Part shown: piece by piece, positions 1 through 64,000 of the stretch
Position numbering within the stretch: position 1 is the stretch's first letter
Layout: each line of letters starts with the position of its first letter
Source: Candidatus Avacidaminococcus intestinavium
Lineage (GTDB): Bacteria; Bacillota; Negativicutes; Acidaminococcales; Acidaminococcaceae
DNA: 64,000 nt
Assembly: GCA_018714505.1 (NCBI GenBank)
Contig: DVNI01000134.1
Coordinates: 16,752-80,751 of the forward strand
Reading direction: 5' to 3'
Program-made: the position numbers and the translations under genes
The notes under the pieces: model-generated
What the model was told of the DNA's origin: nothing
Databases searched by the model: none
Seen by the model: only the letters and a program-made list of their open reading frames with translations

Positions 1-581
1 TCGGTATTAGTAAAGCTTTTGGTATTTCTTTTGGTTTAATGGCCTTTACTACCTTTGTCTATGATACTCTTGATGTTTGCACAAGACTTGGCCGTTATAT
101 TATCCAAGAATTAGCCGGTTGGAAAGGCTGGAGCGGTCGCATTGGTTCAACATTATTAGTTGGTGGGATGCCACTGTTTCTAATGTCTATCAATCTAACT
201 GATCCAACGGGTAAGCCTGTAGCAGCCTGGAGCCTATTTTGGAAAACCTTCGGATCTTCCAATCAATTATTAGCAGCTCTTGCACTAGTTGGTATTACCG
301 TATGGTTACAAAGAACTGCCAAAAATAAAAATGCTTGGCTATTTGCTTGTATTCCAGCTGTCTTAATGTTTATTATGAGTGTCTGGGCCCTATTTAATAC
401 CTTTATTTCGTACACTTATAAAAACGGCGTTTTCATCATGCCGGAAGGTACTAATATTGTTGTTCCTGCCCTCTCAGCTATTTATATGGTCCTTGCCATC
501 TGGGTCGTTATTGAATGTGTTCCGGCCATTGTTGAAAATGCTAGACATCCTCAACAAGGTCTTTCTACACCAAAGAAATAG
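1..581 (+). CDS. cstA: Carbon starvation protein CstA family, C-terminal part (5' truncated by window)
   Basis: Open frame runs through the window start (GISKAFGISFGLMAFTTFVYDTLDVCTRLGRYIIQEL...GSSNQLLAALALVGITVWL), typical CstA C-terminus. Confidence 0.88.
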   Translation, partial: GISKAFGISFGLMAFTTFVYDTLDVCTRLGRYIIQELAGWKGWSGRIGSTLLVGGMPLFLMSINLTDPTGKPVAAWSLFWKTFGSSNQLLAALALVGITVWLQRTAKNKNAWLFACIPAVLMFIMSVWALFNTFISYTYKNGVFIMPEGTNIVVPALSAIYMVLAIWVVIECVPAIVENARHPQQGLSTPKK

Positions 582-597
582 CAAATACAAAAAAATT

Positions 598-630
598 AGC
601 TGTTTTGCCTAAAGCAAAGCAGCTTTTTTA
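598..630 (+). terminator. Intrinsic terminator after cstA
   Basis: agctgttttgc/gcaaagcagct stem (one G-T wobble) followed by a T-run. Confidence 0.8.
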
Positions 631-704
631 TTCCCATCTAACCTTAAAATAGTTATAATAAGATATGTATGCGTGACTTCAATACTTTAAACGAGGTGAA
701 CTAA

Positions 705-1058
705 TTGTATGCATTTAAAAAAATCTTTGCTGGTTTTATTATCGGTTTGCTTAGTGGTTTTTTAGGTATTGGCGGCGGTGTTTTTATGGTTCCGATCATG
801 GTCTCATTCTTTGGTTTTACCCAACACGTTGCACAAGCAACTTCGCTAGCTATGATTATACCGACAGCACTTTTCGGTAGTATTGTTTACAATCTACATG
901 GCAGTATCGACATAAAAATCGCAGCACTAATTACCGTTGGTAGCATGACTAGCGCCTTCTTTGCTTCACGCCTCATGGTTAAACTACCTGCGGCGCAATT
1001 AAAATTACTGTTTGGTATTTTATTACTACTCGTTGGCGTAAGGATGGTGATTGCTTAA
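705..1058 (+). CDS. Half-size TSUP (TauE/SafE) family membrane protein, first of a tandem pair
   Basis: 117 aa, TTG start with upstream acgaggtgaa; GFLGIGGGVFMVPIMV motif typical of the TauE/SafE repeat. Confidence 0.8.
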   Translation: MYAFKKIFAGFIIGLLSGFLGIGGGVFMVPIMVSFFGFTQHVAQATSLAMIIPTALFGSIVYNLHGSIDIKIAALITVGSMTSAFFASRLMVKLPAAQLKLLFGILLLLVGVRMVIA

Positions 1059-1426
1059 TGATACTCACCCTAATCAGTATCGGACTAATAACTGGCTTTA
1101 TTAGCGGGCTTTTGGGGGTTGGTGGTGGCGTAATTTTGGTTCCTTTGCTTACCTTAGCGGCTGGTTTGGAACAACATTTAGCACAAGGCATCTCCATGCT
1201 GGTCATTATTCCCACTTCACTTGCCGGCCTCTGGCAACTGCATAAAAAAAAGTTAGTAGATTATCACTCCGCAATGTTTTTTGCGGGCGGCGCAATCATT
1301 GGTGCAATGATTAGTTCCGGTTTGGTTCAATATGTTGACGGCCAAGATTTAAAAAAAGTTTTTAGTATTTTTGTCATTTTTACTGGTTTAAAAATGATTA
1401 TAGGTTATTTTAAAAATAAAAAATAA
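1058..1426 (+). CDS. Half-size TSUP (TauE/SafE) family membrane protein, second of a tandem pair
   Basis: 122 aa; GLLGVGGGVILVPLLTLAAGLEQHLAQGISMLVIIPTS motif; start overlaps preceding stop. Confidence 0.8.
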   Translation: MILTLISIGLITGFISGLLGVGGGVILVPLLTLAAGLEQHLAQGISMLVIIPTSLAGLWQLHKKKLVDYHSAMFFAGGAIIGAMISSGLVQYVDGQDLKKVFSIFVIFTGLKMIIGYFKNKK

Positions 1427-1429
1427 TAA

Positions 1430-1463
1430 AAAAACTATAGCTAAAAGATAGCTATAGTTTTTT
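1430..1463 (+). terminator. Intrinsic terminator
   Basis: aactatagcta...tagctatagtt stem followed by ttttttt. Confidence 0.8.
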
Positions 1464-1506
1464 TATTATCTACATTCATTATTTTAACTTTAGTCTACAA
1501 CCATTC

Positions 1507-2025
1507 TTAAGACTCACTAACCTCTATTAAAATCTTTTTTGCAAACTCCGCTGCTGCCGCAAAATCAGCTGCATCAGGATGCAAAGCAGCAATACGATGC
1601 CTTTCGATTCTTTCTGGTGTCATAGCATGAGGATGATCTTTCGGTAAACTTTTAAACCTTTCTGCTATCTGAGGATTTACCTTACCTTGGCAATGATAAG
1701 TTCCCACTAGTTCATTACTAACTGGTAATAGTGCTGCCGCATTAGTTAAACATTTTTCTGCATAAGGTGTATTGGGATAGGCTCCCAAGGTCGCAAATAA
1801 GGCAACTTTCTTGCCTTCAATCCTTTGTAACACGGCACCAGTAAGTTTATCCGCAGTACTTTTATCAACCCAAAATCCTGCAAAAATTAAATCATAAGCT
1901 TCCACATCGATGGTCGGTGTAATCTGCATCACAGTTGTATCATTAGGTGGCAAGACTTGACTAATCGCTTCTGCTACCTTCTTGGTATTACCAGTTAATG
2001 ACGAATACATAACTAAAATTTTCAT
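1507..2025 (-). CDS. Flavodoxin family protein
   Basis: MKILVMYSSLTGNTKKVAEAI FMN-binding motif; internal ATG chosen over the longer ORF start (2070). Confidence 0.85.
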   Translation of the reverse strand: MKILVMYSSLTGNTKKVAEAISQVLPPNDTTVMQITPTIDVEAYDLIFAGFWVDKSTADKLTGAVLQRIEGKKVALFATLGAYPNTPYAEKCLTNAAALLPVSNELVGTYHCQGKVNPQIAERFKSLPKDHPHAMTPERIERHRIAALHPDAADFAAAAEFAKKILIEVSES

Positions 2026-2036
2026 AAAAACTCCTC

Positions 2037-2840
2037 CTAAAAATGTTCTGTTGTTGTATACGGAAAACATAGTGGATAGCTTTTTGCTCCCTGCTTCAAT
2101 GTAGTAACTACAGCTTTTACATTATAAAGTCGTTCCAGCACCGTTTCTGTAAAAACAGTTTCTACTGTTCCGTCAGCAATAATTTTACCACCCTTCACCG
2201 CTACTAACCTTTGACTGTATCTAGCTGCATGATTAAGATCATGTAACACCATAATAATAGTAAGTTGACGTTCACGATGAAGATGACCTATTAATTCCAT
2301 CAATTCTAATTGATGATGAATATCTAGATATGTTGTTGGTTCATCTAACAAGAGTACTCGTGGGTTTTGTGCTAAAGCCATCGCTAGCCAAGCCCGTTGT
2401 CTTTCTCCTCCTGATAACGTATCTAATCTACGAAACTGCATATGCGTTAACTCTGTAAAAGCCAAAGCATCATCAACAGCCTTACCATCTTCACTACTTA
2501 ACTCTGCTAAAAAACTTTGGTAAGGCATTCTACCAAAAGTAGCTAAATCCCTAATTGTCATATCACCAGGTGCTCTAGGTGATTGTGGCAAAACGGAAAT
2601 AGTTTTTGCTAACGCTTTAGGCTGATAAGCCTGAATATCTTTGCCATTTAAATACACTGTTCCCTGCGTTGGAGTTAATAGCTTACACAAGGTTTTCAGT
2701 AAGGTTGATTTACCAGAACCATTCGGTCCAATAATTGAGACAATTTCCGGCTTAAGAAAATCCAAAGAAATATTTTCTAAAATAATCTTATCTTTATAGC
2801 CAAAGACTAGTCGCTCAGCTTGCAGTTTAACCTCCATCAA
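2037..2840 (-). CDS. Iron/heme/cobalamin-type ABC transporter ATP-binding protein (FecE family)
   Basis: Walker A GPNGSGKST, signature LSGGERQRAWLAMALAQ, Walker B LLLDEPTTYLDI. Confidence 0.93.
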   Translation of the reverse strand: MMEVKLQAERLVFGYKDKIILENISLDFLKPEIVSIIGPNGSGKSTLLKTLCKLLTPTQGTVYLNGKDIQAYQPKALAKTISVLPQSPRAPGDMTIRDLATFGRMPYQSFLAELSSEDGKAVDDALAFTELTHMQFRRLDTLSGGERQRAWLAMALAQNPRVLLLDEPTTYLDIHHQLELMELIGHLHRERQLTIIMVLHDLNHAARYSQRLVAVKGGKIIADGTVETVFTETVLERLYNVKAVVTTLKQGAKSYPLCFPYTTTEHF

Positions 2841-3847
2841 GTACGCATCCTCCTTTTCAAAAGATATAAGAAAAAGGGTGCTCCCAAAAAAGCCATAAAA
2901 ATTCCAACTGGTACTTCTATAGGACTAAAAGCTGTACGAGCAACAGTATCAGCAAACGTTACTAAAGCCGCACCAAAAATCGCTGCACAAGGCAACAAAT
3001 ATTCACAATCTGAGCCAACCACCAGTCTAGTAATATGTGGAACAATTAAACCAACAAACCCAATCATCCCGGCTACACTAACTGCCGACGCCGCTAATAA
3101 AGCCGCTAAGATAATTAAAATAGTTCTAATTCGCTTAACATTAATACCAATACTAGTCGCTACTTCTTCGCCTAATTGTAAGGCATTCAGTTCACGATAG
3201 CAAAAAAGTGTTCCCAAAATACCAATAATACTATAAGGCAAAATCATCTGCACGTGATTCCAGCTTCGACCTTGAAATCCTCCAGCCATCCAGGTAACAG
3301 TTCCTTGAATGCGATCAGCAAAAAAGACCATCAGCGCACTCATCCCGCCACCAAAAAAAGCCGCAATTGCAACACCAGCTAAAATCATTTTCAAAGGATT
3401 GATACCACGTTCCCAAGCTAAAAAAAAGACCGCTGTAGTCGCTGCTAAAGCTCCTAGAAAAGCTGCAAAAGGCACCAAGGCCATTTTTTCCGGCACTAAA
3501 ATCATCAAGAGCATTGCCATTAAACCCGCTCCTGCTGAAACACCAATAATTCCTGGATCAGCTAGCGGATTACGCAATATACCTTGCAAAACGCACCCTG
3601 CTAAAGCAAGATTAGCACCAACCAAGGCAGCGACAATTGTTCTAGGCAAGCGCAATAAATGCACGATACGATATAACTCATCAGTAGAATTTGCTGGCAT
3701 AATCACTCGCGCTATATTGTCCAAAGTCAAAGGAATAACACCGGCCACCATACTAAAGATAATCGCTGCCAGCAAAAACACTAAGCCCAAGACCAGTGCT
3801 ATTACACGTTGGCTCTTACGCTTATCGTTAACCGCGCTACTGAGCAT
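2837..3847 (-). CDS. FecCD-family ABC transporter permease
   Basis: LRLPRTIVAALVGANLALAGCVLQGILRNPLADPGIIGVSAGAG and GLIVPHITRLVVGSD motifs. Confidence 0.95.
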   Translation of the reverse strand: MLSSAVNDKRKSQRVIALVLGLVFLLAAIIFSMVAGVIPLTLDNIARVIMPANSTDELYRIVHLLRLPRTIVAALVGANLALAGCVLQGILRNPLADPGIIGVSAGAGLMAMLLMILVPEKMALVPFAAFLGALAATTAVFFLAWERGINPLKMILAGVAIAAFFGGGMSALMVFFADRIQGTVTWMAGGFQGRSWNHVQMILPYSIIGILGTLFCYRELNALQLGEEVATSIGINVKRIRTILIILAALLAASAVSVAGMIGFVGLIVPHITRLVVGSDCEYLLPCAAIFGAALVTFADTVARTAFSPIEVPVGIFMAFLGAPFFLYLLKRRMRT

Positions 3848-4803
3848 TACTCGTCACCCCGATACATATAACTACTCAAAATAGTCATTGCTTCTGCCAG
3901 TTGTGTTCCAGGATTAACCGTAAACAAATTCGCTGGCAGTTGATAAATTCTATTGTTGCGAACAGCACTTATATCATGCCAAATCGGATTTTCTCGTAAA
4001 TCCCTCCGCAAACTCTCAATAGCCTTATCCGCATCCCCCATCGTAATTACAAAAATTACTTCTGGGTCTTTACGCGTAACATACTCCATACTTAACGAAA
4101 CATAGGCATCGTAACTATCACTTACCTCATCGGCAATATTACCACCACCAAGGCTTTCTACTAAGTTACCACTAAAACTTTTTTTAGTTGCCATGCTAAA
4201 ACTATTAGGTGCTCCAAAAATTATTAAGCTACGCGGCGGTTGCTTGTTTTGAGCAGCAGTTTGTACTTTCTTATATTCTGCCATCACCGCTTCTTTCTTT
4301 TGTTGTGCACTACTTTCTGTTCCCGCTAGTTGACCAAATAAATCCAGCGTTCGCAAAACGTCTTCATAAGAGTTAATGCTATTAATCAAGATAGGTATAC
4401 CGGCCGCCTCTAACGGCGGGATAATAGCATGATGATACGGCACATCAGTGCCAATAATTAAATCTGGTTGTAGCGATAAAATTTTCTCCAAATTAGGACT
4501 ATGAATAATACCCGTTTCTGGTAAAGACGCAAGTTTTTCTTTAAGCTCTGCATTATAAGAAGTACTTAAAGGTTTCGCAATAGTTGTACCACCAGCTGCA
4601 TAATATATTTCAATATTAGAAGGGTTTAAAATAATAACTCTTTGTGGCTTTTCTGGAATAACCACCGAACGTCCAACACTATCAACTACAGTAATAGTTT
4701 GTGCAGCCCCACTATTCGTTGCCTTTTGTTTAAAAGTATAATAGCCACCTAAAATAGCCAGCAAAATAAAGAAAACTACAATAACTTTAAAAATTTTTCT
4801 CAT
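3847..4803 (-). CDS. ABC transporter substrate-binding protein (siderophore/heme/B12 type, class III), N-terminally anchored
   Basis: VDSVGRSVVIPEKPQRVIIL...LQPDLIIG motifs; N-terminal hydrophobic segment without an obvious lipobox Cys. Confidence 0.88.
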   Translation of the reverse strand: MRKIFKVIVVFFILLAILGGYYTFKQKATNSGAAQTITVVDSVGRSVVIPEKPQRVIILNPSNIEIYYAAGGTTIAKPLSTSYNAELKEKLASLPETGIIHSPNLEKILSLQPDLIIGTDVPYHHAIIPPLEAAGIPILINSINSYEDVLRTLDLFGQLAGTESSAQQKKEAVMAEYKKVQTAAQNKQPPRSLIIFGAPNSFSMATKKSFSGNLVESLGGGNIADEVSDSYDAYVSLSMEYVTRKDPEVIFVITMGDADKAIESLRRDLRENPIWHDISAVRNNRIYQLPANLFTVNPGTQLAEAMTILSSYMYRGDE

Positions 4804-4855
4804 TCTACACCCCGAACTCATTATATTTATTTAGCTATCGCTAACTTATTCAAAG

Positions 4856-4896
4856 AAAAAAAAACTGTGTATGGCGTCTAAAATACACAGTTTTTA
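4856..4896 (-). terminator. Intrinsic terminator/attenuator in the leader of the ABC operon
   Basis: Minus strand AAAAACTGTGTAT-N9-ATACACAGTTTTTTTTT between promoter and first gene. Confidence 0.72.
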
Positions 4897-4956
4897 ACAA
4901 AATACAGCTAGTTTAGAGGAGAGAAAACTAACCGGTTAGCTATTGCTAACACACTT

Positions 4957-4985
4957 ATTGTACTTGCTCTATTCTTTCTTGTCAA
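4957..4985 (-). promoter_or_regulatory. Sigma-A type promoter TTGACA-17-TACAAT for the ABC operon leader
   Basis: Minus strand TTGACAAGAAAGAATAGAGCAAGTACAAT, exact 17-nt spacer. Confidence 0.75.
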
Positions 4986-5022
4986 CCTCTTTTTTTAGTT
5001 AGTGAAATATTTTCTCAATAGA

Positions 5023-5068
5023 ATAAAGCACAGAAGTAATGACCAATTACTTCTGTGCTTTATTCTTA
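5023..5068. terminator. Bidirectional terminator hairpin
   Basis: gaataaagcacagaagtaat/attacttctgtgctttattc, long near-perfect inverted repeat. Confidence 0.8.
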
Positions 5069-5086
5069 TCTCTATCTTATTATTTA

Positions 5087-6100
5087 TTAAATTTCTTCAT
5101 CTGGGAACAATTTCTTTGTTACTTCTGTACAATCTCTAATATCCAAAGTATTCAAAACATAAAGATTACCACGTTTTAAGAGAATATCTATACGGGTAAT
5201 TCCTTTGAGCACATTTACCAAAAAAGCGGTATAGACAAGCAAAGTTTTTTCTTCACTTGTATATTGTTCATAATCTTTTTTGGTTTTAACGAGTTCCTCT
5301 AATTTTGGTATTTCTTTTTTATATTCTTTAAATAATTTATTCATATAACCAGTAATTCGTTCTAAAGTCAATTGCACACGTTGCATCTTGCCCACGACAT
5401 CTGCTAATTCAATAGAATGTTGATCAATATTATCCTTTAGTGCAATAGCCGCTTTTTTGTCCTTTTTATCTAATGCCGCAACACCAAAATCTTGCACCAC
5501 CGCTGGAATATCTAAAATTGCATTTAGAACTGCCGCTTCGGCCACATTTCCTGCTGGTGGAATATCTATTTTATGCGTCGAAAGCGCCTCTAGAATAGAT
5601 GTCCCTTCCTCACACTCGGGAAAACCAGGAAATTTATTTATCTCACACTGTTCCATTTTTTGAGTTAAAGTGCCACCATACAAAGCTAATCCCGTTAAAA
5701 TACCGGTTCCCATTTCAGCAATACCTCTTGCTAAAATATTCTCAACAATTTTTGCATTTTCTTTCAAAGCATTTCTTTCTGGTTTACCAACACGAAAGGG
5801 TGTAAATGTCATATATTTAACTTGTCGTGGTAAGTTTTCTATTTGCTCTAAAACCATAACCAACCTTTTAAAACTTTCCCAAATCTCTAATTTTAATCTG
5901 CCATTAAACATTAATAACGGCATCAACGACTGCTGCACTTGATAATAATTATACTTTTCCTCTTCATAACGGGCTTGTGAATTTTCTACAATTTGGCTAA
6001 CATCGCGCCTATCCATATAAATTTTTATTCCTGCAGCACCAAGACCTGCAGCTATCCAAACAGCAATTGGAACGGCCATACGAACACCTCCTGCAAACAA
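5087..6100 (-). CDS. Hypothetical protein with N-terminal hydrophobic segment and coiled-coil-like regions
   Basis: 337-aa ORF with good length and downstream terminator; likely start at MAVPIAV (internal Met). No family recognised. Confidence 0.75.
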   Translation of the reverse strand: MFAGGVRMAVPIAVWIAAGLGAAGIKIYMDRRDVSQIVENSQARYEEEKYNYYQVQQSLMPLLMFNGRLKLEIWESFKRLVMVLEQIENLPRQVKYMTFTPFRVGKPERNALKENAKIVENILARGIAEMGTGILTGLALYGGTLTQKMEQCEINKFPGFPECEEGTSILEALSTHKIDIPPAGNVAEAAVLNAILDIPAVVQDFGVAALDKKDKKAAIALKDNIDQHSIELADVVGKMQRVQLTLERITGYMNKLFKEYKKEIPKLEELVKTKKDYEQYTSEEKTLLVYTAFLVNVLKGITRIDILLKRGNLYVLNTLDIRDCTEVTKKLFPDEEI

Positions 6101-6201
6101 GTTTACCTTGCTAATTTAATTCGCCACAAATAAAAAAAATCCTTTTTAAACAAGAAACCGTACTAGTCTGATTGTAATCAACTAGTACGGTTTTAATGGT
6201 T

Positions 6202-7380
6202 TTAAACAGCTCTTGCTAAAACATCTTCCAGCGCTAAAAGTTTACACGCCTCTTCCCATACAATAATTTTAGTTTTACTAAAACCATTAAAAACGGTTGC
6301 TGATGCCGAACTATAGGCACCACAAGCTGGTACTAACAATAAATCATCAAGTGCCAGCGGCACAGTCAACTTGCCCCTAAACATTACATCTAAAGAATCG
6401 CAGCTTGGTCCTGCAAAGGTTGCCTCAATTTCCGTTTCCGTGCTCTCTTTAAAACTGAGTAATTTATAATCCCATTGATCAAATAAAACACCCGAAAAGG
6501 AACCATATAAACCATCATCTAAGAAATACCACACTTGTCCATTACGTTCACTCACGCCAATTACCCTTGTAATTAGGTTAACTGCTGTACCACAAATAAA
6601 ACGTCCTGGTTCTGCTAGAATTTCTACCCCAGCAAAATCTTCTTCTAAACGTGCTCTTACCTGTCCTAAAATTTCTTTGAGATTAAATTTGACTTTAGGC
6701 TCTGGAATAGGAAAACCTCCGCCGATATCTAATATACTTAATTTAAGACCTTGCATCTTGGCTTCCTCAAAGATTTCCCGTGCTAAGTCAAGTGCATTTA
6801 AGTAGGGCTCAGCATACATAACTTGACTACCAACGTGAAAACAGATGCCCGCAGCATCGAGTCCAGCTTGTTGTGCAGCTAATAATAATTCAATGGCTTC
6901 CGAACGTGCTGCGCCAAATTTCTTATTTAAGTCCACATGTGCTGATGAATTATCGATGCGGAAACGCAAAAGCACTGTCGCTCCTGGGCACGCTTTCGCC
7001 ATTTTTTCAATTTCACTTTTATTATCAAAAGTCATCCGTGCAACGCCCGCTCTATTACAAGCAGCAAGACCCGCCGCTGTTTTAATAGGATTAGCATAAA
7101 TCATGCGCTCGCCTTCAACACCGAGCTCTGCTAATGTATTGATTTCACCATCAGATGCTACATCAAAAGAAGCACCCAGTGTCGCCATCTTTTGCAATAT
7201 ATGTATATCCGGATTAGACTTCATTGCATAATAAAACTTTACACCCGGTAAGTTCTCAGTCAGAAAGCAATAATTTCTTTCTATCTGTTGCAGTGATAAA
7301 ACTAAAAGTGGTGTATCATAATTTGCTGCTAATTTTTCAACTGCATTTTTATCTAATTGGAAAAACGGTTGATTTTTCAT
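6202..7380 (-). CDS. Fold-type III PLP-dependent lysine/ornithine decarboxylase (eukaryotic ODC-like)
   Basis: VKFYYAMKSNPD (PLP-Lys), FHVGSQ, DIGGGFP, EPGRF, CDSLD motifs; start MKNQPFF with AGGAGG upstream. Confidence 0.92.
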   Translation of the reverse strand: MKNQPFFQLDKNAVEKLAANYDTPLLVLSLQQIERNYCFLTENLPGVKFYYAMKSNPDIHILQKMATLGASFDVASDGEINTLAELGVEGERMIYANPIKTAAGLAACNRAGVARMTFDNKSEIEKMAKACPGATVLLRFRIDNSSAHVDLNKKFGAARSEAIELLLAAQQAGLDAAGICFHVGSQVMYAEPYLNALDLAREIFEEAKMQGLKLSILDIGGGFPIPEPKVKFNLKEILGQVRARLEEDFAGVEILAEPGRFICGTAVNLITRVIGVSERNGQVWYFLDDGLYGSFSGVLFDQWDYKLLSFKESTETEIEATFAGPSCDSLDVMFRGKLTVPLALDDLLLVPACGAYSSASATVFNGFSKTKIIVWEEACKLLALEDVLARAV

Positions 7381-7605
7381 AACAACCTCCTCTAAAACAT
7401 ATTGTAAATTCACTTATATGATTTTACCACAAATTTTCAAAAGTACAAGAGGAAAAGCGAGGAAAACGGAATATTTTGACGAACTTTTAGGGAAAAGTTG
7501 AAAATTCTTCTCTTTATGGATAGTTAACAGCTAAAACCAGTGTTTTTGCCCTTTTCATACTCATAAATTCACTTTTTCTGTTCTTCATCTATTGCTTAAT
7601 AAGAA

Positions 7606-7644
7606 AAACGCCTGTCGTAGAAAAAGTCTACATTACAGGCGCCT
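7606..7644 (-). terminator. Intrinsic terminator after serS
   Basis: Minus strand GCGCCTGTAATGTAGACTTTTTCTACGACAGGCGTTTTT. Confidence 0.75.
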
Positions 7645-7662
7645 TACAATTTGCTCTCTTCA

Positions 7663-8946
7663 TTATTTCATAGGTTTAAGTACATCGCATCCCATATAAG
7701 GCTGTAAAGCTTTAGGAACAATAACTGATCCATCGGCTTGCTGATAGTTTTCCAAGATAGCACAAACAGTGCGTCCTACTGCTAAACCCGAACCATTTAA
7801 AGTATGCACAAACTCCGGCTTACCTTTTGGTTCTCTTCTAAACTTAATATCCGCTCTTCGTGCCTGAAAATCCAAGAAATTCGAACAAGAGGAAATCTCA
7901 CGATAACAATTTGCTGCTGGAATCCACACTTCTAGATCATACGTAGTCGCAGAACTAAAGCCGATATCGCCAGTACACAAACGCACAACACGATAAGGAA
8001 GCTCCAAAAGTTTTAAAATTTCTTCTGCGTCATTAGTTAATTTATCAAGTTCCGTCCAAGAATCTTCTGGTTTAGTAAACTTGACTAGTTCCACTTTATT
8101 AAACTGATGTTGGCGAATTAGACCACGCGTATCTCGACCGGCGGAACCAGCCTCCGCACGAAAACAAGCGCTATACGCTGTATATTTTAGCGGTAAATCC
8201 TCACTATTTAAAATTTCACCACGATGATAATTGGTAACAGGTACGTCTGCTGTTGGGATTAAATAATAGTCCAGGCCCTCTAATTTAAACATATCTTCCG
8301 CAAATTTTGGTAGCTGTCCTGTACCTCTCATACTATCTTTATTCACAATATAAGGCGGAAAAATTTCCGTGTAACCATGCTTTGCAGTATGAATATCAAG
8401 CATAAAATTATAGACAGCACGCTCTAAACGTGCACCCATTCCTTTGTAAAAAACAAAACGTGCGCCCGTTACTTTTGCGGCACGTTCAAAATCCAAAATG
8501 CCTAAAGCTTCACCAATATCCCAGTGTGCCTGTGGCGCAAAGTTGAACTTAGTCGGCTCGCCCCAAGTTCTAACTACCGGATTATCACTATCATCTTTAC
8601 CAATCGGCACATCAGCTGCTGGCATATTAGGAATAGTAAGTAAAATATCTTGCAAGCGTTGTTCAATGCTTTTTAGTTCTTTATCATCGATAGCAATTTT
8701 TTCTCCTAAAGCGCGCATTGCTAGAATTTTCTCTTCAGCGTTTTCACCATTTTTCTTCAACTGACTAATTATTTGTGAAACACTATTACGCTCACTCTTT
8801 AAACTCTCAACTTGTTGCAATAATTCTCTGCGTTGTTTTTCTAGCAACACAAATTCGTCGAGATTCATATCCATATTACGGTTTTTCATTGCTTGTTCAA
8901 CCAAATGTGGATTTTCTCTCACAAATTTCATATCAAGCATGTTCAT
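7663..8946 (-). CDS. serS: Seryl-tRNA synthetase
   Basis: [12 protein letters not shown]-terminus; class II motifs [30 protein letters not shown] and [10 protein letters not shown]. Confidence 0.97.
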
Positions 8947-9011
8947 TCCTCCAGACCAATTTACACATTCATTCTATGTTATTGTATCACAAAACTGCTT
9001 GTTTGTATCAT

Positions 9012-9734
9012 TCAGCTAGGGATTTGCATATTCACACCATTTTCTTTCAACCACTGTTTTGCTACTTTATAGCTCGGACATCGCTTTGCTACTTCTGCCC
9101 AAAATAATACTGAATGATTCTTCACTAACATATGACACATTTCATGGAGCAAAACATACTCAACGACAAACTGCGGTGCCATTGCTAAACGCCAATTAAA
9201 AAGCAACTTATTATCATAAGTGCAACTGCCCCACCTTTTCTTTTGTTCTTTCACGCGAAGCACTCGTGGCCGTAAAGCAAACATAGCTTGCGCCTTTTGC
9301 AAGCCTTGCTTTAACATTACGCTAGTTTGCTCGTAGTACCAGCCTTTTAATAGACTGTTCACCTCTGTTGCATCCTCAGTATTCACCAGTAGTTGATTAC
9401 GTTCAAGCCTAACACCAATCGGTTTAGCAGGTTCATACGCTATTTTTAATGAATAAAATTTTCCTTGAAAAAGGATACTTCTTCCATGAGCAACTTCAAA
9501 AATACGTTTTTGCTCTTTGCAGCTCTCCCAATAAGCTAATTTTGCATATAGCCACCGTTCTTTTTCTTGCAAAATAACTGCAACTTCTGCTAAAGGTACT
9601 TGCAAAGGGATTCGCACTACAATTTTTGCTGTTGCCGCAACTGCAAGTGCAATAGTTTTCCGTTGCGAACGGATAATCTCTACCGGTATGCTTTTGTCTT
9701 TATAACAAAAAAACTCTAACCTTTGTGGTTTCAT
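9012..9734 (-). CDS. YgjP/SprT-like (M48/DUF45) metallopeptidase family protein
   Basis: KKRWGSC and YVLLHEMCHMLVKNHS zinc-binding HExxH motif. Confidence 0.88.
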   Translation of the reverse strand: MKPQRLEFFCYKDKSIPVEIIRSQRKTIALAVAATAKIVVRIPLQVPLAEVAVILQEKERWLYAKLAYWESCKEQKRIFEVAHGRSILFQGKFYSLKIAYEPAKPIGVRLERNQLLVNTEDATEVNSLLKGWYYEQTSVMLKQGLQKAQAMFALRPRVLRVKEQKKRWGSCTYDNKLLFNWRLAMAPQFVVEYVLLHEMCHMLVKNHSVLFWAEVAKRCPSYKVAKQWLKENGVNMQIPS

Positions 9735-11134
9735 TTTTTAAAAGTCACTTGATGAATCATTTCACAAAAAACCCCTTGCGCCGCTTCACCCATTGTTTCC
9801 GTTAAAGTCGGATGGGGATGGATAGTTGCGGCTAAGTCTTCTGCCGTTAAGCCTAAGCGTACAGCTAGAACTCCTTCCATAATGAGATCACTAGCATGCG
9901 GTCCCATAATATGGCACCCTAACACTTTATGCGTTACACTATCGGCAATGATTTTAGCTAACCCTTCGGTTTCGCCCATCGAAAGCGCTTTGCCATTTGC
10001 CGCAAAATTAAATTTCCCGATTTGTATACTGCGCCCTGACGCCTGACATTCTTCTTCCGTTAAACCAACCCATGCAATTTCTGGCGTGGTAAAAATGCAG
10101 CCTGCGATTGCACTATAATCCATGCGCTCTTCTACTCCGCACGCATTAGCCGCAGCTACTAACCCTTGATGAGAAGCCGTATGCGCTAACATATTGATGC
10201 CCGTAACATCACCGATTGCATAAATTCCCTGCACGCTTGTTTCCATTTTTTCATTAACTGTAATACCACATTTAGTATATTCAACACCAATTGCCGCAAG
10301 CTCATCAACAGCTACAACAGGGCGTCGTCCCGTCGCTACTAAAACTTTTTCTACTGTAATTACTTGACGCTGCCCCTTGACTTCAATAACAACATCTAAG
10401 CTATCTCCGTTTTGTATGATTTCTTGTACTAACGCTTTACTGAACTGCTTAATTCCTTGTTTGCGTAAAGCTAAAGCCATTCTTTTTTGCAGATCACCAT
10501 CACAAAGAGGCAAAATAGTTGGTGCCATTTCTACTAAAGTCACAGCACACCCAAAGGCAGCATAAATCCCGGCAAACTCTACGCCAACTGCGCCAGCGCC
10601 AATGATGAGTAAACTAGCAGGCACTTCATTAATGCGTAAAATATCATCACTCGTTAAAACTCCTGCTAAATCGCTACCAACCAGTGGCGGTTTTGCCGGT
10701 ACAGAACCTGTGGCAAGAATAATTTTACGAGCAGTATAATCACATTCTTGTTCCGCCTGATCCGTAACCACATGAAGGGTATGTTGATCTTTTAATGTAG
10801 CCTTACCGAAAACTAAATCAATCTTATGCGCTTTGATTAATTTTTCTATACCACTACGCAAAGTATGAATAACCTTATTCTTGCGTTCCATAATTTTTTG
10901 CCAATCATAAGCTGATTCACTAACCACAAGGCCAAATTCTTCTATTTTCTTTAAATCCGTCCATTTTTCCGCACTTTTTAATAGGGTCTTCGTAGGAATG
11001 CACCCCTGATTTAAACACACGCCACCTAAATCCTTCTTTTCAATCAACAAAACTTTAGCACCTAATTGCGCTGCTCTAATCGCTGCAACATAGCCACCTG
11101 TACCTGCACCAATAATTGCAATGTCGTATTCCAT
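9731..11134 (-). CDS. lpdA: Dihydrolipoyl dehydrogenase (glycine cleavage L protein)
   Basis: GGVCLNQGCIPTKTLL redox disulfide motif; YAIGDV; HPHPTLTE C-terminal motif. Confidence 0.95.
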   Translation of the reverse strand: MEYDIAIIGAGTGGYVAAIRAAQLGAKVLLIEKKDLGGVCLNQGCIPTKTLLKSAEKWTDLKKIEEFGLVVSESAYDWQKIMERKNKVIHTLRSGIEKLIKAHKIDLVFGKATLKDQHTLHVVTDQAEQECDYTARKIILATGSVPAKPPLVGSDLAGVLTSDDILRINEVPASLLIIGAGAVGVEFAGIYAAFGCAVTLVEMAPTILPLCDGDLQKRMALALRKQGIKQFSKALVQEIIQNGDSLDVVIEVKGQRQVITVEKVLVATGRRPVVAVDELAAIGVEYTKCGITVNEKMETSVQGIYAIGDVTGINMLAHTASHQGLVAAANACGVEERMDYSAIAGCIFTTPEIAWVGLTEEECQASGRSIQIGKFNFAANGKALSMGETEGLAKIIADSVTHKVLGCHIMGPHASDLIMEGVLAVRLGLTAEDLAATIHPHPTLTETMGEAAQGVFCEMIHQVTFKK

Positions 11135-11145
11135 GTTATAGCCTC

Positions 11146-12015
11146 CTATCTTTTATGGATCCAAGCATTATTTTGATATTTATTTACAAGAAGTTCTGCT
11201 GCACAAGCTTTTTCTTCAGCTGTTAAACCACCATCAACCAATTCAATTGCGAGCGTTTCACTGAAACTAGCCGCTAAAACTTGGACTAATTCCTCAACCC
11301 GTACACGATAACCTAAAACTGTCTGTAAATCAACAACCCGTTGCCTAAGCATCGCTTTAATTTGTTGCCTACGTTCGTCCTCTAATTTTAAAATGCTAAC
11401 CAGTTTATCCGCTGAAAAAGCCGTTAAAATTGATCCGTGCTGTAAAATTACACCATATTTACGAACTTGTGCACTACCAATTAACTTTTTTTGTTGCACC
11501 GTGAGTTCATAGTGCGACGGAGCATCAAAACAAGCTGCAGAACTAGGCATTTGCGTTTTATGCGCATAAGCAGCTTGCGGTTTAGTCATTTGCGCCTGAA
11601 CGCCAATTTTAGCTAAACCATTCATTAACCCTTGGCTTAAATAACGATAGGAAGCCGTTACTGTCATCGGTATCTCTGGATAATCCTCGCCAACCACAAT
11701 GCTATATGTTAATTCTTCGTCATGCAAAACAGCACGTCCACCTGTTAATCTGCGTACCACATCAATTCCTTGTTTTTGGCAAGCAGCAAAATCTATTTCT
11801 GCATCACTATGCTGAAAATAACCAATACTAACAGCTGCTGGCTGCCAAGTATAAAAACGAATAGTCGGTGGTGACGTTTTTTTACTATAACCAAGTAAAA
11901 TTGCTTCATCAATTGCCATATTTTCTGCAGCACTTAATGCACCGGTTTGCAATAAACGCCACACCATCTTATGACCTTGTTGCCTTGCCTCTTCCCATTG
12001 CGGATAACTTAACAT
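11146..12015 (-). CDS. Lipoate-protein ligase/octanoyltransferase family, LipM-like
   Basis: RRLTGGRAVLHDEELTYS and SSAACFDAPSHYELTVQQKKLIGSAQVRKYGVILQHGSI motifs (conserved Cys context of LipM). Confidence 0.85.
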   Translation of the reverse strand: MLSYPQWEEARQQGHKMVWRLLQTGALSAAENMAIDEAILLGYSKKTSPPTIRFYTWQPAAVSIGYFQHSDAEIDFAACQKQGIDVVRRLTGGRAVLHDEELTYSIVVGEDYPEIPMTVTASYRYLSQGLMNGLAKIGVQAQMTKPQAAYAHKTQMPSSAACFDAPSHYELTVQQKKLIGSAQVRKYGVILQHGSILTAFSADKLVSILKLEDERRQQIKAMLRQRVVDLQTVLGYRVRVEELVQVLAASFSETLAIELVDGGLTAEEKACAAELLVNKYQNNAWIHKR

Positions 12016-12965
12016 CCAACCACACCACTTTCTGTTAACGCTTGCTGCACTTCTTCCGGACTTAATGGTCTATGATAATTATATAAAACATCGCGCGGTT
12101 TCTCATTATAATACGGACGATTACAATCAAGGCAACCTGAAGTCAAAAAAGCCTTACCATCGGCCAAGCGCTGCCGTAAATTACAAACATTAAAAGCAAT
12201 AATTCTCTGCTTGTCACAAACCACCTGCTCTATACTAACGCCCTGTTTTAACAACTCTAAAGCAATTTGTAGCCTGCGGTATGAACCACGGTCTGGCGGC
12301 GGTACCATAGCCATTTTCGTTCCTTTTAATGGTGTAAAAGCAAATAAACCGACTGTGATCTTTCGCTTATAACACTCGGCAATAAGTTTCCACATCGTAA
12401 CTTCCTTTTCTCCTAGACCCACAATTAAATGCGTAGTCATCTTGCCCGGAAAAGCTTCAGCACAAGCACACAAGAGTTCCCAGCGTGCTTGCCACGAACC
12501 ACCTTTAATCTTACTAAAAAGCTCCGGCTCTGCAACATCCAGCGCAAGCCCAATCCGTTCAGCGCCGCGCGCAAATAGCTCTTTAGCCTCAGCAACAGAA
12601 GTAATATATCCTGATACCACAATTGGTAACGGCCCATATTTTCTTAATTCTTCTAATGCCCGAAGAATCGCTTGAAAACTATCGGGGCGATTAACTACTT
12701 GTAAACAGACCCGTTTAATTTTTCCTGCTTGAAAAGCTGCCCCCAATTGTGCAGCGGCTTCTTCTTCCGGAATAGCGTCCCAAGCAACACGAGACAAGAA
12801 TTTGCTTTGCGTAGTACTTTCTCTAGCTTGACTACAAAAAGCACAGTTTCGCACGCAACCTTCACCGATCATCACATAAGCTGTAGTGGGTAAGGCATCT
12901 ATTTTTAGTTTGCGTCTTCCTATAGCGCCCGCGCTACCAATTGATAATTTCCAGCGACTCATCAT
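12009..12965 (-). CDS. Radical SAM protein, LipS1/LipS2-type lipoyl synthase component candidate
   Basis: GEGCVRNCAFCSQAR radical-SAM CX3CX2C; biotin-synthase-like; overlaps second radical SAM gene within the GCS/lipoate operon. Confidence 0.78.
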   Translation of the reverse strand: MMSRWKLSIGSAGAIGRRKLKIDALPTTAYVMIGEGCVRNCAFCSQARESTTQSKFLSRVAWDAIPEEEAAAQLGAAFQAGKIKRVCLQVVNRPDSFQAILRALEELRKYGPLPIVVSGYITSVAEAKELFARGAERIGLALDVAEPELFSKIKGGSWQARWELLCACAEAFPGKMTTHLIVGLGEKEVTMWKLIAECYKRKITVGLFAFTPLKGTKMAMVPPPDRGSYRRLQIALELLKQGVSIEQVVCDKQRIIAFNVCNLRQRLADGKAFLTSGCLDCNRPYYNEKPRDVLYNYHRPLSPEEVQQALTESGVVGC

Positions 12966-13819
12966 AACACGCAACACTCCCAGCTTTCCTTTAGCACTAG
13001 CCCTAACTCCTGTGCCCGCCTAATCACTAACGGCGTGGGCTGCACAATGCCATTAATGCCACTATTAATTGCTGCGATATCAAGTTCTGAGCGATATTTA
13101 CCAGGCGGGCGCATACAACCTAACACCAAAGGTGTCGTTGGCAAAAGTATCCGCGCTTCTTCAAGTAGCGCTGTCACTTCAGCAATCGCCGGCGGTTCAC
13201 AAGTTGCATATTCCGTATTTTTGGTTGGCACCAAAACAATAAAAATTAGTCGCTCCACACCTGCTTTTGCCAAAAGGTGTAATGCTTGTCGTTCACCACT
13301 CAATTGACCTCCGCGTAAACCAATGCAAATATGCGGTGCGACATTACTACAATATTTTTTCAATAAATGAAAACACTGTACATAGTCTTCTACAGTAACC
13401 TGCGTGAGCTTTAACGTCTCACGAATGGTTTCATTATCACCAAGAAAATCAAAAGAAATCACATCAGCTAAAGGAGCTAAGAGTTTTATTTCGTCCTCAT
13501 TCAAAAGTCCGACATGAAAATTATAGCGACGTTGCCCTTTAATGCTTTTTAAATGTTCTAACTTATCTACAACATTAACTTTACCTGTCAAATCGCAGCC
13601 ACCACTAATTAAACAACTTGTGCCCTTGATATCTTCAGCTTTTTGTAAGCGTGCTAAAGGCGTCATCTTAGATAAATAATGCCCACCGCAGTGGGCACAT
13701 TTTAAAGCACAGGCATCACCAGTCACGCTAATACTTTCCGTCTGAGTCGGCCTTGCTACAAAAAGTTCTGGAGCAAAGTTTTGCTTGCGAATTTGCCAGG
13801 CTTTGCCTAAGCTTCCCAT
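12962..13819 (-). CDS. Radical SAM protein, LipS1/LipS2-type lipoyl synthase component candidate
   Basis: [15 protein letters not shown] radical-SAM CX3CX2C; biotin-synthase-like; operon context with lipM/gcvH/lpd. Confidence 0.78.
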
Positions 13820-15249
13820 TTGACCACTGGTTTGCGCGCAGCTAATGTTTCATCTAGCCGGCTCACCACCGTATGGTGTGGCGCAGAAATAATTACTTCA
13901 GGGTTCTCTTCAGCCTCTTGCGCAATACTTTTCATTGCTTCAATAAACCCATCTAACGTTTCCTTGCTTTCCGTTTCTGTTGGCTCAATCATCATCGCCT
14001 CTTCTACAATCAAGGGGAAGTAAATCGTCGGTGGATGATAGCCATAATCAAGTAAGCGTTTAGCAATATCAAGCGTATGTATGCCTTGTGCTTTTTGTTT
14101 TTTAGAAGTTACGATACACTCGTGCATGCAGTAACGATCAAACGGTGAATCATACGCTTCTTCTAACATTTTTTTGCAATAATTAGCATTTAAAACTGCA
14201 TCCTCACTAGCTTGTCGTAACCCTGCTGCTCCCATACTCAAGATATAAGCATAGGCTCTAGTAAAGATACCAAAATTACCATAAAATCCATGCACTTTAC
14301 CAATGCTTTTAGTCGGCACCGCCCACTCAAAATTTTCTCCATTTTTAATAACTCGTGGTTCTGGCAGAAAAGGCAAAAGAATCTCTCGCACGCCAATCGG
14401 CCCAGCACCAGGTCCACCACCACCATGCGGGGTAGAAAAAGTTTTGTGTAAATTAAAATGCACAACATCAAAACCCATATCACCAGGTCTGACAATGCCC
14501 ATAATCGCATTGGCATTAGCACCATCATAATAAAGTAAACCACCTGCGTCATGCACAATCTCGGCAATCTCTTTAATCTGTGTTTCAAAAAGACCCAGCG
14601 TACTCGGGTTTGTTAACATCAAGGCTGCCGTATCAGGTCCCACTACTGCACGTAACGCTGCCAAATCAATCGAACCATCAGCTTCTGATTTAATTTCAAT
14701 GGCCTCCATACCACACATCGTAGCTGATGCAGGATTAGTACCGTGAGCAGAATCAGGAACAATAACTTTTGTTCTCGCTAAATCACCACGATCCCGGTGA
14801 TAGGCTCTAATCAATTTCAAACCGGTTAATTCTCCGTGCGCTCCTGCGACTGGTTGCATGGTCGTTCCTGCCATACCAGCAATTTCTGATAACGCTTGTT
14901 CTACTTCATAAATTAACCGTAATGAACCTTGTACTAACTTAGCGTTTTGCAAAGGATGCACCGCACTTAAACCCGGTATTTTGGCGATATCTTCATTGAT
15001 TTTAGGATTATATTTCATCGTACAAGAACCTAATGGATAAAAACCCGTATCCACACCAAAGTTCCGATTAGATAATTGCGTATAATGACGCATAACTTCC
15101 AACTGACTTAACTCCGGCAAAGCCGCTTCTTCCGACCTGATTACAGTAGCCGGCAAAAGTCCCTTTTGCACCGGAACATCTAAAGCTGGTAAATCAAGCG
15201 CTCTCCGTCCACTCTTACCTAGTTCAAATAATAATGGTTGATTTTTCAT
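13807..15249 (-). CDS. gcvPB: Glycine dehydrogenase (decarboxylating) subunit 2
   Basis: [27 protein letters not shown]-Lys motif; ~480 aa GcvP C-terminal half. Confidence 0.96.
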
Positions 15250-16592
15250 TTGCACGCCTCCAATCCTGCGACTAAAGCGTCAATTTGTGCTTTGGTTCTC
15301 TTCTCAGTAACGCAAACCAACATTGAACCAGCTAATTCCGGGTAATACTCACCTAAATCAAGGCCCCCAATAATTTTTTGTTTTAACAAATAATCATTAA
15401 CCGTTGCCACAGGCTGCGGCACTTTAATTACAAATTCTTTGAAAAACGGTGCTTGGAAAACCTTGCTGCCGCCACCAGTATTAGTAATACGCTCCGCTGC
15501 ATAATGCGCTTTTTGTAAACACTGCTCAGCCACTTCCTTAAAACCCTTCTTACCTAGCGTTGCCAAATAGACCGCCACCGCTAACGCACATAAGGCTTCA
15601 TTCGAACAAATATTACTAGTCGCTTTTTCCCTACGAATATGTTGTTCTCGCGCCTGCAATGTTAAAACAAAACCACGCTTACCATTACTATCAACCGTTT
15701 GCCCTACTATTCTACCTGGCAGTTTGCGCATTAATTTTGCCGTCGTTGCCAAAAAACCAATATAAGGTCCGCCAAAGTTTAAAGCTAAACCAAGCGGTTG
15801 CCCTTCACCAACGACAATATCTGCACCAACTTTACCCGGTGCTTCTAAAACGCCTAGTGCCATAGGATCCGTCACCACAATGACTAGCGCTCCCACAGCA
15901 TGAATAACTTTAATCAAAGCAGCGAGTTCTTCCACACAGCCAAAAAAATTAGGTGTTTGAATAATCACGGCACCCACCTTTTTATCTAAGGCTTCCTCTA
16001 AAACGGATGGCGCTGTTACTCCATCCACAAAGTTCACTTCTTTTACACTGTAACCAAAATCTTTAACATAGGTTGACAACACTTCTCTATAATGCGGATG
16101 TACACTACGCAAAGTCACTATCTCCGTGCGTTTTGTTGCTTGCGCAGCCATTATGGCCGCTTCTGCAAGCGCAGTAGCACCATCATACATAGACGCATTC
16201 GCAACTGCCATACCAGTCAGTTCACAAATCATACTTTGATATTCCCATAAAGCTTGTAAATACCCTTGTGAAATTTCCGGTTGATACTGAGTATATGCAG
16301 TATAAAACTCAGAACGTCTCAAAACATGATCAACAGTACTTGGCACATAATGATCATAAGCGCCAGCCCCTAAAAAACAAGCATATTCTTCTAAATTAAC
16401 ATTAGCTGCTGCTAATGTTTTAAAGTATTGTGCTAGCTCCGCTTCACTCAACGGTCCCGGCAAATTTAATAGACCTTCAACCCTCATTTCTTCTGGTATA
16501 TCACAAAAAAGGTCCATTGCTTCGGTAACCCCGATCGCCGCCAGCATTTCTTTTCTATCCTCAACTGTATGAGGTAAGTAGCTGTGCGTCAT
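15246..16592 (-). CDS. gcvPA: Glycine dehydrogenase (decarboxylating) subunit 1
   Basis: [56 protein letters not shown]. Confidence 0.96.
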
Positions 16593-16596
16593 CACT

Positions 16597-16983
16597 TTAG
16601 GCCTCCTCAGCAATTAATTTGGCATAAGCCGCTGCATCCATCAAACCCTCTAGTTCACTTGCGTCACGCAATTCTAACTTAGCAATCCAGCCATTACCAT
16701 AAGGATCCTCATTAATTAGCTGTGGTTCATCCGTTAAAGTCTCATTAGTTTCTACCACTTTACCACACACTGGACTGTATACATCAGAAACTGCTTTTAC
16801 CGATTCAATAGTAGACAGATTACCGCCTGTTTCCACCTCATTATCGACCTCTGGTACCTCTACAAAAACAACATCGCCCAATTGATCCTGCGCAAAATCT
16901 GTGATGCCCACTACCACCGTATTACCTTTAACTTTAACCCACTCATGATCACTAGAATACAATAATTCTTCTGGAATATTCAT
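16597..16983 (-). CDS. gcvH: Glycine cleavage system H protein
   Basis: YSSDHEWVKV; lipoyl-Lys motif STIESVKAVSDVYSPVCG. Confidence 0.97.
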   Translation of the reverse strand: MNIPEELLYSSDHEWVKVKGNTVVVGITDFAQDQLGDVVFVEVPEVDNEVETGGNLSTIESVKAVSDVYSPVCGKVVETNETLTDEPQLINEDPYGNGWIAKLELRDASELEGLMDAAAYAKLIAEEA

Positions 16984-17006
16984 TAGTTCATCGCTCCTTT
17001 AAGTTT

Positions 17007-18101
17007 TTACTTTCTTTTATAGAATGGCTTACCTACAAGAACTGCATCTACTTCTTTACCACGAATCTCTACTGTAATTGCTTTGCCAATTTCTGCGCAT
17101 GCCGCCTGTACTAAAACTAACGCCATATTTTTGCCCAAAGTTGGAGCAGGCGATCCCGTAGTTACATAACCAATAACCTCGCCAGCTGCTTTTACCGGAT
17201 ACTCTGCTCGTGCAATACCTCGTCCCGTAATTTCAGCCCCCATGACTTTTTGCTTAAGCCCCTCTGTCTTTTGTTTTTTTAAAGCTGCCTTACCAATAAA
17301 ATCAGCTTTATCTAACTTGACAGCAAAACCAATCCCTGCCATTAAAGGCGTAATTGTTTCGGATAATTCATGACCATAAAGCGGCAAGCAAGCTTCAAAG
17401 CGTAAAGTATCACGCGCACCAAGTCCTGCTGGTAAAATACCATATTCTTGTCCTGCCTCCATTAATTCTGCCCACAAGGTCGTTACATCTTCCGCCATAC
17501 AATAAATTTCATAACCATCTTCACCGGTATAACCTGTTCTAGAAATTAAGGTCTTTTTACCATTAATTAAAACACCTGGAATAAAGTGATAATATTTTAG
17601 TGTCGTAACCTCTGCCGGAACCAACTTGCTTAATACCGCAGTCGCATTAGGCCCTTGCAAAGCCACCTGTCCAATTTCATCTGATTTATTACTAATTGTA
17701 ACCTCGAACTTTGCAATATTCTGCTCCATCCAAGCATAGTCTTTTTCAATATTTGCTGCATTTACAACCAAAAGATAAAGTTCTTCATTAAACTTATACA
17801 CTAAAAGGTCATCAATAGTTCCGCCCTCAAAATTACACATGGGTGAATATTTAGTCTCGCCCTCTCGCATAATAGCAATGTCATTCGTAAGCAAATGTTG
17901 TAAATAGTCTAAAGCCTCTTTACCTTCTACCCAAATTTCCCCCATATGAGAAACATCAAATAAACCTACCTTGTTTCTAACAGTATTATGTTCTTCAATA
18001 ATTCCTGAGTACTGAACGGGCATTTGCCAACCACCAAATTCAACAATCTTACCACCCAAAGCTACATGTGTTTCATAAAGTGGTGTCTTTTTACCTTTCA
18101 T
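17007..18101 (-). CDS. gcvT: Glycine cleavage system aminomethyltransferase T protein
   Basis: LYETHVALGGKIVEFGGWQMPVQY...FDVSHMGEI; AGLGARDTLRFEA. Confidence 0.97.
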   Translation of the reverse strand: MKGKKTPLYETHVALGGKIVEFGGWQMPVQYSGIIEEHNTVRNKVGLFDVSHMGEIWVEGKEALDYLQHLLTNDIAIMREGETKYSPMCNFEGGTIDDLLVYKFNEELYLLVVNAANIEKDYAWMEQNIAKFEVTISNKSDEIGQVALQGPNATAVLSKLVPAEVTTLKYYHFIPGVLINGKKTLISRTGYTGEDGYEIYCMAEDVTTLWAELMEAGQEYGILPAGLGARDTLRFEACLPLYGHELSETITPLMAGIGFAVKLDKADFIGKAALKKQKTEGLKQKVMGAEITGRGIARAEYPVKAAGEVIGYVTTGSPAPTLGKNMALVLVQAACAEIGKAITVEIRGKEVDAVLVGKPFYKRK

Positions 18102-18130
18102 TGTCTGACCTCCTTCTTTTAGTTAAAAAT

Positions 18131-18176
18131 GATAAAAAAATAAAAACAGAAACAAACCTCCTTGTCTCTGTTTTTA
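18131..18176 (-). terminator. Leader terminator between glycine riboswitch and gcvT
   Basis: Minus strand AAAAACAGAGACAAGGAGGTTTGTTTCTGTTTTTATTTTTTT. Confidence 0.8.
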
Positions 18177-18194
18177 TAGTGAGAGAAAAAATTA

Positions 18195-18332
18195 ATCGAC
18201 AGAAACTAAAGCGTATAACTCCCAAAATTCAGTCTGCTTAAAGTCCTTTTGCCTGAGCGTTTCACAAAGTAGTTAACCCTTTCGGCTCCGCACACCTTGT
18301 GCGGTTTTTCCTTCAATCTTCATCCCGCAATA
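18195..18332 (-). ncRNA. Glycine riboswitch (apparently a single core aptamer)
   Basis: Minus strand GCGGAGCCGAAAGGGTTAACTACTTTGTGAAACGCTCAGGCAAAAGGACT matches the GCCGAAGG...CTCAGGCAAAAGGAC core; upstream of gcvT. Confidence 0.9.
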
Positions 18333-18389
18333 TTATATTTGTAATACTCAATATTATTATAACTGGAACGAAAAATGAAAGCAAGGATC

Positions 18390-19262
18390 TTACTCCTTAC
18401 TTGTTTTTTGTTCCGCCAAATATTTAACCGCACTCAGCGCAGCTACTAATCCTTCACCCGTAGCTCGAGAAATTTGCCACGGATAGCCTGTACAATCACC
18501 AGCGGCAAAAACTCCTGGGATATTAGTTGCTAAATCAGCTTGAACCGCTACCGATTTTCCTTGCAATTCTATTCCCGCAAATAAAGCATCAACTGGATCA
18601 GACTCTCTAAAAATAAAAACTCCATCTACTGGATAACGATCTTGAGCGCCTTCTATCCCCTCTACTTTAAGACTGCCTACTATTTTTTTTATGTTTTCTA
18701 TTTTAAATTCGACATTCGATGCTACAAACGATGTTTGTAATTCTTTTTTACTGAAAACTAGTACCCGAGCACAAATCTCTGATAGAAATTCTAAATCAGA
18801 AGGATTCTCTAAACCATCTAAAATAACGGCTACTATCTTACCTTTAAAAAAATGTCCATCACAAGTAGCACAATAACTCACGCCTCGACCCAAAAGTTCT
18901 TTTTCACCAGGAAGTAACGTAGCCGTCATACCACCGGTTGCCAAAATAACAGTTTTTGCTTTGTAAAAAGTATTAGCAGTACCTAGGTCAAAACCCTGCT
19001 TAGCAGTAGCTGCAAACACAACTTTTTCCGTTATAATTGTCGGTTGATACTCTCGTGCATGTTCTAAGAATTGGTTCATTAATTCTGTCCCTGATATTTC
19101 TGGGAAACCCAAATAGTTTTTTACACTCTGCGCTTTTTTTAATTTCGCACTAAAACCACCACTATCAAAAAGGATCATTTTTTTATTACGCACGCCACAG
19201 GTAACCGCCGCTGAAAGTCCTGCCGGTCCACCACCAATAATTGCAACATCATAAATGTCCAT
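18390..19262 (-). CDS. Thioredoxin reductase-like FAD/NAD(P)-dependent oxidoreductase
   Basis: MDIYDVAIIGGGPAGLSAAVT; CATCDGHFF active-site CxxC. Confidence 0.88.
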   Translation of the reverse strand: MDIYDVAIIGGGPAGLSAAVTCGVRNKKMILFDSGGFSAKLKKAQSVKNYLGFPEISGTELMNQFLEHAREYQPTIITEKVVFAATAKQGFDLGTANTFYKAKTVILATGGMTATLLPGEKELLGRGVSYCATCDGHFFKGKIVAVILDGLENPSDLEFLSEICARVLVFSKKELQTSFVASNVEFKIENIKKIVGSLKVEGIEGAQDRYPVDGVFIFRESDPVDALFAGIELQGKSVAVQADLATNIPGVFAAGDCTGYPWQISRATGEGLVAALSAVKYLAEQKTSKE

Positions 19263-19460
19263 ACTTCTAACCTCCTGTAAAGAACTTATTAATAATATTG
19301 TATTCTGCTTTGCTTCCAAACACAATATTTTCTAATATTTTTCTGTTTGCCACTAATTCTTATTTCTAAATAGTTATTATTTTTTTCTCAAAAACAAGAG
19401 GGATTTTCCTAGTAATGGCGAATGTTTTTATAGTAATCTTAGAAAGTAGTCTTCTTTGGA

Positions 19461-20363
19461 ATGGACAGTGACCCTAGAATGAATAATCGACAATTAAGTA
19501 CTAAAACAACACAAATTCTTTTTGATATGCAAAATAACGAAATTACTGAATATCATATTTATCAAAAAATAGCGGCTAGAGTAAAAAATAAGAAAAATAA
19601 AGATATTCTTCTTACCATTGCTAATGAAGAAAAGAAGCATGCATTAATTTGGCAACAATATACGGGGCAAGCCAGCCTTCCCTCTCGCTGGAAAATATTC
19701 TATTACCAACTGCTGGCACTACTATTTGGTTATACCTTTGCCTTAAAACTAATGGAATCAGGTGAAGCCGCTGCTGCTAGTAATTATGAAGGGTTAGTCG
19801 CTGAAATCCCTGAAGCACAACAAATTGCTGCCGATGAAAATCTACACGAACAGCAATTACTAACAATTTTAGATGAAGAGCGACTGCGGTATGTTGGCTC
19901 TATGGTATTAGGTCTTAACGATGCTTTGGTTGAACTTACTGGCACACTCGCAGGTCTAACACTAGCTTTACAAAACACTAAATTAATTGCTTTATCAGGT
20001 TTAATTACTGGCGTTTCTGCCACTTTATCCATGGCTTCATCAGAGTTTTTATCCGCTCGCAGCGAAGATCGCTCGGACGCCCTCAAATCAGCATTATATA
20101 CGGGTATCGCGTATTGCCTAACGGTCACTTTACTTGTTTTACCCTATCTTATTTTTGATAATGAACACTATCTTTATGCACTCTTGACAATGCTCTTAAT
20201 CGTTGTTTTAATCATAGCGTGTTTTACTTATTATATTGCAGTAGCGAAAACTTTAAGTTTTCAAAAACGCTTCTCAGAAATGGCTATAATTAGTCTTAGC
20301 GTTGCTGCTTTTGCCTTTATAGTTGGCTTGCTTGTCAAAGAATTACTCGGAATTGATATTTAA
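19461..20363 (+). CDS. Ferritin-like (rubrerythrin/erythrin) domain fused to VIT1/CCC1 transporter (MbfA-like)
   Basis: N-term ferritin-like residues (NEEKKHALIWQQY, DENLHEQQLL) followed by VIT1-type LGLNDALVELTGTLAGLTLAL. Confidence 0.85.
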   Translation: MDSDPRMNNRQLSTKTTQILFDMQNNEITEYHIYQKIAARVKNKKNKDILLTIANEEKKHALIWQQYTGQASLPSRWKIFYYQLLALLFGYTFALKLMESGEAAAASNYEGLVAEIPEAQQIAADENLHEQQLLTILDEERLRYVGSMVLGLNDALVELTGTLAGLTLALQNTKLIALSGLITGVSATLSMASSEFLSARSEDRSDALKSALYTGIAYCLTVTLLVLPYLIFDNEHYLYALLTMLLIVVLIIACFTYYIAVAKTLSFQKRFSEMAIISLSVAAFAFIVGLLVKELLGIDI

Positions 20364-20381
20364 AAGAAAGGCTGAAGGTGA

Positions 20382-21197
20382 ATGCTAGAAAAAATAAATG
20401 ACCCAATTATACTTACAATTATCGCAACGTTTTTCACTTGGGGTATGACTGCCCTAGGTGCGTCACTCGTTTTTTTCTTTAAAACTATCAATAAAAAAGT
20501 CCTAAATATGATGTTAGGTTTTGCAGCTGGCGTGATGGTCGCAGCAAGTTTTTGGTCGCTATTAGCTCCCGCCATTGCCATGGCTGAAAACAGGCTACTA
20601 CCAGCTTGGCTAATTGCCGCAATTGGTTTTGTAAGTGGTGCTGGCTTTCTAGTCTTAGCCGATAAAGTGATGCCTCACATTCATTTTTTCTCTAGATCAG
20701 GAGAACCAGAGGGAATCACGACTAGTTGGCGCCGCACAATGCTTCTTTTATTCTCCATTACATTACATAATATACCAGAAGGACTAGCTGTCGGTGTTGC
20801 CTTCGGGGCAGCTGCTCAAAATATGAATGATGCAACACTACTGTCAGCCATTGCGGTGGCACTAGGCATCGGTATTCAAAATTTTCCAGAAGGTGCTGCG
20901 GTTTCTATTCCCTTACGTCGCGAAGGATTATCTCGCTGGAAAAGTTTTCTTTATGGCCAAGCCTCAGCAATTGTCGAACCGATTGCTGGTATTATTGGTG
21001 CTATGCTGGTCACAACAATGCAAGAAATCTTACCTTATGCATTAGCATTTGCAGCTGGTGCTATGATTTTTGTAGTAGTAGAAGATTTAATTCCAGAATC
21101 ACAGACTAGTGATGAGCATGGTAGTGCTGACCGCTCTTCTTACGGCTTTATTATCGGTTTTACCATTATGATGATTTTAGATGTTGCACTCGGTTAA
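20382..21197 (+). CDS. ZIP family metal transporter
   Basis: ITLHNIPEGLAVGVAFG and GIGIQNFPEGAAVSIPLR ZIP motifs. Confidence 0.93.
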   Translation: MLEKINDPIILTIIATFFTWGMTALGASLVFFFKTINKKVLNMMLGFAAGVMVAASFWSLLAPAIAMAENRLLPAWLIAAIGFVSGAGFLVLADKVMPHIHFFSRSGEPEGITTSWRRTMLLLFSITLHNIPEGLAVGVAFGAAAQNMNDATLLSAIAVALGIGIQNFPEGAAVSIPLRREGLSRWKSFLYGQASAIVEPIAGIIGAMLVTTMQEILPYALAFAAGAMIFVVVEDLIPESQTSDEHGSADRSSYGFIIGFTIMMILDVALG

Positions 21198-21270
21198 ATC
21201 GCGGTCTCTCACCGCTTTTTATAATAAACTAGACAAATAGATTAGAAAAGATTAGAGGAGGTCTTTACCA

Positions 21271-21648
21271 ATGAGAGAAGTTAAATTTTTTATTTGTAAA
21301 CATTGCGGCAACCTAATTACTATGTTAAATAGTACTCCAGTTCCAGTTGATTGCTGTGGCGAACACATGACGGAACTAGTCGCAAACACTGTAGATGCAG
21401 CTCAAGAAAAGCATGTTCCTGTAGTAAAAGTCGAAGGCAATACCGTAAGCGTAGTCGTAGGCAGTGTTGCTCATCCTATGATTGAAGCACATTACATCCA
21501 ATGGATTTATCTAGTTACAGAACAAGGTGAACAAGTAAAACACCTTACACCAAATTCTGAACCAACAGCAGTCTTTGCTTTAGCCGAAGGTGACAAATTC
21601 GTAGCTGCCTATGAATATTGCAATCTCCACGGACTCTGGAAAGCTTAA
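21271..21648 (+). CDS. dfx: Desulfoferrodoxin / superoxide reductase
   Basis: FICKHCGN...CCGEHM desulforedoxin domain, VGSVAHPMIEAHYIQWIYL and CNLHGLWKA SOR motifs. Confidence 0.96.
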   Translation: MREVKFFICKHCGNLITMLNSTPVPVDCCGEHMTELVANTVDAAQEKHVPVVKVEGNTVSVVVGSVAHPMIEAHYIQWIYLVTEQGEQVKHLTPNSEPTAVFALAEGDKFVAAYEYCNLHGLWKA

Positions 21649-21670
21649 ATCCCCATAAACTAACGCACAA

Positions 21671-21712
21671 AAGTCGCCAACAGCTCAAAGTAACTGTTGG
21701 CGACTTTTTTAT
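21671..21712. terminator. Bidirectional terminator
   Basis: aaaagtcgccaacag/ctgttggcgactttt. Confidence 0.85.
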
Positions 21713-21732
21713 TTTAGTTTATTCAAATTAGT

Positions 21733-23757
21733 TTATTCAAACCAGACTTCAATTGTCGTTCCTTGTTCTACTAAACTCGCTGTGGGCACTGATTGTCTCT
21801 TGGCAATACCACTACCGTGCGGAATCAACGATAAATTACCTTGAGCAATCACTTCTGCCACTTGTCTAATATTTAAATCCGTAAAATCAGGAATTTTCAC
21901 TTTACCATCAGGCATAAAAACAATCTGCGGTTTTGCTTTACTACTCACTTTAAAATCTTTTTTAGTTAAAGCGTCAAAAGACGGCAAACCTACTGAGTTA
22001 GAAGGTTGTACGCCCTGCGCAACTAAAATTTGTTGCAAAGTATCACGAAAAACCGGTGCAGAAACTTGTGAACCATAAAAAGCACCCTGTGGTGAATCTA
22101 ACATAATAAGCATTGCATATTGAGGATTATCACTCGGTACAAAACCAACAAAAGACGCAATGTATACGCCCGCAGCATAGCCACCATGCTCACTTAATTT
22201 TTCAGCAGTTCCTGTCTTACCGGCAATCTTATACCCTTCAATTCTTGCCGTCTTACCACCACCAGAAGCAACAACTTGTTCCATCATAGAACGCATTTGA
22301 CCAGCTACTTCTTCAGTCATGACCCGCCTAACAGTTTCCTTCTTACCTTCACGCAAAACTTTGCCATTCGGCAAAATTATTTTTTCTACAATATACGGTT
22401 TCACTAATTCTCCACCATTAGCAATAGAACAAATAGCACGTAACATCTGTAATGGCGTTACCGCAATCCCTTGACCAATAGACATGGTCGCAATATCTGG
22501 CAGGCGCATCGCATCGGAGTCATATAAAATACCATCTTCTTCACCCGGCAACTCAATACCAGTTGCTGTGCCAAAGCCAAATTTTTTCGTATATTCATTC
22601 ATTTTTTGTGCGCCTAATTTCATGCCTAAATCTGCCATACCCGTATTCACCGAATATTTAATGACATCGGTAAAAGTAATTACACCCATGCCTTCTCTAT
22701 CCCAGTTACGTATAGTACGATCAGCAACCTGAAATGCACCAGTATCAAAATAAGGTGAAGTTGGAGTAACCACCTGCTCACTAAGTCCAGCACACCCCAC
22801 GATTGGTTTAAAAACAGAACCTGGTTCATAAATTATGGAAATAGCTCTATTAACTAGTGCTTCTGCTGGATACTCACCAAATTTATTAGGATCAAAAGTC
22901 GGGCGACTCGCCATACCAAGAATCGCACCAGTATTAGGGTCCATCAAAATTACTGAGGCACTTTTAGCATTTGTTTTAGCTAAAGCATCATCCAATCCTT
23001 TCTCTAAAACATGCTGCATCTTATTATCAATAGTTAAATAAACAGTCGCCATTCTAGGTGGTGTCGCACTATTTAAAGCACTATCAACGATCGGGCGTCC
23101 AAGTGCATCTACTGTTTCGCTTAAACTATTTTCTGCTCCTTTAAGGATTGAATCTAACGACCACTCAATCCCGCTTAGACCATTATCATCCACGCCTACA
23201 AACCCTAAGACATGAGCTGCCATGGTGTTTTTAGTATAATAACGTTTACTTTCTTCTAAAAAATGTAATCCAGAAAGTTTATGTTCCTTAATAATTTGCT
23301 TTACTGCCGCCGCTTCATTTGGTTCTAAAGTTCTCTTAATCCACAAAAACCGTCCCGAATAATTAAAATCACTAAATAGCCTTTCTGCATCCATCTTTAA
23401 AACCGGTGCCAATAAATCCGCAGCTAAGCGTCGTGGATTACGCACAGGTTTCTTGCCACGCTCCCATAATTCTGGTTTATCCTCCATCTCCTGTGGATCA
23501 ACATATAATGACTTACTCATAATACTAACAGCTAATTCTTCACCATTACGATCTAAAATACTCCCTCGTGGTGAAAAAATTTGTTCATCACCGACAGATT
23601 GTAAGGTTGCTCGCTTACTCAACTCACTACCACTAACAACCTGTAACCAAAATAACCGGATAAAAACTAATAGAAAAATACATAAAACAAAGAGGCAAAC
23701 TTTTCCTGAACGCTTCTTAATGCTAGAAAAGCTAAAATGTTTTCTCATTTTTGCCAC
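21733..23757 (-). CDS. Penicillin-binding transpeptidase (FtsI/SpoVD family) with C-terminal PASTA-like domain
   Basis: YEPGSVFKP (SxxK), SVN, KTGTAEK motifs; C-terminal PDFTDLNIRQVAEVIAQGNLSL. Confidence 0.94.
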   Translation of the reverse strand: MAKMRKHFSFSSIKKRSGKVCLFVLCIFLLVFIRLFWLQVVSGSELSKRATLQSVGDEQIFSPRGSILDRNGEELAVSIMSKSLYVDPQEMEDKPELWERGKKPVRNPRRLAADLLAPVLKMDAERLFSDFNYSGRFLWIKRTLEPNEAAAVKQIIKEHKLSGLHFLEESKRYYTKNTMAAHVLGFVGVDDNGLSGIEWSLDSILKGAENSLSETVDALGRPIVDSALNSATPPRMATVYLTIDNKMQHVLEKGLDDALAKTNAKSASVILMDPNTGAILGMASRPTFDPNKFGEYPAEALVNRAISIIYEPGSVFKPIVGCAGLSEQVVTPTSPYFDTGAFQVADRTIRNWDREGMGVITFTDVIKYSVNTGMADLGMKLGAQKMNEYTKKFGFGTATGIELPGEEDGILYDSDAMRLPDIATMSIGQGIAVTPLQMLRAICSIANGGELVKPYIVEKIILPNGKVLREGKKETVRRVMTEEVAGQMRSMMEQVVASGGGKTARIEGYKIAGKTGTAEKLSEHGGYAAGVYIASFVGFVPSDNPQYAMLIMLDSPQGAFYGSQVSAPVFRDTLQQILVAQGVQPSNSVGLPSFDALTKKDFKVSSKAKPQIVFMPDGKVKIPDFTDLNIRQVAEVIAQGNLSLIPHGSGIAKRQSVPTASLVEQGTTIEVWFE

Positions 23758-24953
23758 CCCCTGAAGCGCCCCCGCCTTTTTAATAATTCTTGTTTACGTT
23801 CTTCAAAAGCTGCTGCAACATTGACTTTTTCTTGTTGTTGCTTGGCCTCTGCATAAAAAATATTAATTACTAACCCCAACGCCGCTAAACTAACCACCAA
23901 AGCAGTACCACCATAACTTATAAAAGTTAATGGTACGCCAATCACTGGTAATAAACCACAAACCATAGCCATATTAGCGACTGCTTGACCAACGATCAAA
24001 AAGTTAATGCCAGTCACCAATAAAAAAGCTTCCTCACTTTGAGTATTCAATGCAATTTGCTGAATAGCTGCTCCCAAAAGCAAAAAAAGAACTATGAGGA
24101 GCGTTGCTCCAGCTAATCCCCACTCCTGGCAAAAAATTGCAAAAGCAAAATCTGTATGTGCTTCTGGCAAATAAAAAAACTTACCTGTTCCCATGCCAAA
24201 AGAAGTACCAAACAAGCCACCACTACCGATAGACATCAAAGCCTGTACCATTTGGTAACCAGTATTACCCGCATCTTGCCACGGATCAAACCAAATCTGT
24301 ACCCGTGCCAAACGATATGGAGCAACAAGCACAAAGCCCACAGCCAAAATGACGCCACACCCTAATAAAAGCATTAACTGCATAAGTGGTAAACCGGCCA
24401 CGATATAAAGACCAAACATCAAAGCGAGAATAATTGCAGCCGTACCCATATCAGGTTGAATAAGGACTAAACCAGCAAAAGCAACCGCCTGCATTAATGG
24501 TAAGCATTTATTAATCTGAAACAGTGATACTCTTTGTCCTCTTTTTAAAAACTCACCTAAAGAACCGGCACCCAACACAATAATACCGAGCTTCACTAGT
24601 TCCGACGGCTGAATACTAAGTCCGCCGATATATAGCCACCGCTGCGCGCCTTTATTCGTAACACCAAAAAGATCTACGCAGATTAAAACCACCAGTAAAA
24701 TTAAATACCAAATTTGACGATGACGTAACCAAACTTTATAAGAAGGTCCCCAGCCCAAAAAAGCCATCAGACCTAAACCCGCTAAGCCAAAACCGGCATA
24801 ACGATAAAGATAATAATACCCATTATCAAACATATCCTTAGCTTCAACAAAGCTTGCACTAAAAACATTAATACACCCAAGCGTCATTAATAATAATGTT
24901 AATACTAAAATTGCATCTTTTGGATTATCCCAGATTAAAAAGCGTTTATACAT
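23745..24953 (-). CDS. FtsW/RodA/SpoVE family SEDS protein
   Basis: GAQRWLYIGGLSIQPSELVKLGIIV; LPVIGVPLTFISYGGTALV. Confidence 0.94.
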   Translation of the reverse strand: MYKRFLIWDNPKDAILVLTLLLMTLGCINVFSASFVEAKDMFDNGYYYLYRYAGFGLAGLGLMAFLGWGPSYKVWLRHRQIWYLILLVVLICVDLFGVTNKGAQRWLYIGGLSIQPSELVKLGIIVLGAGSLGEFLKRGQRVSLFQINKCLPLMQAVAFAGLVLIQPDMGTAAIILALMFGLYIVAGLPLMQLMLLLGCGVILAVGFVLVAPYRLARVQIWFDPWQDAGNTGYQMVQALMSIGSGGLFGTSFGMGTGKFFYLPEAHTDFAFAIFCQEWGLAGATLLIVLFLLLGAAIQQIALNTQSEEAFLLVTGINFLIVGQAVANMAMVCGLLPVIGVPLTFISYGGTALVVSLAALGLVINIFYAEAKQQQEKVNVAAAFEERKQELLKRRGRFRGWQK

Positions 24954-24965
24954 TCGCTTATCTCC

Positions 24966-25604
24966 TCAAAATATAACTTCACAAAAACAAATCGGCTTAC
25001 CTTTAGCACTGAATTTTGTCTCATACTCTGTTTGCACAAGATTTTCAAATTCACTATGATGCAAATCATAGCTTAGTGCATTAATCTGTAAACCAAACTC
25101 TTTAAACTCTTCTAACGAGAAATCAAACAAAGCTCGATTATCCGTTTTAAATTTAAGTATTCCACCTTTACCTAACAAATTCCTGTAAATAGCAAGAAAG
25201 TTCTTATGCGTTAACCTGCGCTTTGCGTGTCTAGCTTTCGGCCAAGGATCACTAAAGTTTAAATAAATCATTTTAATTTCACCAGGGGCAAACCATTCCT
25301 CCAAATACGCCGCATCATTACAAATAATTTTTACATTTTTGCGCTCTGCCTCTTTCGCACTTTTGGCGGGATAATAGCTAATATCGTGCTGACTTTCTAC
25401 ACCAATAAAACCAACTAACGGCTGTAGCTCTGCTAAACCATTAATAAAAGCGCCTTTACCACAACCGATTTCTAAAGCCAGTGTCTCAAAAGGCAATACT
25501 TCGCGCCATTTACCTTTGCGTTCTGTCAACTTATCAAAATAAATATAATCATCCTTATACTCACTAATTGCTTCGCTAATCCAGGGTTTCTTTCTTAATC
25601 TCAT
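24966..25604 (-). CDS. trmB: tRNA (guanine-N7-)-methyltransferase
   Basis: LEIGCGKGAFI; NFSDPWPKARHAKRRLTHKNFL. Confidence 0.95.
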   Translation of the reverse strand: MRLRKKPWISEAISEYKDDYIYFDKLTERKGKWREVLPFETLALEIGCGKGAFINGLAELQPLVGFIGVESQHDISYYPAKSAKEAERKNVKIICNDAAYLEEWFAPGEIKMIYLNFSDPWPKARHAKRRLTHKNFLAIYRNLLGKGGILKFKTDNRALFDFSLEEFKEFGLQINALSYDLHHSEFENLVQTEYETKFSAKGKPICFCEVIF

Positions 25605-25677
25605 TATTAACCACCTTTTATCAAAAAGTTTGTGTTCCTATTATACACCAAACGCGAAAAATACGCAGGACAGTCTT

Positions 25678-25722
25678 ATAAAAAAACAGCTGGAACAGTG
25701 ATAATGCTGTTCCAGCTGTTCC
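25678..25722 (-). terminator. Terminator hairpin
   Basis: cagctggaacag/ctgttccagctg plus A-run (T-run on minus). Confidence 0.75.
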
Positions 25723-27606
25723 TTACTCTTTTGCTTTTGGTCCTAAACCATATTTTTTCAAATAACGATACAAAGTAACACGACTGACATCAAGCATACC
25801 AGCCAATTTGCTAATATTACCACCAGCTGATTTCCAAGCAGCAATAAACGCGTCTTTATCATATTTCCAAGATTTTTCCATTGTCCGATCACTCGGTAAT
25901 TTAATGTTATCTGCTTCAATAACGCCACCTGGTGTATGGAAAAACGCTTGTTCTATAACACCTTGTAACTGTTTAATATTTCCAGTCCAACTACAACTAG
26001 TCAAAAGCTGTAAGGCTCTCGGTGATAGTTTTTTTGGTGGCAAACTATGTTGTGCTGACATTTCTGCTAAAATATGTGCGGCAATTACTTCAATATCTTT
26101 CACACGTTCCCGCAAAGGTGGTACACGAATCACCGTATTAAGCACTAATTCATACAAAGCCTTAGAAAATAGTCCTTTATCGGCCAATCTTTTAAGATTA
26201 GAATCACAAGCTGCAATGACACGTATATTTAGTTTTTTCCGCGCTCCAGTCTCCCGATTAAGAATACCATTTTTTAAAGCATCAGCTAATTTATCTCCAA
26301 TATCTACTGATAGTTTTTCAACTTCATCAAGAAATAAAGTTCCACCTAAGGATAGTTCTAATTTACCAGCGGTTGGTTGGTTATCATGATCAATAGCTCC
26401 AAAAAATTCCTCTTCTAATTCCTCGCTAGGACCGTTATAGCATTTTACGACAATTAAAGGCGCTGCGGCGCGAGGACTAGCTTGATGAATACCATGGGCC
26501 AATCTTTGCTTACCAGTTCCAGGCTCACCCTGAATTAAAATATTGTTATCGCTACGTGCAATACGCGATGCTTTATGTTGCAAAGCCAAAAACTCATTAG
26601 TTTCACCGACCATACTATACAAGCTATAACGAGAACTATAACCAGTAGCATGGGCAATTGTTGTTTTTAAATCTTCAATTGACATGGTTAAAACTAGTGC
26701 TCCATCTACTTCATTTCCCGCTTTAACAGGTAATACGGTAGTAATATCTTCATACGTCCGATCCTGGGTAATCCACGTTATTTCACGACGGTGTGTTGGC
26801 AAACCCTTCAAAGCTTTTTTAATTGGTATATGCTCATAATTAAGGAAAATATCTTCCAGCTTTTCTTTCCCCTCTAAGCGATTAACACCATTTTCATTAC
26901 AATATTTAATCTGTTCATCCGGTCCCACCCAATAAACCGAAACCGGTAACTCGTTCATCGTCATTTGATAAATATTCCAATATTCTAACATCTGTAAGTG
27001 TTGCTCAATAGAATATTTCATCGTAAGCAACAGCGATAATATCATATCATAAGGCAAATCATTCTGATCCAAAGAAAAAAATGAAATAATATAGCGAATC
27101 TTACCATTAACTAGTACCGGCGCACTGCAAGCATCACCAGAATGACTATCTTTAATCCACATTTCTGGTCCAAACATGAGAAATGGTACCTTATGTTCAC
27201 GTGCGACGCTGATACTGGAAGTTCCAACATCTTCTTCCAATACACGCATCCCTTGTATATCTTCAATTATACGTTGAAAAAAAGGTAGTGCATAATTCTT
27301 AATGACATAACCTTCTTCATCAATCAATAGCATACTCAAATTATGAACATTAAAATGTTGTTTATTCTGCTCATATAAACCGTCAACATACTGCACCACA
27401 AATTCATGTAGTTTTTGATGTTCAACAATTTCTTCTTTACTTAGTTTATTTAATTTAGGCATCGTTTCATGCGGTAATTTTCTAGCTGCACAGCGCTGCC
27501 ACGATTCAGCAACCCAGGGATGCACATTAGGATCCACTACCCCATCTTCCATAAACTTCTTATAATAGGACGCTAGCTTATCTTTATTTCTTCTTTCGCG
27601 TATCAT
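25723..27606 (-). CDS. AcoR-like AAA+ transcriptional regulator with Fis-type HTH, lacking a GAFTGA motif
   Basis: N-term HPWVAESWQRC; Walker A GEPGTGKQ; Walker B GGTLFLDEVE; C-term GGNISKLAGMLDVSRVTLYRYLKKYGL; the L1 loop reads FFGAIDHDNQPTAGKLE. Confidence 0.88.
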   Translation of the reverse strand: MIRERRNKDKLASYYKKFMEDGVVDPNVHPWVAESWQRCAARKLPHETMPKLNKLSKEEIVEHQKLHEFVVQYVDGLYEQNKQHFNVHNLSMLLIDEEGYVIKNYALPFFQRIIEDIQGMRVLEEDVGTSSISVAREHKVPFLMFGPEMWIKDSHSGDACSAPVLVNGKIRYIISFFSLDQNDLPYDMILSLLLTMKYSIEQHLQMLEYWNIYQMTMNELPVSVYWVGPDEQIKYCNENGVNRLEGKEKLEDIFLNYEHIPIKKALKGLPTHRREITWITQDRTYEDITTVLPVKAGNEVDGALVLTMSIEDLKTTIAHATGYSSRYSLYSMVGETNEFLALQHKASRIARSDNNILIQGEPGTGKQRLAHGIHQASPRAAAPLIVVKCYNGPSEELEEEFFGAIDHDNQPTAGKLELSLGGTLFLDEVEKLSVDIGDKLADALKNGILNRETGARKKLNIRVIAACDSNLKRLADKGLFSKALYELVLNTVIRVPPLRERVKDIEVIAAHILAEMSAQHSLPPKKLSPRALQLLTSCSWTGNIKQLQGVIEQAFFHTPGGVIEADNIKLPSDRTMEKSWKYDKDAFIAAWKSAGGNISKLAGMLDVSRVTLYRYLKKYGLGPKAKE

Positions 27607-27724
27607 ACTTGCCCTCCTTATTACTACTTATAATGAGTAAAATGATCAAGACATTACACTTTATACTTCGACGCTACTCTTCTATCTCCTACCATTTATC
27701 TTTATTTTGTAACATTTGTAATAT

Positions 27725-28405
27725 TTATTTAGCAAAATCAGCTAAAACACGTCTGGCTCCATAGTATCTTGGGGCCCAATATTCTTCACTAAGTGAGCTT
27801 AGCATTACACCTTTAGTCGAAGAAACGTGCCAAAATTGTCCTTTACCAGCATAAATACCAACATGGGATGCACCCTGTTCATACGTTGAAAAAAAGACCA
27901 AATCTCCTTCTCTCAGGTTTTTTCGTAAAACAAAAATTCCTTCGGCCACCTGTTCATCAGCTAAACGTGGCAATGGCGCCTTAAATTTACCAAAGATATG
28001 CTGAACATAACCAGAACAATCAAACCCTTTAACCGTTTTACCACCAAACTTATAAGGTACACCCTTTAGTTTAGCGGCTGCTGATACAATCTGTTTACCA
28101 GTTACACCATGAATGCCTTCTTTAGTAAATGCTTCATTAATAATCCTGTCATAAGTTTTATCGTCTAACCAACCCGTAATTTTTATCTTATACTTTTTTT
28201 GAAATTCCTTTAAAGCACGTTCGGTATTTTTCGTGAATTTTCCATTTACGTCCGTACTAATACCTACCACATTGAGTTTTTGCTGAGCAATTTTTACTTT
28301 CCAGCCATGTGCGCCGACCTTCAGCGGTGCCGCCGCCAGTACCTCTAACGGTAAAAGTGTACAAACAACGATTACAATAATAGCTAACTGAACAGCTCTT
28401 TTCAT
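27725..28405 (-). CDS. Secreted NlpC/P60 endopeptidase with N-terminal peptidoglycan-binding domain
   Basis: Signal peptide; PG_binding_1-like QQKLNVVGISTDVNGKFTKNTERALKEFQKKY; FDCSGYVQHIF...ASHVGIYAGKGQFWH. Confidence 0.93.
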   Translation of the reverse strand: MKRAVQLAIIVIVVCTLLPLEVLAAAPLKVGAHGWKVKIAQQKLNVVGISTDVNGKFTKNTERALKEFQKKYKIKITGWLDDKTYDRIINEAFTKEGIHGVTGKQIVSAAAKLKGVPYKFGGKTVKGFDCSGYVQHIFGKFKAPLPRLADEQVAEGIFVLRKNLREGDLVFFSTYEQGASHVGIYAGKGQFWHVSSTKGVMLSSLSEEYWAPRYYGARRVLADFAK

Positions 28406-28563
28406 ACAGTCACCTCCTGATTGTTTACACAAAAGGTATTTTTCAAAAATAATAAGTTACTTATAATACACTTTACTGTAAATATTATATATCATTTAAG
28501 CTCTTTACGATATTATTTTTTGTAAACTTATTGTGAAACAGTGATGTCTTTTCTTACTTCTAA

Positions 28564-29502
28564 CTAAAATAGTAGCATATAGACAGGGATTACAAACAAG
28601 CATAATAACGTCGTAATACTAACACTAATTGCTGCATACTTTACGTCCACCCCATATACACTAGCCATGATTGGCAATTGTGCCATAGCTGGTAGAGCTG
28701 ATAAAACAACGAATACTTGTCGCATCATTGGTGGCAAATCAAAGCATAAACCAAGACCTAAAGCTAAAAGTGGTGAAACTACAAACCGCCCAAGCAAAAG
28801 CACATTAACATCCTTAGTAAATCGTAAGTCTTTAAACTCAACAGTACTTAATGTATAGCCAATAAAGATCATCGAAAGCGGAATCACCATCGAACCAAGA
28901 TATTTAAAACTTTCAAGGACAAACACTGGTAACCTTACCTCTAAAACAACTAAAATCAAAGCGCAGATAAAACTAACCAAGGGTGGCGAAAAAATTAATT
29001 TTAATGTGTGCCTACTAAAAAAGGGATAATTAGCCCCCTTCGTCCCGCTTTTACTCATACTATAATTACCTAACGTCCAAAATAAACTAGCATTAGCTAA
29101 AAAATAAATTAAAACATAAGGAATTGATTCATCGCCAAACAAGGCTAAACAAACTGGCACCCCAATAAAAATTGCCGATGATGCAAAAAAGCCCGATCGA
29201 AAAATACCATACCGTGCTTTTGGCACTTGATAATAACGACCAAATAATCCCGAAAGTGCAAAGCTAATAAGCATCGCACTATAAGGAACAATAATTCCGT
29301 CAACTATACTAAAAAAATACTCTTTATCAAATTTAGTTAAAAAATTCCAAATCATATACGTCGGCAAAGCAAGCCTATTAACAAGCTGCGGCAATAAAGG
29401 TGCTGTCTGCTTCGTAATCCAACCTTTTTTAGCAAAAACAAAACCCGCTAACACTAAAATGACAATCACTGATAGACTCGCCATTATTTCCCAAAAACCC
29501 AT
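28564..29502 (-). CDS. AEC (auxin efflux carrier) family transporter
   Basis: Multi-TM; GFFASSAIFIGVPVCLALFGDE; MAQLPIMASVYGVD. Confidence 0.85.
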   Translation of the reverse strand: MGFWEIMASLSVIVILVLAGFVFAKKGWITKQTAPLLPQLVNRLALPTYMIWNFLTKFDKEYFFSIVDGIIVPYSAMLISFALSGLFGRYYQVPKARYGIFRSGFFASSAIFIGVPVCLALFGDESIPYVLIYFLANASLFWTLGNYSMSKSGTKGANYPFFSRHTLKLIFSPPLVSFICALILVVLEVRLPVFVLESFKYLGSMVIPLSMIFIGYTLSTVEFKDLRFTKDVNVLLLGRFVVSPLLALGLGLCFDLPPMMRQVFVVLSALPAMAQLPIMASVYGVDVKYAAISVSITTLLCLFVIPVYMLLF

Positions 29503-29572
29503 AACCGTCCACTCCCCTATACTAAGCAAAAAAATAAACCCCTGTAACTAAGATAAGAGGTTTATTTATAGC

Positions 29573-30892
29573 TCATTCTTCTTTTTGCAAGTCACAAATC
29601 AATTTAGTCACAAGTAGCTTATCTATACGCATCCGGTCCATATCAACTACTTCAAACTGTAAATGTGACCAGATAAAGGTTTCTCCTGTTTTGGGCATAT
29701 AGCCTAAATAAGAAGTAATAAAACCACCAATTGTCTGATAGTGATCCTTGTCCTCACCTGGCATTTCATCTAAAGCGAAGAAATCTTTAAATTCTTCAAT
29801 CGGCAACAATCCATCAATTAGCCATGAACAATTATCTCGTTCCACAATGCTTTTTTCGTCATCATCTTCTTCCGGTAATTCTCCTACTAAGTTTTCTAAA
29901 ATATCGTGCAAAGTAACTAACCCCATGGTCCCACCAAATTCATCCATCACAAAGGCCACATGAGTACCTGATTGTTGGAATTGTTTTAATAATTTAAAAG
30001 CACGCAAACTACGCGGTACAAATAAGGGTTGTTCAATATTAGCTTCTATTGGCAAATTACCATTATCGCGATTCGCTAATAAATCTTTTACATAAACAAT
30101 ACCTAAAATTTCATCCAAGCTATCGCGTGCTACTGGCAACTTTGTATGCGGGCTTTTTTTTATAACACTCCATAAATAATCATCATCACGATCCAAATCC
30201 AACCAATCAATCTGTGTTCGCGGTGTCATAAGCGCTGCCACTCGCATATCTCCCAACCGAAAAACTCTATCCACTATATCTTTTTCAGTTTCTTCAAACA
30301 TACCAGTCAAAGTACCTTCTGCTAGCATAATCTTAATCTCATCTTCAGTTACACCATCATTGAGTGGCTTTTGAACCCCTAGTAACTTAAGTACAAACTC
30401 CGTAGAAGCTCCTAATAACTTGACGATGGGCAAAAAAAGCTTCGATAAAAACTTCATCGGTCGTGCGATTAAAATCGCTATCGGTTCTGGATTATTAAGT
30501 GCGAGTCGCTTAGGTACGAGTTCCCCAATTATTAAAGACGTATATGTAATCGAAGTAACTACTAAGGTCATACTAAAAGTTACTGCATATGGCCCGATAA
30601 TTGGTAATGGTTTTAAGTATACCACCAGCGCTTGTGCAATTGTAATACCACCATAAGCCCCAGTCACAACACCAATAAGGCTAATACCAATTTGAACCGT
30701 TGATAATAAGATAGTTGGCTCATTAGCTAGCTCTAGAGCTACTTTAGCACCACTATTTCCATTAGCAGCCAATTTTTCTAGTCTTGGCTTTCGCGAGGAC
30801 ACGATAGCGATTTCTGTCATTGCAAAAATGCCATTAGCAAAAATTAAAATTAAAATAATAACTACTTCAAAAAGAATCGAAGGTTCTTCCAA
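29573..30892 (-). CDS. Hemolysin/CNNM-CBS-CorC family protein
   Basis: GIFAMTEIAIVSSRKPRLEKLA; MTPRTQIDWLD; HVAFVMDEFGGTMGLVTLHDILENLVGEL. Confidence 0.93.
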   Translation of the reverse strand: MEEPSILFEVVIILILIFANGIFAMTEIAIVSSRKPRLEKLAANGNSGAKVALELANEPTILLSTVQIGISLIGVVTGAYGGITIAQALVVYLKPLPIIGPYAVTFSMTLVVTSITYTSLIIGELVPKRLALNNPEPIAILIARPMKFLSKLFLPIVKLLGASTEFVLKLLGVQKPLNDGVTEDEIKIMLAEGTLTGMFEETEKDIVDRVFRLGDMRVAALMTPRTQIDWLDLDRDDDYLWSVIKKSPHTKLPVARDSLDEILGIVYVKDLLANRDNGNLPIEANIEQPLFVPRSLRAFKLLKQFQQSGTHVAFVMDEFGGTMGLVTLHDILENLVGELPEEDDDEKSIVERDNCSWLIDGLLPIEEFKDFFALDEMPGEDKDHYQTIGGFITSYLGYMPKTGETFIWSHLQFEVVDMDRMRIDKLLVTKLICDLQKEE

Positions 30893-30985
30893 GCGGAACT
30901 CAACTCCTTAGTTAAATATCATAGTTTTATTTTATATCATGTTGCGTTTTAAGTCTATATTTTCCTATTTCATTTAAATCTGTAA

Positions 30986-31024
30986 ACAAACAAAGCGACA
31001 AGTTCACCACATGTCGCTTTGTTT
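30986..31024 (-). terminator. Terminator hairpin
   Basis: aaacaaagcgaca/tgtcgctttgttt. Confidence 0.75.
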
Positions 31025-31028
31025 ATCC

Positions 31029-31532
31029 CTATTCACTTAACACCTTAATAATTTCACCAGTAAAAACTTCATGATAATCTTGCTCTTTATACCAAGTAGC
31101 GTCTATCGTTTGATCAATAAACTCCGCTGGCTTTAAAACACTTTTATATAATTTTTTACAAATAAAAACAAGTTTAGCCTCAGCAAAATATGGTGCTTCA
31201 ACATCAAAAACAGGAGTTAGCCCCGTTACTTTAACTTTATCAACATCACGTCCAGAATGTGCTCCACAATAATTCAGTACGGCTTTCTTATCGTTAGCAA
31301 AAAAGTTTAAAGTAAAGTATTCTTGCTGGTCTACCAATTCTAAAGTATAACGTTGCGGTCTAATAACAACTGTTGCTACTGGTTTACCCCACAAAATCCC
31401 CAACGTTCCCCAACTTGCTGTCATCATGTTTACTTTTTGCTCATCACCAGCTCCAATCAACAACCATTCTTCACCAATTAAAGAAAAAGGATTAAAAGCT
31501 AACTTTTTCAGATCGATTTGTTTAAGCATCAT
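31029..31532 (-). CDS. Flavin reductase family (FMN-binding split barrel) protein
   Basis: NMMTASWGTLGILWGKPVATVVIRPQRYTLELV motif. Confidence 0.88.
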   Translation of the reverse strand: MMLKQIDLKKLAFNPFSLIGEEWLLIGAGDEQKVNMMTASWGTLGILWGKPVATVVIRPQRYTLELVDQQEYFTLNFFANDKKAVLNYCGAHSGRDVDKVKVTGLTPVFDVEAPYFAEAKLVFICKKLYKSVLKPAEFIDQTIDATWYKEQDYHEVFTGEIIKVLSE

Positions 31533-31688
31533 GATACCTCCCATTCTTACTATACTATTACCGCTATATTATAGCGTCATTATTCAGAAGTCAACTTTTA
31601 CTTTTACCAACAAATTTAATAAAAAAACGGTTAGTAGATTGTAAAAATCAAAAAAATGTTCTATAATCTTTAACAGACAAGATAATTT

Positions 31689-31763
31689 GCGGATGTAGCT
31701 CAGTGGTAGAGTACCGGCTTCCCAAGCCGTGGGTCACGAGTTCGAATCTCGCCATCCGCTCCA
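31689..31763 (+). tRNA. tRNA-Gly(CCC)
   Basis: GCGGATG acceptor pairs CATCCGC; GTTCGAATC T-loop; anticodon loop TTCCCAA; CCA encoded. Confidence 0.95.
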
Positions 31764-31774
31764 TAACAACCATG

Positions 31775-31808
31775 TCGTTTTCAAAAATTTTGAAAACGCT
31801 TTTTTTAT
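31775..31808 (+). terminator. Terminator after tRNA-Gly
   Basis: gttttcaaaaattttgaaaacgcttttttta. Confidence 0.7.
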
Positions 31809-31975
31809 TTTACAAAAGCTTATTTTTAGAAACTTGTATTTTAAATCATTTAGAATACCTCTAAAATATAGTAAATAACGATTTATAACTCCTCCTATAT
31901 TTACCCATTATTTTTTACATTGCTATTTGTTTTTTATAATATATTAAAATTAGTATCACTTTTTTATATTCATCA

Positions 31976-32105
31976 ATAAAAAATAAACCGTTTAAGCAAT
32001 ATTGCTTAAACGGTTTATTTTTTACGTACCCTCATTTCACCCTTTTGGCGATTTAGAACTTTACCGTTATCCTTTTAACCAGAATACATCAAGTTCTTTC
32101 TATAT
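31976..32105 (-). ncRNA. Candidate stand-alone small RNA, predicted Fur-regulated
   Basis: Minus-strand promoter, 7-bp stem AGAACTT/AAGTTCT, terminal 40-bp palindrome plus U-run; no ORF on the strand. Confidence 0.5.
31978..32023. terminator. Perfect palindromic bidirectional terminator
   Basis: aaaaaataaaccgtttaagcaatattgcttaaacggtttatttttt. Confidence 0.85.
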
Positions 32106-32111
32106 GTGATT

Positions 32112-32140
32112 AGTATATCATAATGATAATTAGCATACAA
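32112..32140 (-). promoter_or_regulatory. Promoter TTGTAT-17-TATACT with Fur-box-like sequence across spacer
   Basis: + strand CATAATGATAATTAGCATA vs classical 19-bp Fur box GATAATGATAATCATTATC: 14/19 by eye. Confidence 0.5.
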
Positions 32141-32254
32141 CAGATTTGTTTTTATGTATACATAATACTTTTAAGCTTTTTAACACTTAATTTTGCCACT
32201 CATCATGCTATAATAGACCTATACTTTAATTATTTTTTCTAACAAGGAGTTCTC

Positions 32255-32446
32255 ATGAATTATTTTTTATTATTAGCTATTTTACTTTGGTTGCTTTTAT
32301 GTCTTGCTTGTTTAAAGCTTTGCTATAGAGTCTTAAAGTATCGTGATCGTGGCACTCCTAAAACATGGGCATTTATTGTAGCAACAGGTCTAGGCACATT
32401 GCTCGCACTCAAATATGCTGCTACCTATATTATTAATATTAATTAG
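32255..32446 (+). CDS. Small hypothetical membrane protein (63 aa)
   Basis: RBS aaggag, ATG, two hydrophobic stretches. Confidence 0.6.
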   Translation: MNYFLLLAILLWLLLCLACLKLCYRVLKYRDRGTPKTWAFIVATGLGTLLALKYAATYIININ

Positions 32447-32502
32447 TTTATTCATGTTATAATACTATTAAATATATTTTATTTATCGTGGAGGTTTTGG
32501 TC

Positions 32503-32850
32503 TTGAACACAGAAACAACACCCGCCCCATCGCCAATAAATCTTGATATTATTTCTTTTAGTGGGCGCATCGGACGCAAAGATTTTTTATTTCGTTGGGC
32601 ACCGCTTGCCCTTATTACGCTTGGTCTTTCTTATCAAGTAACATTAGTAAAATCATTTCCTATCATTATTTCACTTTATTTAATTATCGTTCCTTTCATC
32701 GTTATTGGTATTGGTTATAAAATGCGTCGTTTACGAGATACCGGTCTCGCAAAGTGGGCAATTATTCTCGCCGTTTTGCTTTCTCTTTTTCCTGTACTCG
32801 ATTTATTATTAGCACTCTATATGTTAATTAAAAAAAGCGCCTATGATTAA
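32503..32850 (+). CDS. DUF805-like membrane protein
   Basis: FSGRIGRKDFLFRWAPLALI; RRLRDTGLAKWAIIL; TTG start after GGAGG. Confidence 0.75.
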   Translation: MNTETTPAPSPINLDIISFSGRIGRKDFLFRWAPLALITLGLSYQVTLVKSFPIIISLYLIIVPFIVIGIGYKMRRLRDTGLAKWAIILAVLLSLFPVLDLLLALYMLIKKSAYD

Positions 32851-32854
32851 GCCA

Positions 32855-32896
32855 TAAAAAAAGACAAACACTCTTTACGTGTTTGTCTTTTTTTAT
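32855..32896 (+). terminator. Terminator hairpin
   Basis: aaaaaaagacaaacac/gtgtttgtctttttt. Confidence 0.8.
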
Positions 32897-32982
32897 GGCA
32901 GGATATTTCTTTATCCATGTAGAATATGATTTCTAGGATAATAATTATTAATTATCAGTGTTTTTTATTAATAAAGGAGGAT

Positions 32983-33456
32983 ATGTCTATGATTAATTAT
33001 AGTTTCGCTACCAGAGAAGAAAATACTAGGCAGCTCAAACTAGTACAAGTTGTTGAAGAAGTCACAGGTCACTCCCCCCACGTTGTTGATTTTATTTTTC
33101 CTAGCTTTGATGAATCCGTTCTGACCAAAATATTACGCGAAAACCTTGATGGAACAGAATGGAAGTTTGAAACTGGTGGTGATGAAGCGGTCACAGCTCT
33201 ATTCATGCTAGCCCCAGATGATAACCTTTGGGGTGCTACACGCAATACCTTAATTTATTTATCCTTAGCTGGAGAACGTAGTTTACTAGAAGTTCTTGAA
33301 GACGTTACCAGCACTGATTCACAATTTACAGCCGAAGAATATGCCCTCTGCATTTGGGCCAAACAAATTCTGTCCGTATTAGCAACTTTAAAAAAACAAG
33401 GCTTAAATGAACAAGAAATTTTAAAAGCAGCAGATTTAAAAGCGCTCTTTAACTAA
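32983..33456 (+). CDS. Hypothetical protein
   Basis: aaaggagg RBS then ATGTCTATGATT; 158-aa acidic soluble protein; own terminator. Confidence 0.72.
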   Translation: MSMINYSFATREENTRQLKLVQVVEEVTGHSPHVVDFIFPSFDESVLTKILRENLDGTEWKFETGGDEAVTALFMLAPDDNLWGATRNTLIYLSLAGERSLLEVLEDVTSTDSQFTAEEYALCIWAKQILSVLATLKKQGLNEQEILKAADLKALFN

Positions 33457-33476
33457 AAATTAATATCTCTTTTTAC

Positions 33477-33515
33477 TAGGGTAGTGTACTTATACGTCAC
33501 TACCCTATTTTTTAT
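33477..33515 (+). terminator. Terminator hairpin
   Basis: agggtagtg/cactaccct plus T-run. Confidence 0.75.
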
Positions 33516-33576
33516 GCCAAATAATTGACAATCCTTTTATCTTCACCGATAATTATAGGCATTACTATCAAATATA

Positions 33577-34245
33577 ATGAAAAAAGGTACACTATCTATG
33601 CCCCAAAAATTATTCCCTCGCTTACTACTTTTACTAATTGGCTTAATCTTTTTTGCTTTAGGTGTTTCCTTAGGCTTACAAGCTAATATTGGTTATGCTC
33701 CTTGGGAAGTATTACATGTTGGTCTTGCTAAAACATTTGGTTTAAGCATTGGTACTGCCAACATTCTAACAGGCTTCTTTCTTGTTTTATACGCTGCTTT
33801 TAGCGGTGAAAATATCGGTATTGGTACTATTGCTAATATGTTCTTAATTGGTTTTTTTATTGATCTAATCCTACAAATTAATTTAATTCCTCTCGCATCC
33901 TCGTTGCTACCGGGACTATTCATGATGATTGCTAGTATGTTTACTATCGCTTTCGGCACTTTCTTTTACATTTCTTCAGGATTTGGCACTGGACCACGCG
34001 ATAGCTTGATGGTTATTCTAACGCGCAAAACTCATTTATCCATTGGTTTTTGCCGCAGTGCCATCGAAACAACGGCCGTCGTCATCGGTTGGTATCTAGG
34101 TGGCATGGTGGGCTTTGGTACACTCTTCTCAGCGCTCGCCATTGGTTATTGTGTGCAAATAACTTTTAAGTTATTACGCTTTGATCCCACCATTATCGAG
34201 CATGAACGTTTCCAAGATACATATCATGCTTTCTTACGTAAATAA
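33577..34245 (+). CDS. YczE/YitT-like integral membrane protein
   Basis: GVSLGLQANIGYAPWEVLHVGLAKTFGLSIGTANILTG; GTGPRDSLMVILTRKT. Confidence 0.82.
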   Translation: MKKGTLSMPQKLFPRLLLLLIGLIFFALGVSLGLQANIGYAPWEVLHVGLAKTFGLSIGTANILTGFFLVLYAAFSGENIGIGTIANMFLIGFFIDLILQINLIPLASSLLPGLFMMIASMFTIAFGTFFYISSGFGTGPRDSLMVILTRKTHLSIGFCRSAIETTAVVIGWYLGGMVGFGTLFSALAIGYCVQITFKLLRFDPTIIEHERFQDTYHAFLRK

Positions 34246-34261
34246 AAAATACCTTAAAAAA

Positions 34262-34302
34262 ACCAAAAACCTGTTGTTGCTAAAGCAACAACAGGTTTTT
34301 AT
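34262..34302. terminator. Bidirectional terminator
   Basis: aaacctgttgttgc/gcaacaacaggttt. Confidence 0.82.
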
Positions 34303-34310
34303 TTACTTAT

Positions 34311-34799
34311 TTAGTCTTGGCGTTGACCCAATTCTTTATCTAACATAATCAAAGCGCCTTTATTATCACCAACTAATTTTAGTTGTTCCAAAATAGTCGT
34401 TGCATTACTTTCTTCTTCAACTTGTTCAGTGATGAACCATTGCAACATCACTTGTACAGGATAATCTTTCTCTGCTAAAGCAACTTCATATAATTCATTA
34501 ATATTAGCTGTAATATATTCTTCATGTTTCAAAACTTCAGTAAACATAACAAGTGGAGTACCAAATTCACTCGGTGGTGCTGCCAAAGCGCCCAAAGTAA
34601 CTTTGCCGCCTCTTTCAAGCAAATGTTCCATTAATTTCATGCCATGTTCCATTTCTTCATGGTATTGAACCTTCAGCCATTTAGCAAAACCAGAAAGGTT
34701 GCTTTCTTCACAATATGCGGACATTGCCAAATATAAATACGCAGAATAAAATTCTTTTTGGATTTGGTCATTAATAGCAGTTTGCATTTTAGTATTCAT
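34311..34799 (-). CDS. ftnA: Non-heme ferritin
   Basis: AINDQIQKEFYSAYLYLAMSAYCEESNLSGFAKWLKVQYHEEMEHGMKLMEHL. Confidence 0.96.
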   Translation of the reverse strand: MNTKMQTAINDQIQKEFYSAYLYLAMSAYCEESNLSGFAKWLKVQYHEEMEHGMKLMEHLLERGGKVTLGALAAPPSEFGTPLVMFTEVLKHEEYITANINELYEVALAEKDYPVQVMLQWFITEQVEEESNATTILEQLKLVGDNKGALIMLDKELGQRQD

Positions 34800-34875
34800 C
34801 ATAATCTCTCCTCGGATAATTGTTATATATTAGTTTGTATTACCATTATACTACGCTCTTCCTAAAAAGTATATC

Positions 34876-36375
34876 TCATTTTAAATAATATTGCACCCAC
34901 ATCGCCACTTCTGCTAAAGAAGGGTGCGGCGTCATTGTTTCACTAATACTTTGTACCTTATGCGGATCAAGGTAACGGGTAATCTCTTGCTTTCTTAATT
35001 CTTTTACCGGTTCAGAAGCAATTTCTTCATTAATAGGCTTTAACTGAACTTCCCCTGCATTCATTAAATTAATAAATGGCTGTAATAAAAGCGCTGCCTC
35101 ATGTCCAATTATATGCACGCCTAATAAGTTATCCGTAGCTTCATCAACGATTAATTTAATAAAACCATCACTTTGCTTGGTTAATCCTAAGGCGTAACCT
35201 TTCGCTGTATTACTATAAAACTGTTTACCAATCTTTATGTTGTAACCCTGTTGTTGAGCTTCTTTTTCGGTCATACCAACTTGCGCAATTTGTGGATAAG
35301 TAAAAGTAACCGCCGGTACCAGATCATAACGAGCCCAACGCCATGCACGTGGTTCCTGCGCCTCAAACAAGTTATGTGCCAAAATTTCCGCTTCATAATT
35401 GGCTTTATGCCTAAAAGCCGCTTTACCATTGACGTCACCAATGGCATAAACACCAGCAACATTAGTTTCTAAAAACTCGTTGGTTTTAATCCACCCTCCA
35501 TGTTCTAACGCTAGGCCTCCCTGCGCTGCTTGCAAACGTTCTGTAACTGGTTCAATGCCAGAGGCAAACATAATTTCTTCAGCGATTATTATCGTTGTTT
35601 GCCCCGTAGAACGATTTGCAAACACCAATTTTTTCTGTCCTTGTTCTTTACTCATTTCTACTAAATCCGCGTTCAAATGCACATTTATTCCCATTTTAGT
35701 CATATCCGCTAAAATCTGTGCGGAAACCTCTTCATCTGCTTTAGGCAAAAGACGAACATTATGTTGAACTAAAGTCACCTTAGTCCCAGCAGCACTAAAG
35801 ATATGAGCAAACTCACAACCAATTGGACCACCACCAATAATAATTAAGCTTTCAAAAGGTTGCTTTGGATATTTTTCACCAAATAAACTCTCCGAGCTTA
35901 AATAGCCAGTTTCATCACGTCCACTTACCTGCGGTAATTTAGTTTGAGCACCAATATCAACAACTATTTTTTCAGCGGTTATTTCTGCGGTGTAGCCCTC
36001 CGTTTGACGAATCTTTAAAGTTTTTTCTGCAACAAAAAAAGCTTCTCCCCGATAAATATCCAGATTCGAGAACGTTTGATAGTATGTTTCCACTTCCTTA
36101 CTTTCATTAATCTTTTCCCATACTCTACGACTAATTACGGGCCAATCCATCGTCGCTTTGCCCACTATAACACCAATAGCAGGTAATTCTTCAATCTGGC
36201 GCAAATAATCAGCCGCCGTTACTAAAACCTTAGTTGGAATGCAACCTCTGTTCAAACAAGTGCCACCGAAACGACCTTTTTCGATTACTGCACACTTTAG
36301 ACCCTTAGCTAAAGCAGCGTCCAATACAATATTTCCTGCGCCGGTACCAATTACAATCAGATCATATGTTTTCAC
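34876..36375 (-). CDS. Pyridine nucleotide-disulfide oxidoreductase (dihydrolipoyl dehydrogenase/mercuric reductase-like)
   Basis: GGTCLNRGCIPTKVLV; YAIGDVNGKAAFRHKA; TPHPSLAEVA. Confidence 0.88.
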   Translation of the reverse strand: MKTYDLIVIGTGAGNIVLDAALAKGLKCAVIEKGRFGGTCLNRGCIPTKVLVTAADYLRQIEELPAIGVIVGKATMDWPVISRRVWEKINESKEVETYYQTFSNLDIYRGEAFFVAEKTLKIRQTEGYTAEITAEKIVVDIGAQTKLPQVSGRDETGYLSSESLFGEKYPKQPFESLIIIGGGPIGCEFAHIFSAAGTKVTLVQHNVRLLPKADEEVSAQILADMTKMGINVHLNADLVEMSKEQGQKKLVFANRSTGQTTIIIAEEIMFASGIEPVTERLQAAQGGLALEHGGWIKTNEFLETNVAGVYAIGDVNGKAAFRHKANYEAEILAHNLFEAQEPRAWRWARYDLVPAVTFTYPQIAQVGMTEKEAQQQGYNIKIGKQFYSNTAKGYALGLTKQSDGFIKLIVDEATDNLLGVHIIGHEAALLLQPFINLMNAGEVQLKPINEEIASEPVKELRKQEITRYLDPHKVQSISETMTPHPSLAEVAMWVQYYLK

Positions 36376-36534
36376 TTATCATTCCACCTTTTATATCACT
36401 ATTTACTACTTATGATTCGACAAATACGCTTTTCCTCCTGCTAATATCTTCTGAAGGCTTGCCTTTCAAGCGGTTTTATGTTAATTTAATACAGGTGTTT
36501 CAAACCAAATTTATTTTTATTACGAGGTTTTTTA

Positions 36535-37146
36535 ATGTACAAATATCTTTTGCATAAAATAATACTACCTTTTTTCTTTGCATCTTTACTTATTGCACTT
36601 GTTTTATCGGCAATTTTTATTGATATTTTTATCTTTCATAATCCCATTAATGAGATTTCTCTTACAGAATCATTACAAGAGTTGTTTTTATTAATCATTA
36701 GCCTGACTTTCTTTAGCTTAGCTCGACAATATAAAAACTACCGAGCGGGTTTATTTTTGATTTCTGCGTTCTTTGGCTCTCTCTTCCTACGCGAATTAGA
36801 TTTCTTATTTGATCCCCTGCCTTATATCTCTTGGTTTACTTTTGTTTTACCTCTTGTTTTGATTGCCCTTTTTTATGCGCTACGCAATCAAGAAAACTGT
36901 TTAAACGGCCTCCAGCACTTTACCAAGGACTCCAGTTTTCCTCTTATGTTCTGTGGCCTTTTAACTGTCCTCGTCTTTTCCCGCATTATTGGCATGAATA
37001 TCATTTGGCAAAATGTACTTCAACAAGATTATGCCCGTGTCGTAAAAAACGTTATAGAAGAAGGCAGTGAACTTTTTGGTTATACACTCACTCTCCTTGC
37101 TACATTTAAGTATAAATATAAATTAACTGGCAAACTGTTTTTTTAA
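36535..37146 (+). CDS. Hypothetical integral membrane protein
   Basis: 203 aa, multiple hydrophobic segments, no family recognised. Confidence 0.65.
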   Translation: MYKYLLHKIILPFFFASLLIALVLSAIFIDIFIFHNPINEISLTESLQELFLLIISLTFFSLARQYKNYRAGLFLISAFFGSLFLRELDFLFDPLPYISWFTFVLPLVLIALFYALRNQENCLNGLQHFTKDSSFPLMFCGLLTVLVFSRIIGMNIIWQNVLQQDYARVVKNVIEEGSELFGYTLTLLATFKYKYKLTGKLFF

Positions 37147-37178
37147 TTACACTATAAAAAATGCTCACGATATAAAGA

Positions 37179-37236
37179 GGAGCGAGAAAGTGGTAGCGGT
37201 CTTAACAAAGACAACTACCACTTTCTCGCTCCTTTA
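37179..37236. terminator. Very strong bidirectional terminator hairpin
   Basis: aggagcgagaaagtggtag/ctaccactttctcgctcct, 19-bp perfect stem. Confidence 0.85.
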
Positions 37237-37240
37237 CTAT

Positions 37241-38761
37241 TTACCTGTTTTTAAGCATAGATGATAATAAAAGAATAACTTTTGTAAAAGCTTTTTCTTC
37301 ACTTTCCATTTTTAAGTCAATACCATGTCGCTCTGCGATCTCTTTGGCAATAGAAAGTCCAAGCCCCGTTCCGCTTTTGTTGGTTTCCGTTCTCGCTTTA
37401 TAAAAGCGTTCAAAAATATGAGGTAAATCCTTTGGTTTAATCCCACAACCATAATCAGTAATAGTTAACCGTCCCTCGTTTAAATGAACTTGTATTGCTT
37501 TTTCGGCAGGTGAAAATTTAATAGCATTATCCATAAAAATCATGAGCATCTGCCTTAAACGTCCATAGTCACCATCCATAGGATATAGTTCTTGATCCGA
37601 CTCAAAATGAATATCAACATTCTTTTTTTGTCCAATATGATAGCTACTACGCACTACATCTTTTACCACTTCATAAAAATTAAGTGGACTTTTTTCAATT
37701 TGAAAATTATTATTCTGCAATCTAGACAAATCTAATAAATCATTAATTAATCTTTGTAAAAAAATACTCTCAGCTAACATTTGGCGATGATACTCCGCAA
37801 TATCAGTTTTAGACGTTACTACTCTATCACAAATAGCATCCAAAGAACCACGAATCACGGTTACTGGTGTTCTTAGTTCATGGGAAATATTCGCAATAAA
37901 ATCTTTTCTTAATTGATCTAGCTTGGCGCTTTCTTGACTGGCAAGTTCTAAACGTTCTCCCAAAATATCAAGAGCATTACCTAAGTCACCAATTTCATCA
38001 TCTTGTTTAACACCACTGCGCACGGAATAATCACCCTCAGCCATTTTTTCCGCTGTTTTTTTCATCAAATTAAGTGGTTTCGTAAATTTCCAAGAGAAAA
38101 ACAAACTAAAGAAAAAGCCTAATAATAAAGCGATGGAACCACTTACTAAAAGAATTTTCATCCCTTGACTTGTGGCCTCGTCTAACCCTGACAAAGGTGA
38201 ATGCACTAACACAACTCCAGTTATTGTTCCATTTTTACTTTTAATAGGCACACCTACTGAAAGTGTTGGCATCTCTAAAAGTGGACTAAACCCTTGACTA
38301 AAAACTGTCTTACCATCAAACGCTTCTGCGACAACACTATTGGCATCCTCTGGCAAATCTTTATAAGTTATTTCTCTTCGTATGGGCGTTCCCGCAGGTA
38401 AATCTCTTCGCTCTAATGTTTTATCACTATTAATGACCCACACATCATCGGCCGCTGAAGTACTTAAAAAGTACAATAACGAGCCATAAGTAGCAAAAGG
38501 CCCCGGATGCTGCTGTTCCGGTGTAAGCGGTGACGTATCATGTCGCAAATTAGCACGTCGTTCTTGCCAATTCGCTAGTTGCTCACGCGTCTCACTCATA
38601 ATTTGTGCAATCTTAGTAGCCCGTTGCTCTAATTCCATCCGTTTTAAATCTTCTGCATGTTGCCTAAATAAAATACGAAAACTACTACCAACGACCAAAG
38701 AGAAAATAAGTAGCGCAGCAGCAAAATAAATCGTTAGTTTAAGTGCTATTTTATTCCTCAT
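37241..38761 (-). CDS. Sensor histidine kinase with HAMP domain
   Basis: ISHELRTPVTVIRGSLDAI H-box; FMDNAIKFSPAEK N-box; GTGLGLSIAKEIAERHG. Confidence 0.95.
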   Translation of the reverse strand: MRNKIALKLTIYFAAALLIFSLVVGSSFRILFRQHAEDLKRMELEQRATKIAQIMSETREQLANWQERRANLRHDTSPLTPEQQHPGPFATYGSLLYFLSTSAADDVWVINSDKTLERRDLPAGTPIRREITYKDLPEDANSVVAEAFDGKTVFSQGFSPLLEMPTLSVGVPIKSKNGTITGVVLVHSPLSGLDEATSQGMKILLVSGSIALLLGFFFSLFFSWKFTKPLNLMKKTAEKMAEGDYSVRSGVKQDDEIGDLGNALDILGERLELASQESAKLDQLRKDFIANISHELRTPVTVIRGSLDAICDRVVTSKTDIAEYHRQMLAESIFLQRLINDLLDLSRLQNNNFQIEKSPLNFYEVVKDVVRSSYHIGQKKNVDIHFESDQELYPMDGDYGRLRQMLMIFMDNAIKFSPAEKAIQVHLNEGRLTITDYGCGIKPKDLPHIFERFYKARTETNKSGTGLGLSIAKEIAERHGIDLKMESEEKAFTKVILLLSSMLKNR

Positions 38762-39449
38762 CAGCCATTTCCTCAAAACGATATCCCACACCCCAGATTG
38801 TTTTTATATCCCAATTTTCATGGGATACCGCTTCTAACTTCGCTCTTAAGCGTTTAATATGTGAATCAACCGTCCTGCTATCACCATAATAATCATATCC
38901 CCAAATACTATCTAAAAGGTTTTCTCTCGTAAAGACTTTGTTTTTGTTCTTCGCCAATGTCCATAATAATTCGACTTCTTTTTTAGTTAAATTAATTTTT
39001 TCATCATTGACTAAAACGGTATATTCATCAAGATCAACAGATAAATTATCAATAACAAAACTGTTTTTTGCCTGCTGCTCTATTTTTAATCTACGTAAAA
39101 TTGCTCTGACTCTAGCCATTACTTCTCCTGAGGAAAAAGGCTTTACAATATAATCATCAGCACCAATATCTAAGCCCATAATTTTTTCAAAATCCTCGCC
39201 TCGTGCCGTTATCATTATAATGGGTACCATAGAAGTTCTACGAATTTCTCTACATACTTCAAAACCATCTTTTTTAGGCATCATTACATCTAACAAAATT
39301 ATTTGAATTTCAGCTGCATATTTATGAAATTTCGCTAAAGTATCTTCACCGTCCAACGCAATAATAGTTTCAAATCCCGCTTTTTGCGCGTAATTAGACA
39401 AAATAGAAGTAATTTGTTCATTATCATCTGCAATCAATATCTTAGCCAC
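38751..39449 (-). CDS. OmpR/PhoB-family response regulator
   Basis: ILLDVMMPKKDGFEVCREIR; winged helix TRENLLDSIWGYDYYGDSRTVDSHIKRLRAKL. Confidence 0.96.
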   Translation of the reverse strand: MAKILIADDNEQITSILSNYAQKAGFETIIALDGEDTLAKFHKYAAEIQIILLDVMMPKKDGFEVCREIRRTSMVPIIMITARGEDFEKIMGLDIGADDYIVKPFSSGEVMARVRAILRRLKIEQQAKNSFVIDNLSVDLDEYTVLVNDEKINLTKKEVELLWTLAKNKNKVFTRENLLDSIWGYDYYGDSRTVDSHIKRLRAKLEAVSHENWDIKTIWGVGYRFEEMADEE

Positions 39450-39649
39450 GATTATCGCCGCCTTTCATCTTTATAATATAATTATACCTAGTTTTATGTT
39501 TTTTTGATGACTAATCTTTTAAAAATGCCCAAAAATTAGTACAGAAAAAACATTTTTCTGCCATAAAATATCTCTAAACTTTAAACAACCCCAACAAATA
39601 AGTTTTTAAACAAAACTGTTTTTAAACGATTTACAAAGGAGATATTAAT

Positions 39650-40408
39650 ATGCAAAAATTAAGAATTTCATTACTCACAGGAACTTTAGTGGCCGCTTTA
39701 AGTACGTCTGTTGTTTTCGCTGGCCCGCAACAACAACAGCAAGATCCTATTGTACAAAAAGATGGTTACACAACAAATATCAACACTGAAAACACTAAAA
39801 ATAATATTAAAGAAAATACGCAAAACCAATTACCATCACCTCATGCGATTGAGACAAAGATTCTAGCAGAATTAACCAACCGTGATGAGAAAGACATTCA
39901 AAAACAAGCACTAGAAAAAGGGCAAACGCTAAATGAAATTGCACAAGAAGCGGGTGTTTATGAACAATTCATAACACAAAAATATGAACTAGCAAAAGCT
40001 AACTTAGACCAAGCCGTTGCAAATGGCAAAATCACGCAAGAGCAAGCTGAGCAAATCTTAAATAATATCAAAGATGGTAAAGAAAATCCTACTCAGAATA
40101 TAGATCCACGCTTTGCTAGCGCTGAAATGAGACAGCATCAACAATCCGCACAGATTTTAGCGCAATTAACAAATCGTACACCACAATCGATTTTAGAAGA
40201 AGCTCAAGAAAAACAAATCAGCATTAATGAAATTGCCCAAACAGAAGGTGTCTATGATCAATTCATAGCACAAAAATATGAACTAGCAAAAGCTACTTTA
40301 GACCAAGCCGTTACTGAGGGCAAAATCACGCAAGAACAAGCTGAACAAATCTTAAAAGATATCAAAGATGGTAAAGAGCCCATCATCGTTCAAGACGAAA
40401 ACAAATAA
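39650..40408 (+). CDS. Secreted protein with two tandem ~75-aa repeats (DUF2680-like)
   Basis: Signal peptide; internal duplication LAELTNR...EIAQEAGVYEQFITQKYELAKANLDQAVANGKITQEQAEQILNNIKDGKE / LAQLTNR... Confidence 0.8.
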   Translation: MQKLRISLLTGTLVAALSTSVVFAGPQQQQQDPIVQKDGYTTNINTENTKNNIKENTQNQLPSPHAIETKILAELTNRDEKDIQKQALEKGQTLNEIAQEAGVYEQFITQKYELAKANLDQAVANGKITQEQAEQILNNIKDGKENPTQNIDPRFASAEMRQHQQSAQILAQLTNRTPQSILEEAQEKQISINEIAQTEGVYDQFIAQKYELAKATLDQAVTEGKITQEQAEQILKDIKDGKEPIIVQDENK

Positions 40409-40435
40409 CTTCTTATAACTACTACTAAAAACAAC

Positions 40436-40468
40436 AAACCCGCATACAGTATACTGTATGCGGGTTTT
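40436..40468. terminator. Bidirectional terminator (perfect palindrome)
   Basis: aacccgcatacagtatactgtatgcgggtttt. Confidence 0.8.
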
Positions 40469-40479
40469 ATTTATTAAAA

Positions 40480-40555
40480 TGGTGACCCACCCGCGACTCG
40501 AACGCGGGACACCCTGATTAAAAGTCAGGTGCTCTACCAACTGAGCTAGTGGATC
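40480..40555 (-). tRNA. tRNA-Lys(TTT)
   Basis: Minus strand GATCCACTAGCTCAGTTGGTAGAGCACCTGACTTTTAATCAGGGTGTCCCGCGTTCGAGTCGCGGGTGGGTCACCA. Confidence 0.97.
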
Positions 40556-40627
40556 TTAAAAAGCAACATTAATAGGATACAAACAATTAAGCAATTTGTC
40601 AACTATTTTCTTATATAAAACTGTTTT

Positions 40628-41917
40628 TTATAATAATTCTTTTAATACAATTGTTTGTTGACGAGCAGCACCGACAGAAACAATCCCAATTTCTACACCT
40701 GTCACACTTTTTAATCTTTCTAAATACTTACGAGCATTAAGTGGTAATTCAGCGTAAGACCTCGTACCAGTAATATCACTCATCCAACCCTCAAACTCTT
40801 CGTAAATAGGCTCAACCTCCGCCAAAACTTTTAGACTAGCAGGAATATGTTTAATTTCTTCGCCCTTATATTTGTAACCAACACACATTTTTATCTTCGG
40901 CAAATTATCTAAGATATCTAATCTAGTAATTGCTAAATAATCAATACTATTTAAGCTGGCTGCTGTTTTAACCATCACCGCATCTAACCAGCCACAGCGC
41001 CGAGCACGTCCAGTTACCGTGCCATATTCGTGTCCTGTTTCTCTTAAATGATGACCCGGGCCATCTATATCCTGCAATTCTGTAACAAAAGGTCCTTCAC
41101 CAACTCTAGTCGTATAGGCTTTTACTACCCCCACAACATGGTCAATGTCCCGTGGTCCAATACCGCTACCAGTTGCTGCATTACCCGCTGTCGGGTTTGA
41201 ACTAGTAACGTACGGATAGGTACCATGATCAATATCAAGAAAAGTTGCTTGCGCACCTTCAAACAAAACCGACTTACCGCTCTGAAAAACTTCAGCCAAA
41301 GCCGCACCAGTATCAGTAACATAAGGACGTAATTCTTCAGCATAAGCTAAGTATTCTTGAAGCACCTCTTCATAAGTCAATGGTTCTACACCATAAATTT
41401 TAGTAAATAATTCATTTTTAGCATCTATTTGAATACGTAGTTTTTGAGCAAAAGTTTCTGCATCCATTAAATCACACATTCTAATACCTGTGCGTGCTGC
41501 TTTATCCATATAACAAGGACCAATTCCGCCCTTTGTTGTACCAATTTTTGCACTGCCTAACGCTGCCTCTTGCAATTCATCAAGACGCGCATGATAAGGC
41601 AAGACAACATGAGCACGATCAGATATTAGAATGCGACTGATATCTACTCCTTGCGCTTTAATATCATGTATTTCCTTTAATACAACCCCAGGATTAATTA
41701 CTACACCATTTCCCAAAAAGCAAGTTTTGCCATGATACAAAATACCTGAAGGCAATAATCTCAGCTTGTAGGCTACGTTATCAACAACAACAGTATGTCC
41801 AGCGTTCGAGCCACCCGAATAACGAACTACTGCATCAGCTTTCTGTGCAAGATAATCAACAATCTTACCTTTACCTTCATCGCCCCACTGAGACCCTATC
41901 ACTACTACTGATGGCAT
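40628..41917 (-). CDS. purA: Adenylosuccinate synthetase
   Basis: VIGSQWGDEGKGKIVDYL; GTTKGGIGPCYMDKAARTGIR. Confidence 0.97.
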   Translation of the reverse strand: MPSVVVIGSQWGDEGKGKIVDYLAQKADAVVRYSGGSNAGHTVVVDNVAYKLRLLPSGILYHGKTCFLGNGVVINPGVVLKEIHDIKAQGVDISRILISDRAHVVLPYHARLDELQEAALGSAKIGTTKGGIGPCYMDKAARTGIRMCDLMDAETFAQKLRIQIDAKNELFTKIYGVEPLTYEEVLQEYLAYAEELRPYVTDTGAALAEVFQSGKSVLFEGAQATFLDIDHGTYPYVTSSNPTAGNAATGSGIGPRDIDHVVGVVKAYTTRVGEGPFVTELQDIDGPGHHLRETGHEYGTVTGRARRCGWLDAVMVKTAASLNSIDYLAITRLDILDNLPKIKMCVGYKYKGEEIKHIPASLKVLAEVEPIYEEFEGWMSDITGTRSYAELPLNARKYLERLKSVTGVEIGIVSVGAARQQTIVLKELL

Positions 41918-41931
41918 AGAAAATCCTCTCC

Positions 41932-43224
41932 TTAAAGACCAAATCTGGCCATTATTAAATCTATATTTTTAAGCATAGGCTGTGGATCAAAACAAGCATC
42001 TATTTCTTCTGGCGTTAAATGTGCTTTAATATCTTCATCCTGATGCACATTAGTTTTGAAGTCTGCACCCTCTAACCACCGTGCCATAGCATTACGTTGC
42101 ACCCATTTATACGCATCTTCGCGTAATACACCTTTACCAACAAGAGCCGTAAGCAAGTTTTGACTAAAAATTAAACCACCAGTTTTATTCATATTAGCTA
42201 GCATTGTCTCTGGGTATACTAATAATTTATCAATAATATTAGTAAATTTACGCAACATATGATCCAGCGCAATTGTACTATCAGGTAAAATAACACGTTC
42301 TACCGAAGAATGTGAGATATCTCGTTCATGCCAAAGCGCCACATTTTCCATTGCTGCAACTGCATTACCACGTAGAAGTCTAGCCAGTCCCGAAACTTTT
42401 TCACAAGTAATCGGGTTCCGTTTATGAGGCATCGCCGAAGAACCTTTTTGTCCTGGAGCAAAATATTCTTCTACTTCACGAATATCCGTACGTTGCAAAT
42501 TACGAATCTCTGTCGCCATTTTATCTAATGAACAACCAATAATAGCTAAAGTACATAAGAAACTCGCATGACGATCACGCTGAATAACTTGCGTTGCTAA
42601 TTTAGCCGCTTTAATCTCTAGTTTGGCACATACATATTCTTCAACGAAGGGATCAATGTTAGAATATGTACCCACTGCACCCGAAAGCTTGCCCACAGCA
42701 ACTGTTTCACGTGCAGCCTTGAGTCTTTCTATATTACGTTCTGTTTCGTCCATCCATAGGGCAAATTTAAGCCCGAGCGTCATAGGCTCAGCATGAATAC
42801 CATGAGTTCTACCAATCATCACTGTATGTTTATGTTCTGCTGCACGGCGGCGCAATACTGCACGAAAGTTTTCCAACAAATTTAAAAGCAAATCAGCAGC
42901 CTGTTTCATCATAACGCCAAGTGCGGTATCTTTTACATCACTAGACGTCAATCCTTTATGAATATACTTTGATGCTTCACCTACATGTTCACCAACATTG
43001 GTAACAAAAGAAATAATATCATGATTAGTTACAGCCTCAATTTCATGAATACGTTCTAAGCAAAAATCGGACTTTTCTTGAATATCTTTTAACGCTCCAT
43101 CCGGTACAATACCCAGCTTATTCATGGCTTCACAAGCTAGAATTTCTACCTGTAACATAGTACGAAATTCATTCTCTTCTGTCCAAATTTTGCCCATTTC
43201 AGGACTAGTATAACGTTCAATCAC
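41932..43224 (-). CDS. purB: Adenylosuccinate lyase
   Basis: MIERYTSPEMGKIW; GSSAMPHKRNPITCEKVSGLARLL signature. Confidence 0.97.
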   Translation of the reverse strand: MIERYTSPEMGKIWTEENEFRTMLQVEILACEAMNKLGIVPDGALKDIQEKSDFCLERIHEIEAVTNHDIISFVTNVGEHVGEASKYIHKGLTSSDVKDTALGVMMKQAADLLLNLLENFRAVLRRRAAEHKHTVMIGRTHGIHAEPMTLGLKFALWMDETERNIERLKAARETVAVGKLSGAVGTYSNIDPFVEEYVCAKLEIKAAKLATQVIQRDRHASFLCTLAIIGCSLDKMATEIRNLQRTDIREVEEYFAPGQKGSSAMPHKRNPITCEKVSGLARLLRGNAVAAMENVALWHERDISHSSVERVILPDSTIALDHMLRKFTNIIDKLLVYPETMLANMNKTGGLIFSQNLLTALVGKGVLREDAYKWVQRNAMARWLEGADFKTNVHQDEDIKAHLTPEEIDACFDPQPMLKNIDLIMARFGL

Positions 43225-43315
43225 TGTTGTTCCCCCTAAAATATCTCATCTACCAAAAGATAAAAACCGCAAACTGTTCACCTAAACCTCTCAGATCGCG
43301 AACGGCGCCAAAGAT

Positions 43316-43344
43316 ATTTTAGCATTTTACTAGTTTTCACGCAA
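43316..43344 (-). promoter_or_regulatory. Putative promoter TTGCGT-17-TAAAAT upstream of purB
   Basis: Minus strand TTGCGTGAAAACTAGTAAAATGCTAAAAT. Confidence 0.5.
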
Positions 43345-43397
43345 CTATTTCGAACGATTTTTGTTTTTATCATCGGAACATTCACGATTGTTGTTTT

Positions 43398-44735
43398 CTA
43401 CTCAATAGTTTTGGCTAAATTCGCAAAACGTGTAAATTGTTTATGGAAGAATAGGCGTACAGTATCAACTGGTCCATTACGGTGCTTAGCAATAATTAAT
43501 TCTGTGATATTCTTATTTTCTGTTTCTTTATCGTAATAATCTTCACGATACAAAAAAGCAACCATATCGGCATCTTGCTCCAACGCTCCAGATTCTCTTA
43601 AATCACTAAGCATCGGTTTTTTTATTTGCCGACTTTCAACGCTACGACTGAGCTGCGAAAGAGCAATAATTGGTACATTTAATTCTCTCGCTAAAGCTTT
43701 TAGTGAACGCGAAATATCAGATAACTCTTGCTGCCTATTTTCTGAGTTTTTCTTACCAGAACCCTGCATCAATTGCAAATAGTCAATGACCACTAATTGC
43801 AAATCATGCTCTACTTTTAAACGACGAGCCTTAGCCCGCATTTCCATAACGGAAATACCCGGTGTATCATCAATAAAAATTTCAGCTTGACTTAGACTGT
43901 CCGCCGCCCAAATCAGCTGCTCCCAATCCTTATCTTCTAATTCGCCAATACGTAATCTAGATGAATCAATACTAGCTTCCGAACACAGCATACGTTGCAC
44001 TAGCTGTTCTTTACTCATTTCCAAAGAAAAAATAGCCACTGCTTTTTTTTCGCGAATTGCAACATGTTCTGCAATATTGAGCACTAAAGCCGTCTTACCC
44101 ATACTCGGCCTAGCTGCTATCAAGATTAAATCTGATGGTTGTAAACCAGAAGTTAGTCGGTCAAAATCCACAAAACCTGTAGCAAGTCCTGTTATACCAC
44201 CTTTTTTATTATATAATTCATCAATTCGATCAACCGCGTTCATTACCACGTCTTTAATTGGTGCAAAGTCACGATGAATTTTACGTTCAGAAACAGCTAA
44301 AATCATGCGCTCAGCATCATCTAGTAATGTGTTTACGTCGCCCGTACCCTCATAACCAGTACCAGCAATTTGCGTTGAAACACTAATTAATTGTCTCAGT
44401 AAAGATTTTTCTTCAACAATTTTAGCATGATATGCCACATTAGCTGCTGTTGGCACGGCATTAGCTAAATAAGTGATAAATTGAATTCCGCCAACATCTT
44501 CTAACTTACCTTCTTTTTTAAGCACCTCTGTTACCGTAACCATATCCACTGCCTGATTTTTATTAAACAGTTTGACAATTACTTGGTACACCACGCGATG
44601 ATCTTGACGATAAAAATCTTCTTCACGCAAAATCTCCGTTGCCTTTGATATCGCCTCTTTATCAATCATCATAGCGCCTAAAACCGCTTGTTCAGCTTCT
44701 ATATTTTGCGGTGGAACACGATCAATCATCTTCAC
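43398..44735 (-). CDS. dnaB: Replicative DNA helicase
   Basis: RVPPQNIEAEQAVLGAMM; ARPSMGKTALVLNIAEH; LVVIDYLQLM; SDLRESGALEQDADMVAFLYR. Confidence 0.97.
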   Translation of the reverse strand: MKMIDRVPPQNIEAEQAVLGAMMIDKEAISKATEILREEDFYRQDHRVVYQVIVKLFNKNQAVDMVTVTEVLKKEGKLEDVGGIQFITYLANAVPTAANVAYHAKIVEEKSLLRQLISVSTQIAGTGYEGTGDVNTLLDDAERMILAVSERKIHRDFAPIKDVVMNAVDRIDELYNKKGGITGLATGFVDFDRLTSGLQPSDLILIAARPSMGKTALVLNIAEHVAIREKKAVAIFSLEMSKEQLVQRMLCSEASIDSSRLRIGELEDKDWEQLIWAADSLSQAEIFIDDTPGISVMEMRAKARRLKVEHDLQLVVIDYLQLMQGSGKKNSENRQQELSDISRSLKALARELNVPIIALSQLSRSVESRQIKKPMLSDLRESGALEQDADMVAFLYREDYYDKETENKNITELIIAKHRNGPVDTVRLFFHKQFTRFANLAKTIE

Positions 44736-45181
44736 TCAGCCTCAATTTCTACCTTGAATTCAGCAGAAATCTCAGGATGTAATTTAGCAACGGCAATATA
44801 TTCACCAATACTCTTTACCACAGTTTTTAACTCGATTTTTCGACGATCAATACCCTCTAGTCCAGTCTGTTTAATCAAAGCCTCCGCAACATCTTTAGAG
44901 GTAACAGAACCAAACATTTTTCCATTTTCACCCACTCTAACCTGCATCTTTACAATAACTTTTTCAATTTGTGCCGCTAAAATTTTAGCTTCATCTTTCT
45001 TTTGCGCTGCCTTGAAAGAAGCCGTCGCTTTTTCTTGTTTTGCTTGATGCACATTTGCAGCACTAGCTTCTTTAGCTAGTTTTTTAGGCAATAAATAATT
45101 GCGAGCATAACCATCTGATGCCTCTACGATATCACCTTTTTTACCTAAAGATTTAACTTCTTGCAATAATATTACTTTCAT
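44732..45181 (-). CDS. rplI: 50S ribosomal protein L9
   Basis: MKVILLQEVKSLGKKGDIVEASDGYARNYLLPKKLA. Confidence 0.97.
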   Translation of the reverse strand: MKVILLQEVKSLGKKGDIVEASDGYARNYLLPKKLAKEASAANVHQAKQEKATASFKAAQKKDEAKILAAQIEKVIVKMQVRVGENGKMFGSVTSKDVAEALIKQTGLEGIDRRKIELKTVVKSIGEYIAVAKLHPEISAEFKVEIEAE

Positions 45182-47180
45182 TAGTATCTATCTCCTCAAA
45201 TTGTTTTTTTGTTAATTCAATAATCTGCGGTTCGATATCTTCAGCCTTTACACCCTTTAATTGCAGGCCAGCAACAGTCTGGTGTCCACCGCCGCCTAAC
45301 TCTTCCATGATAATTTGGACATTAATAGACCCATCACTTCGTGCGCTAACTAAGAGTTCATCTTCAGTTTCGGCCATCACAACACTAACATTAATTTCAT
45401 TCATAGCAACAAGTTCATCAGCCGCTTGTGCTAAAATAATCTGCGTAGTATCATGCAACGGCGCATTTTTATAAATAGAAACTGCTAACCCTGGTAGCGG
45501 CATTCTAGCATCAGCGACTAAACGAGCACGCTGCATCACAGTCGCCTGCTCATCTCTAAAAAGTTTACGCACCAAAATCGGATCAGCACCATTACGTCTT
45601 AAATAAGCAGCCGCCTCAAAAGTTCTTTCCCCTGTCTGCACCGCAAAGTTCTTCGTATCTACAACTAAACCAGCATATAGCGCCGATGCCTCTGCGGCAT
45701 CAAGTTCCAAACGATCATCAAAATAAGTAATTAATTCTGTCACTAGCTCACTAGCGGACGAAGATAATGGCTCTAAGTATAGTAAGATGGAATTTTTGAT
45801 CATATCTTCAGAACGACGATGATGGTCAATAATAACTTTTTTAGCAATTGTATTTAAGACCTCTTGCGAAGCCGAAAGCATCGGTCGATGATGATCTACT
45901 AAAATCAGTAAGCTATTAGACGTAATATGTTCAAGTGCGGCCTCTCCTTCAATAATAATAGAAGCATAGACATCATCTCGTTCTTCTGCCATTTTTTTAA
46001 TTTTTTCTAAAGAATACCCCTGTCCACTAGTTACAATATAAGCTTCTTTCGAAAGTGAAAACGCCATTTTAGCTACACCAATCGCTGCTCCTAGCGAATC
46101 ATAATCTTCGTTAATATGCCCCATAACAAAGACTTTATCTGCATCTAACATCAATTCGTGAATAGCCTGAGCAACAATTCTTGCGCGCACACGTGTACTC
46201 TTTGCTTGTACTACATTTTTTCCACCAAAAAATTGCATCTCTCCATTAATCGAAACAACCGCTTGATCACCACCACGACCTAAAGCTAAATCTAAACCAC
46301 TTTGAGCACGCTGACCTAATAATAATAAGGACTTTTCTTCACAGGCAACCCCCATACTAATTGTCGGTGCAATCTTATTACCCGCTTTTATTTCTCTTAT
46401 TTTATCGAGAATATCAAACTTATGATTAATTGCCTCATTTAAAGCTGCTTTATTAAAACAAACTGAATATAAATCCTCGTCATACTTAATAAACAAACCA
46501 TTCAGTTCTTCAGACCACTTACTAATAATTTTATTAAATTCAACAGCGACCGTTGCTTTAGTTGATTCACTCAACCCTTTCATCACATCACTGTAATTAT
46601 CGAATTGAAGATTAGCAAAACAAATTTGTTCTTCATCAAATTTTTTCTTTTGCTGTTCTTTTTCTGTAACATCCATCAAATAAACAACGATTCCGGTAGA
46701 GTTTTCGCCACTTTCTGAAGTAATAATCCGCCGAGCCGTCATAATAAAAAAACGCTCGTTAATTTTGATTTGTTTTTCAATATTCTTATTACTTAAAGCT
46801 TCAAAAATATTTTCTGGCAAAGGCAAGATTTCTTTAAAATACATACCTTCTTCAGCATTACCATCCACCCAAGTTTGGAACATTTCATTTTTCCATTGCA
46901 ATTTACCATCACTTTCAAAAACAGCAATTCCAATTGGCAAATGCTGAACAGCATAATTATTTGCTCTTTCTATATTTCGTACAACAGTATCTAAATAAGC
47001 ATTAAACCACATTTCTTTTGATTTATAAACCTTCCGACTTAGGTAATAAACACCAATCAAAAGCAGTATACCTACTGGTAAGAATAACCTTTCATAAATA
47101 CCGACGATAATAATCAAAATACAAATAACAGCAATAAAAAAACGATTATCGCTCCAAAAATTCCAATTTTTATTAAACAT
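45153..47180 (-). CDS. gdpP: GdpP-like cyclic-di-AMP phosphodiesterase (PAS, degenerate GGDEF, DHH-DHHA1)
   Basis: VFVMGHINEDYDSLGAAIGVAKMA; LLILVDHHRPMLSA; GGGGHQTVAGLQLKG; two N-terminal TMs. Confidence 0.93.
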   Translation of the reverse strand: MFNKNWNFWSDNRFFIAVICILIIIVGIYERLFLPVGILLLIGVYYLSRKVYKSKEMWFNAYLDTVVRNIERANNYAVQHLPIGIAVFESDGKLQWKNEMFQTWVDGNAEEGMYFKEILPLPENIFEALSNKNIEKQIKINERFFIMTARRIITSESGENSTGIVVYLMDVTEKEQQKKKFDEEQICFANLQFDNYSDVMKGLSESTKATVAVEFNKIISKWSEELNGLFIKYDEDLYSVCFNKAALNEAINHKFDILDKIREIKAGNKIAPTISMGVACEEKSLLLLGQRAQSGLDLALGRGGDQAVVSINGEMQFFGGKNVVQAKSTRVRARIVAQAIHELMLDADKVFVMGHINEDYDSLGAAIGVAKMAFSLSKEAYIVTSGQGYSLEKIKKMAEERDDVYASIIIEGEAALEHITSNSLLILVDHHRPMLSASQEVLNTIAKKVIIDHHRRSEDMIKNSILLYLEPLSSSASELVTELITYFDDRLELDAAEASALYAGLVVDTKNFAVQTGERTFEAAAYLRRNGADPILVRKLFRDEQATVMQRARLVADARMPLPGLAVSIYKNAPLHDTTQIILAQAADELVAMNEINVSVVMAETEDELLVSARSDGSINVQIIMEELGGGGHQTVAGLQLKGVKAEDIEPQIIELTKKQFEEIDTNESNIIARS

Positions 47181-47205
47181 TTTTATCTCCTTATCTTCCT
47201 CAAGC

Positions 47206-48162
47206 TTACTTATTCCTATTACTCTTCAACTTGCGGAAATCAAAAAGCAAATCAAATGCTCCTACAAAAACAACATATTGCGATACAAACTGACTAATAA
47301 AAACTAGTGCAACGGCAATTTTTCCCCACCACTTAGGCAGGTCTTTGTTTTTTATGTACCAAAAAGCCACAGCGAGTCCTTGAAACACAAAAATAACATT
47401 ACACAATAATTGTATATTCAGCGCGACTAAGTATACCGTTAGCGTATCTTGACCTTCAAAATAAATAACCACAATTAAGGACAGTATATAAGGTACTAAG
47501 ATCCATTTTGGTAAAGCTAAATTGATAAATGGTGGAAAACTTTCAAAGCGTTCACCAAGTTTCGTTAACACTGCTTTTGCCGCCCAATAATTCATAAAAG
47601 CTAATAACGGCGCACTTAATAAAAATGATCCCGGTAAAACCAGTCTAATTAACTTAAAAGAATCTTGAGCTGAATTAGTAGCAGCCAAGATCTGTTCTTC
47701 TGATAACCCATACCCCTGATACACACTAGCCAGATCAGCTAAAGCTTGATCAAATAACCCAAAAAACATGGCAATCGGATCCGAACCCAAAACAAAAAAA
47801 GTTAAAAGCACACTAATTACCATAGATGCCAAAGCGGCAACAGAAGTAATACCTAAAAGCTTAAGTGGTGCTAGCTTACGTCGCATACACTCACCTAAAA
47901 CTATGCCAAGTAAACCAAATACCGCAACTAACATTAATGCATTTAACGGATTCAGCAACATCGCAATAACAATTCCCGAAACAATCAACGTCATAATACT
48001 CCAACGCAAACCGTTACGCATTCCACAAAGCACAATAGGCAAAGCCCAAATAAAATTAATTAACATACCAAAAACAGGTATATAGGTACTGATTAAAGCA
48101 AAAACAATTGCTATTGCAGCTAAAATACCTGCTTCAACCATCGCTGAAGTTTTATGTGCCAC
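47206..48162 (-). CDS. DUF2232 (YybS-like) membrane protein
   Basis: Multi-TM protein located between rpsR and gdpP as in other Firmicutes. Confidence 0.82.
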   Translation of the reverse strand: MAHKTSAMVEAGILAAIAIVFALISTYIPVFGMLINFIWALPIVLCGMRNGLRWSIMTLIVSGIVIAMLLNPLNALMLVAVFGLLGIVLGECMRRKLAPLKLLGITSVAALASMVISVLLTFFVLGSDPIAMFFGLFDQALADLASVYQGYGLSEEQILAATNSAQDSFKLIRLVLPGSFLLSAPLLAFMNYWAAKAVLTKLGERFESFPPFINLALPKWILVPYILSLIVVIYFEGQDTLTVYLVALNIQLLCNVIFVFQGLAVAFWYIKNKDLPKWWGKIAVALVFISQFVSQYVVFVGAFDLLFDFRKLKSNRNK

Positions 48163-48266
48163 TAAAGTTCCTCCTCAAAACAGATAGATACGCTCTAAAT
48201 TAATTTACCGATACATAATTATTGTACACTTAATTGCTCTAAATGAAAAGAATAAGATAATAAAGA

Positions 48267-48297
48267 GAATGGGCACCCGCAAAAAGCGGATGCCCTA
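48267..48297 (-). terminator. Terminator after rpsR
   Basis: gggcacccgc/gcggatgccc. Confidence 0.65.
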
Positions 48298-48307
48298 GCA
48301 CTACATT

Positions 48308-48544
48308 TTATTCACTGGTAAACGGTAGCAACGCAATGTTGCGTGAACGTTTAATCGCAATTGTAAGCCTTCTTTGATGTTTTGCACAGTTACCTGAAAT
48401 ACGACGCGGTAATATTTTACCACGTTCAGTAACATAACGACGCAACTTATTTACATCTTTATAATCAATCTCTTCTACTTTATCAACACAGAAGCTACAA
48501 ACTTTTCTTCTGGGTTTTCTGCCTCTTTCGCGTTTCATTCGCAT
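48308..48544 (-). CDS. rpsR: 30S ribosomal protein S18
   Basis: [63 protein letters not shown]. Confidence 0.97.
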
Positions 48545-48554
48545 AACCTCCATT

Positions 48555-48968
48555 TTAGAATGGGATTTCTTCGTCAAAAGCTACCGGCGATCCGAAAGAT
48601 TCCATTTCGCCTTTAGATGAATCTTGTTCTTGATTGCTTGAACCAGTTGGTTTGCGATCAATAAATTGCACAGTATTCGCAATAACTTCCGTTACCCAGC
48701 GTTTACCGCTACCATCTTTCGCTTCATAGCTTCTGATTTGCAATCTACCTTCAACAAGTGCTCTTTGCCCTTTTGTCAGACTATTCCCGCATAATTCGCC
48801 GATTCTACCCCAAACAACAATTGTGATAAAATCTGCTTCTCTTTGACCTTCTTGATTAGTAGTGAAGCGGTCGACCGCTAACGTGAATTGGCAAACTACC
48901 TTGCCACTTTGCGTATAACGCACCTCAGGATCACGAGTCAAACGGCCCATGAGTATAACCTTATTCAT
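48555..48968 (-). CDS. ssb: Single-stranded DNA-binding protein
   Basis: [22 protein letters not shown]...FTLAVDR; C-terminal DEEIPF. Confidence 0.97.
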
Positions 48969-48988
48969 AATTCAGTTACCTCCTTGCC

Positions 48989-49273
48989 TTATTCGCCTTT
49001 TCTAATAATCATGTGGCGTAGAATTTCATCGGTAATCTTCATAACACGGTCAAGTTCTTTAACAACTTTTGCGTCTGCGCTGAACGTTACGAGAACATAA
49101 ATGCCGTCTACAAAATCTTTGATTTCATAAGCAAGGCGTTTTTTCCCCCACCGATCTGTTTTTTCTACTGTTCCGCCGTTAGTGCTAATGAGCGAGTCAA
49201 ATTTAGTAACTACTGCTTCAAAAGCCTCTTCTTCAACGGGTTTAACGATGTACATGACTTCGTATCTATTCAC
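48989..49273 (-). CDS. rpsF: 30S ribosomal protein S6
   Basis: RYEVMYIVKP...DRWGKKRLAYEIKDFVDGIYVLVTF. Confidence 0.97.
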   Translation of the reverse strand: MNRYEVMYIVKPVEEEAFEAVVTKFDSLISTNGGTVEKTDRWGKKRLAYEIKDFVDGIYVLVTFSADAKVVKELDRVMKITDEILRHMIIRKGE

Positions 49274-49396
49274 GAAACCACCTCCTTCTTTGGACTTTGG
49301 CTCCTACTCTTAGGAGCAGAAGAAGTATATAACTCAATATATACAGCCTAATAATTGTAGCATTAATTTTCTACTAGTGCAACCAATTTCATTTTT

Positions 49397-51061
49397 CTAG
49401 TCTAATACCACAAAATCATTAATAATTGCGCCCGGCGCTACCATTGGTATTACTAAGTCCGACTGTTCAATAACAACTTCAATTACAAATGGACCATTCC
49501 GCTCATCAAACTGTGCTAACGCCTTCTTAAATTCTGCACAAGTAGTAACCTTCATTCCTTGTGCCCCACAAGAATGAGCAAAAGCGACAAAATCAAATGG
49601 TAATAATAATGTTGAAGAGTAACGTTGCTCGTAAAATATTTCTTGCCACTGCCTTACCATGCCTAAACAAGCATTATTAAGGACAATAGAAAGTATCGGC
49701 AATTTCTCATTAACAGCCGTATAAAGCTCCATCCCTGTCATTTTAAAACCACCATCACCCGCAATATGAATCACCTGCGCCTCTCGCCTAGCTAACTTCG
49801 CACCAAGTGCTGCAGGCAGACCAAAGCCCATCGTGCCACAACCACCAGAAGTTAAATGCCCTCTCGGTTTTTCTATACATAAATGCTGTGCAGCCCACAT
49901 TTGATTTTGGCCAACATCAGTCACATAGATTGTATCCTTGTGCTGAAAGTTTTTATTTAGTTCAGCCATAACCCACGGTGCTGTTAAACGCTTGCCATTA
50001 CACAATGCTTGCTTTTCTGTTGCTTCCCAAGCTTTGATAGAATTCCACCATCCTTTTAAAATTCTTTCTTTCACCAAAGCATTAAGTTTGACTAGCGTCT
50101 TTTTTAAATCTCCTACTATCGTTAAAGTTGTTTCAATATTTTTATCAATTTCAGAAGGATCAATATCTAAATGTATAATAGTTTTCTTCTCAACATATTT
50201 AGTGCGATCACCCGTTACTCTTTCACTAAATCTACTACCGACAACCAATAATACATCCGCCTCTGCAATAGCCATATTCGCTGCAATATGCCCATGCATA
50301 CCAGTAAGTCCTAACGCTTGCGGATGGCTACCATCAAAAACCCCTAGTCCCATTAAAGTACTAACTACTGGTACCCCCGTTTTTTCAGCAAAAACTTTTA
50401 GCTCATTGGCTACACCACTAGAAACAGCGCCTCCACCTACTAATAATACTGGCCTTTTCGCGTTATTTAAGACTACCGCTGCCGCTTGTAAAGCCCCTTC
50501 ATCAAATTCTACATTTTCTTCACTAGCTTGCTCACTTGCTGCTACCATTTCATCACACCATTGAACCTCACCAGTTTGAATATTACTAGGAATATCAACT
50601 AAAACCGGCCCAGGTCTTCCTGCACGCGCAGTTGTAAAAGCGCGCCTTAAAGCTGGTACTAATTCTTCCGGCGTACGCACCAATACATTATGCTTAGTAA
50701 TTGGCAGCGTAACACCCACAATATCAATTTCCTGAAATGCATCTCGCCCTAAATTTTGTAACTGAACTTGTCCCGTAATTGCGACTAACGGCACTGAATC
50801 AAGATAAGCAGTAGCAAGCCCCGTCACTATATTCGTTGCACCAGGGCCAGAAGTTGCTATGCAGACTCCCGTTTCACCAGTTGCTCGAGCGAAACCGTCG
50901 GCTGCATGAATTGCTCCCTGTTCATGAACCGTAAGTACATTATGCAAATCCGCGTCATATAGTGCATTATAAAGAGGAATAACCTGCCCACCAGGATACC
51001 CAAAAATAGTTTTCACACCTTGTTCCTTTAGCACTTTAACAATTGCTTCTGCTCCAGTCAT
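49397..51061 (-). CDS. ilvB: Acetolactate synthase large subunit
   Basis: MTGAEAIVKVLKEQGVKTIFGYPGGQVIPLYNALYD; GPGATNIVTGLATAYLDSVPLVAITGQV. Confidence 0.96.
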   Translation of the reverse strand: MTGAEAIVKVLKEQGVKTIFGYPGGQVIPLYNALYDADLHNVLTVHEQGAIHAADGFARATGETGVCIATSGPGATNIVTGLATAYLDSVPLVAITGQVQLQNLGRDAFQEIDIVGVTLPITKHNVLVRTPEELVPALRRAFTTARAGRPGPVLVDIPSNIQTGEVQWCDEMVAASEQASEENVEFDEGALQAAAVVLNNAKRPVLLVGGGAVSSGVANELKVFAEKTGVPVVSTLMGLGVFDGSHPQALGLTGMHGHIAANMAIAEADVLLVVGSRFSERVTGDRTKYVEKKTIIHLDIDPSEIDKNIETTLTIVGDLKKTLVKLNALVKERILKGWWNSIKAWEATEKQALCNGKRLTAPWVMAELNKNFQHKDTIYVTDVGQNQMWAAQHLCIEKPRGHLTSGGCGTMGFGLPAALGAKLARREAQVIHIAGDGGFKMTGMELYTAVNEKLPILSIVLNNACLGMVRQWQEIFYEQRYSSTLLLPFDFVAFAHSCGAQGMKVTTCAEFKKALAQFDERNGPFVIEVVIEQSDLVIPMVAPGAIINDFVVLD

Positions 51062-51100
51062 TTGCCTCCACCCTCTTTCCCCTTTATTATTCAACAATTG

Positions 51101-51349
51101 CTAAATAGCATCTTGCCAATATCTATTTGTTCTAACAACATTTTTTACAGCTACTTGTTTTGCTAATAGCCTTACCGCCTGCTCTGCACATAAAGTTGAT
51201 AACACAATATTAAGCTCTAACTCTTGCTCATCCTTTGAAATCGTCATGCGCAAATCCTTGACCTTCAACCCCTGTTGGGCTAACACACGTAAAAGCCGTG
51301 GTAATAACGTTTCTTCATTGCTTGCTTGAACAACTAATACATCAGACAT
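51101..51349 (-). CDS. Short ACT-domain acetolactate synthase small subunit-like protein
   Basis: 82 aa, ACT-like, immediately upstream of ilvB in a T-box operon. Confidence 0.78.
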   Translation of the reverse strand: MSDVLVVQASNEETLLPRLLRVLAQQGLKVKDLRMTISKDEQELELNIVLSTLCAEQAVRLLAKQVAVKNVVRTNRYWQDAI

Positions 51350-51406
51350 AATTTCTTCCTCCTTCAGTTTTTATCGTGTGATGGACTTTTGCAAATATTT
51401 TAATAA

Positions 51407-51665
51407 ATAAAAAACGCCCCTGCCGAAGCAGGGGCGTAAACTACGCGGTACCACCCTAAATTTATCACTATTACTTACCAGTCCATCAACTGGCTCAGAC
51501 TTAACGTTTCTGTTACGCATCATGCTACTAGTTAAACTTTCGCTGACGAGTTCATGGGTGATTTACTCACACAGTGCTCCGTACCGATTCACACCACCCA
51601 TCGGCTCTCTGTAACATCGCAGTTGGCTTTCTTCCCAATCATTACCTTTCATTATCACTATAAAG
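51407..51665 (-). ncRNA. T-box leader of the ilv operon, probable Leu (CUC) specifier
   Basis: Minus strand AGAGAGCCGATGGGTGGTGTGAATCGG (stem I), AGGGTGGTACCGCG T-box motif, ACGCCCCTGCTTCGGCAGGGGCGTTTTTT terminator; specifier candidate GAA-CTC at 51548-51550. Confidence 0.93.
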
Positions 51666-51673
51666 TTGTAACT

Positions 51674-51702
51674 ATTATCCTATGGAAAAAGTCATTTGTC
51701 AA
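51674..51702 (-). promoter_or_regulatory. Promoter TTGACA-17-GATAAT for T-box/ilv operon
   Basis: Minus strand TTGACAAATGACTTTTTCCATAGGATAAT. Confidence 0.7.
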
Positions 51703-51748
51703 CAAATATCACAATAAATTTATTCTACACTCTTGATTATATACTTAT

Positions 51749-53056
51749 TTATAGCAACTTTTGTTCTTCCCATAGTTTAACCAGTACTTTTTCATATAAA
51801 GCTTGCTCTCTAGCTAATACATCAGTAATCTCACGTTTGAACCCTTTATTTTTATTAATTAAAAGTCCTAACTCTACTTTATCTACTGCTATTATTTTTT
51901 TATACAAAACTTGATCAGTTAATTCAATGACCTGCAAAGTCGCTTCACACAAAAGGCTAGTTATGTTTATATGTAAATTACGGTTAGTGCATTTAAGCAC
52001 TTCCGGTAAAATCTCTTGTAAAGACTTCTCATAATCAAAACTCAAACGATAACCACAAGCTTCAGCAACTTCAGCATGACCACTACATTCTTGTAAATCC
52101 CAAGTTCCACTCTGCGGCATTTTTACTAAAGCTATTTTAACCTTATTTCTTATTAATTCATGACCAACTAAATAATGTTCTTCTAACGTCAAACTTTTTC
52201 CTGCTGCAACCATACTCAACGCAAAATTAATTTCCCAAGGCGTATTCAATAAATAAGAATTATAAAGAGACTGTACTCGCATAATAAATTCACCATACTT
52301 CAAAACAATTCGCCGCAAGTTATCCGCCGCATAATTTAAAATATGTCCATTGCTTAATTTTAAGATTCCATCTACATAAGATTCTTCCATGGCCTCTCTA
52401 AATTCCACAGGCAATTGTAAATACTCCTTAGCAACCATTTCTTCACTCATACTATCAATCTCATAATTAATTTTATCACTGCAGTCAAAGCCAATCATAC
52501 TATAACCGTATAACAATACTTTAACTATATCTTCTTCTTCGTTTAAATCCAAAGCCGCAGCACCATAACCATCTTGATAGCCATTTTCTAAGACTGACCA
52601 AGTTACAGCGTCCATAATTTCTAAAAAGTTCTGCCCACTAGTTACACTAGCTTTTTTTGTCACTTCAGCTAATAAAGGCCTAATATTTTGTTTTGCCAAT
52701 AATGGTAATAATGACTTCGTGCTATTACTAAACCAATCGCAAAATCCAATCGTCATACTTTTGCGTTCAAGAGCTACTGGTCCCGCCCAATTAACAAAAC
52801 GTCTGACCAACGCTGCATTATTAGCATTAAGCTCCAATACCTTGATAAATAAAGCTCCCTCTTTGAACTCACGTTCCGTTTTAAAAAAATTAAAAGCAGG
52901 ACATTGTTTTTTAACGACAGCAATTAATCTTTTACCCTCTGGTAATTCAGCTAAAGACAACCAACCATCAGGAATTGTATACAACGCTGACAGCAAATTA
53001 ATCCCTTTCATATTTTTTTCAATTAATGCATAAATTTCTTCCTGATCTTTTTTCAT
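51749..53056 (-). CDS. Hypothetical protein, possibly distantly UxaE (tagaturonate epimerase)-like
   Basis: 435-aa ORF with clear start; weak by-eye similarity around NGYQDGYGAAALDLNEEEDIVKVLLYGYSMIGFDCSD and LTLEEHYLVGHELIRNKVKIALV. Confidence 0.65.
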   Translation of the reverse strand: MKKDQEEIYALIEKNMKGINLLSALYTIPDGWLSLAELPEGKRLIAVVKKQCPAFNFFKTEREFKEGALFIKVLELNANNAALVRRFVNWAGPVALERKSMTIGFCDWFSNSTKSLLPLLAKQNIRPLLAEVTKKASVTSGQNFLEIMDAVTWSVLENGYQDGYGAAALDLNEEEDIVKVLLYGYSMIGFDCSDKINYEIDSMSEEMVAKEYLQLPVEFREAMEESYVDGILKLSNGHILNYAADNLRRIVLKYGEFIMRVQSLYNSYLLNTPWEINFALSMVAAGKSLTLEEHYLVGHELIRNKVKIALVKMPQSGTWDLQECSGHAEVAEACGYRLSFDYEKSLQEILPEVLKCTNRNLHINITSLLCEATLQVIELTDQVLYKKIIAVDKVELGLLINKNKGFKREITDVLAREQALYEKVLVKLWEEQKLL

Positions 53057-53168
53057 ACCACTGCCTCCAGTTCATAGTCTACATATTATAAATATTTTTA
53101 ACTCTTGACAAAGATAAATACCGACAAATAAATTATCCTGTGCATTAAAAGTGCTTTTCACAAGATAT

Positions 53169-53364
53169 TGTGTATAAGTTATCCTCAAAATAGTAATTAT
53201 CCACCGCAAAATCAAAGTTATCCCCTGTTTTTTGTGGATAACTTTGATTTCACAACTTTTATTTCCCAAAAATTTAACCAAATTTCTCCAATTATTAATT
53301 ATTTTACTAATCTTTTCCTAAAGATATCAACAACCTGTGGATATCTTTGTTGATATTATCCACT
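53169..53364. promoter_or_regulatory. DnaA-box cluster
   Basis: TTATACACA (53169-53177, -), TTATCCTCA (53179-53187), TTATCCACC (53197-53205), TTATCCCCT (53218-53226), TTATCCACA (53233-53241, -), ATATCCACA (53336-53344, -), TTATCCACT (53356-53364). Confidence 0.8.
53209..53250. repeat. 15-bp perfect inverted repeat embedding DnaA boxes
   Basis: aaatcaaagttatcc-N12-ggataactttgattt. Confidence 0.9.
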
Positions 53365-53390
53365 TTAATAACAGACCACAAAATATAGTA

Positions 53391-54281
53391 TTACCTATTT
53401 TTAATTTGAGAGTAAGAAAAAAGCACTAACCCTATCCAAATACAAGTAAAAGCATACAAATGATTAGCTGAAAAATGTTCACCATAAATAAATATGCCCA
53501 ATAATAAACTTATCGTTGGTGAGATATATTGCAAAAACCCAATAATGGATAACGGCAGTAACTTCGCACCAGCAGTAAACATAATCAAAGGAATCGCTGT
53601 TACAATACCTGCACCAATTAGTAGCAAAATCATCAGCCAATCAACATTTTGCCAAGAGGCCCCACCTTGTTCTGCTAACCAATAAAGATATAAACAAGCT
53701 AAGGGACTAACCAATAAAGTTTCTAGCAAAATGCCCGTCAAGGTTTCTACCACTAAGGTTTTCTTAATCAAACCATAAAAAGCAAAACTAATAGCTAAGC
53801 TTAGCGAAATCCACGGAAAAACACCTATACTAAAAATCATAACTGCTACACCAATACCTGCACACATAATTGATAGTTTCATCAAGTTGTTTAATTTTTC
53901 CTTTAAATATAAAACGCCAATTAAAATACTGACCAAGGGGTTAATGTAATATCCCATACTAGTTTCTATAATATGTCCATTCGACACTGCCCAAATGAAA
54001 ATTCCCCAATTGCACATAATTGTCGTTCCAGCTAGGGCTAAAAGTACCATCTTACCTTTATCTGTCATTATCTTTTTAACTTCTGTACAAAAGATTTTCC
54101 AGCGTCCTAAACCAATAATAACCAGACCAACAAACACTACTGACCAAATAACACGCCACGACAAAATTTCAAAGGCATCAACACCATAAATACTTTTCCA
54201 GTAAACAGGTAAGATACCCCACAATAGATAGGCCGTTAAAGTATAAAAAATTCCCTGCATAAACTCACTTTGTTTTCTCAT
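53391..54281 (-). CDS. rarD: RarD-family EamA transporter
   Basis: GIFYTLTAYLLWGILPVYWKSI; GYYINPLVSILIGVLYLKEKLN; FLQYISPTISLLLGIFIYGE. Confidence 0.93.
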   Translation of the reverse strand: MRKQSEFMQGIFYTLTAYLLWGILPVYWKSIYGVDAFEILSWRVIWSVVFVGLVIIGLGRWKIFCTEVKKIMTDKGKMVLLALAGTTIMCNWGIFIWAVSNGHIIETSMGYYINPLVSILIGVLYLKEKLNNLMKLSIMCAGIGVAVMIFSIGVFPWISLSLAISFAFYGLIKKTLVVETLTGILLETLLVSPLACLYLYWLAEQGGASWQNVDWLMILLLIGAGIVTAIPLIMFTAGAKLLPLSIIGFLQYISPTISLLLGIFIYGEHFSANHLYAFTCIWIGLVLFSYSQIKNR

Positions 54282-54352
54282 AACAACCTCATTCTAATTT
54301 ATTTTTAACTATCATAAGCTACACAGCAAGTGAATGCAATAGTTAACTCAAA

Positions 54353-54383
54353 AAACACCTCAAACACGATAGCGTTTGAGGTG
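54353..54383 (-). terminator. Terminator hairpin
   Basis: acacctcaaac/gtttgaggtgt. Confidence 0.7.
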
Positions 54384-54409
54384 TTCTACTAAATCATTAT
54401 GTACAATTC

Positions 54410-54793
54410 TTAATTTTTTTCTAACATCGCTTCCATAGAACGACTCGCAATAATATCCACACCTAAATTTAAAATATTACTGCAAATCACCTGTCCTTCT
54501 GCTATCGGTGCTTTTACTTCTACTGATCTTAAAAATTCAGCACAGGCCAAAATACTATCTTTAGGCAAACTAGCACTTGATACTACCGGCAATAAGGCTA
54601 AAGAGCCATTTTCGATTCGCACTGTTGATGTTAATTGTCTTTTAGGTGCTGTTATTTCTTCTGCCGCATATCTTTTTCCTCGTGGACATAGATTACCAGA
54701 TACATTTATAACTACACCATCATCCACCGTAGCCTTCAAAGAACAACCGCGTGGACAGACTATACAAGTTAAGTTTCTTTCTTTCGCTACCAT
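54410..54793 (-). CDS. DUF1667 domain protein (redox partner of GlpAB-like dehydrogenase)
   Basis: LTCIVCPRGCSLKATVDDG...GNLCPRGKRYAAEEITAPKRQLTSTVRI; four Cys in CxxC pattern. Confidence 0.9.
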   Translation of the reverse strand: MVAKERNLTCIVCPRGCSLKATVDDGVVINVSGNLCPRGKRYAAEEITAPKRQLTSTVRIENGSLALLPVVSSASLPKDSILACAEFLRSVEVKAPIAEGQVICSNILNLGVDIIASRSMEAMLEKN

Positions 54794-54797
54794 TTAG

Positions 54798-56099
54798 TTA
54801 AACCTCCCTTTTCAAGGAAACTATTACATCATTATCAATCATACTTGCCTTTTCACTACTTAACTCTACAGCAATCATTTCACTTGGTTTAGCAACTGCC
54901 ATCATTTTAGATAATAACAAATGCTCACCACTTGTTATTTCTAGCTTAACTTTTGTTTCTGGACTACCAACACGCATAAATAATTTAAAGGACTCCGCTG
55001 CACCACCTAGTGATAATTGCTGTGGTACACAGGTTCGTATACCATCTTGAGGGATTACTTTAACCTGGCGCTTGTCATTTTCTTTTAAGCCCTGCGCTTC
55101 CAAAGCTGCAAATTTACCAGCAATTTCAGCTTCTTCTGAAACAAAATCAACCAAATCATGGACATGCACAACATTACCAGCGGCATAAACACCAGAGCTA
55201 CTTGTTTCACGTTTTTGATTAACAATTGGCCCACTAGTTAAAGGATGCATTGCTAGCGACAGATTCTTTGATAATTCATTTTCAGGAATTAGTCCCACCG
55301 ATAACAAGACCGTATCACACTCTATCTCAAATTCTGTACCAGGAATAACTTGCATCTTTGCATCAACTTTCGCAACAGTAACACCTGTTACTCGCTCTTG
55401 ACCATGAATTTTAACAATTGTATGTGATAAATAAAGTGGTATCTCATAATCTTCTAAACATTGTACGATATTACGCGTCAAACCATTTGAAAAAGGACAA
55501 ATCTCCAAAACTGCTTTTACCTGACAGCCCTCTAAACTCATTCTACGAGCCATAATTAAGCCGATATCGCCACTACCTAAAATCACTATTTTCTTACCTG
55601 GTAAATACCCCTCCATATTTACCATTCTTTGTGCAGCACCAGCGGTAAAAACACCTGCTGGCCTTTCACCAGGAATACGGATTGCGCCCCTAGTTCTTTC
55701 ACGGCACCCCATCGCTAAAATCACCGTTTTTCCTTTAAGTTCTAAAAGTCCTCTTTCTGGACTAACAACAATGACTGTTTTATCTTCTAAAATATCTAAA
55801 ACCATGGTATCTATGAGCGTTTCAATCTCTGGCTTATCTTTAATTAATTCTATACAACGATGTGCATAGCCAGGACCTGTTAATTCCTCTTTAAAATGAT
55901 GTAAGCCAAAGCCATTATGAATACATTGCTGCAAAATTCCACCTAATTCACGATCTCTTTCAATCACGAGGATTTTTTGGGCACCGTTTTGATAAGCACT
56001 ATAAGCTGCTGAAAGACCTGCTGGCCCTCCTCCAATAATAATAACATCATAAAGGTTCGACATCTTATAATTCACCCTCTTTTCCAGAGAATTTTTCAT
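54798..56099 (-). CDS. NAD(P)/FAD-dependent oxidoreductase (partner of GlpA-like dehydrogenase)
   Basis: YDVIIIGGGPAGLSAAYSAYQNGA; HNGFGLHHFKEELTGPGYAHR; CRERTRGAIRIPGERPAGVFTAG. Confidence 0.92.
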   Translation of the reverse strand: MKNSLEKRVNYKMSNLYDVIIIGGGPAGLSAAYSAYQNGAQKILVIERDRELGGILQQCIHNGFGLHHFKEELTGPGYAHRCIELIKDKPEIETLIDTMVLDILEDKTVIVVSPERGLLELKGKTVILAMGCRERTRGAIRIPGERPAGVFTAGAAQRMVNMEGYLPGKKIVILGSGDIGLIMARRMSLEGCQVKAVLEICPFSNGLTRNIVQCLEDYEIPLYLSHTIVKIHGQERVTGVTVAKVDAKMQVIPGTEFEIECDTVLLSVGLIPENELSKNLSLAMHPLTSGPIVNQKRETSSSGVYAAGNVVHVHDLVDFVSEEAEIAGKFAALEAQGLKENDKRQVKVIPQDGIRTCVPQQLSLGGAAESFKLFMRVGSPETKVKLEITSGEHLLLSKMMAVAKPSEMIAVELSSEKASMIDNDVIVSLKREV

Positions 56100-57531
56100 A
56101 AAATAAATGTGAATCTTTTCTTTCTTTTAAAACTTCTGTAATTGGTATATCCAGTTCTCTTGCTAAGATTTGCGTCACACGTGGTCCACAAAAACCACCT
56201 TGACAACGACCCATTCCTGCTCTTGTTCTACGTTTAACACCATCTACTGTTCGCGCTCCACAACTTTCTTGAATCGCATTAACAATTTCCGCTTCCGTAA
56301 CTGTTTCACAACGGCAAATTACTCTACCATATTTTTTATCTTGAGCAATCAATTCTGCTTGCTTTTGTCTTGATAATCTTTCAAAAATTATTTTACGCGG
56401 TAAAACAGATTTAAAATTTGCTTTTAAAACAGTGCGTAAATCACTGTTTCTAATTATTTCAACTACTTCTTCTGCAACAGCAGGTGCCGCAGTTAAACCA
56501 GGTGATTGCATACCAGCAGCATGGATCAGACCTTTAACTTGTGCTTCACGAATAATAAAATCACCCGTATCCGATACCGCGCGTAATCCAGAGAATTCAG
56601 TAATTGCTGCTCCTAAAGGTATCGAAGGCACTAGTTTACGCGCTAAAGTAATAATTTTTTCCATTCCGTTAACCGTTACTCCAGCATCATCTTTCTCCTC
56701 AATATCTTCTGCACTTGGTCCAATAAAAGTGTTACCATGCGTAGTTGTGCAAACTAAAACACCTTTACCCTTTTTACTCGGAGTGGGGAAAACTACCCCT
56801 TCTACCATGGTAGCGGTTGCCGTTTTATCAAATAATATATATTCACCCTTACGTGGATTAATCGTAAAACTACTATCTCCCGCTAATTTTGCGATTTCAT
56901 CAGCATAAACGCCAGCGGCATTAATAATATATTTAGTTTTTATCACACCTTGATTAGTAACTACTTCTTGTACACGTCCATCACTAACTGTTATTTTTTC
57001 CACTCGACAATTAGTTAGAACCTCAGCCCCATTTTGTACAGCACATTGCGCAAAAGCAACTGCCGCTTGAAAAGGCCAACAAATACCAGCAGAAGGTGCC
57101 CACAAAGCACCAGTAACCTTCTGCGTTAAGTTAGGTTCTTTTTTTAAAACTTCTTCAGGTGACAAAATAGCTAAATCCTTCACACCATTTTTTTGGCCTC
57201 GTTCTAACAATTCTGTTAAAGTTGCTAGCTCTTCTTCATCTGTCGCTACAACTAAAGAACCCGTCCACTTAATATCCAAATCTAATTGATTTTCTAAAAT
57301 ATGATAAAGCGCATTACCCCGCACATTCGTAATTGCTTTTAAACTACCAGCTGGCGCGTCAAATCCCGCATGTAAAATAGCACTATTAGCTTTGGTGGTT
57401 CCCGTTGCCAAATCCGGTTCTTTCTCTACTAAAACACTCTTTAAGTCATACTTAGATAATTCCCGTAAAATAGCAGTACCTATAATACCACCACCAATTA
57501 CAACAACATCGCTTTCCCTAAGATAACCCAT
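56065..57531 (-). CDS. Anaerobic glycerol-3-phosphate dehydrogenase-type FAD oxidoreductase with BFD-like [2Fe-2S] domain
   Basis: DVVVIGGGIIGTAILRELSKYDL; KANSAILHAGFDAPAGS; CRCETVTEAEIVNAI...RTRAGMGRCQGGFCGPRV. Confidence 0.92.
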   Translation of the reverse strand: MGYLRESDVVVIGGGIIGTAILRELSKYDLKSVLVEKEPDLATGTTKANSAILHAGFDAPAGSLKAITNVRGNALYHILENQLDLDIKWTGSLVVATDEEELATLTELLERGQKNGVKDLAILSPEEVLKKEPNLTQKVTGALWAPSAGICWPFQAAVAFAQCAVQNGAEVLTNCRVEKITVSDGRVQEVVTNQGVIKTKYIINAAGVYADEIAKLAGDSSFTINPRKGEYILFDKTATATMVEGVVFPTPSKKGKGVLVCTTTHGNTFIGPSAEDIEEKDDAGVTVNGMEKIITLARKLVPSIPLGAAITEFSGLRAVSDTGDFIIREAQVKGLIHAAGMQSPGLTAAPAVAEEVVEIIRNSDLRTVLKANFKSVLPRKIIFERLSRQKQAELIAQDKKYGRVICRCETVTEAEIVNAIQESCGARTVDGVKRRTRAGMGRCQGGFCGPRVTQILARELDIPITEVLKERKDSHLFYEKFSGKEGEL

Positions 57532-57662
57532 ACGTTCACATCCTCAAAATTAAATGATCATATCTAAAAATGCAACTGTATTCTATCATACTTCTTACAA
57601 AAACAGAACATTTTTATCTAAAAAGTCCTACTGGGAGCTTTTGAGTCCCTACCATGCATAAA

Positions 57663-57687
57663 AAAGAGGCTTAAAAGCCTCTTTTCT
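57663..57687 (-). terminator. Terminator after gyrA
   Basis: aaagaggct/agcctcttt. Confidence 0.75.
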
Positions 57688-57695
57688 ATTTATCT

Positions 57696-60137
57696 TTAAA
57701 CAAGTTCTTCTTCGTCATCTTCTACAACAGCCATTGCGACAACTTTATCATCACTATTTAAGTCAATTAATTTCACGCCTTGTGCATTTCTTCCAAATTT
57801 AGAAATACCATCAACAGATAGACGAATAATCAAACCAGCCGCTGTAATAAGAATTATTTCTTGCTCTGGCATTAAGACAATAGAACCTACAACATAACCC
57901 GTTTTTTCAGTAACTTTTAAATTGATTACACCTCTACCGCCACGAGTCTGCATTCGATATTCACTGACTAAAGTTCTTTTTCCCATGCCTTCTTCAGTTG
58001 CAGTTAGAACTTCACCATTCTCAGGAACAGTATCCATAGAAACGACTAAATCATCTTTTCTTAACAAAATTCCTCGAACGCCATGTGCTGTTCTTCCCAT
58101 TGGGCGGACATCATCTTCACTAAAATGAATAGAAAGACCGTTTCTCGTTGCTAAAATAATACTAGAATGACCATCGGTCAATTTAACAGCAATTAAATCT
58201 TCACCCTCATCAAGAGTAATAGCATTTAAACCGATTCTTCTAGTACTATCAAAATCTTTAAGGTTAGTTTTTTTCACCGTTCCTTTATTAGTTGCCATAA
58301 AGAGAAATTGGTTATCAACAAAATCTTTTACTGGAATAATCGCAGTAATTTTTTCATCTTTCTCTAGCGGCAATAGATTAATAATAGAAGAACCTTTAAC
58401 TGTTCTGCTTCCTTCTGGTATTTCATAACCTTTTTGTCTATAAACCCTACCCTTATTGGTAAAGAATAAAATATTAGTATGGGTTGAACTAATAATTAAA
58501 TGCTCTACAAAGTCATCAACTTTTTTACCACTTCCACCTTTTATACCTTTACCACCACGTTTTTGATTGTGGAAAGTATCTAAACTCTGCCTTTTAATAT
58601 AACCTTGATGACTAATCGTGATAATAACTTCTTCTTCAGCAATTAAATCTTCAATATCAATATCACTAGTATCAATAGTTAATTCTGTACGACGTGTATC
58701 ACCAAAACGTCTTTTAATCTCTAAGATATCTTCTTTGATAATATTTAATACTTTATGTTCATCAGCCAAAACGCTTTCCAGCCAATCAATCGTTTCTAAC
58801 ACATCAATATATTCATCATCAATTTTCTTACGCTCTAAACCAGTCAATCTTTGTAAACGCATGTCCAAGATCGCCTGAGCTTGACGTTCTGATAAACTAA
58901 ACTTTGCAATTAAAGAATTTCTTGCTTCTTCTGCATTAGCACTACTTCGAATAGTAGTAATCACTTCATCCAAATGATCTAAGGCAATTTTTAAACCCTC
59001 TAAGATATGAGCACGTTCTTTTGCTTTAACAAGTTCATAACGTGTTCTACGCGTAATAACTTCGATTTGATGCTCTAAATAATATTGTAATACTTGTTTT
59101 AAATTTAACACCATTGGCTTACCATTTACTAAAGCCAACATAATAATACCAAAAGAATCTTGCATCTTAGTATGCTTATACAATTGATTTAAAATAACGT
59201 CCGGCACAACATCACTACGTAATTCTATTACGATGCGCATACCTTTACGATCACTTTCATCTCGTAAATCTGTTATTCCCTCAATCACTTTCTCTTGTAC
59301 AAGATGTGCAATATTTTCTATTAATCGTGCCTTATTAACTTGATAAGGCAGTTCATTGACAATAATTTTATTTTTGTTTTTAGGCATTGGTTCAATATGC
59401 GCTTTAGCTCTAATTTTAACAACACCACGGCCAGTCGTATAAGCACTTATAATACCTGCCGTACCCAAGATTTGTGCTCCAGTAGGAAAATCTGGTCCTT
59501 TAATCACCGTCATTAACTCAGGAATTTCTATCTCAGGATTATCAATCAACATAATCAAACCATCAATAACTTCGCACAGATTATGCGGCGGAATATTAGT
59601 TGCCATACCAACAGCAATACCAGAAGAACCATTAATCAACAAAGCAGGAATTTTTGCAGGTAAAACACTTGGTTCTTTTAATGACTCATCATAGTTTGGA
59701 ACAAAATCAACAGTTTCTTTTTCAATATCTTCCAGCATTTCCTCAGAAATTTTACTCATTCTGACTTCTGTATAACGCATTGCAGCTGCAGAATCACCGT
59801 CAACAGAACCAAAGTTACCATGACCATCGACCATCAGATATCTTGTTGAAAAATCTTGTGCCAACCGGACAATAGCATTGTAAACACTGAAATCACCGTG
59901 CGGATGGTATTTACCTAAAACTTCACCGACGATACGTGCTGATTTTTTGTACGGTTTATTAGAACTCATACCAGCTTCTTGCATCGCATACAAAATTCTA
60001 CGATGCACCGGTTTTAATCCATCACGAACATCAGGTAATGCACGTTGAACAATAACGCTCATCGCATAATCAATATAAGATTTTTTCATCTCGTCTTCGA
60101 TAAAGACAGGTAAAACTCTTCCTTCTTCCAGTTCCAC
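57696..60137 (-). CDS. gyrA: DNA gyrase subunit A
   Basis: [58 protein letters not shown] (GyrA-box like). Confidence 0.98.
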
Positions 60138-60155
60138 TATATCACCTATCCTCTA

Positions 60156-60926
60156 CTATTTATTCCAAAACAAATCATAAATTTGCTTGCCTATCAATAA
60201 GCTTGTTACACCTAAATAAAGCGGTCTTACATAACTAGCGCCATGTTTTATCGCCATTCTTGAACCAAAAACAGCACCGAAAATCATTGAGATTCCCATT
60301 GCTAGACCATAAACCCAATATACAGTTCCGCTAATTGCAAAAGAAAGTAAAGCCCCTGCTCCACTCGCAAAGTTTAGAGCTTTTGCATTACCAGCAGCAT
60401 CAACAAAACTATAACCTAAAAATAAAAAGGAAAAAATCAAAAAAGATCCTGTTCCTGGTCCAAAAAAACCATCATAAAAACCCAGACTAAAAACCATAAT
60501 TATAATACCCGTCACAAGAGTAAGACTAAACTTTTTTACATGGGAAATATCGCCCCAATCTTTACGACAATAAGTATAGACAGCCACTAATACCAATAAA
60601 ATAACAATAATATTTTTCATTAATGCCGCGGGCAATAAGTACACAACATAAGCTCCTAAAGCAGAACCTATAAACGATAACGGCATTAATAATAAAACTA
60701 CTTTTTTTTGTATTTTTCCAGCTCGCCAAAAAGAAATAAAACTAGCTAAAGATCCCATTGTAGCAGCCACTTTATTAGTACCCAAAGCAAGGCTCACTGG
60801 CATTCCTGTAGCTAAAAGAGCCGGTGTAGAAATTAGGCCACCGCCTCCCACTGTTGAATCAATAAAAGCTGCAATAAAAGCTGCAACAATCAAAAAAAGC
60901 ATTACCAAGGGATCAAATTGTTCCAT
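60156..60926 (-). CDS. TSUP (TauE/SafE) family membrane protein, full length
   Basis: IDSTVGGGGLISTPALLATGMPVSLALGTNKVAATMGS; FYDGFFGPGTGSFLIFSFLFLGYSFVDAAGNAKALNFASG. Confidence 0.92.
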   Translation of the reverse strand: MEQFDPLVMLFLIVAAFIAAFIDSTVGGGGLISTPALLATGMPVSLALGTNKVAATMGSLASFISFWRAGKIQKKVVLLLMPLSFIGSALGAYVVYLLPAALMKNIIVILLVLVAVYTYCRKDWGDISHVKKFSLTLVTGIIIMVFSLGFYDGFFGPGTGSFLIFSFLFLGYSFVDAAGNAKALNFASGAGALLSFAISGTVYWVYGLAMGISMIFGAVFGSRMAIKHGASYVRPLYLGVTSLLIGKQIYDLFWNK

Positions 60927-60940
60927 CAAATCTCCTTTTA

Positions 60941-61639
60941 TCACTCAATAAAATTAAAATAACAACCAATTAATCCGGTATGCACACTAATATTTACTTT
61001 TGAACTATCCATTTCATTACTAATCGCATAAGGATTATCTTGTAATAATATTTTATTTTCTAAAGGCCATTTCACACCACTGATAGAAACATTGTTGGTT
61101 TCTGCTAGTGGTAAAAGAGAAATTGCTACAGGCTGCTGCTTAAAATCACAAGCTATTTCTTCACCAGGTAACAACATTGTCATAATTTCTTTATGATCAG
61201 CTAAAATAACATTTAAGTTTTTCTCTTTTTTACTAGCTGCTAAGCTATAGATATTAGCATATAAATGATCAAAACGTCCTCCCCAGACGCCTGTTATGAT
61301 TACTTGGCTGTTATGAGGAATATCATTTAATAAAAGCTGTAAATCAGTATTATCTTTTTTTCTAGCAAAAGCATGTACAGCAATTGTTCCTTCTTGTAGC
61401 AACTCTTGTAAGCTACTCGAACAACTATCAAAATCACCATATACACGCTTAGGCTTTTTCTTAAGATCTAGACAATAATCAAGACCAGCATCAGCACACC
61501 ATATTTCTTCATAGTTAGTAGCTTGCTTGAGCCATTTAGCATCAGGTTTTCTACCACCGGCAATAACAAAAAACTTTTTTACCTTAGTAGAATTAATCAA
61601 TAAGCTCATTTGAGAAAATTGAACAAAGCTTTTATCCAT
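60941..61639 (-). CDS. thiN: Thiamine diphosphokinase
   Basis: CADAGLDYCL; RVYGDFDSC; KDNTDLQLLL; ITGVWGGRFDHLYANI. Confidence 0.92.
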   Translation of the reverse strand: MDKSFVQFSQMSLLINSTKVKKFFVIAGGRKPDAKWLKQATNYEEIWCADAGLDYCLDLKKKPKRVYGDFDSCSSSLQELLQEGTIAVHAFARKKDNTDLQLLLNDIPHNSQVIITGVWGGRFDHLYANIYSLAASKKEKNLNVILADHKEIMTMLLPGEEIACDFKQQPVAISLLPLAETNNVSISGVKWPLENKILLQDNPYAISNEMDSSKVNISVHTGLIGCYFNFIE

Positions 61640-61640
61640 C

Positions 61641-61949
61641 TTACTTATCCTTTTTCTTCACTGGAGCTGGTTTGATTACAATTTGCTCCTTTTCCTTGTA
61701 CACTTTCCACTCAGCATTACCATTACCATTTTTAAGCCATTCCATACTTAATTCTAGCAAATATCTATTTAATTTATCTACAATTTCTGCTGGTAAAAAG
61801 ACTTCTTTAGGCAAACTATCCTTATTTTTAAGGTTTTTATTTACACCACTATTTTGTTCATCTTTTTGATACACAGAGTTTTCAAAAGAACTTTCTTCTT
61901 TGAATCCTTTTAACATTTCTGCATCAGAAAGATTCTTTTTAATCTTCAT
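61641..61949 (-). CDS. Small hypothetical protein
   Basis: 102-aa Lys/Glu-rich ORF packed between gyrB and thiN. Confidence 0.6.
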   Translation of the reverse strand: MKIKKNLSDAEMLKGFKEESSFENSVYQKDEQNSGVNKNLKNKDSLPKEVFLPAEIVDKLNRYLLELSMEWLKNGNGNAEWKVYKEKEQIVIKPAPVKKKDK

Positions 61950-61962
61950 TTAAACTCCTTCT

Positions 61963-63900
<1,938 letters not shown>

Positions 63901-63901
63901 T

Positions 63902-64000
63902 TATCTTTTATATACAGAATTTATCCTAAAATCATCTTTAATCCGTTTTTTTAACGTAGTATGTGAAATACCAGATAAATAAATTATCTCATCAGTAACA
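63902..64000 (-). CDS. C-terminal end of a RemB/YaaB (DUF370)-like protein (truncated by window)
   Basis: Minus strand reads ...VTDEIIYLSGISHTTLKKRIKDDFRINSVYKR*, immediately upstream of gyrB as in other Firmicutes. Confidence 0.6.

Follow-up and report, generated by a model that had tools for sequence, protein, structure and literature searches.

A 196-bp cluster of DnaA boxes, here named DBC-1, is very probably, to judge from its sequence and its setting, a conserved DnaA-control element that is neither an origin of replication nor mainly a promoter site. The element is common to most of the Acidaminococcaceae genera examined, and its most likely role is to govern the amount of active DnaA that is available. 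Among the explanations weighed below, sequestration of DnaA in a structured complex is favoured over DARS-like reactivation of DnaA, control of a promoter, a remnant without function and a secondary origin.

The window, that is the whole 64-kb stretch of DNA that was analysed, forms the last part of contig C89 of an Acidaminococcaceae MAG; the end of the contig coincides with window position 64000, just upstream of gyrB. The assembly (G000) is an incomplete MAG, 86% complete, with 138 contigs and 1.63 Mb. The nearest matches of the window's gyrA are Acidaminococcaceae and Phascolarctobacterium records. One further record, L008, is titled Acholeplasmataceae; its gyrA is 86% identical to that of the window and its gene order is identical, and its name is therefore probably wrong. 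The features of the region are collected in the table, in which offsets are read in the direction of rarD from the first box of module A.

Table. DBC-1, its boxes and repeats, and the neighbouring genes (window positions)
Feature	Position	Strand	Remarks
gyrA-gyrB block	57696..63885	-	gyrA 57696-60137, gyrB 61963-63885
rarD-like EamA-family transporter	53391..54281	-	stop codon 27 bp before first box of the cluster
DnaA-box cluster DBC-1	53169..53364		between rarD stop and uxaE-like gene
Box TTATCCACT, one mismatch	53356..53364	+	offset -20-
Box ATATCAACA, two mismatches	53348..53356	-	offset -12+; in one arm of second inverted repeat
Module A first box ATATCCACA, one mismatch	53336..53344	-	offset 0+, rarD direction
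Module A opposing box ATATCAACA, two mismatches	53324..53332	+	offset 12-; 3-nt gap to the 0+ box that it faces
Second inverted repeat	53324-53333 / 53347-53356		10-nt arms, 100%, 13 nt between
AT-rich spacer	53242..53335		23% G+C; between the two + boxes starting 103 bp apart; without DnaA-trio
Module B first box TTATCCACA, perfect	53233..53241	-	offset 103+
Module B opposing box TTATCCCCT, two mismatches	53218..53226	+	15 bp after module B first box; within 15-bp inverted repeat
First inverted repeat	53209-53223 / 53236-53250 (span 53209..53250)		15-nt arms, 100%, 12 nt between; two opposed boxes with flanks
Opposing box TTATCCACC, one mismatch	53197..53205	+	36 bp after module B first box
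Box TTATCCTCA, one mismatch	53179..53187	+	offset 157-
Box TTATACACA, perfect	53169..53177	-	offset 167+
Promoter-like site TTGTCA-17-TAATAT	53083..53111	-	directed at uxaE-like gene; 9/12 consensus positions
uxaE-like gene, tagaturonate epimerase family (UxaE, PF16257)	51749..53056	-	downstream of the cluster

DBC-1 comprises two perfect DnaA boxes, four with one mismatch and several with two. The first-pass annotation of this DNA had reported two perfect boxes, four with one mismatch and one with two, together with two inverted repeats, and all of these are present. Over the whole window, boxes with at most one mismatch occur in ordinary number (46 seen, 43 expected). Six of them within 196 bp, as in DBC-1, is a crowding that none of 3000 simulations with the local composition reproduced (mean 0.4, maximum 4), and in 60 simulated 64-kb windows every 200-bp stretch held four or fewer. 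At least two perfect TTATNCACA boxes within 200 bp are found at two places only in the assembly, DBC-1 and a site on contig C29. With two-mismatch boxes counted, the window copy has the offsets -20-,0+,12-,103+,118-,139-,157-,167+, and the box at -20- is present also in L089, L090, L091 and L092. The second inverted repeat has the two ATATCAACA boxes as its arms. The 15-bp inverted repeat was considered as a terminator and rejected, as no terminator-like site was found there; nor is an inverted repeat conserved as a feature in itself, since between genera only the box parts align and the outer arms do not.

The position of the cluster is conserved. rarD was found in 40 of the 59 family genomes, and at 28 of 30 rarD loci, from 13 genera, a cluster of at least four boxes lies on its 3' side. 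At one locus (L095) an extra ORF stands between rarD and the cluster. L116 and L117 have rarD and no cluster, and the Succiniclasticum loci have no cluster near gyrA, indicating that DBC-1 is not indispensable family-wide. Genus g12 is without that rarD, and in two of its complete genomes (G021 and G025) the cluster lies directly downstream of gyrA. G021 appears to be A. fermentans DSM 20731, by its match to the published dnaA and origin coordinates (PMC4403523); the cluster after gyrA is absent from the A. fermentans origins listed there. The 278 kb around gyrA that were covered in 18 relatives hold clusters of at least four boxes at three kinds of site only: ahead of dnaA, in the dnaA-dnaN gap and at the DBC-1 position. 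The boxes themselves are better conserved than their surroundings, box columns being 71% identical across five genera as against 47% for the other columns. A match in L007 was set aside as a rarD-site cluster because it belongs to the dnaA-dnaN array of that genome.

The internal geometry is conserved as well. The typical cluster, read in the direction of rarD, is 0+,12-,23-,103+,117-,129-,138-, and two same-strand (+) boxes 101-104 bp apart are present in 21 of 30 clusters, from 10 genera. Random placement of the same boxes gave this spacing in a mean of 1.1 clusters and at most 5 (2000 trials), a comparison that, like the other nulls for box spacing, overstates independence, since the loci counted come from related genomes and the DARS-like spacing discussed below was noticed after the data had been viewed. 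The gap between the rarD stop and the first + box, by contrast, varies from 45 to 670 bp. The 101-104 bp spacing recurs in 9 of 16 dnaA-dnaN arrays (null mean 1.4, maximum 7, with the same caution as to independence) and is thus part of a plan common to DBC-1 and the origin array. Having 0+,12-,103+ in common with that array, DBC-1 could be a decayed remnant of a duplicated copy of it with no present function, and A. fermentans shows that dnaA and its arrays can be duplicated (PMC4403523). Such an account is nevertheless very improbable, as the spacing is held in 10 genera though the flanks diverge, and as it is the box columns that are better conserved.

In most genera the gene that usually follows the cluster belongs to the UxaE family, and in the window the promoter-like site directed at this gene comes after the cluster. 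The cluster may on this ground be taken for a DnaA-controlled promoter region of the uxaE-like gene, as the first-pass annotation had also considered, or for a site at which read-through of rarD is controlled. This explanation is unlikely, and the claim is weakened on two counts. First, the cluster is kept in five genomes in which another gene follows it: in L091, L092 and L107 it stands without uxaE and with ilvN or ilvB next, and in G021 and G025 the next gene is YbjN-like. Second, the nearest promoter-like site of the downstream gene is outside the cluster, which starts 58 bp upstream of the -35 hexamer, and the site is rated weak because the region has 5 such sites where 3.6 are expected, no commoner than in shuffles.

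The distance from the window to the origin had to be taken from relatives, because the MAG is incomplete and dnaA was not found in it. The sole Bac_DnaA match in the assembly (contig C136, 50 bits) was rejected as dnaA; it is a frame of 285-297 aa among short genes and has, by eye, the look of a helicase loader. In relatives the genes run dnaA-dnaN-recF-...-gyrB-...-gyrA. A DnaA-box cluster separates dnaA from dnaN, and L017, G021 and G025 have a second cluster before dnaA. GC skew switches sign near dnaA in L017, L128 and G015; in the window, where a check of the skew had been proposed, it keeps one sign throughout, with no switch at DBC-1. From the gene order, the one-signed skew of the window and the switches near dnaA, the origin should lie a few kb past the window's right end, in agreement with the earlier prediction that dnaA lies beyond the 64 kb. 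In L017 the dnaA-dnaN array and the rarD cluster are on one contig, ~14 kb apart, and by its gene order the window would likewise have DBC-1 close to oriC. It had been argued further that gyrA and gyrB would be transcribed head-on to replication. That holds only with an origin at the array itself; an origin to the right makes the minus-strand genes co-directional with the fork.

As the main oriC, which the first-pass annotation already doubted it to be, DBC-1 is ruled out by the skew, by the missing DnaA-trio and by the dnaA-dnaN origin of relatives. It is also not adjacent to dnaA, unlike the usual oriC in the family. A. fermentans has a bipartite oriC with DoriC entries (PMC4403523). It is of the same family, and its dnaA-dnaN array has similar box pairs and the 103-bp spacing; its oriC arrays flank dnaA, however, and the dnaA-dnaN one has a DnaA-trio, unlike DBC-1. 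The dense boxes, the AT-rich spacer and a spacing found in 9/16 dnaA-dnaN arrays could be read as marks of a secondary origin or of one piece of a split origin, the latter having been proposed before. This is the least probable of the readings. Of the 16 dnaA-dnaN arrays, 15 have a DnaA-trio, whereas no box of DBC-1 has one beside it; the matches that did occur, three in genus g2 and one in L111, are at a distance from the boxes. Nor is there a skew switch at DBC-1, in contrast to those near dnaA, and relatives have their origin in the dnaA-dnaN gap, some of them with a cluster ahead of dnaA as well.

The preferred reading is that DBC-1 acts by sequestering DnaA, which is held with moderate confidence and by analogy. 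DnaA is predicted from the boxes to bind DBC-1, where it would form a two-module complex on the opposed boxes of module A and those of module B. The first boxes of the modules, ~103 bp or roughly ten helical turns apart, would thus lie on one face of the helix. At ~14 kb from the origin, DBC-1 would be reached by the replication fork shortly after initiation. With its DnaA sites then doubled, it would hold back DnaA or compete for it, keeping the new origins from immediate refiring. Sequestration is favoured in that it follows a precedent in B. subtilis, for whose clusters such a role has been proposed, and requires binding alone. These B. subtilis clusters of DnaA boxes (DBCs, described by Okumura et al. 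2012) are oriC-proximal, and deletion of six of them leads to early initiation (PMC5295017, PMC13220808). Like DBC-1, these are clusters of DnaA boxes near the origin, outside oriC, in a low-GC Gram-positive lineage. Compared by description and not base by base, DBC-1 differs from them in being one cluster, with a family-conserved position and geometry and two modules ~103 bp apart, whereas in B. subtilis a strong effect required the loss of all six. DBC-1 further resembles E. coli datA, which is likewise short and non-coding, is made of clustered DnaA boxes and lies in the origin part of its chromosome. The function of datA needs IHF, and here the two may differ: IHF-alpha, the one subunit sought, had no match above the cut-off in 15 genomes, a result to be read with the incompleteness of the own genome in mind, and the weaker matches are probably HU.

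Plain titration has no need of a fixed spacing, and the constrained geometry therefore points to something more specific. Alongside a structured complex that sequesters DnaA, a DARS-like activity is a tentative alternative: DnaA-ADP bound head-to-head at module B would lose its ADP and the apo-DnaA would reload ATP, so that the locus would promote and not restrain initiation. In the E. coli K-12 loci that we take to be DARS1 and DARS2, from their map position and from the box arrangement itself, both cores measure 0+,14-,26-. Head-to-head boxes I and II are characteristic of DARSs and functionally essential (PMC10380432). DBC-1 shares with these cores a head-to-head pair followed by a third box, and exact 0+,14-,26- is present in module B of 12 DBC-1 clusters, from genera g8, g10, g21 and g23 (null mean 0.045, maximum 1, in 1000 trials of the kind cautioned above). 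The exact geometry was found in 0 of 16 dnaA-dnaN arrays and, in a comparison with Clostridia, once among 62 loci with 128 dense clusters. Allowing at most two mismatches, the pattern has 33 matches in 29 of the 59 family genomes, against 0 for a reversed control; 18 of these genomes have it at the DBC-1 locus, four of genus g12 at the orf102/ppk cluster described below and six of genus g13 between parB-like and soj-like genes, and it is rare at dnaA. Class-wide, 51 of 383 genomes carry the pattern, of which 22 are not members of the family; the reversed control has 5 matches.

The window copy itself deviates. Its module B is 0+,15-,36-, and the strict pattern has 0 matches in G000. A head-to-head pair of the kind formed by DARS boxes I and II is present, 53233(-)/53218(+), its second box carrying two mismatches, and in L090, a close relative, module B is 0+,15-,26-,36-. 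DARS-like action would thus explain the strict spacing in other genera, and the window copy gives no support to it. DBC-1 also differs from the E. coli cores in having two modules where these have one. DARS2 depends on IHF and Fis, whereas no IHF-alpha match rose above the cut-off in the genomes searched, and nucleotide exchange is more than geometry alone can show. In favour of this alternative, YabA was found in none of the 21 Negativicutes genomes searched, with a positive B. subtilis control. The broader proposition would be a DARS-type DnaA-reactivating element in Acidaminococcaceae, outside Proteobacteria: a conserved two-module cluster, its second module in several genera spaced like the E. 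coli DARS core, that switches DnaA nucleotide states where neither YabA nor IHF-alpha is found. This is doubtful, somewhat more so than a DARS-like action of the cluster as such. The earlier listing of DBC-1 as a possible DnaA titration or reactivation locus gains support, as a class, from conservation and geometry. DnaA control outside Proteobacteria is only partly known; according to a 2026 review, B. subtilis has neither datA nor DARS, and it is not known to have regulators that interconvert DnaA-ADP and DnaA-ATP (PMC13220808). DBC-1, conserved in place and geometry and with the DARS core spacing in several genera, offers a concrete locus for titration as against nucleotide-state models.

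Several other box clusters were seen. A second one in G000, on contig C29 (L118:871-967), lies between tadA on one side and, on the other, a ppk-like gene accompanied by a small orphan ORF. This orf102/ppk cluster was considered as a family-wide partner of DBC-1 and rejected, at least four boxes being present there only in g1, g7, g9 and g12; the orf102 site of G025 (L129:5474-5945), ~450 kb from dnaA, carries a double cluster of very high density. The g13 cluster between parB-like and soj-like genes has four boxes with DARS-like spacing (L190:1503-1544, similar in L191-L195), and the one g13 locus examined for it (L117) has no rarD cluster. The A. fermentans-like G021 carries dnaA twice, with box arrays on either side of each copy (L125:34-1194, 2751-4139), as known from PMC4403523. 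In another family, G015 has a dense DnaA-box cluster beside a rubrerythrin gene (L163:8805-8971), ~25 kb from dnaA. Elsewhere in the window, a glycine riboswitch aptamer is found at 18231-18323 on the minus strand.
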